This document shows, one piece after another, positions 1-32,920 of a stretch of 32,920 nucleotides of DNA; positions within the stretch are counted from its first letter, which is position 1, and every line of letters starts with the position of its first letter. The stretch comes from an uncultured Clostridia bacterium (lineage in GTDB: Bacteria; Bacillota; Clostridia; Christensenellales; CAG-917), in the NCBI GenBank assembly GCA_947382865.1, contig CANDBF010000018.1, positions 1 through 32,920 of the forward strand. Reading direction: 5' to 3'. The position numbers and the translations under genes are program-made. The notes under the pieces were generated by a model that was given only the letters and a program-made list of their open reading frames with translations, made no database searches and had not been told where the DNA came from.

Positions 1-277
1 TACCCTTCAACGCCTCGAAGGTCTTATATCTGAGCTTGCCTTTCAGGAGCTTGATGAAATACTCTTTTATGTTGTCAATCCTCTCGGTAGGCATACGGTA
101 TTTCATCGCAACATGATGCACGTCGATGAGGATATCTTCGTCTCTGTCGAACAGCGTCTCGTCATAACCGTTTATCGTGGTCATAGTGTCAACGTCGTCG
201 ATATTGTCGCCGACCTTGTAGGAGAAATTGACGGGCGTCACAGCCGCATTGTTGTCTTTATCGTTTTTTTTCATCAT
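1..277 (-). CDS. wzt: Polysaccharide ABC transporter ATP-binding protein (Wzt/TagH type), N-terminal part only
   Basis: The gene enters from the left edge, so only about the first 92 residues are seen and no Walker motif is reached. After a hydrophilic 45-residue head the sequence reads DILIDVHHVAMKYRMP, then a segment ending FEALKG. This is the typical opening of Wzt/TagH ATPases that power export of lipid-linked O-antigen or teichoic-acid-like glycans: a first beta strand, then the stretch before the 'AL..V' strand. Its ATG (277) overlaps the TGA of the permease gene by four bases, so the two are translationally coupled. Together they should form an inner-membrane exporter. The neighbouring galactofuranose genes suggest a galactofuranose-containing glycan as substrate, which is inference. 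The head is longer than in many Wzt proteins. Confidence 0.8.
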   Translation of the reverse strand, partial: MMKKNDKDNNAAVTPVNFSYKVGDNIDDVDTMTTINGYDETLFDRDEDILIDVHHVAMKYRMPTERIDNIKEYFIKLLKGKLRYKTFEALKG

Positions 278-1107
278 ATATACAGAATAAACTTCTTTCT
301 GGAAAGCCTAAAAATGACGTACCCTATTATAAACATCAAAAGTCCGACGCCGTAGCAGATAAGGTGTCTTTTAAGACCCGGTACCACGCCCATAAGCAGC
401 TCGCGCACGTACTGCACGTAGTGGTACATCGGATTGAATTTCATTATTTTCATCGGGACGGGTCCCAGATTGAGCGTTTCAAGAGAATAGAAAACGGGTG
501 TGACGTAGTTCCAAAGAGTCAGCACAACCGTATATATATGGGAAATATCTCTGAATCTGACGTAAATCGAACAAAGCGCGAAGGACATTCCCAGCGTAAA
601 AAGCAGCATTGCGGGCAGCCACGGCACCACAATCATAAGCATAGTCCAATGGAAATTGACGTCGGGCTTGTTTATGCACGCGAGCATAAGAAGAATAAGC
701 GCTATAAGCGAAAATCCGAAATTGACTACTGCGGATAAATTCTGCGAAATAGGGAAAACCGAATACGGAACGCGCGTCTTTGTAAGTAAGTCATAATTGT
801 CGACCATACAATTAAGCGAGCTAGCCGTAGCCGTGCGCATAAGCCCGAAAACTATTGTGCCCGAAAGCACGTAAACGGGATAAAACAGCCCCGTATCCGC
901 TCTCGCGCCGAATATCTTGGAGAAGACGAACCACATAACCAGCATATTAAGCAGAGGATTCGCCACCGTCCAGATAATACCCAAAACCGAGCGGCGATAT
1001 TGGTTCTTGACGTTTTTTACGACCATAGAACCGAGAATAACCGTCGATTTTTTGAATTGAAGCGCATTGGCTTTCGTCTTTATTTTGCGAGTTGTGCTCA
1101 TACTCAT
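274..1107 (-). CDS. wzm: Polysaccharide export ABC-2 type permease (Wzm family)
   Basis: A 277-residue ABC-2 permease with the Wzm signature: a cytoplasmic N-terminus with a KNVKNQYRRSVLGIIWTVANP-like segment (about residues 30-50), then six hydrophobic segments and a short basic C-terminus. Wzm proteins form the channel through which Wzt-driven export of undecaprenyl-linked polysaccharide occurs. I chose the ATG at 1107 because AAAGG lies 8-10 bases upstream; the reading frame is open further upstream but without a ribosome site. A sigma-A promoter at 1189-1217 gives a leader of about 75 nt. The stop overlaps the start of the ATP-binding gene. Length is normal for the family (about 260-280). 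Confidence 0.9.
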   Translation of the reverse strand: MSMSTTRKIKTKANALQFKKSTVILGSMVVKNVKNQYRRSVLGIIWTVANPLLNMLVMWFVFSKIFGARADTGLFYPVYVLSGTIVFGLMRTATASSLNCMVDNYDLLTKTRVPYSVFPISQNLSAVVNFGFSLIALILLMLACINKPDVNFHWTMLMIVVPWLPAMLLFTLGMSFALCSIYVRFRDISHIYTVVLTLWNYVTPVFYSLETLNLGPVPMKIMKFNPMYHYVQYVRELLMGVVPGLKRHLICYGVGLLMFIIGYVIFRLSRKKFILYI

Positions 1108-1188
1108 GCGTACTGACCTTTGTACCTTATTGTATTTCGCCGTCCCCGAAGTATACGCAGGGGCAAAACACAACAATACGTTTATACA

Positions 1189-1217
1189 ATATTAACATTT
1201 ATTTACGCGTTCGTCAA
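1189..1217 (-). promoter_or_regulatory. Sigma-A promoter for the wzm-wzt operon
   Basis: Read on the minus strand: TTGACG, 17-base spacer, TAATAT. It lies about 80 bases upstream of the chosen wzm start and is back to back with the glf promoter, so the two glycan transcription units diverge from one 240-bp region. Confidence 0.6.
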
Positions 1218-1279
1218 CTTTGCGCCCCTAAACCAAATATAAAGAATGGTTAAGATAGAGTTTACGTCAGACGGTCAAA

Positions 1280-1308
1280 TTGACAGATCTTCGCCTAAAT
1301 GTTATAAT
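1280..1308 (+). promoter_or_regulatory. Consensus sigma-A promoter for glf
   Basis: TTGACA at 1280-1285, 17-base spacer, TATAAT at 1303-1308, a perfect consensus match. It lies 37 bases before the glf ATG and excludes any upstream start in the -35 region. Confidence 0.85.
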
Positions 1309-1345
1309 TTTAATAATACTTGTTGAAACTTACGGACGGTCTGAA

Positions 1346-2455
1346 ATGTTTTACGATTATCTCATAGTCGGCGCGGGGCTCACGGGCGCGATATTCGCGC
1401 GGGAACTTACGGACAGCGGCAGGAAGTGTCTGGTTATCGAAAAACGCCAGCATATCGCAGGCAACGTATACACCGAGAAAAAGGAAGGCATCGACGTACA
1501 TAAATACGGCGCGCACATTTTCCACACCAACAGCGATAGGGTCTGGGAGTACGTAAACCGCTTTGCCGAATTCAACGGATTTATCAACAGCCCAATCGCG
1601 GACTATAAGGGCGAAAGGTACAATCTCCCCTTCAATATGAACACCTTCGAGCAGATGTGGGGAGTGAAAACCGCGGAAGAAGCACAGGCGAAAATCGCCT
1701 CTCAGATTGCGGATTTGCATATCGGCGAGCCGCAAAATCTCGAAGAGCAAGCCTTGAAGACGGTGGGCAGGGATATATACGAAAAACTCGTAAAAGGCTA
1801 CACCGAAAAGCAGTGGGGACGCGACTGCCGCGAGCTGCCCTCTTTCATAATCAAACGTCTGCCTTTGAGATTTACGTACGACAACAACTACTTCAACGCA
1901 AGGTATCAAGGCATTCCGATAAACGGCTACACCGCTATGGTGGAGAATATGCTCAGCGGCATAGAGGTGCGCTTAGGGACGGACTACTTCGATTTTGTGA
2001 AAAAGAGCGAAGATAAATTTTCAAAAACGCTGTTCACGGGCAAAATCGACGAGTTTTTCGCATACGAATACGGCAAGCTCGAATACCGCACCGTAGATTT
2101 GGTCGAAAAAACCTTAAATCAAGAGGACTTTCAAGGCAACGCCGTCGTCAATTACACCGACAGGGAAACGCCCTATACCCGCATAATCGAGCACAAGCAC
2201 TTCACGGGCGCGAAATCGGATAAGACGGTGATAAGCTACGAGTATCCCGCCGAGTGGACGGAGGGCGCGGAAGCCTACTACCCCATAAACGACGAAAAGA
2301 ACAATTCTCTTTATAACAAGTATATCGAAAAGCTCCCGTCAAGATCCGACGTCATTATGGGCGGCAGACTCGGAGAGTACAAATATTACGATATGGACAG
2401 GGTCATCGAGCGCGCGCTCGAGCTTGTAGAAAACGAAAAAAATGCTGCTGTATAA
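1346..2455 (+). CDS. glf: UDP-galactopyranose mutase
   Basis: This flavoenzyme interconverts UDP-galactopyranose and UDP-galactofuranose in the cytoplasm, supplying the donor for galactofuranose-containing glycans. The 369-residue protein starts MFYDYLIVGAGLTGAIFA: the FAD-binding GxGxxG is at residues 9-14 and the acidic residue ending the second strand is in LVIEKR. Family blocks GAHIFHT, YNLPFNM, GYTEKQWG, ARYQGIP and the C-terminal MGGRLGEYKYYDMD are all present. The frame is open 22 codons further upstream, but that extension begins inside the -35 box, so ATG 1346 is used; its ribosome site is weak (GGACGGT). The last 14 bases overlap the glycosyltransferase gene, so the two are coupled. 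Confidence 0.97.
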   Translation: MFYDYLIVGAGLTGAIFARELTDSGRKCLVIEKRQHIAGNVYTEKKEGIDVHKYGAHIFHTNSDRVWEYVNRFAEFNGFINSPIADYKGERYNLPFNMNTFEQMWGVKTAEEAQAKIASQIADLHIGEPQNLEEQALKTVGRDIYEKLVKGYTEKQWGRDCRELPSFIIKRLPLRFTYDNNYFNARYQGIPINGYTAMVENMLSGIEVRLGTDYFDFVKKSEDKFSKTLFTGKIDEFFAYEYGKLEYRTVDLVEKTLNQEDFQGNAVVNYTDRETPYTRIIEHKHFTGAKSDKTVISYEYPAEWTEGAEAYYPINDEKNNSLYNKYIEKLPSRSDVIMGGRLGEYKYYDMDRVIERALELVENEKNAAV

Positions 2456-4136
2456 TCTCACGTTCCCGAAGCCAGACGTTTGCAACGAAAACGAATTGTA
2501 CTTACGCGGAGGCGAGCTCCGCGACGGTCGCGTTTTCCTTAAAAGCGGCGAGAGAATTGCGTTCGATACCTATTTCAACGCGTTTTCCCACATAAAATAT
2601 AAAAAATACACAAATATTACTCGCGTTACCTGCAAATTTGAAACGGACGGCGCAGGGCTCGCCCGCATTCTGCGCTACACGGCGGACGGACAAGCCGAAG
2701 TGCTTGCAAAGGAAGAGATTTCGGGGAACGGGGAGCTTTGCGTAGAGCTTGCGCCTATCGAGGATAAGGGCTTCTTGTACGCGGATTTCACGGCGCAGGA
2801 GGATTGCTCGTTTACAGGCGGCGGCTGGTATGCCGACGTAGTTCGCGTACGTCCCGTCAAAATCGGAATCGTCATATGCACGTTCAAGCGCGAGCAGTAT
2901 TTAAGGCGGAATATCGAAAATCTCCGAAGATATACGGAAGAAACGGAAAATAAGTTTTTCGACGTTTATATAATCGATAACGCGCGGACGATAAATGAAG
3001 ATTTCGGCGAGGGAATAAAGGTCATTCCAAATCCGAATACAGGCGGCAGCGGAGGCTTTACTCGCGGCATAAAAGAGGTTGAAAAAGGCGATTACACCCA
3101 CTTTCTGCTTATGGACGACGATATACTCTTCGACGTCCGCATACTGGGCAGAACCGCCGCTTTGCTATCCGCGCTGAAAGAGGAATATACAAACGCGTCC
3201 GTAGGCGGCGCAATGCTCATCCTAGACAAACCGCATATGCAAAAGGAACAGGGCGGAGATTGGACGGGCTATGTAACAGAGCCGAGAAGACATATGCTCG
3301 ACGCGCGCGAAGCGGCAACCGTATGCGGCAACGAGGAGGATAAAGAGCCCAATTACAACAGTTGGTTTTATATGTGTATGCCGTCGGATACGCCGAAAAA
3401 ATACGGATATCCCCTGCCCTTTTTTATCAGATGCGACGACGTGGAATACGGCCTGCGCGCCGCGGAGCATATCATCGTAACCTCCGGCATAGCCGTCTGG
3501 CACGAGAATTTCGGCAACAAGTACAGCCCCGAAATGGAATATTATATCAGGCGCAACGAGTTGATTTTGTGCTCGCGCTACCCTTTCGGCAAAGGCTTTT
3601 TCGCCAACTGGAAGAAACTTGCGCTGGGGGTCGGCAAAACGATAGCTCTTCAAAGATACTATGCGGCGGATTTGCGATTCAAGGCATACGACGACTTTTT
3701 GAAGGGACCTAAGTACTTCCTTACGCTTAATGCGGAAGAAAATCACCTTGCGCTTAAAAAGTACAGTCCCGAGTTTTTGAAGAAGAGCGAAATTGAGGAG
3801 AAGTTCGGTATAACCGTATATTGCGACGCGCAACGCGAGCATAAAAAATTCAGGCTCAAAAATCTTCTCACCCTGAACGGGTATCTCATTCCCAAATGCT
3901 TTTATAAAAAAGAAATAGCGCAAATTGACACGCGAGACTATTCCGTCGGCGACTTTTACAAGCAGAGGCAGGTTGTGCAGTTCAATCCGCTTATAGGCAA
4001 GGGCTTTGTCACAAAAATAAAGAAATCCGCTATTTTCAAATACGGGTTTAAGCTGATAGGCTATTTTTTCAAGCTGATGTTCCGCTATCGCGCCACGGCA
4101 AAGAAATTCGCTGCTATCGACGTAAAAAGCATTTGA
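2442..4136 (+). CDS. GlfT2-like galactofuranosyltransferase (GT2 family)
   Basis: A 564-residue enzyme predicted to transfer galactofuranose from UDP-Galf to a growing glycan. Residues 1-138 form a beta-rich N-terminal domain like that preceding the catalytic domain in mycobacterial GlfT2. The GT-A fold begins at KIGIVICTFKREQYL (140-154). The metal/nucleotide DDD motif is LLMDDD (222-227), followed by RCDDVEYG (330-337) and the catalytic-site block AVWHENF (351-357). A C-terminal domain of about 200 residues follows. It overlaps glf by 14 bases, which strongly supports UDP-Galf as donor. The family resemblance is to GlfT2 (637 aa in Mycobacterium tuberculosis), but acceptor and linkage cannot be read from sequence. 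A strong terminator follows. Confidence 0.88.
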   Translation: MLLYNLTFPKPDVCNENELYLRGGELRDGRVFLKSGERIAFDTYFNAFSHIKYKKYTNITRVTCKFETDGAGLARILRYTADGQAEVLAKEEISGNGELCVELAPIEDKGFLYADFTAQEDCSFTGGGWYADVVRVRPVKIGIVICTFKREQYLRRNIENLRRYTEETENKFFDVYIIDNARTINEDFGEGIKVIPNPNTGGSGGFTRGIKEVEKGDYTHFLLMDDDILFDVRILGRTAALLSALKEEYTNASVGGAMLILDKPHMQKEQGGDWTGYVTEPRRHMLDAREAATVCGNEEDKEPNYNSWFYMCMPSDTPKKYGYPLPFFIRCDDVEYGLRAAEHIIVTSGIAVWHENFGNKYSPEMEYYIRRNELILCSRYPFGKGFFANWKKLALGVGKTIALQRYYAADLRFKAYDDFLKGPKYFLTLNAEENHLALKKYSPEFLKKSEIEEKFGITVYCDAQREHKKFRLKNLLTLNGYLIPKCFYKKEIAQIDTRDYSVGDFYKQRQVVQFNPLIGKGFVTKIKKSAIFKYGFKLIGYFFKLMFRYRATAKKFAAIDVKSI

Positions 4137-4212
4137 TTATGTTTTGAACTATGTCGATTTCAAATGCGTAAACCCTAAGGATTTTATATTAATGTAACTG
4201 ATATGTAAATAA

Positions 4213-4252
4213 ACAAAAAAACGATGCGCGTAATCTACGCGCATCGTTTTTA
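4213..4252. terminator. Bidirectional intrinsic terminator between convergent genes
   Basis: A 12-bp perfect stem (4221-4232 with 4236-4247, loop ATC) is flanked by an A-run on the left and a T-run on the right. It can terminate both the galactofuranosyltransferase transcript and the convergent TIR-protein transcript. Confidence 0.9.
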
Positions 4253-4297
4253 CTTACAGCTTCCGTATTAAAATATGATATATGGCTCGTGCGGGCG

Positions 4298-7200
4298 TTA
4301 TTTAAGCGCCGCCGTCGCGCCCGCCTCGGCGAGCTGTTTGATAAGCGCGTTGCCGTTTGCGGCAGTCATTTTATCCTTGATTGTGACAGGCACTCGCTCC
4401 GCCATCTCAACAAGGTTTTTCGCATCGGCAAACCCCAGCCCCGTCGCGTCTTTGACGACCTTAATGACCGAAATCTTGTTGGGACCTATCTTCTGCAATA
4501 CAACCTTTCTGTATCCCGTTTCCTGAGAAGTCGAATATGCGTTGTTCACGCTGTACGTGGGCGCAATATTGTCGCTTGCGGCATACGCATATTTAGACGA
4601 GGTATTGACACTAGCCGAGAAGTCGGTTGAATTGTGCATAATGCTGTTGACAGTCGCCTCGTCGATGCCTATTCTGTATAGGTCGATGCCGTTGTTGCTT
4701 GCGAGGGTTTTGATTTGATTGTTGTAGTTTTTTATAGCGTTATCAATTTCAATTTTTAACGCTTGTTGTCTACTGTTGAAATCTGCTTCTATGGTCTGTA
4801 TCTGCCTCTCCGTTCCTCCTTTGATTCCGTAGACGTGGTCGTCCATAGATTCTTTGAGGAAGTGTATACCGACTCCCACGCCTCCGATGACGAGCAAACC
4901 GATAAGCGGAACCAAAATCCAGCAGCAAAGGAATATTATTCCCGTTATTACGCCGCCGCCTGCCGCGCCGGCCAAAGCTCCTGCGAAAGCTCCGCCGGGT
5001 CCGCCGGCAAAAAAGCCGATAATTGCGCCGATAATTGCGGGAATACCTATCAGCACTCCGCAAACCGTGCTCGCATTGTCTTGAAGCGTTGCAAGCCACC
5101 TTGCCGAAACGCCGTGTGCAAAAAATGAGAAGCATCCGAATACAACACCCGCGATTACGCCCAATATGACGAAAACAAGAGCCGTGATAGCAAGATTCTT
5201 TTTTGCCGCCGCGCCGCTCGCCCTCGAATTTGCGGATTTACGCATCTTATCCTTTTCGGCGTGAAGCTGTTTGGTCCTGACCGCGGTTTCGCTTTGTCTG
5301 CGCTCTATGTACTCCTTTCTCTCCCACGTCATAGCGAGAGCTTCGAGTATCTTCAAATGGTTTACGTCGCAGGGGAGAATGTTGTCGGCATATTCCTCCT
5401 TGGAAATAGGAGGCTTGTTTTCGACAAACTCTCCCGTCCTCGCGTTTTTTCTGTATCCGAAATAACCGCTCTGGAAGAAATGGTTCTCCATAGCCTTTTG
5501 CTGTTGATAGGCTTTGAGATATTTCACGCACCAGTCGTTTTCCTGAATTTTGTCCATCGGATACTGGCCGCGTTTCGAGAACAGCTCCAAATCGCTTCTG
5601 CACTGCGCGTCGGCAAGCAGCATGCCCCAGTAGCACTCGGGGTGGTTGGAAATTTTCCTCTTTCTGGTGTTGATCTCGAAGTTGAGCAGCTCGACGAAAG
5701 TCTTCATCGCCTCTTCAAACTCGCCCTTGGCGAGATGCTCCCAGCCGCGCTTTTCGCTGACCGACTCGAACAGCATCAGCTTCATTTCGTTGAAACTATT
5801 GTAATACTTGTTCGCGTTTATATCGCCGTTCGAAATTGCTCCGTACAGCGCTTTCATAAAGTGGTCGTCTTCGGATATATCGTCCTTATGATACATCAAC
5901 GCCTTTTCGTCTCTGCACCTGCGGTCGGCTTTTATCATACCCCAGTGGGCTTCGTGGCAGAGGTCGTCTATGTTTATCATAGGACCGTAGTAGTTCTTCG
6001 CAAGGTCGTACTGTCCCATTGCAAGCAGCATATCCGCAAAGGGAACAAGATATTTTTTGTTCCTCTCCTTATCTTCCTGCGGCACAAACTGAATGATATA
6101 GTCGAACACAGTCGTCGCCACGTCGTAGCTGCCCTCGCGCCCCTGAATGAGCGAGAAATTGACGAGGTCTGTCTGCATCTTCGCGCGCAGACTGGGACCG
6201 CTCCCCTTTTTGGACTTGGCTTCTGCATATTTAAGGATATTTTCAAGGTCGGTTTCCTCAACCTTGGTCGCCTTTATATGGTCGGTATGCTTAACAAGCC
6301 CGTTCATGCACATGAGTTTGTCGAAGTAGCATTGCGCGTCATCGATAAGCTCAAGCGATTTATCGTAATAAATCAGCGCGTCGTCAAAGCGCATTACGTC
6401 GTGCAGACAGCGGGCGAATTCATAGTTCATCTTGGCGTACTTTTCGACCTCGGTGTCGTTGTACGTCCTAAGCACGCAGTCAAATATACTGGTCGCAAGC
6501 GCCTTGTCCGCGTTCGGCTTTTTGAGCACGGATTTGCTGAAATTGAGTAAGGTGTTTCTGATACCGTCAACGTCATTTTCTGGCGCCCACTGCGCTACGA
6601 GGTTGAAGGATTCGACGATGAAATCGGTGTTTTCATCCGCAACCGCTTTATCGCATATATCCTTTGCAAGCTCGATTATCTTCTGGAAAATAGCCTTATC
6701 CGTACAGCTTTGCAGTATCTCGTCAAGCCATTTGATACAGTTTATGCGCTCTTTATACTCTTTGACGTACTGCTTATCGTTGCAAATACCCTCTTCGGCA
6801 TAAATCAGATACAGCTTAGCGGCTGATGAATACTCGTTCTTTTGCAAAACGCCTTTACAAAACTGAGTCGCGGCGCTGAAATTGCTCTGTTCAAGCCAGA
6901 TTTTGACCTGATTGATTATCGCGTCCTCTTTAACGTCGACCTTTTTTCCTACGAATTCCTTTCTCTGAATTTGCAGAGACGCGTCCATAACCTTTTTAGG
7001 GCCGAAGTGCTTTACGTCGGAGAAGGTCTTTCTCACAATGTTGTTGGCTGACGGATATTTCGCAAAGGAGCGGACTATAAAATCCTCCATCTGCTTGTCG
7101 TAGTTTCTGTCGTGGTACTTTATGCCCTGTATCTTCGCGAGCTTGGCGGGCATGCCGTACGGAAATTCATTGGGGTGCACTATGGTGATTGTTTCGGGCT

Positions 7201-8005
7201 TTTTCAAGCCGTCCTTCATCATACGCAGATAACGCGACCACTCGTTTTTGACCCAGACCGCGTTTGCATATTCCGCCTTTGAGCATATAAGTATAAACAC
7301 TTTCGCGCTTTGCAAGGCTCTGAATATAGTAGGCTCGAAGTTTGTGCCCGCCTTCAAAGACTTTTCGCTGTAAAAAACCTTATATCTTTTGGAAAGGTCG
7401 TTGTATATATCGTTTGCATACATCGAGTCCTGCGTGCGGTCGTCGCTGCCGATCTCCGTCTTTTTGAAGGACAGGAAAATGTCGTACGGCTCTTCCTTTT
7501 CAACGAGCTCGATGATTTCCTTTCTTATAACCTCGACGACCTCGGCTTGCTCCTTGTAGAACTGCTTCATATGCTCGGGAGCATATTTTATCGCTTTTTT
7601 GTAGTCTACCTGCTCGTAAAAGCTGTCAAAGTTGGCGCGGTTGCAGGTGGGCTTGAAGCCGTTGTCCTTTTCGTATATAATACCGTTTTTGGCAAGCAGA
7701 CTGTACCAGTACGCCTCGTAGCAGTTGGGAGCGGTCTCTATGGCTACCTCCAAATCCTCTATCGCGTCCTCGAACTCGCCCTGTCTGTACTTGGAAGTAG
7801 CCTGCGTCAGTATGGACTGAATTTCAGGCGACCATTTGCCGGAGCCGTCGGTGTACTTGTTGTGACATCTCGGACATTCGACGTATCTCAAGCCGTCTTC
7901 GGCAAGCCGAGACTCCGACCAATCCAGCCTGCCTCCGCAGGTGGGGCATTTCTCCTGCCTGACGGTCAGAGTCGACTTTGCATCGTTTGTATACTCTTCG
8001 CTCAT
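4298..8005 (-). CDS. Zinc-ribbon / TIR / TPR-like / membrane protein with C-terminal ribosomal L7/L12-like domain
   Basis: A 1235-residue multidomain protein. Order: zinc ribbon (C20, C23, C44, C47); TPR-like helices (about 60-160); TIR domain (about 173-312) with YDIFLSFK, VFYSEKSLKAGTNFE and NAVWVKNEWSRYL. E224 falls where TIR NADases place the catalytic glutamate. Long TPR-like helical repeats (about 360-900) follow. Next come three or four hydrophobic stretches between about 937 and 1048, one glycine-rich, and a coiled coil (about 1065-1105). The last 70 residues (VVLQKIGPNKISVIKVVK, then TGLGFADAKNLVE) match the C-terminal domain of ribosomal protein L7/L12, which binds translational GTPases. 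It is the last gene of the cluster, 232 bp after the AAA gene across hairpin repeats. The start has ribosome site AGGAG. NAD hydrolysis is plausible but unproven; the L7/L12 call is strong by eye. Confidence 0.85.
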   Translation of the reverse strand: MSEEYTNDAKSTLTVRQEKCPTCGGRLDWSESRLAEDGLRYVECPRCHNKYTDGSGKWSPEIQSILTQATSKYRQGEFEDAIEDLEVAIETAPNCYEAYWYSLLAKNGIIYEKDNGFKPTCNRANFDSFYEQVDYKKAIKYAPEHMKQFYKEQAEVVEVIRKEIIELVEKEEPYDIFLSFKKTEIGSDDRTQDSMYANDIYNDLSKRYKVFYSEKSLKAGTNFEPTIFRALQSAKVFILICSKAEYANAVWVKNEWSRYLRMMKDGLKKPETITIVHPNEFPYGMPAKLAKIQGIKYHDRNYDKQMEDFIVRSFAKYPSANNIVRKTFSDVKHFGPKKVMDASLQIQRKEFVGKKVDVKEDAIINQVKIWLEQSNFSAATQFCKGVLQKNEYSSAAKLYLIYAEEGICNDKQYVKEYKERINCIKWLDEILQSCTDKAIFQKIIELAKDICDKAVADENTDFIVESFNLVAQWAPENDVDGIRNTLLNFSKSVLKKPNADKALATSIFDCVLRTYNDTEVEKYAKMNYEFARCLHDVMRFDDALIYYDKSLELIDDAQCYFDKLMCMNGLVKHTDHIKATKVEETDLENILKYAEAKSKKGSGPSLRAKMQTDLVNFSLIQGREGSYDVATTVFDYIIQFVPQEDKERNKKYLVPFADMLLAMGQYDLAKNYYGPMINIDDLCHEAHWGMIKADRRCRDEKALMYHKDDISEDDHFMKALYGAISNGDINANKYYNSFNEMKLMLFESVSEKRGWEHLAKGEFEEAMKTFVELLNFEINTRKRKISNHPECYWGMLLADAQCRSDLELFSKRGQYPMDKIQENDWCVKYLKAYQQQKAMENHFFQSGYFGYRKNARTGEFVENKPPISKEEYADNILPCDVNHLKILEALAMTWERKEYIERRQSETAVRTKQLHAEKDKMRKSANSRASGAAAKKNLAITALVFVILGVIAGVVFGCFSFFAHGVSARWLATLQDNASTVCGVLIGIPAIIGAIIGFFAGGPGGAFAGALAGAAGGGVITGIIFLCCWILVPLIGLLVIGGVGVGIHFLKESMDDHVYGIKGGTERQIQTIEADFNSRQQALKIEIDNAIKNYNNQIKTLASNNGIDLYRIGIDEATVNSIMHNSTDFSASVNTSSKYAYAASDNIAPTYSVNNAYSTSQETGYRKVVLQKIGPNKISVIKVVKDATGLGFADAKNLVEMAERVPVTIKDKMTAANGNALIKQLAEAGATAALK

Positions 8006-8242
8006 TATCCTCTCCTTTAATAAACGTTTATACCTATTATATCTTTATAATATCAACATATATATGCGAGCGCACGTGAGTATGCGCGCGCATTACCGCC
8101 GTTCCTCGCTAAAAGTAACCTTTGATTCCCCGTCAAAACATCGAGTTCGATGGGATTAATATCGGGGTCCCCGCAAAACGCCCCTGTTTTGTGGGGTTAA
8201 TATCGGGGTCCCCGCAAAACGTCCCTGTTTTGTGGGGTTAAT
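8006..8242 (-). repeat. Tandem 41-bp hairpin repeats in the AAA-TIR intergenic region
   Basis: Two 41-bp copies (8152-8192 and 8193-8233; two mismatches) plus a 9-base third start (8234-8242) that contains the stop codon of the AAA gene. Each copy holds an 11-bp hairpin: CCCCGCAAAAC pairs with GTTTTGTGGGG across a 6-base loop. Each also has a short CGGGGTCCCCG palindrome. No T-run follows, so these resemble REP-type palindromes or mRNA stabilisers/attenuators more than simple terminators. The rest of the gap (8006-8151) is AT-rich near the TIR gene, with a TATAAT (8049-8054 region, minus strand) lacking a clear -35; a separate TIR promoter is possible. Confidence 0.8.
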
Positions 8243-10376
8243 TCTCTGCTTTCCACTCCATCAGCTTTTCGATATCTTCCTTTTGCACAGTGGAGGAGAT
8301 TTCGTTAAGCGCCGCGACGAAATCCGCATGTACTATGTACTTCGCGCCCGTCTGTATGCCGCGCAAAATGGAAATTTCCTCTATCTTATCCATAAGGTTG
8401 GTCATATCCGAGCCGTTGAAGCCCTCCGTCGCCGCGACAACCTCGTCGATACGAATATCGTCCGCGATTTTTACGACGCCCTTTCCGCCGACCTTGCGGA
8501 GTCTGTTTTCAATCATATATCTGCGCGTCTCGTCGTCGGGAAGCCCCACGTAAATTCTCGTGCCGAAGCGACCGGGTCTTACAAACGCGCTGTCCATATC
8601 CCACGGCTTGTTTGTCGCCGCAATCAAAAACAGAATGTTGTTGGTCTGCTTGTTGTAGCTCTCCACTCCCTGCAGCTGTGCAAGAAGCTCTGAGCGGAGC
8701 TGCTTTGCGTATTGCGATTTGGTGTTCTTGGGAGAAATGGAGTCCATTTCGTCAAAATAAATCACGGCGCAGGCATACTCTCTCGCCTGCGCGAAAAGCG
8801 CGCGCACCGCCTTTTCGGACTGTCCCGCACCCTGATGAAGCAAATCTGACGGCTTGACCGAGCAGAACTTTGCGCCTATCTCGTTTGCAATCGCCGCCGC
8901 AATCATAGTCTTGCCGGTTCCGGGAGGTCCGTAAAGCAAAAGTCCGCCGCCGTTCTTCTTGACGTAGCCCTCGAACGCTTCGGGGTTTTCGAGAGGAAGC
9001 AAAACCTTTATCTTTACCGCCTCTTTCACCGCGTCGAGTCCCGCGACGTCCTTGAACGTGACCTCGGGCAGACTGTCCCACTCAAACTTGAATTCGCTGT
9101 TAAACGCGCTCTTCCCGTCCTCCAAAACCTTATCCTCGGGAGACGGAATATCGTCGTCCTTTGCGTTCTTATTGTCGCCAATTGGGGTTTTATCGTTATT
9201 TTTCGGATTATTATCTATGTGTTTCGGAGAATAGTCCTCGTCTTCGTCGTTCCCGTCCGACTTAATCGGAGGGAAATTTATGTCAAAAGGGAGGTCTTGC
9301 CTCGTTATAGTCGCCATCTCCTCGTTGGACGGCTCTCTCAGAGAAGCAACTCTCCTAGACTGCATAGTAACCGTCCTCTCGAACAGATTCCTCGCGTCTC
9401 TGCCGTTGCCGAAGTTCTTGTCCCTCTCTGCGTACTTTTTGTTGAAATAGGCGTGCAGCGCCTTTGACGCGTCGGGGTCGAGGACGTATTGGTTTTTGTC
9501 GCACTGGCGCTTGAATATATTGTAAAGCTCCGCGCCCGTATAATCTGAAAATTGCACGAAGTTCTTAAAGCGCGAGCGAAGTCCCGGATTGGAATTGATG
9601 AATTTCTCCATCAGATCCACGTAGCCCGCTACGATAACCACGAGGTTGTCGCGGTTGTCCTCCATAGCTTTAAGCACCGTGTCGATAGCTTCCTGTCCGA
9701 AGTCGTTGCCCGAGCCGCTCGCAAGCGCGTACGCCTCGTCAATAAACAGCACTCCGCCTTTCGCTTTTTTGAGCACCGCCTGCGTTTTGAGCGCGGTCTG
9801 TCCCACGTATCCCGCAACGAGGTCGCTCCTGTCCACCTCGACGAGGTGACCCTCGCTGAGTATGCCGAGCGCGCAGTATATCTGCGACATAATCCTCGCC
9901 ACCGTGGTTTTTCCCGTGCCGGGGTTGCCCGTAAACACCATATGATAGGACATATCAGGCACCGACATTCCGCGCGACTTGCGCATCTTGAATACCTTTA
10001 TCTGGTCCACCCAGTCGCATACCTGATTTTTGACCTCGGCAAGTCCTTCCAACTCGTTGAGACGTTTTAGCGCCTCTTCGAGGGTGATTTTTTCCGCCTT
10101 TTGCACCTTTACGTCCGTCGTCTCCTCATCCGACTGGCTCGCCTGTTTTTTCTTCTCGGGAGCCTGCAAGCCGTCCGCAACGTCGATCAGATTTTTGGCG
10201 CGTTTGAACCTCGCCTTCTGCAATTCGCCTTTGGTGGACTGCGCCAGCTTGAGCATCTGCTCGGCGGCAAGCATATAGTAGCGTTTTGCGAGCGCAAAAT
10301 CGCCCTTGCCCTGACTCTCTTTGGCTTTTTTCAGGTAAAGCTCAAACGTTTCGTACAGCAATTCTTCACTCGCCAT
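8238..10376 (-). CDS. MIT-like domain / CbbX-type AAA / Vps4-type AAA ATPase fusion
   Basis: A 712-residue tandem AAA+ ATPase. Residues 1-78 are a three-helix segment (YLKKAKESQGKGDFALAKRY, then LAAEQML) whose spacing matches MIT domains of Vps4, katanin and spastin. AAA1 (about 100-345) is CbbX/SpoVK-like: Walker A GNPGTGKT (150-157), Walker B VLFIDE (209-214), pore-loop YVG (190-192). An acidic, Asn/Asp-rich linker (about 372-430) follows. AAA2 (about 436-712) is of the Vps4/meiotic clade: FKDVAGLDAVKEAV, Walker A GPPGTGKT (483-490), Walker B VIYFDE (538-543), RSELLAQLQGV (561-571), sensor AATNKPW, Arg-finger region RPGRFGTR (600-607). The aromatic pore residue is absent in AAA2 (LLHQGAGQSEK). 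The start has GGGAGAG upstream. Being encoded 16 bp after two ESCRT-III-like genes suggests it remodels or disassembles their polymers. AAA assignment is certain; MIT is probable. Confidence 0.88.
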   Translation of the reverse strand: MASEELLYETFELYLKKAKESQGKGDFALAKRYYMLAAEQMLKLAQSTKGELQKARFKRAKNLIDVADGLQAPEKKKQASQSDEETTDVKVQKAEKITLEEALKRLNELEGLAEVKNQVCDWVDQIKVFKMRKSRGMSVPDMSYHMVFTGNPGTGKTTVARIMSQIYCALGILSEGHLVEVDRSDLVAGYVGQTALKTQAVLKKAKGGVLFIDEAYALASGSGNDFGQEAIDTVLKAMEDNRDNLVVIVAGYVDLMEKFINSNPGLRSRFKNFVQFSDYTGAELYNIFKRQCDKNQYVLDPDASKALHAYFNKKYAERDKNFGNGRDARNLFERTVTMQSRRVASLREPSNEEMATITRQDLPFDINFPPIKSDGNDEDEDYSPKHIDNNPKNNDKTPIGDNKNAKDDDIPSPEDKVLEDGKSAFNSEFKFEWDSLPEVTFKDVAGLDAVKEAVKIKVLLPLENPEAFEGYVKKNGGGLLLYGPPGTGKTMIAAAIANEIGAKFCSVKPSDLLHQGAGQSEKAVRALFAQAREYACAVIYFDEMDSISPKNTKSQYAKQLRSELLAQLQGVESYNKQTNNILFLIAATNKPWDMDSAFVRPGRFGTRIYVGLPDDETRRYMIENRLRKVGGKGVVKIADDIRIDEVVAATEGFNGSDMTNLMDKIEEISILRGIQTGAKYIVHADFVAALNEISSTVQKEDIEKLMEWKAEN

Positions 10377-10392
10377 AAACTCTCTCCCAAAT

Positions 10393-10959
10393 TCAGGACA
10401 TTCTCTTTTTGAGCTCTTCCAGTTCTTTTTCTATGGCGTCCTCAACAGATTCCTCCGCGGAAGCCTGATTGGTGATGAGGGATTCTATCTCCTTGCTCTC
10501 CTCCGCGTCTAGGCTGTAATTGGACGAGAACGTGGACGAAGTATCCTCCATAAAGCTCTCCATCTGCTCCGCCTGCATCTCGACGCCCATCATAGCCTCG
10601 TTGAACTGCTTGGTGACCTTCTTGAAGTCGCTCTCCTTGGTGAGCTTCATCATATCCTTGCTAAGCGTCCCCATACCCTGCAAAAACTCCGAAGTCATCT
10701 TCGTCATATCCTTCATCTGCGAGGTGATTTCAAAGTTGAGTTTCATCTCGTAAACTCTCTTCTGCTGGGCGATTGTCATTTTCAGTCCCGAGAGCGCGAG
10801 GTTGTACTGCTCGGTAAGTCCGCGCTGTTTTGCCTGCTTGCCCGCGTTTATGTACACCTGCTTCTGCTCTTCGAGCTTTTGTATCTGCTTATTCATAGCG
10901 TTTATCGTCTGCTTGATAAGCATCCTCTTTTTCATTTCCTTACTGGTTTTTACAGCCAT
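10393..10959 (-). CDS. ESCRT-III-like coiled-coil protein with C-terminal MIM1-like motif
   Basis: A 188-residue, almost wholly helical protein with no enzyme motif. The basic N-terminal half (about 9-85) forms a long helical hairpin (QTINAMNKQIQKLEEQKQVY, then SGLKMTIAQQKRVYEMK). A Met-rich middle (85-142) contains MGTLSKDMMKL, FNEAMMGVEMQAEQMESFME. The C-terminal part is acidic (145-188) and ends EDAIEKELEELKKRM. This layout (basic hairpin, middle helix with M..E.M.E...MED, acidic tail, C-terminal amphipathic helix) closely parallels CHMP1-type ESCRT-III proteins. The tail fits the MIM1 pattern (D/E)xxLxxRLxxL(K/R) apart from I for the first L and E for R. Its ribosome site lies inside the end of the preceding gene (6-bp gap). 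Coiled coils can mislead, so this is a structural proposal. Confidence 0.68.
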   Translation of the reverse strand: MAVKTSKEMKKRMLIKQTINAMNKQIQKLEEQKQVYINAGKQAKQRGLTEQYNLALSGLKMTIAQQKRVYEMKLNFEITSQMKDMTKMTSEFLQGMGTLSKDMMKLTKESDFKKVTKQFNEAMMGVEMQAEQMESFMEDTSSTFSSNYSLDAEESKEIESLITNQASAEESVEDAIEKELEELKKRMS

Positions 10960-10965
10960 AATAAT

Positions 10966-11565
10966 TTACTCCCCGTCCGTCTTGTTGACCGATATATTTT
11001 CTTCCGCCGCGGCGCCGTCTTCCTCGAATTGGAGCATGTCCTCTTCGGATTCAAACACGGCAAGCAGCTCGTCGTCATTCGTGTTTACGCCGTAAATGCT
11101 GTCGTTCTTCTCGTACATCTCCTCGACCTGCTTGAACGTCTCGTCCGCTTCGGTGAGCACGTTTTCGGCATTGACTCTCGTATTGAGCGTCTTGTTGAGG
11201 AATTTGGCAAGTCCCTTTTGGTCTCCCAAAAGGTTGCCGAGCGACATTTTCGACGTCTTTGCAAAAAACTGATTGTCGTCAATCGACTGTTTGAGCTTGT
11301 TTAGAAGCCTGAGGTTGTAAAGAAGATACATATCCCTCTGCGCAAGCTGCTCTCTCTCCGCCGTGAGAGCGTTTATCTTTTTGGCGTAAAGCAGTTTGAT
11401 TTCTCTGGACTTCTCCGCTTTACCCTTGACCTTAAAGCCCTCTATCTGCTTCTGCTTGGCGACGATTTCGTCCTCAATGGTAGTGGACTCCTTTTCCAGT
11501 TTGCATATGGCGTCGACGACGTCCTCTCTTGTCAGCTTATCGTATTTGCTTTTGAACGGCCACAT
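10966..11565 (-). CDS. ESCRT-III-like coiled-coil protein with amphipathic N-terminus
   Basis: A 199-residue helical protein beginning MWPFKSKYDKL, a short hydrophobic-then-basic start. It resembles the membrane-inserting N-terminus of Snf7/CHMP4-type ESCRT-III proteins. Residues 13-100 predict a basic helical hairpin (KLEKESTTIEDEIVAKQKQI; LLYAKKINALTAEREQLAQR). Residues 100-155 hold further helices, and the tail is strongly acidic (DDELLAVFESEEDMLQFEED, 164-183), a possible autoinhibitory or MIT-binding tail. It is probably a divergent paralogue of the next gene; the shared features are architecture and charge distribution rather than obvious identity. Ribosome site AAGGTGG precedes ATG 11565. 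It lies 6 bp upstream of its partner and 12 bp after the small helical gene, so all are one operon. No enzymatic motif is visible. Confidence 0.62.
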   Translation of the reverse strand: MWPFKSKYDKLTREDVVDAICKLEKESTTIEDEIVAKQKQIEGFKVKGKAEKSREIKLLYAKKINALTAEREQLAQRDMYLLYNLRLLNKLKQSIDDNQFFAKTSKMSLGNLLGDQKGLAKFLNKTLNTRVNAENVLTEADETFKQVEEMYEKNDSIYGVNTNDDELLAVFESEEDMLQFEEDGAAAEENISVNKTDGE

Positions 11566-11577
11566 AATCCACCTTCG

Positions 11578-11904
11578 TTATTCGAGCACTTTTCTCTCGG
11601 CAATAGCCACGTCGAGGTCGCGCAAAAGACCGTCTGCCTTTTTGCATTCCTCTTTGTCGACGGATTTGTTGAGAACGATTTTAAGGTCGCCGATAATATT
11701 CCTTATCTTCTTGTCCGCGGCGTAAACCTTGCCGTCGGTGGAAGGAGTGAGATATTTCAGCGTTTCCTGCACGTAACGCAGTTTCTCGATATATTCCTCG
11801 TCGTTGCTAAGTTTGATAAGCACGTCGATGGTCTTGCTGTTTTCCTCGATAATTTCTCTGTCCTGAATATTGGACTCGGCTTTCGTCTTTCTTCTGAAAC
11901 ACAT
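11578..11904 (-). CDS. Small helical protein of the ESCRT-like operon, function unknown
   Basis: A 108-residue protein that I do not recognise. It starts MCFRRKTK (basic, with a Cys that could aid membrane attachment) and is otherwise predicted helical, with charged heptad-like stretches (REIIEENSKTIDVLIKLS; KKIRNIIGDLKIVLNKS; LLRDLDVAIAER). No catalytic motif or membrane helix is seen. A perfect GAGGAGG ribosome site precedes the ATG. It lies 19 bp after the SPFH gene and 12 bp before the ESCRT-III-like gene, which argues for a stoichiometric or accessory part in the same complex. It could be a short, degenerate member of the same coiled-coil family or an adaptor. Confidence 0.7.
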   Translation of the reverse strand: MCFRRKTKAESNIQDREIIEENSKTIDVLIKLSNDEEYIEKLRYVQETLKYLTPSTDGKVYAADKKIRNIIGDLKIVLNKSVDKEECKKADGLLRDLDVAIAERKVLE

Positions 11905-11923
11905 AATTTATATCCTCCTCTGA

Positions 11924-12946
11924 TTACAGTTTTTTGCCGCAGCTTCTGCAAAATGCCGAACCGCCGCCGTTTTCCGCGCCGCAGTGCGAGCATACCGCAG
12001 ACGCGCTCGCTATCTTTCTTCCGCAGCCGGGGCAGAAAGCGTCCGTACTCTCATAGCTGTGTCCGCAGCCGGGGCAGAACTTGCCGCCCTTGTTTTTTGG
12101 TTCCTTACCTATAACCTTCATAACCTCGTAGTAGGCCTCTTTGTTGTGCTGTTCCAGCTCGCGCAGATACTTCTCGCGCTCCCACTCCTTGTCGTCCAGT
12201 CTTTCGACCTCGGCGAGATATTCCTTGAGCTTCTTCTCCTTGGCTTTCTCCTCTGCGAAGTCCTCGACCTTGGCGATGTCCTCTTTTGCGATTTCGAAAT
12301 CGGAAATTATGAAGTCCACAAGCTCGAGTCCCCACGAGTGCTCGAATTGCTCGCTGAGCTCCTTGCCGACCTTCTTTGCGATGAGCTTTCTGTTCTCGTC
12401 AAACTGGTCGTAAGTCAGATTGTCCGCATTCACGACTCTTAAGAAATTGTCCGCAAACTCGTCAGTGACAGCCTCGGTGAATCTTCTCGAAAATTCTATG
12501 AGGTCGAATTCCTTTCTGAAGCCGACAACCTTTCTGAAAAACTGCTCGGGATTGCAAACGGAAATGCCGAACACGCCGTTGGCGCCGATTTCGATGACCT
12601 TGTTGCTGACTTTATCCCTGTACATAACCTTGGAAGGAGTGCCCCACTCGATTTTTACGCTGGTCTCCTTGGGGATATATATGACCTCGACGGATATGCC
12701 CTTTTTCCAATTCTTGATTTCGTTCTTATCGTCGAAAACGGGGTGAGTGCCGCTCTTATAAAGCCTGCAATCTCCGCCGCCCTTGATAAGCAACGCGTTG
12801 TGCGTAAAGGGCACCTCCAAAATCGCATTCTTGTCCGTAACCATATCGTTGACGCGCACGAACAGCACCTGATTGTCGTTGACGTCCGCATTGCACAAAT
12901 TCTGCTCGAACTTGATGACTTGATCCTTTTTCTTTCCGAATAACAT
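11924..12946 (-). CDS. SPFH (band 7) domain protein with C-terminal double zinc ribbon, YdjI-like
   Basis: A 340-residue protein and first gene of the operon. Residues about 25-225 form an SPFH/band-7 domain of the COG4260 (YdjI, 'virion core protein-like') type: VPFTHNALLIKGGG, IPKETSVKIEWGTP, GANGVFGISVCNPEQFF, then SWGLELVDFIISDFEIAKED. A coiled coil follows (about 225-275), then eight cysteines as two paired zinc ribbons (FCPGCG, FCPGCG, VCSHCG, FCRSCG). There is no transmembrane segment; such SPFH proteins bind membranes peripherally. B. subtilis YdjI recruits the ESCRT-III-superfamily protein PspA, which makes a scaffold role here likely by analogy. Ribosome site GGAGGAGGAG and a good sigma-A promoter at 13006-13034 define the operon start. 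Confidence 0.9.
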   Translation of the reverse strand: MLFGKKKDQVIKFEQNLCNADVNDNQVLFVRVNDMVTDKNAILEVPFTHNALLIKGGGDCRLYKSGTHPVFDDKNEIKNWKKGISVEVIYIPKETSVKIEWGTPSKVMYRDKVSNKVIEIGANGVFGISVCNPEQFFRKVVGFRKEFDLIEFSRRFTEAVTDEFADNFLRVVNADNLTYDQFDENRKLIAKKVGKELSEQFEHSWGLELVDFIISDFEIAKEDIAKVEDFAEEKAKEKKLKEYLAEVERLDDKEWEREKYLRELEQHNKEAYYEVMKVIGKEPKNKGGKFCPGCGHSYESTDAFCPGCGRKIASASAVCSHCGAENGGGSAFCRSCGKKL

Positions 12947-12993
12947 TTTCTCCTCCTCCGAAAGCGTTTATTTAACGCAATATATTATATAAA

Positions 12994-13034
12994 TATACTC
13001 TTTCCAGTATATAGTAAGAACGCCCGACCGTCAA
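12994..13034 (-). promoter_or_regulatory. Sigma-A promoter of the SPFH/ESCRT-like operon with inverted repeat at the -10
   Basis: Minus strand: TTGACG (13029-13034), 17-base spacer, TATACT (13006-13011). The -10 is one arm of an inverted repeat, TATACT-N6-AGTATA (12994-13011), that would cover the transcription start. It is a candidate operator, though 6-bp AT-rich arms can occur by chance. The leader is about 55 nt. Confidence 0.65.
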
Positions 13035-13117
13035 CCCATATGTCAAGAATTTGTAAACATATGTCGGATATTTTCGGAAAATAAACTGTGCGGCGTTGAT
13101 TTTCTCTACAAACAAAA

Positions 13118-13164
13118 TAAAAACGCGGCGCGAGAAAAATAAAATACGGCGCGTTTCGCGCCGC
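13118..13164 (-). terminator. Intrinsic terminator of the PH-domain gene
   Basis: A perfect GC-rich 7-bp hairpin (CGGCGCG/CGCGCCG, 13147-13163) is followed on the minus strand by TATTTTATTTTT. It ends the PH-domain transcript just before the SPFH operon promoter, so the latter is an independent unit. A second GCGGCGCG lies at 13125-13132. Confidence 0.75.
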
Positions 13165-13191
13165 ATATTATCAATAAAAATAAGCGTTTCA

Positions 13192-13866
13192 TTATCGGTC
13201 GAACACATCCCCGTCGAAAGGGCTGTCGCCGTACTCTGTGTTATATCCCGAATTGAAGTCGGGGCGAAGCGCGTTGGGATAGCTCATATCGGTTTTGATA
13301 TCAGTCACAATCTTCTGCAGCTTGGTGCCGATTATATAAGGATTTTTCACGTCGAACAGCACCGCCGAATTGGTGGAAGCGTTGACGTAAATATCGCCGA
13401 CCTTAAAGAGCTTATCCGTCCAGCTTACCTTCACTCGTACGCTCTCGATTTCGCCGTAATTCAAAAACTTGAAATCAATGCCTATTACGCCCGAGCGAAC
13501 GATTATTCTCCTGTCCGTGACGACGTATTCGATATTCTGTATTTCGACGGTCGCCTTTACGGTACGCCCTATCCACAGCCATACAGGCGTCAGATGAACA
13601 AGAAAAAACGGGATTATAAACCCGAGTATGCCAAGCGACATCGCGCCCCTTGCCATACCTATCGACATACCTGCGATAAACCCTCCGTCGAACAACAGCC
13701 AGATAAGCGCGACGGGCAGCATTTTCATCGTCTCCTGCAAAACGTACGCCCTTTTGTTGGGCTTTCCGCGCCACAGTACCGATTCGCCTACCAGCAGAAT
13801 GTCCTCTATTTGGTTCGCCTGCATCGAATCGGATATATCGAAATACCTCTCGTCGATTTTCCCCAT
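13192..13866 (-). CDS. Membrane protein with bacterial PH-like domain (bPH2/YdbT-like)
   Basis: A 224-residue protein. A soluble N-terminus (1-45) is followed by two hydrophobic segments (about 49-68 and 75-98). A bPH2-type domain (about 105-170) then shows the usual signature: EYVVTDRRIIVRSGVIG, a NYGEIESVRV strand, and the DKLFKVGDIYV block. Members bind or sense membranes, with mostly unknown roles. ATG 13866 is preceded by GGAGG at ideal spacing; the frame extends 16 codons upstream, but that portion contains the promoter -10 and is excluded. The gene has its own promoter and terminator immediately upstream of the ESCRT-like operon, so a functional link is suggested only by position and the shared membrane theme. 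Confidence 0.85.
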   Translation of the reverse strand: MGKIDERYFDISDSMQANQIEDILLVGESVLWRGKPNKRAYVLQETMKMLPVALIWLLFDGGFIAGMSIGMARGAMSLGILGFIIPFFLVHLTPVWLWIGRTVKATVEIQNIEYVVTDRRIIVRSGVIGIDFKFLNYGEIESVRVKVSWTDKLFKVGDIYVNASTNSAVLFDVKNPYIIGTKLQKIVTDIKTDMSYPNALRPDFNSGYNTEYGDSPFDGDVFDR

Positions 13867-13885
13867 AACAGCCTCCGTGCCGTAA

Positions 13886-13914
13886 ATTATACCGCTTTGC
13901 GCGCTTCGATGCAA
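13886..13914 (-). promoter_or_regulatory. Sigma-A promoter for the PH-domain gene
   Basis: Minus strand: TTGCAT (13909-13914), 17-base spacer, TATAAT (13886-13891), giving a leader of about 13 nt that still contains the GGAGG site. The region from here to the pyrG promoter (13915-14160) is AT-rich with no supportable gene. Confidence 0.75.
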
Positions 13915-14162
13915 GCGTTTAAGCGCACTCTTTTATATAAACTCGAATACGCCGTAAAAAGCATTATCCAACCGAAAAAACATTTTATAATACTGATTTG
14001 CAATATAAACTTTTTATTCCGTTCAATATCGCTTAAAAATAGAAATCCGATCGCAATAAACTACGCTGAAATTTCGCCGTTTGTCTACGCTTTCAATATA
14101 AACGTTTTTATCGTCAATATTTTATGGCATCCAAAAAAAATCGAAAAATTTTTATCAATACG

Positions 14163-14191
14163 TTGACATAGCAATTCGCGTGTGATAAATT
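14163..14191 (+). promoter_or_regulatory. Sigma-A promoter for pyrG
   Basis: TTGACA (14163-14168), 17-base spacer, TAAATT (14186-14191). It is followed by a leader of about 155 nt that contains a strong intrinsic terminator. Confidence 0.75.
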
Positions 14192-14250
14192 TATAGCTGT
14201 TTTTGATCGGGCGCACTCGGTCGGAAGCATAAGCAGTGAATATCCGTGTC

Positions 14251-14307
14251 AGGCGATTTTTTCTTAGGAGCGCAAAGTCCTAAAAAAAAACGCCTTTTTT
14301 GTTTTTT
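14251..14307 (+). terminator. Leader terminator (candidate attenuator) upstream of pyrG
   Basis: AGGCG (14251-14255) pairs with CGCCT (14291-14295). T-runs then pair with A-runs, and TTAGGA (14264-14269) with TCCTAA (14278-14283). The hairpin is followed at once by TTTTTGTTTTTT, a textbook intrinsic terminator lying between the promoter and the gene. Gram-positive pyrG genes are known to be CTP-controlled by a leader terminator, so attenuation is likely. The GGGC 5' end used in B. subtilis is not at the predicted start here. Confidence 0.75.
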
Positions 14308-14355
14308 AAGGGCGGAAAAAAATATCAAATCCAGCGTACATCGGAGGCGCAAATT

Positions 14356-15951
14356 ATGGCAAAATACATATTCGTAACAGGCGGGGTCGTATCGGGACTC
14401 GGCAAAGGCATCGTAGCGGCGTCGCTCGGACGTCTGCTCAAACTCCGCGGATACAAGGTCGCCGCACAAAAGTTCGACCCGTATATGAACGTCGACCCCG
14501 GCACAATGAATCCCACCCAGCACGGCGAGGTGTTCGTCACTCACGACGGCGCGGAAACCGACTTGGACCTCGGACATTACGAGCGCTTTATAGACGAAAA
14601 TCTGACCAAGTTTTCAAATCTTACGAGCGGAAAGGTGTTCTGGTCCGTCCTCAACAAGGAGCGGCGAGGAGAGTATCTCGGACAAACTGTGCAGATTATC
14701 CCGCACGTCACAAACGAGATAAAGGATTTCATTCGGAAGAACGTCGAGCTCACGGGAGCGGACGTTATGATTACGGAGATAGGCGGCACAATCGGCGATA
14801 TCGAAAGTCAGCCTTTCCTAGAAGCCATCAGGCAATTTGCCTCCGACGTAGGCAGAAGAAACTGCCTTTTCATACACGTCTGTCTGGTGCCGTACATAAG
14901 CGGTTCGGACGAATACAAGTCAAAGCCCGCCCAGCATTCCACAAAGGAATTGCAGGCGATGGGAATAAGCCCCGATATCATCATCACGCGCTCCGACGGC
15001 GACTGCGGAGAAACGATACGCAAAAAAATAGCGCTGTTCTGCTCCGTCAAGGAGGATTGCGTGATTGCAAACATCACCGCGGACTGCCTGTACGAGGTGC
15101 CGCTCATGCTTCACAAAAACGGGCTCGACAAGGTAGTATGTCGCGAGCTGGGACTAAAAAACAAGTGCGACCTCGCGCCGTGGAAGACAATGGTGCGCGA
15201 TATCCGCTCGCGTAAAGGGAAAACCAGAATAGCGATAGTCGGCAAATACGTGTCGCTGCACGACTCGTATCTGTCCATTGCGGAATCTCTCAATCACGCT
15301 TCCTACGCCTGTCACACCAATCTGGAAATCGAATGGATAGACAGCGAGGAAATTACGCATAAAAACGTAGCGGACAAGCTGCACGGTATTCAGGGAATAC
15401 TCGTGCCGGGAGGCTTCGGCACAAGAGGAACGGAGGGAATGATAGAGGCATGCCGCTACGCCCGCGAAAACGATATTCCTTATTTCGGGATATGCCTCGG
15501 AATGCAGATAGCGGTCATAGAATACGCCAGACACGCGGCCGGTATAGCGGACGCCACGAGCGGCGAGTTTGGGGAGCGCGGCACGCACGTAATCGACCTT
15601 ATGCCCGACCAAAACGGCAAGCAGCTCGGCGGCACTATGCGACTGGGCGCGTATCCCTGCCGTATCGTAAAAGGCACGGGAATGTACGCGGCATACGGCG
15701 AGGAGCTTATCGAAGAACGCCACCGTCACCGCTACGAATTCAACAACGATTACCGCGCCGCCCTCGAAAACGCGGGACTTACTATCAGCGGCACCTCTCC
15801 CGACGGCAGCATCGTCGAGACCGTGGAGGTCGCTCCTAACCGCTTCTTTATAGGAGTACAGTTCCACCCCGAATTTACATCGCGCCCGAACCGCGCAAAT
15901 CCTTTGTTCAGAGCGTTTGTGCAGAGCGCAAAGAATACCTCTGCGCGTTAA
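14356..15951 (+). CDS. pyrG: CTP synthase
   Basis: This enzyme makes CTP from UTP, ATP and glutamine in the cytoplasm, the last step of pyrimidine nucleotide synthesis. The 531-residue protein has the synthetase domain first: KYIFVTGGVVSGLGKGI P-loop near residues 3-19, QKFDPYMNVDPGTMNP, HGEVFVTHDGAETDLDLGHYERF. The glutamine amidotransferase domain follows: LVPGGFGTRG, nucleophile in YFGICLGMQIA, and FHPEF near the C-terminus. Length is normal (about 530-550). ATG 14356 is preceded by CGGAGG at good spacing; the open frame upstream falls in the leader terminator and is rejected. A hairpin terminator follows. Confidence 0.98.
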   Translation: MAKYIFVTGGVVSGLGKGIVAASLGRLLKLRGYKVAAQKFDPYMNVDPGTMNPTQHGEVFVTHDGAETDLDLGHYERFIDENLTKFSNLTSGKVFWSVLNKERRGEYLGQTVQIIPHVTNEIKDFIRKNVELTGADVMITEIGGTIGDIESQPFLEAIRQFASDVGRRNCLFIHVCLVPYISGSDEYKSKPAQHSTKELQAMGISPDIIITRSDGDCGETIRKKIALFCSVKEDCVIANITADCLYEVPLMLHKNGLDKVVCRELGLKNKCDLAPWKTMVRDIRSRKGKTRIAIVGKYVSLHDSYLSIAESLNHASYACHTNLEIEWIDSEEITHKNVADKLHGIQGILVPGGFGTRGTEGMIEACRYARENDIPYFGICLGMQIAVIEYARHAAGIADATSGEFGERGTHVIDLMPDQNGKQLGGTMRLGAYPCRIVKGTGMYAAYGEELIEERHRHRYEFNNDYRAALENAGLTISGTSPDGSIVETVEVAPNRFFIGVQFHPEFTSRPNRANPLFRAFVQSAKNTSAR

Positions 15952-15969
15952 TTTACAAAATGTAACGTA

Positions 15970-16017
15970 AATATCATACATATGTCCAAATGTCGGACAT
16001 TTTGTATGATATTTTTG
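15970..16017 (+). terminator. Terminator after pyrG
   Basis: A long imperfect stem (ATATCATACA, then ATGTCC, 15971-15986, with GGACAT and TGTATGATAT, 15995-16012) is followed by TTTTTG. It separates pyrG from the kinase gene. Confidence 0.8.
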
Positions 16018-16038
16018 CAATTTTGAGTCATATATCGT

Positions 16039-16067
16039 TTGACATACGCATTTTTTACAGATAAAAT
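16039..16067 (+). promoter_or_regulatory. Sigma-A promoter for the lipid kinase gene
   Basis: TTGACA (16039-16044), 17-base spacer, TAAAAT (16062-16067), about 30 bases before the ATG. Confidence 0.8.
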
Positions 16068-16097
16068 GAACACATTGTAAGATAACGGAGATAAATT

Positions 16098-16967
16098 ATG
16101 TTTCATATTATCGTAAATCCACAGGGCGGCAAAGGCAAAAGTCTGAAAGCGTTGGACGAGGTCGTCGCCATTCTCGAAAAGCATCAAAGACCCTACATCG
16201 TCCATAAGACGGAACGTCCCGCTCACGCAACCGAGATTGCGAAGCAAATTTCGCATACAGCCGATTGCGACATACTTATGCTGGGCGGAGACGGCTCCTA
16301 CAACGAGGTGCTCAACGGCATAGAAAATTTCGACAACGTAACTCTCGGCTTCGTTCCCTGCGGCACGGGCAACGACTTCGTGAGCGCGAGCAAGCACCCA
16401 AAAACCGTCAAGGGCGCGATGGACGTCATACTCAAAGGCAATCGCGAGTATATAGACTTCATTCAGCTTTCCGACAGAAGATGTCTCAACGTGCTCGGCG
16501 CGGGAATGGACGTTGACGTTCTTCTCAAATACGCCGAGATGAAGCCCTTCCACGGCAAGGTCAAGTATTATGCTTCCCTCTTCTACACTCTTGCGCACAC
16601 CAGATGGCACAAGCTCCGCCTGACGGTCGACGAGGGCGAGCCTATGGACAAGAGCGTATTTATGATAGGCATAGGCAACGGGCGCAGTATCGGCGGCGGA
16701 ATGCCCATATGTCCCAACGCCAAGGTAGACGACGGCAAACTGAGCATAGTCGTTGTCAATGAAATGAAAAAATCTTTGATACCTTTCAGACTTCCGTCAT
16801 TCCTTACGGGCAAGCACGTCAAAAAGCCTTGGACGGAGGAGTTCGAGGGCAGCTCCGTAAAGATAGAGGTGCTGGACGACAGCAAGTTCGAGGCGGACGG
16901 AGAGGTGTTTGCCAACGAGCTTATAGACTGCCATCTGGTGAACAATACCCTCAGAGTTTTCAGGTAA
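16098..16967 (+). CDS. Diacylglycerol kinase-family lipid kinase
   Basis: A 289-residue soluble kinase of the DAGK/YegS/DgkB family, which phosphorylates diacylglycerol or a related lipid at the membrane surface. The signature blocks are IIVNPQGGKGK (4-14), MLGGDGSYNEVLNG (61-74, with GGDGS at 63-67) and GFVPCGTGNDF. GNGRSIGGGM and the C-terminal KFEADGE also fit. Length is normal for the family. GGAG lies 9 bases upstream of the ATG, and the promoter and terminators on both sides make it monocistronic. The exact lipid substrate (diacylglycerol, sphingoid base or other) cannot be told from sequence. Confidence 0.93.
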   Translation: MFHIIVNPQGGKGKSLKALDEVVAILEKHQRPYIVHKTERPAHATEIAKQISHTADCDILMLGGDGSYNEVLNGIENFDNVTLGFVPCGTGNDFVSASKHPKTVKGAMDVILKGNREYIDFIQLSDRRCLNVLGAGMDVDVLLKYAEMKPFHGKVKYYASLFYTLAHTRWHKLRLTVDEGEPMDKSVFMIGIGNGRSIGGGMPICPNAKVDDGKLSIVVVNEMKKSLIPFRLPSFLTGKHVKKPWTEEFEGSSVKIEVLDDSKFEADGEVFANELIDCHLVNNTLRVFR

Positions 16968-17029
16968 TCTAATCGCGCGAAAGCACAACTCGTAGAGAAA
17001 CTATATTGAATGAGATTTGCATGCAAATT

Positions 17030-17056
17030 AAAATACGCGCCGTTTGCGCGTATTTT
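17030..17056. terminator. Bidirectional terminator between the lipid kinase and DUF4097 genes
   Basis: An 11-bp perfect stem AAAATACGCGC/GCGCGTATTTT (17030-17040, 17046-17056) with loop CGTTT; an A-run and T-run are built into the ends. It serves convergent genes. Confidence 0.85.
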
Positions 17057-17097
17057 ATTATTTCATTCCGTCTTTAATCATCCGATTAAGCCTGCGT

Positions 17098-17949
17098 TTA
17101 TGCCAAAAGTTTTTCTATAATCAAATCGCCGGACGTGGTATCGATTTTATAATCGCATACGCCGTTTAGATAAACAAAGCTGTCTTCTCCGCGCTGTACG
17201 GTATCGGCGCTGAACGCATTCTTAAACAAACCGCTTGTCGTGGAATATTCCAAAGAAAAGCCTAGGTCGCCCGGCAGCCTCAGCAGAACGTCGCCCGAAG
17301 TTGAGTCTATAAACATTCTGGACGGAGACGACTTGCACGTCACCGTCACGTTGCCTGAAACGGAATCCGCCTCTACTCTGTCCGCATTGCACTCCAAGTA
17401 CAAATTCCCCGAAACCGTATCTACGTTCACGTCATTGGCAGAACATTTCAAATTTACAAGCCCCGAAACGTTGTCGACTTCGATTTCTCTTGCCGAAATG
17501 CCCATAACGGAAATATCGGCGGAAGTACCGTCTATATCGATTTCACCGAGGTACATGTCCGAAGGCACGGTGACTGTCAGATGCTTTACGAGCTTCCCGA
17601 CGGACAGCGTCCCCGACTTGGCGTATTTTATACGTAACGTTGTCCCGTCTACAAGATAGTGCATAGTAGTGTCGCGGCTTGGCTCTTCTCCCTCCGCAAA
17701 TTCGGAAAAAGTCACAAGACTCCCCGCCTCGCCGCAGATAACAGTAATCGTGCCGTTGTACCAGTCCACGTCGATATCTCTTATTTCGGAAATCCCCGCA
17801 CGACCGCTGCTTGCTACGGTATAGAGGCTTTCGTTGTCATAGGTATGATTATAATTATACAAATCACCGCAAGCCGCAAGCGCGCATGCGACAGCCGTTA
17901 TAAGCATAACGATAAGCATGATGGGGAATAGTCTTTTGATACGGTTCAT
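17098..17949 (-). CDS. DUF4097-type beta-repeat lipoprotein
   Basis: A 283-residue exported protein. Residues 1-27 are a lipoprotein signal peptide with lipobox LAAC, making Cys27 the predicted lipidated residue. The body (about 55-280) is a run of short beta repeats typical of the DUF4097 adhesin-like family: IDIDGTSADISVMGI, IEVDNVSGLVNLKC, VNVDTVSGNLYLEC, VEADSVSGNVTVTC, IDSTSGDVLL, IDTTSGDLIIEKL. The repeated (V/T)SG.(V/L) steps suggest a right-handed beta-helix on the cell surface. It lies 30 bp after the alcohol dehydrogenase gene with CGGAG upstream, so it is probably cotranscribed, although no functional link is evident. Confidence 0.9.
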   Translation of the reverse strand: MNRIKRLFPIMLIVMLITAVACALAACGDLYNYNHTYDNESLYTVASSGRAGISEIRDIDVDWYNGTITVICGEAGSLVTFSEFAEGEEPSRDTTMHYLVDGTTLRIKYAKSGTLSVGKLVKHLTVTVPSDMYLGEIDIDGTSADISVMGISAREIEVDNVSGLVNLKCSANDVNVDTVSGNLYLECNADRVEADSVSGNVTVTCKSSPSRMFIDSTSGDVLLRLPGDLGFSLEYSTTSGLFKNAFSADTVQRGEDSFVYLNGVCDYKIDTTSGDLIIEKLLA

Positions 17950-17979
17950 TGAGTAAACTCCGAATATGCTAGGCTGTTT

Positions 17980-19200
17980 TTACATAATCTGACGATAAAT
18001 CGCTTCGATTTCCTTCTTTCCCCACACCTGCGGACAGGGATAAAGCGGATTCGCCTCGCTGAGAGCGTGCTCTATCATCTTGGGGAGTCTCTCCTCCTCT
18101 ATGAGCTTTCCTCCCTCTCTCGTAAGTATTTTGGCGGGGATGTTCATAGACGCGTTGAGGTCCTCTATCCACTTGATGAAATTATTCGCCTTTTCGGCGT
18201 TGTCCTTGCCCTCTATGCCGATATAGCCCGCGAGCCTTGCGAGCTTTTTATGCGCGCTCTTCCCGTACGCTTTGAGCACGTAGGGCAGAATTACGGCGTT
18301 TGCAAGCCCGTGGGGAACTCCGTATTCTCCGCCGAGCGTATGAGCCACTGCGTGTACGTAGCCGACGTAAGCGCGCGTGAAAGCCTTGCCCGCAAGGTAC
18401 GCAGCCTTTTGCATCTGATTGCGCGCTTCGAGGTCTGAGCCGTCGTCGTACGCCTTTTTGAGATATTTATTGATGAGGATAACCGCCTCGACAGCGTCCT
18501 TCTTGGTTTGCGACGTATTCTCTCCGCCGATGTACGCCTCGACCGCGTGGGTGAGCGCGTCCATACCCGTCGTGGAGGTTATATGCAGAGGCAGAGACTT
18601 TGTAAGTTCGGGGTCCATAACCACGTATCTCGGAATGAGAACGGGGTCGTTTATGGGATACTTCTCGTGAGTTTCGGGATTGGAAATGACAGCGGCGAGC
18701 GTTGCCTCCGAGCCCGTGCCCGACGTCGTGGGAATTGCGACGAGCGGCGGGAGCTTCTTCGAGACTTTAAGCACGCCCTTCATCTTGGGGATAGACTTTT
18801 TAGGTCTTGCAACCCTTGCGCCTATACCCTTTGCGCAGTCCATAGCAGAGCCGCCTCCGAGCGCAACTATAACGTCGCAGCCGTTGTCGTAGTACATTTT
18901 AAGACCGTCTTCTATATTGCCGATTGTGGGATTGGGCACTACGTCGTGATATACGCAGCCCTTCATGCCCTCCGCCTCGCACGCCGCGAGAATGGGGTCC
19001 GCCATACCGAGCTTGAAAAGCCCCCCGTCCGTCACGATAAGTATGCTCTTGAAGCCCTCGCCTTTAAGGAATTTGGGCAGTTCCTTAATCGCGCCCGCGC
19101 CCGATAAGGTCTTTCTGTTTTGATTCCAAGGCAAAAACCACATTGCAAACCACATCGTCTTTTGAAAAACGCGGCAGCCGAATTTGTAAAAGCAATTCAT
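17980..19200 (-). CDS. Iron-containing alcohol dehydrogenase
   Basis: A 406-residue group III (iron-type) NAD(P)-dependent alcohol dehydrogenase, probably interconverting aldehydes and alcohols in fermentation. The N-terminal nucleotide domain has the cofactor motif VIVALGGGSAMDCAKG and PTTSGTGSEAT. The metal ligands are the Asp and first His of TGMDALTHAVEAYIG and the two His of YVHAVAHTLGGEYGVPHG. The 35-residue head (MNCFYKFGCR through FLPW) is seen in a clostridial subgroup and is kept because GGGAGGG sits right before this ATG. A sigma-A promoter at 19255-19283 serves it, with the DUF4097 gene downstream. Substrate is not deducible. Confidence 0.95.
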   Translation of the reverse strand: MNCFYKFGCRVFQKTMWFAMWFLPWNQNRKTLSGAGAIKELPKFLKGEGFKSILIVTDGGLFKLGMADPILAACEAEGMKGCVYHDVVPNPTIGNIEDGLKMYYDNGCDVIVALGGGSAMDCAKGIGARVARPKKSIPKMKGVLKVSKKLPPLVAIPTTSGTGSEATLAAVISNPETHEKYPINDPVLIPRYVVMDPELTKSLPLHITSTTGMDALTHAVEAYIGGENTSQTKKDAVEAVILINKYLKKAYDDGSDLEARNQMQKAAYLAGKAFTRAYVGYVHAVAHTLGGEYGVPHGLANAVILPYVLKAYGKSAHKKLARLAGYIGIEGKDNAEKANNFIKWIEDLNASMNIPAKILTREGGKLIEEERLPKMIEHALSEANPLYPCPQVWGKKEIEAIYRQIM

Positions 19201-19254
19201 AATCCCTCCCGATTACGCACGGTTATGCGTATCGCCTTTTATAGATATAAAATT

Positions 19255-19283
19255 ATTTTATCACCTATATCTAAAATTGTCAA
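19255..19283 (-). promoter_or_regulatory. Sigma-A promoter for the alcohol dehydrogenase gene
   Basis: Minus strand: TTGACA (19278-19283), 17-base spacer, TAAAAT (19255-19260). It follows directly after the terminator of the upstream XRE gene. Confidence 0.85.
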
Positions 19284-19284
19284 A

Positions 19285-19316
19285 AAACTTTTGTCCGCAG
19301 TTATAATTGCGGACAA
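19285..19316 (-). terminator. Terminator of the XRE regulator gene
   Basis: A 9-bp perfect hairpin TTGTCCGCA/TGCGGACAA (19291-19299, 19308-19316) is followed on the minus strand by AAGTTTTTTG. Confidence 0.8.
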
Positions 19317-19344
19317 CAAAAAAACGGCAGCGCATCCAAACAGT

Positions 19345-19575
19345 TCAATCGTTTTCCTTGCCGATGAGATAATCCACCGTCACGTCGAAAAACTCTGCCA
19401 GTTTCCAGCAATCCAGCACATTCGGTACAATCTTAGCCTGCTCCCAACGGCATATATTTGCCTGACTGGTGCATATCATACGCGCCAATCCGTGCTGTGA
19501 AAGCCCTTTTTCCTCTCTCAATTCCTTTATACGGTTGTGTGAAAACATATACTCCATGTTATGTATCATATACAT
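19345..19575 (-). CDS. Small XRE-family transcriptional regulator
   Basis: A protein of at most 76 residues that is essentially one Cro/C1-type helix-turn-helix: RIKELREEKGLSQHGLARMI, then TSQANICRWEQAKIVP, ending FFDVTVDYLIGKEND. None of the three in-frame ATG codons (19575, 19557, 19548) has a clear ribosome site, so the start is uncertain. The 19548 start (MFSHNRIK) fits the usual family length best. The upstream region is dense in TGTAT/ATACA elements, including a perfect 14-bp palindrome, so it probably represses itself and the divergent transcript. Similar small regulators occur in both chromosomal and mobile contexts. Confidence 0.85.
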   Translation of the reverse strand: MYMIHNMEYMFSHNRIKELREEKGLSQHGLARMICTSQANICRWEQAKIVPNVLDCWKLAEFFDVTVDYLIGKEND

Positions 19576-19604
19576 ATATGTATAAATTTATTATAAAGGA
19601 TACG

Positions 19605-19651
19605 TTTTTGTATCATATTTGCTTGACTGATACAAATTTGTATATTATCAT
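19605..19651 (+). promoter_or_regulatory. Divergent promoter with palindromic operator
   Basis: TTGACT (19623-19628) is followed by a perfect palindrome ATACAAATTTGTAT (19630-19643) filling the spacer, then TATCAT (19646-19651). Further TGTAT-type half sites lie at about 19565-19585 and 19608-19614. The layout fits an operator for the adjacent XRE regulator that blocks a rightward promoter. Confidence 0.6.
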
Positions 19652-19678
19652 AATGTCATCAAACAAAGGAGAAAAGTT

Positions 19679-19744
19679 ATGCCATCAGTGCGCGAAAACG
19701 CCCATATTCCGAGCCGCCCAGTGTACTTACGTACACGACGGTAA
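19679..19744 (+). CDS. Possible 21-residue micropeptide read through a palindromic repeat
   Basis: ATG 19679 has an excellent ribosome site (AAAGGAG, 7-base spacing) and follows the operator-controlled promoter. However, nearly all of its 21 codons (MPSVRENAHIPSR onward) lie in repeat copy A, which recurs 122 bp downstream as non-coding palindrome. The peptide is very basic at its end (RTRR). Either it is a real short peptide whose coding part was overwritten by a repeat insertion, or a start left after the original gene was lost. I lean to the latter. Confidence 0.3.
   Translation: MPSVRENAHIPSRPVYLRTRR
19685..19742. repeat. Palindromic repeat, copy A
   Basis: The first 34 bases (19685-19718) are identical to 19807-19840 of copy B. 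They are followed by a hairpin GTGTAC-TTAC-GTACAC where copy B has ACGTAC-TGAC-GTACGT. Two base pairs differ but pairing is kept, so the structure has been conserved. Confidence 0.8.
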
Positions 19745-19786
19745 GCAAAAAGAAAAAGCAGGTCGCCGACAAGCCTAATTAAACGT

Positions 19787-19912
19787 AAAAACCGCGATAT
19801 TTGGATTCAGTGCGCGAAAACGCCCATATTCCGAGCCGCCTAACGTACTGACGTACGTGACGGCGAGGAATATGGGCGTTGACAATGCAATGCGCCAAAT
19901 AGCGCGGTTTTT
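19787..19912. repeat. Long palindromic repeat, copy B, between the XRE and gap genes
   Basis: A roughly 126-bp imperfect palindrome. The outer arms (AAAACCGCGATATTTGG, and CCAAATAGCGCGGTTTT in reverse) enclose AACGCCCATATTCC/GGAATATGGGCGTT. The centre is the ACGTAC-TGAC-GTACGT tip. It ends exactly at the gap stop codon, and its T-rich end would let it terminate gap. The size and nesting look like a MITE- or REP-class element rather than an ordinary terminator. Confidence 0.8.
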
Positions 19913-20962
19913 TTACAGCTCGGAGAAGTACTTAATGGTACGCACCATCTGACTCGTATAGCTGTTCTCGTTGTCGTACCATGACACGACCTGAACCTGA
20001 GTGAGACCGTTGCCTATAGGCGCGACCATCGTCTGCGTTGCGTCGAAGATAGAGCCGTAGGTGCTGCCGATGATATCGCTGGACACAATCTGGTCGGTGT
20101 TGTAGGCATAGGACTCGGTTGCGGCGGCCTTCATTGCGGCGTTGATGCCGTCTACCGTCGCTTCACCCTCTACAACCGCGATAAGGATTGTCGTGGAGCC
20201 GGTGGGGGTGGGAACGCGCTGTGCGGAGCCGATGAGCTTGCCGTTGAGCTCGGGGATGACGAGACCGATTGCCTTCGCCGCGCCCGTGCTGTTGGGAACG
20301 ATATTGCAAGCCGCAGCTCTGGAACGACGCAGGTCGCCCTTTCTCTGCGGTCCGTCAAGAGGCATCTGGTCGCCCGTATACGCGTGTACGGTGGTCATGA
20401 TACCGGACTTGATGGGCATATAGTCGTTGAGCGCCTTCGCCATAGGAGCGAGGCAGTTGGTGGTGCAGCTTGCCGCCGAAATGATATTGTCGCTTGCTTT
20501 GAGCGTCTTGTGGTTGACGTTGTAGACGATTGTGGGAAGGTCGTTGCCCGCGGGAGCGGAGATGACTACCTTGCGCGCGCCTGCGTCAATATGCGCCTGC
20601 GCCTTCGCCTTAGAGGTGTAGAAGCCCGTGCATTCGAGCACTACGTCCACGCCCAGCTCGCCCCAAGGGAGCTCTGCGGCTTTCGCCTTGGCATAAATGG
20701 TTATTTTCTTGCCGTCGACCACAATGTAGCCGTCCTCTTTCACGGAACCGTCCTCGTTGAGCACAGCCTCGCAGCTCTCGACCGAGTGAGAGTTTGCATA
20801 GTTGCCCTGCGTCGAATCGTACTTCAACAGATGAGCAAGCATCTTGGGGCTTGTCAAATCGTTGATAGCGACGACTTCATATCCGTCCGCGCCGAACATC
20901 TGTCTGAAAGCGAGACGACCGATACGGCCAAAACCGTTGATAGCGACTTTTACGTTTGCCAT
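19913..20962 (-). CDS. gap: Glyceraldehyde-3-phosphate dehydrogenase
   Basis: The glycolytic enzyme that oxidises glyceraldehyde-3-phosphate to 1,3-bisphosphoglycerate using NAD. The 349-residue protein has the Rossmann start [17 protein letters not shown]. The active-site block is SAASCTTNC with catalytic Cys166; [10 protein letters not shown] holds the partner His, and [20 protein letters not shown] and WYDNENSY follow. Length is slightly above the usual 335 because of short insertions (for example [19 protein letters not shown]). The ribosome site is GGAGG, with a sigma-A promoter at 21016-21044. The gene is alone here; no other glycolytic genes follow. Confidence 0.98.
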
Positions 20963-21015
20963 AATTTGTATTCCTCCAATAGGTTATCGAAATAGCGACC
21001 TTTTCGGTCGTCATC

Positions 21016-21044
21016 ATTTTACAATTATTAGAAAAAATTAGCAA
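21016..21044 (-). promoter_or_regulatory. Sigma-A promoter for gap
   Basis: Minus strand: TTGCTA (21039-21044), 17-base spacer, TAAAAT (21016-21021). The leader of about 45 nt contains a small CGACC/GGTCG hairpin (20997-21012 region). Confidence 0.75.
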
Positions 21045-21109
21045 GCGTTTTGATAAAAAAGTATCGATTTATGAATTATATATAAATATTGTTGTTTATC
21101 AAGATAAGG

Positions 21110-21290
21110 GGAACGTGGTCTGCAATGGGTGTACGGCGGGTACTCTAAATAGAAATACCCCCTCTTTCCCTGCGGCTCCCACCACTCGAATTTGTGAGTT
21201 TGCGCTCAAAACAAAACTCGCATTTATGCGATTTTGTGTCCCGCAATACTGCGCAAAAATATTTTGCGCAGTATTAGGGTTGACGTTTGA
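21110..21290. repeat. Intergenic repeat fragment and hairpins between gap and the flavodiiron gene
   Basis: No gene is supportable here. 21133-21150 (ACGGCGGGTACTCTAAAT) recurs at 31025-31042 with one mismatch, and the following C-rich tract is also similar, so this is a dispersed element. Two hairpins follow: CAAAACTCGCAT/ATGCGATTTTG near 21211-21237 and a perfect 14-bp AATACTGCGCAAAA/TTTTGCGCAGTATT at 21245-21275. The latter may terminate the flavodiiron transcript. Confidence 0.65.
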
Positions 21291-21296
21291 CACAAA

Positions 21297-23084
21297 TCAC
21301 AATTTTTCAAAATCGGCAACGCCGTGCTTACATAACGGACATATATAATCCTCCGGCAACTCGTCGCCCTCGTAGACGTAGCCGCAAATCTTGCACACCC
21401 AGCCTTTCTTGCCCTCGGTCTGCGGACGGGGCTTGACATTGTTCTGATAATAGTTGTAGGTCATCGTCTCCGTGGAGGATATGACGCGCGACTCGGTTAC
21501 GGTGCAGACAAACATTCCGTGCGTGTCGAGGTCGATATATCTTTCCACTTTCAAAGACATAAAGGAGTTGATATATCTGGGCAGGAACGCGACTCCGTTG
21601 TCGGAGCGCAAAATCTGCTCCTCCGTCGCGAACTTGTCCGTATCCCTGCCGCTATGGAAGCCGAACTGCTCGAACACCGAGAACGGCGCTTCCGTGGACA
21701 GGCAGTTTACGTTGAGCACGCCCGTCTTTTTGATGATTTCGTGAGAATAATTCGCCTTGTTGATTGCGACGCCTATGCGGTTGGGGGAATTGGTAAGCTG
21801 GGTTACGGTGTTGACGATAAGCCCGTTGTCCTTGTCTCCGTCCCTCGAAGTCACGACGTACAGCCCGTAGCCGATATTGAAAAGCGCGGAGAGGTCGTTT
21901 TTATCCGCAGACTCGGAACGGGCGACGTAATCTCTGCAAAGCTCGCTCGAAAGCGCCTCTATCTGCGCTTCGGACTCGGCGTTGAGCGCGGACGTTATGC
22001 GTACGGTGTTTTCGGCATATGTAAGGTTCTTGCAACCTTCCAGCATACCCTTCATAACCTTTGTCGCAAGAGGCGCCCAGCTTCCGTTTTCGATAAACGC
22101 GACGTGCCTGTTCTGCCAGTTGCGCTCGGTCAGGTGGTTGATAAACTCTCTCATAAACGGGAATATATCCGCGTTGTACGTGGTCGTTGCAAACACGATT
22201 TTGCCGTACTTGAACGCGTCCTCGACCGCCTCCGCCATATCGTCGCGCGCGAGGTCGAACAGAGCTACGTGCTCGCACCCCTTTTGCTCGCACTTTTCTG
22301 CAAGCAACCGGACGGCGGCTTTCGTATGACCGTAAACGGAAGTGTACGCGATGACGATGCCGTCCTTTTCCGCCTGATATGACGACCAGACGTTGTAAAG
22401 GTTGATATAATATCCCAAATTGTCTGTGAGTACGGGACCGTGCAAGGGGCAGATAATATTTATATCCAGAGCCGCCGCCTTTTTAAGCAGAGCCTGCACC
22501 TGCGCGCCGTACTTGCCTACGATGCCGAAATAATATCTTCTCGCCTCGCAAGCCCACTCCTCGTCCACGTCGAGCGCGCCGAACTTGCCGAAGCCGTCCG
22601 CCGAGAACAGCACCTTGTCCGTCGAATCGTAGGTTACGATGACCTCGGGCCAGTGCACCATAGGCGCGGTGACGAAGGTCAGATTGTGCTTGCCGAGAGG
22701 CAGCGTATCACCCTCGCCCACCACTATGCGGCGGTCCTCATAGCCCGTGCCGAAGAAATTTTCCATCATCTTGAACGCCTTTTGCGAGGATACGACCGTC
22801 GCGCATTTGTAGGTATTCAAAAACTTCGCGATATTTGCGGAGTGGTCGGGCTCCATATGCTGGACTATAAGATACTCGGGAGTTTTTCCGCCGAGAGCCG
22901 ACGAAATATTTGCCAGCCACTCGTCGCCGAAGCGCGCGTCCACGGTGTCCATAACCGCGATTTTCTTATCGACAATAGCATAGGAATTGTACGCCATTCC
23001 GTTTTCTACGACGTACTGTCCCTCAAACAAATCCACCTCGTGATCGTTTACGCCTATGTACTTGATATCATCTGTAATATACAT
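21297..23084 (-). CDS. Flavodiiron protein fused to flavin reductase and rubredoxin domains
   Basis: A 595-residue cytoplasmic O2/NO-detoxifying protein of anaerobes. Order: metallo-beta-lactamase domain with diiron ligands H76, E78, D80, H81 (HMEPDH), H144, D163 and H215; flavodoxin domain (about 243-385, VIAYTSVYGHTKAA). A flavin-reductase-like FMN domain (about 405-550) follows. The C-terminal rubredoxin has C564, C567, C582 and C585 (CKIC, CPLC). The fusion puts the electron chain from NAD(P)H or reduced partner to the diiron site in one chain. ATG 23084 is preceded by AGGAGG; the open frame continues 54 codons upstream across the promoter and is rejected. Monocistronic. Confidence 0.95.
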   Translation of the reverse strand: MYITDDIKYIGVNDHEVDLFEGQYVVENGMAYNSYAIVDKKIAVMDTVDARFGDEWLANISSALGGKTPEYLIVQHMEPDHSANIAKFLNTYKCATVVSSQKAFKMMENFFGTGYEDRRIVVGEGDTLPLGKHNLTFVTAPMVHWPEVIVTYDSTDKVLFSADGFGKFGALDVDEEWACEARRYYFGIVGKYGAQVQALLKKAAALDINIICPLHGPVLTDNLGYYINLYNVWSSYQAEKDGIVIAYTSVYGHTKAAVRLLAEKCEQKGCEHVALFDLARDDMAEAVEDAFKYGKIVFATTTYNADIFPFMREFINHLTERNWQNRHVAFIENGSWAPLATKVMKGMLEGCKNLTYAENTVRITSALNAESEAQIEALSSELCRDYVARSESADKNDLSALFNIGYGLYVVTSRDGDKDNGLIVNTVTQLTNSPNRIGVAINKANYSHEIIKKTGVLNVNCLSTEAPFSVFEQFGFHSGRDTDKFATEEQILRSDNGVAFLPRYINSFMSLKVERYIDLDTHGMFVCTVTESRVISSTETMTYNYYQNNVKPRPQTEGKKGWVCKICGYVYEGDELPEDYICPLCKHGVADFEKL

Positions 23085-23112
23085 AAATAAAGTCCTCCTG
23101 AAAGTCGCCAAG

Positions 23113-23141
23113 ATTATATCATAACTGATTTGGATTTTCAA
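23113..23141 (-). promoter_or_regulatory. Sigma-A promoter for the flavodiiron gene
   Basis: Minus strand: TTGAAA (23136-23141), 17-base spacer, TATAAT (23113-23118), ending about 30 bases before the ATG. Confidence 0.85.
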
Positions 23142-23205
23142 CCTAATTTTCATTGAAGACCGAACAATAACATAAACAGCGAGCCGCAAATTTAGCGTTA
23201 ATTGA

Positions 23206-23233
23206 CAAAAGCCGCGGTTAATTGCGGCTTTTG
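23206..23233 (-). terminator. Hairpin terminator after the zinc-ribbon membrane gene
   Basis: A 10-bp perfect stem CAAAAGCCGC/GCGGCTTTTG (23206-23215, 23224-23233) with an 8-base loop. The T-run is short (within the stem end), so termination strength is uncertain. Confidence 0.6.
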
Positions 23234-23293
23234 AGTTAATAAACACGTTTTTATTGCAATTTATTGCTTAATAGAGCAAGTTGAACGGGGAGA

Positions 23294-23962
23294 TTATATA
23301 TGGAGTCTTCTCTTCAATTCCCCAAAATAGTCGTGCTTTGCGAATATGCAAAGGGCGACCACGTCTATCGCGCCCCTGCCCGCGCATACGTACCAACCCC
23401 ACGTGCATTCTTTGAGCCAAGCGAAGGATATTCCTATGCAAATCAGCGACAGCGCGCAGAGCTTTGTGAGCGACATTTCATAATCCGCTCTTCCGCTCTT
23501 GTCCGCGATACAAAGGATTTCAAGCGCGCTCTGCCACACCAGCACCGCAACGGGCGCGCCCAGCCAGAACGCCCACGGCTCCGCAAACACGTTCACCCAG
23601 CCGTTGAGATAAAACAGCAACGCTATAACGCCTAAAAATCCCCAGCTCAGGTGCTTGCGCAAATTGAATTTGAGCAACAGCGGACGGGCTATACATATCC
23701 AAGGCAGAGCCAGTCCGAACAGCACGTGCACCGACCACGTTATCGTCTTGTTGACGGCGAGGTCGACCACCATGGACACGGCTATCGCCATAAGGGAAAT
23801 AAACAGACTCCACTGCCACACAATCTGCTTCTGAGTTTTTACGCTTACCTCGGGATAGTCGTACACGGACGGGATATTCCCCTCGTTTACGTGCGCGCCG
23901 CACAGGGGGCAGTTGACCGTCGCGCCGTCTATAATAACTCCGCATCTGCGACACTTGTTCAT
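23294..23962 (-). CDS. Zinc-ribbon membrane protein (DUF6320-like)
   Basis: A 222-residue protein with an N-terminal zinc ribbon (MNKCRRCG, then NCPLCG), a short linker, and about six hydrophobic segments (roughly residues 50-210), with a basic C-terminus. The layout matches the uncharacterised clostridial DUF6320 family. The ATG at 23962 is preceded by AGGAGG inside the end of the upstream gene, and the frame before it is not used. It lies 2 bp after the acyltransferase-like gene, so the two are cotranscribed and probably cooperate. No catalytic motif is visible. Confidence 0.8.
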   Translation of the reverse strand: MNKCRRCGVIIDGATVNCPLCGAHVNEGNIPSVYDYPEVSVKTQKQIVWQWSLFISLMAIAVSMVVDLAVNKTITWSVHVLFGLALPWICIARPLLLKFNLRKHLSWGFLGVIALLFYLNGWVNVFAEPWAFWLGAPVAVLVWQSALEILCIADKSGRADYEMSLTKLCALSLICIGISFAWLKECTWGWYVCAGRGAIDVVALCIFAKHDYFGELKRRLHI

Positions 23963-23964
23963 AA

Positions 23965-25239
23965 CTACCTCCTGTTGCTCGACACAGTGACCTCTATGCC
24001 GTGTTCGGTGAGTATTTTGAAAAACTCTCTTTCGAGAATGGGATCCTTGGACGTGCGCGAGAAGGTCACAAGCGTCGTGCCGTTGTATGAAGCGCAGGTC
24101 ATGGAGTTGCACATATATTTCTGCGCTCCGAGCACAAACTCGAACCTGTCCACGTACTCTTTCATCGCCTCCGGCGTACTCACGTTGCCGATATTGCTGA
24201 AAGCGCAGGACATCACGCTCTCGCCGACGAGATAAAAGGATATGTCCATAAAAAAGGTTTTGAGGAAGCGCGGCGCGACCCTGATAATCGGATTTTTTTC
24301 GAGGGATACGTTGGAGTTGATAAACCTCTGGCAGTAGTCCTCGTTTATATTCTCTTTGAGTTGACCGTCAAGTTCGGCGACGATTTCCTCAAACTTCCAC
24401 TCCCCGTAAGGCGTAGTCGTGTTGTAATAGCCCGCGAAGTTGCGAAGCGTGGTCGAGCCCATCATCCTGCGCAGGTTTATCGGCACCTGTATGCGAACGG
24501 GGAATTTTTTCGACTTTCTCTCGTATTGCTGACGGTTCATAAACGCGAGCGTAAGCGCGGCGACCAGATACGTATTTACGGTACAGCCGAAGCGCTTCGC
24601 CGCCGCGTGGATCTGCTCGAATGGCATACTGCCGTGGGTGACGTTGAGCACGCCTCTCTTTTCCTTCTGCCCCTTTATCTGATACGCCTTGGGCTCGGTG
24701 CGCGGAAGCGCGCCCTTGCTCCTATCTATGCACCTGCCAAAGGAATCCTCTATCTCCTCGGGCACGGGATTGTCGTCATAATGCAATATGTCTCCCATCT
24801 CGTCGATTTGCGCGCCGCAAAGCTCGCAGTATCTGAAAAGGAGGGCTTTCAAAAACGTAATGCAGCCCGTCCCGTCCGTAATCGAATGGAATACCTCGAC
24901 AGCTATGCGGTTGCCGCGGTATAGCACGCGGAACATATAATCCTTGCCCGTAACGGGCATCATCGAGCAGGGAAAGGCGCTCTCCTCGCAAACCTTCGGA
25001 AGCTCCGTAATATACTGAAAATAATACCAGAAAAAGCCCTTTTTCAAAGTCACGCGAAAGGACGGAAAGCGGTCTATGATATCTTCGAGCGCCTGTTGCA
25101 GAAGCTCGGGATTCACCTCGCTTTTCATAACTGCCGCCATGCGAAAAACCGCGTTCCACTTCGCGCTTCTGGCGGCGGGATATATTTTTGCGGCGTTATC
25201 CAGCCTGAACCACTCTCTTTCAAACATTTCGTTCTTCAT
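23965..25239 (-). CDS. Condensation/alcohol acetyltransferase-like acyltransferase
   Basis: A 424-residue protein of the CoA-dependent acyltransferase superfamily (condensation domain, alcohol acetyltransferase, PapA). The key block is EVFHSITDGTG, with H118 and D122 matching the HxxxD catalytic signature. The N-terminal part, FRLDNAAKIYPA, is typical of the alcohol acetyltransferase-like group in Clostridia. A later RVQ/VPINLRRM-type strand (about residue 255, RIQVPINLRRM) is also characteristic. The start is uncertain: ATG 25239 has no ribosome site and lies only about 10 bases after the -10 box, and ATG 25227 also lacks one. The zinc-ribbon membrane gene follows immediately. Substrate unknown. 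Confidence 0.82.
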   Translation of the reverse strand: MKNEMFEREWFRLDNAAKIYPAARSAKWNAVFRMAAVMKSEVNPELLQQALEDIIDRFPSFRVTLKKGFFWYYFQYITELPKVCEESAFPCSMMPVTGKDYMFRVLYRGNRIAVEVFHSITDGTGCITFLKALLFRYCELCGAQIDEMGDILHYDDNPVPEEIEDSFGRCIDRSKGALPRTEPKAYQIKGQKEKRGVLNVTHGSMPFEQIHAAAKRFGCTVNTYLVAALTLAFMNRQQYERKSKKFPVRIQVPINLRRMMGSTTLRNFAGYYNTTTPYGEWKFEEIVAELDGQLKENINEDYCQRFINSNVSLEKNPIIRVAPRFLKTFFMDISFYLVGESVMSCAFSNIGNVSTPEAMKEYVDRFEFVLGAQKYMCNSMTCASYNGTTLVTFSRTSKDPILEREFFKILTEHGIEVTVSSNRR

Positions 25240-25248
25240 AACGGACTT

Positions 25249-25277
25249 ATTATATAGTAAAAAGCCGCCGTTGGCAA
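25249..25277 (-). promoter_or_regulatory. Sigma-A promoter for the acyltransferase operon
   Basis: Minus strand: TTGCCA (25272-25277), 17-base spacer, TATAAT (25249-25254). Transcription would begin only a few bases before the first ATG, giving a leaderless or nearly leaderless mRNA. Confidence 0.7.
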
Positions 25278-25393
25278 TCCAATTCAAAGCGTAAGCGGCT
25301 ATTAAAAAACATACGGTATATTTAGGATAATTTAAGAAACGTTATAAATACAATCAGAAAGCGGTTTGCAAAAGGACGAATGCCGTCTTACCG

Positions 25394-26476
25394 TCAATCG
25401 GACAAAAACGCTATGCGCCCGTACACGCATATGCTGAGGAAATCTATAATCCAAGCAAACGGGAACAGCGCTATGCACAGCATCCCGAACATAAACGTCG
25501 AGGTGTTTCTCGTCTCGAAAAACCTCACTATACGATACAGCGATGCCATCAGCCACCCGAAAAGCAGTTCCGTTGCGAGCTTCTGCCATAAACGAAGCCT
25601 GTCGAATCTACCCGTCAGAGTATCCTTTTCTTCCATATTGGGCTCAACAGGAATCGTGACGGTAAACGTGCTTCCCTTCCCTTTTTTGCTTGTTACGCCG
25701 ATTGTGCCGCCGTGGGCAAGCACGATTTCCTTGGTGATGTAAAGCCCAAGCCCGTTGCTCGTCGAATCGGCGCGCGTCTTGTCCTCCGTATAAAACTGGT
25801 CGAATATAAAGGGCAGACTCTCCTTTGCTATGCCGTGACCTTGGTCGGATATGCGAATGCGCAACGTCTTTGCCCATAACTTGAACGACACCTTGATTGT
25901 AGTGCCCGCGGATGAGTATTTGATAGCGTTGGTTACAAGATTTTGCAAAACTCTGCCGAAACGCCACGCGTCAAGCCGTATCTGAGCGTTGGGGGCTCGT
26001 TTCACTTTTAGCTCTATCCCTTTCTTTTCGGCAACGGGCACAAGTCTCTCGAAAGCGCCCGAAAAATACTCCCTCGCGTTATGCAAGGTCATCTGATTGG
26101 TTTGATTTTCTCTCGCCTGATGGGATTCCTCTACGAGCCCGAGCACCATATCGTTCATCTGCTCGGTCTTTTGGAGAATGAGCGCGGGATAATCCTTATC
26201 GTCCATTCCGTCGCTCATGCACTCGGCGTAGCCCGCGATAATAGTAAGCGGCGTCTTCATGTCGTGCGCGACGGAGGCAATCGCCATATTGTTTCGGCGC
26301 GCGGTCTCCAACTCTATATCATGGTTTTTGACAAGCGTAAGACGTAGCGTTTCCAGCCTCTTCGTGATAGCCTTATAAACGCCAGCGCCCTCTTCCTTGA
26401 TAGGCTCGTATATGTTGCCCTCCTGCAATTTCATCAGAACGGCTTCTATTGACGATAACTTGTCTTTCTTTTTCAT
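25394..26476 (-). CDS. Sensor histidine kinase with C-terminal membrane segments
   Basis: A 360-residue kinase. There is no N-terminal membrane or periplasmic region. A helical lead (1-60) runs into HisKA with SVAHDMKTPLTII (phospho-acceptor His71). The HATPase follows with N box NLVTNAIKYS (179-188), G1 DQGHGI (211-216), F box and G2 GLGLYI (242-247). After the ATPase there is an extra tail: an amphipathic stretch (about 301-320) and a strongly hydrophobic segment (328-352). So the membrane anchor is at the C-terminus, the reverse of the usual layout. It lies downstream of the response regulator in the same direction, separated by 276 bp of hairpins. No clear ribosome site precedes the ATG. 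Confidence 0.9.
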   Translation of the reverse strand: MKKKDKLSSIEAVLMKLQEGNIYEPIKEEGAGVYKAITKRLETLRLTLVKNHDIELETARRNNMAIASVAHDMKTPLTIIAGYAECMSDGMDDKDYPALILQKTEQMNDMVLGLVEESHQARENQTNQMTLHNAREYFSGAFERLVPVAEKKGIELKVKRAPNAQIRLDAWRFGRVLQNLVTNAIKYSSAGTTIKVSFKLWAKTLRIRISDQGHGIAKESLPFIFDQFYTEDKTRADSTSNGLGLYITKEIVLAHGGTIGVTSKKGKGSTFTVTIPVEPNMEEKDTLTGRFDRLRLWQKLATELLFGWLMASLYRIVRFFETRNTSTFMFGMLCIALFPFAWIIDFLSICVYGRIAFLSD

Positions 26477-26521
26477 AGTTTAAGAATTGAATTGGATAAA
26501 TATCATATCTATTATCCGTTT

Positions 26522-26734
26522 GCGCGCAGAGCGCGCTAAATATTATTTCCGCAAAAAGTGCGAATTCACTTCGCGCTTTTTGCACCTTATAGCAAAATTT
26601 GAAGCTCCGCTCAAATTTTGCGAGGCGTTTGCGCTCACAGCACACGCTACAACTATTAACGAAATTTTTTATTTTAATTGTCAAACTGGTTGTCGCTGTG
26701 CGTACGCAAAATGCAATATCTTCGTATTTTGCGT
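26522..26734. repeat. Cluster of hairpins between response regulator and kinase genes
   Basis: GCGCGC-AGA-GCGCGC (26522-26536). A 12-bp stem beginning GCAAAAAG (26551-26583). A perfect 11-bp GCAAAATTTGA/TCAAATTTTGC (26592-26621). ACGCAAAAT/ATTTTGCGT (26704-26734). No gene is seen. The hairpins would lie in the mRNA between the two cistrons and could terminate, attenuate or process it. The 11-mer GTTTGCGCTCA (26627-26637) also occurs beside the hairpins at 21198-21208. Confidence 0.7.
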
Positions 26735-26752
26735 GTGACATTCGGCGCAAAC

Positions 26753-27430
26753 TTAAAACTGCCACTTATATCCCAGTCCCCACACCGTCACAATATTCGT
26801 CACCCCCACCTTTGCGAGCTTCTCGCGCAGTCTGGCGATAGTGACGGCGACGGTGTTTTCGTCGATATACTCGTCTACGCCCCAGACCTCGTCGATGAGC
26901 TTTTGCTTTGGGATTATCTGATTTTCGTTGAGCGTGAGATAGTCGAGTATCTTGAACTCCTTTGCGGTGAGACCGAGCGTTTCCTCTTTATACTTAGCCT
27001 CGAACCTTTCCGAAGAAACTATAAGGTCGCCGTAATGCCTTGTGCCCTTGTTCTTGTTGGCGTTGAACTCGTAATATCTGCGTAGCTGCGCGCCCACTCT
27101 CATGTTCATCTCGTTGAACGAAAAGGGCTTTGTCATATAGTCGTCCGCGCCGAGCGCGAACATCCTTTCCTTATCCTCTTCCGCCACCTTTGCGGAAACG
27201 ACGATTATGGGAATATCCATTTCCTTACGCAATGTGCGGCACACCTCGTAGCCGTCTTTTATCGGCATCATGATGTCGAGCAGAACCAGATCAGGCTCCA
27301 TACTCTTCGCAAAAGCCAAAGCCTGTTCGCCGTCGTAAGCCTGATATACGATATGACCCGCGCGCCTCAGATAATTGCGCATCATATCCGATATTTCTAC
27401 GTTATCCTCCGCGATAAGAATCTTCCTCAT
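26753..27430 (-). CDS. OmpR/PhoB-family response regulator
   Basis: A 225-residue regulator. The receiver domain (1-115) has acidic residues near D9, phospho-acceptor D52 (LVLLDIMMP) and K101 (YMTKPFS). The C-terminal winged helix (about 130-225) has LTAKEFKILDYL and the terminal GLGYKW. ATG 27430 is used because AGAGG lies six bases upstream; a GTG two codons earlier overlaps that site. Its own promoter lies at 27447-27475. The downstream histidine kinase is the likely partner. Confidence 0.95.
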   Translation of the reverse strand: MRKILIAEDNVEISDMMRNYLRRAGHIVYQAYDGEQALAFAKSMEPDLVLLDIMMPIKDGYEVCRTLRKEMDIPIIVVSAKVAEEDKERMFALGADDYMTKPFSFNEMNMRVGAQLRRYYEFNANKNKGTRHYGDLIVSSERFEAKYKEETLGLTAKEFKILDYLTLNENQIIPKQKLIDEVWGVDEYIDENTVAVTIARLREKLAKVGVTNIVTVWGLGYKWQF

Positions 27431-27446
27431 AAGCACCTCTTTTTAT

Positions 27447-27475
27447 ACTATACAGCAAAAAATACCCTTTTTCAA
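27447..27475 (-). promoter_or_regulatory. Sigma-A promoter for the response regulator gene
   Basis: Minus strand: TTGAAA (27470-27475), 17-base spacer, TATAGT (27447-27452), lying in the 60-bp gap after the flavodoxin/ferredoxin gene. Confidence 0.75.
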
Positions 27476-27489
27476 TCTAAATTGCTCGA

Positions 27490-28383
27490 TTATCCCTCTT
27501 TTTTGTCACAAACGGCGGCTTTCTCGGCTATCTTTTTATCCGCGCGGGCGAAATATCTCGCATATGCTTTTTTGCAGTACCATCCGTGTTTCGGCGGCTC
27601 GGGTTCTCCGTCGTAGGCAAGGTTGTACTTTCCGTTTATCCTCCATCCGTTGAGCAATGCAATGTCGAATGCGTCCGTCGGGCAGCCGAAGGAGCACCTC
27701 GCGCACATAAGGCAATCGCCGCCGAATTTGAACTTCCCGCCCTCGATTTTTATATTCCCCACGGGGCAGTTTTTCGCGCACGCGCCGCAGTTTATACACT
27801 TGTCTTTATCCACCTTAAAAAGTCTGCCGTTCACTCTCATAGCGGGATGCTCTATTCGTAGTATCCAAGCGATAAACCGCCCGAACGGCACTCCTTTAAG
27901 CATATGCGAAGTATGCCGCAATACCTCCGCCGCCTCTATTGGCGCAAGAGCTTTTGCGGCTTTCCACATACGCGTCGCCGTATCGTCGTTGTGCCTGAAT
28001 ATCATATTGTACGGCATAACGTAGTGGTATTCCGCAAACTGATTGTAGCCCTTTTTCTTCAATATGCCTCTCAATTTGCAGGAAGAAATGTTATTTATTT
28101 TCAACGGCTCGCCCGAGGATTTTATAACGAAATACTCTTTGCCCTCCGCTTTCGGCAGCGCTCTTGCAAGGTCAAGCACAATCTTCGGCGCATTGAAAGC
28201 ATGTATGGGATAGGCAAATCCTACGTAGTCGTATCGGCGCGGGTCGGGGACGTTCGCCATATCGGACGTCAGACTGAAAATGGTCGCGCTCACTACATTT
28301 TGCTCGAACGCGTCCTTATACAGCCTAGCTATTTTCTCGGTATTTCCCGTTCCCGAAAACAGATATATAATCGCAGATTTCAT
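27490..28383 (-). CDS. EFR1-type flavodoxin/[4Fe-4S] ferredoxin fusion
   Basis: A 297-residue electron-transfer protein. The N-terminal flavodoxin-like domain has the FMN phosphate loop FSGTGNTEK (9-17). A linker region of about 90 residues follows. Two [4Fe-4S] motifs come next: C196, C199, C202, C206 (CINCGACAKNCP) and C224, C227, C230, C234 (CLMCARCSFGCP). This matches the EFR1 family common in Clostridia; partners are unknown. AGAGGTG precedes the ATG. It lies 10 bp after the epimerase-like gene, so both are on one transcript, which suggests a redox role linked to that enzyme. Confidence 0.92.
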   Translation of the reverse strand: MKSAIIYLFSGTGNTEKIARLYKDAFEQNVVSATIFSLTSDMANVPDPRRYDYVGFAYPIHAFNAPKIVLDLARALPKAEGKEYFVIKSSGEPLKINNISSCKLRGILKKKGYNQFAEYHYVMPYNMIFRHNDDTATRMWKAAKALAPIEAAEVLRHTSHMLKGVPFGRFIAWILRIEHPAMRVNGRLFKVDKDKCINCGACAKNCPVGNIKIEGGKFKFGGDCLMCARCSFGCPTDAFDIALLNGWRINGKYNLAYDGEPEPPKHGWYCKKAYARYFARADKKIAEKAAVCDKKEG

Positions 28384-28393
28384 AATTCACCTC

Positions 28394-29962
28394 TTACAGC
28401 CTGTCGTACTTTGCGTTGTGGTCCTTGTCGAAATAGTACACGCAATCCTCGCCCTTTGCGTGAGTGTCGTACCACACCTGTGCGTAAAACGGCATAAATT
28501 TGGAAAGCCTGTCATAGTCCCAAGGTTGCGGCTGACAGCATTCGGGACACCAGTGCCCCGCTTTGAGCACGGTATACGGGGAGGCATAAAAGCGGTGTCC
28601 GTCGCGGCACTCCCATTCCAGCTTGGTATACAAATCGCCCTTGGTCATACTTTCGGAAACGCACCTGCCGCCTCTGAACGCAGCCGCCGAGCGCATATCA
28701 TCTATATCGAGCTCGCAGTCGGGCTTGCTATCGTCGTAGCCGTGGTCGAGTCTGTATCCGTGCTCCGCGACTTTGTCGGGATCTCTCATATCGTCGTAGT
28801 CTATACTGCCGTCTGCAAGCTGCCCCTTTGCGAGCACGGGATAATTCTCCCACGAGACGGGCATACATTCGAGGTTGTCCTTGCTGCCGAAAAACGCCTT
28901 AACCCGTCCCGCCTGATTGGTGTTCACCCAGCGTCGCGGAGCGTTTTCATCCTTCAAAAGGCGCTCTATCGCTATCTTGGATATGAGCTTCGCGGGAAAG
29001 ATTTTGGCTATCTGATAGTAGCTGTGCCTGTGCAGAATCTCCTGCCAGTAATCCTTTATATCCTCTTTCTGAAAATCGAGATAATCGTTGAGCTCGTCGC
29101 TGTCCTCAAACCACATACAGTGGAAATTGCGTATGGAATTCCATTGCGGCTTCATAAACTTCTCCGTCGAGCCGCCTATGATTTTGAAGCCCTCGTCAAA
29201 CGTGTCGTAGCCCGTCACGCGGTTGCGCGCGCCGCCGCCGATATTGTAGCATCTGAGCCAGAATTTTTCCGCAAGCTGTCCCGCGCTATCCTTAGCGACA
29301 AGATTTTTGAGCAGCCTGCCGCTGTCCCTCGCAGTCACCCACTCGATGGGCGCGTTGAAGCAGGTGTGGAACATAAGCCCGTCCTTCATATTGTTGGTAA
29401 GCATGCGGTTGTGCAGCATCCCCGTCTGGCGCAGAACCACCCAGTTTTTTATCTCGCTGTCAAGCACGTATCTCTCGCCCTTTATCTTGCTTGCGGAATA
29501 GTCGTCGTATACGCTGGATATAAGCGGGTCTCCCACTCTGCCCCACGGGTGCTTATAGTTGCGGTTGCCATAGATAGCCACCGTGGATATATGCACGAAT
29601 TTGGGCTGCTTGTCTCCGAGCTCCGTCACGCAGTCCACAAGATTCATCGTGCCTATACGGTTGCATTCGTCCGTCTCCCTCGGGTAGTGGTCGGCAAGCG
29701 GCGGAATGACCGCGGCAAGGTGCAAGACGTAATCCGAGTCCTGCACAAAGCTACGGCATTTCTCCCTGTCGGCAAGATTTCCGAAGATGATTTCCACCCT
29801 CTTGCCGTATTTACGCCTGCAATCGCGCGCATATTTTCTTTCCCTGCGCTCGTTGAGAAGCAGCAGCTTCACCTTATCTACGCAGTCGAGTTCCATAAGC
29901 TGTAAAAGCGTTTCCATCCCCATATTGCCGCTTGCGCCCGTAAGAGCCACGATTTTACCCAT
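28394..29962 (-). CDS. NAD-dependent epimerase/dehydratase with C-terminal zinc-finger-like tail
   Basis: A 522-residue protein. The N-terminal extended short-chain dehydrogenase domain has GASGNMG (9-15), LHLAAVIPP, HISTVAIYG and the catalytic YSASK (Y155, K159). It probably acts on a nucleotide sugar or related substrate. Family members are usually 300-350 residues; here about 170 extra residues follow. Near the end is a Cys/His cluster, WECRDGHRFYAS with TVLKAGHWCPEC (C452, H456, H470, C472, C475). It resembles a treble-clef zinc finger of the 'C..GH...W.P..hh..g.WCP.C' kind. ATG 29962 is chosen for the AGGAG eight bases upstream. It is the first gene of a pair with the flavodoxin/ferredoxin gene. 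Substrate unknown. Confidence 0.85.
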   Translation of the reverse strand: MGKIVALTGASGNMGMETLLQLMELDCVDKVKLLLLNERRERKYARDCRRKYGKRVEIIFGNLADREKCRSFVQDSDYVLHLAAVIPPLADHYPRETDECNRIGTMNLVDCVTELGDKQPKFVHISTVAIYGNRNYKHPWGRVGDPLISSVYDDYSASKIKGERYVLDSEIKNWVVLRQTGMLHNRMLTNNMKDGLMFHTCFNAPIEWVTARDSGRLLKNLVAKDSAGQLAEKFWLRCYNIGGGARNRVTGYDTFDEGFKIIGGSTEKFMKPQWNSIRNFHCMWFEDSDELNDYLDFQKEDIKDYWQEILHRHSYYQIAKIFPAKLISKIAIERLLKDENAPRRWVNTNQAGRVKAFFGSKDNLECMPVSWENYPVLAKGQLADGSIDYDDMRDPDKVAEHGYRLDHGYDDSKPDCELDIDDMRSAAAFRGGRCVSESMTKGDLYTKLEWECRDGHRFYASPYTVLKAGHWCPECCQPQPWDYDRLSKFMPFYAQVWYDTHAKGEDCVYYFDKDHNAKYDRL

Positions 29963-30055
29963 AAAAAATCTCCTGATTTTGATTTTCAAAACCATTATCG
30001 CGCCCTATTCTTGCAAAATTCATGTGGGATTCTTACAATTTTCTTACAAATGCAA

Positions 30056-30274
30056 CTATACCTGACGAATAAATATAAAATTATCTTTTAACAGCACTTT
30101 ATCTCTAAATTCATAAAATATTCCATCATAATTAAGACCGTCAACCTCAATAATATCTGAAATATAGCTTTTTACATCTTGCATACTTTTTAGTTCCAGT
30201 TTACCTATTTTATTGTTCGTATTTAATTCATTTCCATAACCGTAATCATGTGATTGTATAATATTTCTTTTCAT
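30056..30274 (-). CDS. Small hypothetical protein in AT-rich island
   Basis: A 72-residue protein that I do not recognise: a hydrophilic N-terminus (MKRNIIQSHDYGYGNEL) and a C-terminal half that looks like alternating beta strands (DGIFYEFRDKVLLKDNFIFI). GGAAG precedes the ATG. It lies 19 bp after another small gene on the same strand, suggesting a two-gene unit. Base composition here is far more AT-rich than the flanks, a sign of separate origin. No function is assigned. Confidence 0.55.
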   Translation of the reverse strand: MKRNIIQSHDYGYGNELNTNNKIGKLELKSMQDVKSYISDIIEVDGLNYDGIFYEFRDKVLLKDNFIFIRQV

Positions 30275-30293
30275 CCCAATTTCTTCCGTTTTT

Positions 30294-30437
30294 TTATTTT
30301 ATTAAATTTATTATAGATATTTCTATCGTTTTACCGTTTATGAGAATAATTCTTATATTGTTTTCACAAAATTCTAATTGATTTGATACTTCTAAACACA
30401 TACAACTCTTTAACCAATCAAATAAATAATTATCCAT
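30294..30437 (-). CDS. Small hypothetical protein with strong ribosome site
   Basis: A 47-residue reading frame (MDNYLFDWLKSCMC at the start, beta-like IRIILINGKTIEISI near the end). It is preceded by a near-perfect AAAGGAGGGG eight bases upstream and a TTGACT -35-like box within the divergent operator. It ends 19 bp before the 72-residue gene, and both may be translated from one mRNA. The similar beta-strand tails hint at related folds, but this is weak. No match is recognised. Confidence 0.5.
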   Translation of the reverse strand: MDNYLFDWLKSCMCLEVSNQLEFCENNIRIILINGKTIEISIINLIK

Positions 30438-30489
30438 ACTTGCCCCTCCTTTAATTAATTTTAACTTTTACATAATCGTACTGTTGAAT

Positions 30490-30519
30490 ACCTATGAAAG
30501 TCAAGAAAGTTTCATAGGT
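30490..30519. promoter_or_regulatory. Inverted-repeat operator between divergent small genes and the double-HTH gene
   Basis: A perfect 10-bp inverted repeat ACCTATGAAA-N10-TTTCATAGGT. On the minus strand a TTGACT box begins in the spacer and runs into the right arm, so a bound repressor would cover the -35 for the small genes. The adjacent double-HTH protein is the obvious candidate ligand. Confidence 0.65.
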
Positions 30520-30563
30520 AATTATCAATAATAAAGCAATAAAATAGCGAATTTTGGTGAATT

Positions 30564-30986
30564 ATGTCTAATTTCAAATCTCTTCTTGAAGATATATTGC
30601 TTGAACAAAATAAATCGTTCGCCGACCTTGAAAAAGCAGGCATTATATATGAGCGCGCTTTCTATCAATATAAAGATTATACTCCGTATCTGACAACAAT
30701 ACTTTCTATTGCAAATTACCTTGAAGTTTCATTGGATTATCTCGCAGGAAGAACAAACGATAACGTTTTCCACGTTTATAAGATTCCGCCCACAGGCATA
30801 TCTGATAGGATTTTCGCAGAACTGCGTGCCAAGGGTAAAAACAAAAGTCAATTTGAGCATGACACCAAAGTATCTCGCTCAAATTTCAGTTACTGGAAAC
30901 GCGGCACTCTTCCAAAGTTTCAAACTCTTATTACAATAGCAAATTACTTTAATTGCAGTATAGATATTTTCTTAGAGCAAGAATAA
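30564..30986 (+). CDS. Regulator with two tandem XRE-like HTH domains
   Basis: A 140-residue protein built of two similar Cro/C1-like helix-turn-helix modules. The first (about 1-63) has SFADLEKAGIIYERAFYQYK and ends SIANYLEVSLDYLAGR. The second (about 78-140) has NKSQFEHDTKVSRSNFSYWK and ends TIANYFNCSIDIFLEQE. The parallel endings (xIANYxxxSxDxxL) show an internal duplication. It could therefore bind an inverted repeat as a monomer. The ribosome site is weak. It is divergent from two small AT-rich genes across a 10-bp inverted repeat, an arrangement like a mobile-element or phage control region. Confidence 0.8.
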   Translation: MSNFKSLLEDILLEQNKSFADLEKAGIIYERAFYQYKDYTPYLTTILSIANYLEVSLDYLAGRTNDNVFHVYKIPPTGISDRIFAELRAKGKNKSQFEHDTKVSRSNFSYWKRGTLPKFQTLITIANYFNCSIDIFLEQE

Positions 30987-31392
30987 CCTTATCAGGCTGT
31001 GGGTGACTTACTCTACAAGAGTGAACGGCGGATACTCTAAATTAAAAAACCCACCCCTTCCCTACGGGCTTTCCCCTCCCGCTCGGAATAGGAACGCTTT
31101 CTGCTTATACTATACGTTGCTCACGGGAGGGGAACTCGGCACTCGCATATACGAGCATAGAGCTCTGTTTATATCACTCGTTCGGGAGCGAATAAACAGG
31201 ACTCGCTCCCTCACTTGTACAGAGCGTCAAGCTCGGCACTCAGGTAGGCGCGCGCCCTGCACGCGCTGGCAGTCTCTTGAATGAGTACACGTCGTGTTCC
31301 ACCTTGTCAAGCAGATTGTAAGCGCGTTGGTGCGCAAAATGCCCTTGAATAGCGACTCGTCGTGCTCCACTTTATAATACTATCTTTGTTAG
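30987..31392. other. Gene-free region with repeat fragments
   Basis: This 406-bp stretch holds no convincing gene. 31025-31042 is the second copy of the dispersed ACGGCGG-TACTCTAAAT element also found at 21133. Two imperfect direct repeats of about 30 bp, each starting CTTGAAT and containing CGTCGTG-TCCAC, lie at 31276-31305 and 31344-31372. The minus strand of this part has short open segments without start or ribosome site, perhaps a decayed gene. Confidence 0.5.
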
Positions 31393-32151
31393 TTATAAAA
31401 GTAATTCTTCAATCGTACAGTTTAGAGCTTTTGACAGTGCAAGCAACACCTCGCCCTTAGCTTTTTTGATGTCGTTTTCGGGAAGTTCGTATTTTTTGAT
31501 TATGCCGCGGCTCACACCCGACGTCTGCGCCAGCTCGGACAGGCTCATTCCTCTTTCTTCGCGAAGCTCCTGCAATCCGGTCTTTTGCAATGCGGATTGC
31601 CCGTCCGCTTCTTCGGGCAGTATATCGATATCTGCAAGCGATTTTTCAATACGGGATTTAAGTTTGAATTTTTCTACAAGCCGTAGCAGTTCCTGACACT
31701 GGTATTCAACATTTTCGGGCGTAGCCTGCGGATAAACGGGTATCGTTTTATGCTTTCCGCTTAAATCGCAAATAAGCATTGCGGGGAAAAATATCCCCTC
31801 GGGCGGTTCGCTCGGCGCGGGCAGTATTTCCTTTTCCTCGCATACGATTTTGCGCAATAGCTTATCCCGTGTGAAATCCTCCTCGATTTCGATATACGCG
31901 TGCTTCGCAATCCTTTTGCACCCCGTTTTCCAATCTGAAACAGGCTTAGCGAACACCGTTTCTCCCAAATCGTTGATAAGCCCGAGATATCTGCCAAATA
32001 CGCCGCAACAGGTATAAATGTTCCCGTCCGTCAAGTTCAAAAGGCTGTTCCCACGGTATTTTACCTTGCCGAATATCAAATCCCTGCTCCCGAACATTCT
32101 CTCGCGGATATTGTAGAATTTGCTATCCAAATAAATAGTATTGTCTTCCAT
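31393..32151 (-). CDS. Protein with C-terminal XRE helix-turn-helix
   Basis: A 252-residue protein. The N-terminal two thirds (MEDNTIYLDSKFYNIRERMF onward) are not recognised; they read as mixed alpha/beta with strands such as DLIFGKVKYRGNSLLNLTDG and a proline-rich bend (LPAPSEPPEG). The last 60 residues are an XRE HTH: LQELREERGMSLSELAQTSG, VSRGIIKKYELPENDI, LSKALNCTIEELLL. ATG 32151 is chosen for the GGAGG five bases upstream; the frame is open seven codons further. It may be a regulator with a sensing domain or a phage/ICE-type protein. It lies just beside the tRNA-Ser gene, a common integration site. Confidence 0.75.
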   Translation of the reverse strand: MEDNTIYLDSKFYNIRERMFGSRDLIFGKVKYRGNSLLNLTDGNIYTCCGVFGRYLGLINDLGETVFAKPVSDWKTGCKRIAKHAYIEIEEDFTRDKLLRKIVCEEKEILPAPSEPPEGIFFPAMLICDLSGKHKTIPVYPQATPENVEYQCQELLRLVEKFKLKSRIEKSLADIDILPEEADGQSALQKTGLQELREERGMSLSELAQTSGVSRGIIKKYELPENDIKKAKGEVLLALSKALNCTIEELLL

Positions 32152-32227
32152 ATGCGCCTCCGCATAAAGCATAAACTATAATTGCAATTTTTATTTGAGA
32201 ATAGCATGCTACTTCATGAACAAATGC

Positions 32228-32256
32228 TTGCAAATTCTTCGCAAGTATATTATAAT
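32228..32256 (+). promoter_or_regulatory. Promoter for the tRNA-Ser region
   Basis: TTGCAA (32228-32233), 17-base spacer, TATAAT (32251-32256). Transcription would start about ten bases before the truncated tRNA copy and continue into the intact tRNA. CTTGC/GCAAG arms (about 32227-32245) overlap the -35. Confidence 0.75.
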
Positions 32257-32271
32257 TTTAGCGTCCTTATA

Positions 32272-32295
32272 ATGGAAGTGTATCGAAGTGGTCAT
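32272..32295 (+). pseudogene. Duplicated 5' fragment of tRNA-Ser
   Basis: 24 bases identical to 32353-32376, that is two flanking bases plus the acceptor strand and D-arm start of the tRNA. The following 45 bases do not complete a tRNA, although a CACTTC near 32326-32331 could still pair with the acceptor. It is a tRNA remnant. Confidence 0.75.
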
Positions 32296-32354
32296 CTGAA
32301 AACGCACGGCGTTCCGATTATTCCCACTTCACTAACTGAATAGTTTAATCATAT

Positions 32355-32445
32355 GGAAGTGTATCGAAGTGGTCATAACGGCCCGCACTCGAAATGCGGT
32401 AACGGGGTAACTCGTTCGTGGGTTCGAATCCCACCGCTTCCGCCA
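32355..32445 (+). tRNA. tRNA-Ser (anticodon CGA)
   Basis: A complete class II tRNA of 91 nt including encoded CCA. The acceptor GGAAGTG pairs with CGCTTCC (one G-T). The D arm is short. The anticodon stem CCGCA/TGCGG holds loop CTCGAAA, giving anticodon CGA for codon UCG. The long variable arm has AACG/CGTT, and the T arm is GTGGG-TTCGAAT-CCCAC. The discriminator is G. The long variable arm confirms serine. Confidence 0.97.
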
Positions 32446-32447
32446 AT

Positions 32448-32475
32448 AAATCCCCTGCTACGGCAGGGGATTTTT
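32448..32475 (+). terminator. Terminator of tRNA-Ser
   Basis: An 11-bp perfect stem AAATCCCCTGC/GCAGGGGATTT (32448-32458, 32463-32473) closed by a TACG tetraloop, followed by TTG. Confidence 0.9.
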
Positions 32476-32600
32476 GTTCGGTTGATGGGATTCGGGTGCT
32501 TTGCACCTTGCATATTGCAAAAGCAATTTGCAAACCCACGCGTTCGTGGCTGACGCTTCGGCGTGCTAGCCGCCTTGCTATTACGCTCGCAAGCTCGCTA

Positions 32601-32621
32601 CGAATCCCACCGCTTCCGCCA
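32601..32621 (+). repeat. Duplicated 3' end of tRNA-Ser (candidate att remnant)
   Basis: 21 bases identical to the 3' end of the tRNA (32425-32445), covering half the T arm, the acceptor strand and CCA. Duplicated tRNA 3' ends are classic marks of integrase-mediated insertion. The 155 bp between holds only the terminator and GC-rich palindromic filler (for example GGTGC-TTT-GCACC near 32500), no gene. Confidence 0.7.
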
Positions 32622-32626
32622 TTAGT

Positions 32627-32666
32627 GAATAATACGAACCCACGCCAAAGTGAGTTCGTATTATTC
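32627..32666. repeat. 13-bp perfect hairpin after the tRNA 3' duplication
   Basis: GAATAATACGAAC (32627-32639) pairs with GTTCGTATTATTC (32654-32666); an inner CAC/GTG extends it. No T-run directly follows. It could be a palindromic protein site or terminator. From here to 32788 only a weak 27-codon frame (MNIASPEPPTPTAW onward) exists, too poor to call a gene. Confidence 0.6.
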
Positions 32667-32788
32667 TTTGAAAGAGATTACTTCGGCGTTTGCGTTGGAA
32701 TGAATATAGCGTCGCCGGAACCGCCTACTCCGACAGCGTGGAAAACACAAAAGCGTGATGAGAACGGCAACTTTACAAAATAGCGATA

Positions 32789-32820
32789 AAGGCACTTTGA
32801 GAGAAATCTCGGAGTGCCTT
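32789..32820 (+). terminator. Stem-loop with GAAA tetraloop
   Basis: AAGGCACTTTGAGA pairs with TCTCGGAGTGCCTT (two G-T pairs) around GAAA, a very stable structure. There is no clear T-run, so it may be a terminator or the 3' end of an unrecognised RNA. Confidence 0.55.
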
Positions 32821-32829
32821 ACTGTTTGC

Positions 32830-32858
32830 TTGATTAAGTATTTTGGTTTTGCTATAAT
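32830..32858 (+). promoter_or_regulatory. Strong promoter for a gene beginning at the right edge
   Basis: TTGATT (32830-32835), 17-base spacer, TATAAT (32853-32858). AAGGAG at 32905-32910 is six bases before a TTG at 32917, so a plus-strand gene starts here or just beyond the window. Confidence 0.7.
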
Positions 32859-32920
32859 AATTGTACGATAAACAGTAATTTAGAGGACTAAATGATTTGA
32901 GATTAAGGAGAAAGTATTGT

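Follow-up and report, generated by a model that had tools for sequence, protein, structure and literature searches.

A candidate bacterial ESCRT-III-like operon with an SPFH protein and a two-domain AAA+ ATPase

Homologues of ESCRT components can be identified in archaea but not in bacteria, according to one survey (PMC10936438). A review (PMC7615534) likewise credits bacteria with no clear Vps4 homologue, and because of this, what drives the bacterial PspA and Vipp1 polymers is considered an open question. Published surveys report the pairing of a filament with a motor as absent or rare in bacteria. An operon pairing ESCRT-III-like proteins with an AAA motor of their own, together with fusions of the two, would provide a small bacterial system for filament-motor coupling, and the pairing bears on whether ESCRT predates the archaea.

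Here, a candidate for such an operon is described from an uncultured Clostridia bacterium (contig CANDBF010000018.1). The window, meaning the whole stretch of DNA that was analysed, is 32,920 nucleotides long. In the open-licence PMC literature, no description of the five-gene unit was found. All five open reading frames are present between 12946 and 8238 on the minus strand, as a compact unit. Read 5' to 3', they encode an SPFH-zinc-ribbon protein, a helical protein of 108 amino acids, proteins of 199 and 188 amino acids, and a two-domain AAA+ ATPase. The intergenic gaps are, in order, 19, 12, 6 and 16 bp. The earlier note had described five tightly packed minus-strand genes at 8238..12946 with gaps of 6-19 bp, and a re-reading of frames and gaps bore this out. 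A ribosome-binding-like site (GGAGGAGG) precedes the SPFH gene. Upstream of that gene lies a promoter-like match (13034-13006, minus strand; TTGACG-17-TATACT, 10/12, a consensus match only) in a region holding 9 such matches against 5.7 +/- 2.6 in shuffles, which is not clearly above chance. A terminator-like hairpin (13166-13144) sits between the SPFH gene and the next upstream gene. A bacterial PH-domain protein of 240 amino acids (13192..13914, minus strand; bPH_2 35.3 bits, cut-off 22) is a possible partner; its gene adjoins the operon in both same-genus loci that carry the operon, and lies next to CTP synthase in none of the seven same-genus loci without it.

The reading that we favour, and hold to be probable, is that the five genes make up an ESCRT-type module that uses ATP to remodel membranes, with the AAA motor reworking a polymer anchored by the SPFH protein. 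Filament proteins with a predicted ESCRT-III fold would likely bind and polymerise at a patch of inner membrane marked by the SPFH protein. The predicted MIT-like N-terminus of the ATPase would then grip their C-terminal helices, and the two AAA domains would likely pull the filament proteins apart.

The unit is not confined to this contig. A scan with six short patterns, which misses others, gave at least 38 loci; all locus counts here are restricted to those 38, the window's own stretch (L001) being one, and another set appears to come partly from the same genomes (L002 and L009, for example). The earlier note had asked for a survey of gene order. Of the 38 loci, all retrieved through the ATPase, 20 have the complete five-gene order; a chance gene cluster was rejected on this recurrence. 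Other arrangements exist. Seven related loci (type II) fuse an ESCRT-III-like domain to the same AAA (D2) module. In type III, a partner protein (L040:8914-9504) scores over the Snf7 cut-off, at 32.2 bits. Run against PDB sequences, the profile of this type III Snf7 family met no ESCRT-III chain; it matched 0 of 398 genomes in a phylum sample, a figure that is uninformative without a positive genome in the sample.

The SPFH assignment is straightforward. The protein (340 amino acids; 11924..12946, minus strand) exceeds the Pfam cut-offs of Band_7_1 (PF13421, 54.8 bits against 24) and Band_7 (PF01145, 25.4 against 23.6), and is an SPFH member on that basis. Its C-terminal zinc ribbons exceed those of Zn_Ribbon_1 (37.4 against 25) and DZR (33.5 against 27.3). 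Between the two lies a helical stretch, read by eye as coiled coil; no hydrophobic segment rises above 1.06 on a 19-residue scale. The SPFH cluster occurs in 24/38 loci. The 108-residue protein (11578..11904, minus strand), helical by eye, has no Pfam family above cut-off; its cluster occurs in 15/38 loci, and phmmer recovers it in all 20 complete ones. Its family profile matches the N-terminus of a type II protein (E 8e-5, 99 columns).

The motor is more intricate. The ATPase (712 amino acids; 8238..10376, minus strand) combines, by Pfam, NCBIfam, profiles and alignment, an MIT-like N-terminus, a SpoVK-type D1 domain, a classical-AAA D2 domain and a Vps4_C region. Of 26 aligned ATPases, 25 (the window's among them) retain the complete set of six main ATP-site residues across the two AAA domains; the remaining one has Asp for Glu in D1. 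Vps4_C scores 22.9 bits in the window's protein, over its cut-off of 21.3, and matches all 20 ATPases scanned at E up to 1. CDC48 proteins can match Vps4_C too, so Vps4_C is not specific. The tryptophan following the NKP motif (26/26) presumably marks a resemblance to the Vps4/katanin clade. Against a Vps4-like motor, the position of the Vps4 pore-loop aromatic, placed by eye, holds a glycine in D2 (26/26). Against NCBIfam, D2 scores alike with the CDC48, PAN and CdvC models, and the label "katanin-type" was dropped because these models were not separated. The Vps4/katanin reading of the earlier note is too simple, given the D2 scores and the SpoVK type of D1. Vps4 and CdvC have a single AAA cassette; this ATPase has two. 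As its D1 is like SpoVK, EccA and CbbX, the motor is, by its domains, no plain Vps4, and it is not filed as one.

That D1 domain also invites a different account, in which a SpoVK/EccA/CbbX-like AAA chaperone remodels an SPFH scaffold, the small proteins being adaptor coiled coils whose likeness to ESCRT-III is convergent. D1 is clearly of this type, scoring 296.7, 287.9 and 251.7 bits with the SpoVK, EccA and CbbX models (all under those models' own cut-offs), and it keeps a pore-loop tyrosine in 24/26 ATPases. We consider this account unlikely; the evidence that bears further on it comes from the small proteins.

The N-terminus of the ATPase (about residues 1-79; 10140..10376, minus strand) was called MIT-like from a profile match. 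Its profile meets MIT reference sequences at E 7e-5 over 56 columns, with a reversed control at 0.034, and consensus TPR at E 2e-4 over 18 columns. At E up to 1, Pfam MIT matches nothing in the genome, the window's ATPase included, and among aligned ATPase N-termini TPR_8 matches 5/25 and MIT 1/25. The MIT-like N-terminus that had been claimed has modest support from profile comparison and, for this ATPase, none from Pfam. MIT, only modestly preferred over TPR in that comparison, is the favoured, unproven assignment; the region may be TPR-like.

The strongest link to ESCRT-III runs through the 188-residue protein (10393..10959, minus strand). Its best Pfam family is Snf7 (PF03357), at E 0.048 and 13.8 bits against a cut-off of 27.3, that is, below curated membership. 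Nothing else in the genome matches Snf7 at E up to 1, and Snf7 matches 11 of the 27 aligned members of its family (P0004, P0007, P0012 and 24 sequences from the loci, out of 477 proteins found). Alone, the match means little, because whole-genome Snf7 searches give sub-cut-off matches in 9/14 control genomes as well, E. coli among them. The family profile says more. Against a CHMP2-based set it reaches E 3.4e-4 over 129 columns, the best of 46 background comparisons being 0.07; its remote similarity to ESCRT-III thus lies above background. For this comparison, sequences were thinned at 85-90% identity, the 188-residue set excluded L007 and L008, type III Snf7 relatives had to be longer than 180 amino acids, and fused domains were truncated at 200 residues. 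With type I relatives alone the matches weaken (E 0.0043 against CHMP2, 0.029 against the Snf7-positive family). The single protein reaches CHMP2A with E 1.8, a capsid protein ranking ahead of it (1.4), and the family profile found no ESCRT-III chain among PDB sequences. Even so, the family meets both CHMP2 and the Snf7-positive family well outside the 46 background comparisons, and the related domain occurs joined to the D2 module in one protein; both speak against convergent adaptor coiled coils.

The structural model of this protein predicts a hairpin-plus-arm layout with a C-terminal helix at 169-187. Its top Foldseek rows are CdvB and a chain of the IST1-CHMP1B copolymer filament, with low TM-scores and E-values of 0.085 or worse; BAR and designed helical proteins rank high too. 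The C-terminal helix carries the motif IEKELEELKKR (residues 176-186; 10402..10434, minus strand), found by pattern, which we take to resemble MIM1. The strict tail pattern falls within the final 32 residues of 93 out of 121 relatives (the 120 matches listed of the 477, plus P0004); a looser pattern fits 121/121, a figure given without a chance rate. On weak but consistent sequence evidence and on its model, the protein is classed as a remote ESCRT-III relative, that is, as ESCRT-III-like and not as a PF03357 member.

The earlier note had claimed two ESCRT-III-like proteins. For the 188-residue protein this stands, by profile and model. For the 199-residue protein (10966..11565, minus strand), it is not fully borne out: the support is a low-confidence model (pLDDT 64.8, with helices 13-50 and 54-96 confident) and not sequence. 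Here, the top Foldseek row is a CdvB2 filament (prob 0.97, E 0.16), and ESCRT-III/Vipp1 proteins fill 21 of the best 50 rows, suggesting an ESCRT-III-like fold on structural grounds only. Profile comparisons gave no sequence- or profile-level link between this protein and ESCRT-III, as the chaperone account would have it; a PDB sequence search with its family profile turned up no ESCRT-III chain, and the two families showed no match when their profiles were compared with each other. Its family conserves a short hydrophobic-basic N-terminus in which F4 and K7 are invariant (21 rows). A toxic-anion-resistance (TelA-like) origin, which the earlier note had named as a refuting outcome, gains nothing from Pfam, which lists no such family for either small protein at E up to 1. 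The high rank of other helical folds against both models also favours the chaperone account, but two separate models each put archaeal ESCRT-III filament proteins first. With the AAA fusions and the Snf7-positive type III loci added to the profile and model of the 188-residue protein, the core of the proposal, namely an operon in a bacterium that combines ESCRT-III-like and AAA genes with an SPFH partner, holds.

What would such a remodelling module be for? Cell division is unlikely as its main role, because the genome carries FtsZ; that role was rejected. Only 232 bp downstream of the ATPase gene, on the same strand, lies a gene (4298..8005) for a protein of 1235 amino acids with a zinc ribbon, TPR, TIR (Pfam TIR_2 51.8 bits, cut-off 28), hydrophobic segments and an L12 C-terminal domain (Pfam Ribosomal_L12 58, cut-off 25.9). 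It is a likely functional partner. As a TIR gene recurs as a neighbour, the "self-contained" system of the earlier note is doubtful, and the interval 8238..12946 may fall short of the whole system. The most likely purpose would be to mend or seal an envelope that has been damaged, perhaps while the cell is under attack, the TIR protein serving as alarm or executioner once repair fails. Eukaryotic cell death involves ESCRT-based membrane repair, and the TIR link would be its parallel in bacteria.

The same neighbour could be given the leading part: in an immune or abortive-infection system, an ESCRT-like membrane module would sense or cause envelope damage, and the TIR domain would deplete NAD. 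TIR genes are found in 20/38 loci and inside the operon in four; the window's TIR protein is the genome's one TIR_2 match at E up to 1e-4; a Glu column, which we take to be catalytic, is kept in 23/23 aligned TIR rows; two of five TIR partners scanned have leucine-rich repeats; and the unit itself is rare and patchy, its presence falling in a variable site. However, 18/38 loci show no TIR gene within the available stretch (some being short contigs), three of the seven whole genomes examined have no TIR_2 match next to the ATPase, and no PADLOC model matches the 108-, 199- or 188-residue protein at E up to 0.01. PADLOC does match the ATPase, in its AAA parts (IetA, TRIP13 and others), the SPFH protein weakly (LmuB, 1.3e-4) and the TIR protein (through a TIR-containing model, 1.5e-5). 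An immune role in this strict sense strikes us as quite improbable.

The remodelling module may also be given a bolder form, which we offer tentatively and with more doubt than belief. This would be a complete bacterial ESCRT machine, with two ESCRT-III subunits, an AAA motor bearing an MIT domain, and an SPFH platform, all encoded in a single operon that is tied to a TIR immune receptor. Fusion and fission would have shuffled its modules, as in type II, where ESCRT-III is joined to its own AAA motor. It would then represent a bacterial branch of ESCRT that runs alongside the archaeal branch or predates it, and that repairs or sacrifices a breached membrane.

Among known systems, PspA/Vipp1/LiaH, with the B. 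subtilis PspA-YdjGHI system, also combine a polymer from the ESCRT-III superfamily and an SPFH partner, as PMC8581546 describes. The operon might accordingly encode a PspA/Vipp1-type envelope-stress polymer with a merely acquired AAA neighbour. The SPFH partner of the B. subtilis psp locus fits this, as does a bacterial PspA next to a two-AAA protein in Ravi et al. 2024 (PMC11237479, section 18). There, however, the first AAA domain of the PspA-linked protein is inactive, whereas both ATP sites are kept here. Moreover, PspA_IM30 is not one of the four families that Pfam gives for the 188-residue protein at E up to 1, and a six-frame genome search for PspA (PF04012) gave no match at E up to 0.01, while 9/14 controls were over cut-off. 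The PspA family was rejected for this protein on these two counts, and the PspA/Vipp1 account, already weakened, has very little chance of being right. Unlike PspA/Vipp1/LiaH, the unit matches Snf7 and encodes a two-domain AAA motor.

The neighbourhoods of Ravi et al. are alike in placing PspA/Snf7 genes beside AAA ATPases. In the examples given there of Vps4-like genes transferred to bacteria, snf7 had been displaced; here an ESCRT-III-like gene is present. The unit may overlap AEY64321.1 or the Snf7 examples of that survey.

SpoVK, EccA and CbbX share with the ATPase its D1 domain. We know of no ATPase of that group that combines such a D2 domain, an MIT-like N-terminus and ESCRT-like partners. 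Eukaryotic ESCRT-III (CHMP1-3, Snf7) and Vps4 share the predicted hairpin-plus-arm layout, a C-terminal helix that we take to resemble MIM1, and the D2 Vps4_C match; the 188-residue protein, in contrast, falls under the Snf7 cut-off, the motor has two AAA domains, and its MIT is unproven. Archaeal CdvB-CdvC and Meth_adaptin systems, as described in PMC10936438, join ESCRT-III-like protein(s) to an AAA motor with an MIT or MIT-like N-terminus, and Meth_adaptin loci add an SPFH protein that also has a coiled coil and a zinc ribbon. The present unit differs from archaeal ESCRT in being bacterial, in the extra SpoVK-type AAA domain of its motor, in its linked TIR gene, and in the absence, from the Pfam matches of all five proteins, of any winged-helix or adaptin domain (for the ATPase, among the matches listed). 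The view that its layout lies closer than that of PspA to the module of archaea and eukaryotes holds.

The unit is read from the minus strand. Its first gene, preceded by a strong ribosome-binding-like site, encodes the SPFH-zinc-ribbon protein (12946-11924). There follow genes for the 108-aa (11904-11578), 199-aa (11565-10966) and 188-aa (10959-10393) proteins and, last, the 712-aa ATPase (10376-8238), the intergenic gaps being, in gene order, 19, 12, 6 and 16 bp. These coordinates and the 6-19 bp gaps bear out the earlier note, which had placed five minus-strand genes here. That note had also read them as an ESCRT-III/Vps4-like operon, an interpretation that is partly supported here: the unit is an ESCRT-like operon in a new layout. 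The stop codon of the ATPase gene is directly followed by a 12-pair hairpin (8210-8237), whose left half recurs just downstream on the minus strand.

Gene order was surveyed across genomes by scanning contigs of one-per-species genomes with short ATPase sequence patterns. This delivered 38 loci, all from MAG records, with titles naming Clostridia, Clostridiales, Eubacteriales, Firmicutes, Bacilli, Erysipelotrichaceae or "uncultured bacterium". The complete order SPFH-108-199-188-ATPase recurs on a single strand in 20 of the 38; in five of these 20, the 188-aa gene lies 1.9-4.1 kb from the ATPase gene. The 18 loci without the full order include four truncated by a contig end (L010, L011, L038, L041). 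L020 and L021 show three of the five genes, L030 has the 188-aa gene and the ATPase, and L028 has the ATPase alone. Two further layouts, types II and III, account for seven loci (L033-L037, L039, L042) and three loci (L040, L045, L046), respectively. SPFH genes of a single cluster, found in 24/38 loci, are common to these and to type I, the layout of the window.

In type II, an ESCRT-III-like domain is fused to an AAA module (for example, L033 9311-10909, with similar genes in the other six). Its N-terminal domain is homologous to the 188-aa family (hhalign probability 99.4, E 1.1e-21 over 163 columns; 4.6e-19 when type II members are left out of the 188-aa set). The fused module matches the second AAA domain (D2) of the window ATPase at 418-481 bits in 7/7 loci. 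In six of the seven, separate genes were found for a MIT-like region (E 1.4e-9 when compared with that of the window type) and for a module of the first-domain (D1) type (235-347 bits). Thus, type I joins what type II separates, and type II fuses filament domain and motor. A 501-aa type II protein resembles the 108-aa family at its N-terminus (E 8e-5) and, only weakly, the 199-aa family in its C-terminal part (0.0069). TerD-cluster genes (one member Pfam-checked) lie in the same stretches of L033, L035 and L039.

In type III, MAGs of Firmicutes, Erysipelotrichaceae and Bacilli encode one protein family (L040 8914-9507, L045 5364-5957, L046 5479-6072) beside an SPFH gene and three or four AAA genes. 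Its L040 member reaches 32.2 bits with Snf7, above the cut-off of 27.3. Of 59 relatives, 17 carry a precomputed Snf7 annotation; some of the 59 belong to records with Bacilli, Erysipelotrichaceae or Acholeplasmatales in their names, and one is already named "SNF7 family protein".

As for the ATPase, D1 resembles SpoVK, EccA and CbbX, with scores under the cut-offs of those models, while D2 groups with CDC48, PAN and CdvC in a comparison of models. In 25 of 26 ATPases, both domains keep the full set of Walker A Lys and Walker B Asp/Glu; in the exception, Asp replaces Glu in D1. The pore-loop Tyr of D1 is retained in 24/26, and its presumed counterpart in D2 is Gly in all 26. At the C-terminus of D2, the window protein matches Vps4_C at 22.9 bits (cut-off 21.3), as do 20/20 scanned ATPases at E up to 1.

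The N-terminus is a candidate MIT domain. A profile of 20 sequences matched four MIT references at E 7e-5 over 56 columns (reversed control, 0.034; best of 30 shuffles, 0.063). Against a consensus TPR, this profile gave 2e-4 over 18 columns, and against the TPR of the TIR proteins 4.2e-4 over 30; the four MIT references are themselves similar to the consensus TPR (4e-7). Pfam MIT did not call the window ATPase; this model matched 12 of 14 controls, two of them above its cut-off. Among 25 aligned N-termini, a few of them from other types, TPR_8 matches five and MIT one. When the N-termini of 21 related single-AAA ATPases were scanned, the best 25 of 39 matching families included MIT, with three matches (best 0.0029), and TPR families, with at most two each (best 8e-4).

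Beyond these domain assignments, we infer every step of the following mechanism. The SPFH protein would mark a patch of the membrane, the part that YdjI plays for PspA (PMC8581546). The 188-aa protein, probably with the 199-aa protein, would polymerise there. The ATPase would dock through its N-terminus onto the C-terminal helix of the 188-aa protein and thread subunits; D1, which carries a pore-loop Tyr, would more probably do the pulling.

The next gene downstream of the ATPase (8005-4298) encodes a protein in which TIR is combined with a zinc ribbon, TPR, hydrophobic segments and an L7/L12 C-terminal domain; it is the sole TIR_2 match of the window's genome (E up to 1e-4). Similar TIR genes occur in 20/38 loci, four times between the 188-aa and ATPase genes (L015, L027, L029, L043). 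At the same threshold, seven whole genomes have 1-4 TIR_2 matches each; in four of them (G000, G016, G172, G066), one or more of these matches fall within ~3.5 kb of the ATPase, and in the other three none does. Leucine-rich repeats are found in two of five scanned TIR proteins; these genes (L022 13060-17607, L044 12091-14871) adjoin the operon and combine TIR with BspA-type repeats in a receptor-like layout. Protein cluster c3 (for example, L012 12075-12800 and L033 12074-13243) occurs in 19/38 loci, and its two scanned members are zinc-ribbon trypsin-like peptidases; no such gene was noticed adjoining the window operon.

The window also encodes a bacterial PH-domain protein (13914-13192), and this gene is present in both of the other same-genus loci with the operon that were compared. 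A Toastrack (DUF4097) protein lies ~1.1 kb past CTP synthase (17949-17098); Ravi et al. (PMC11237479) name Toastrack as a PSP-system partner. A gene pair at 1280-4136 encodes UDP-galactopyranose mutase and a galactofuranosyltransferase-like protein.

Within the genus, the unit is patchy and CTP synthase is conserved. Over the 7-20 kb stretches compared, tblastn finds no SPFH, 108, 199, 188, TIR or PH-domain genes near CTP synthase in any of seven operon-free loci; one has an AAA segment, 32% identical. The 188-aa gene occurs in 8/60 relatives (E up to 0.001, two of the eight near this limit), 3/391 genomes of a class sample (1e-6) and 1/398 of a phylum sample, and the ATPase in 8/297 of an order sample (1e-120), each count including the window's own genome. 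That genome encodes FtsZ. No PspA was detected in it, an absence that is not certain because the genome is ~95% complete. The TIR link, the patchiness and the lack of a detected PspA together suggest a role in repair or defence.

Among the open-licence papers listed in literature searches, none appears to describe the present five-gene unit. According to Makarova et al. (PMC10936438), homologues of ESCRT can be recognised in archaea and not in bacteria; PMC7615534 reports no clear Vps4 homologue in bacteria. Ravi et al. describe Vps4-like genes transferred to bacteria, where snf7 was displaced; in some bacteria, they also report genes for PspA or Snf7 that adjoin AAA proteins. The archaeal Meth_adaptin ESCRT loci described by Makarova et al. 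contain SPFH proteins with a coiled coil and a zinc ribbon.
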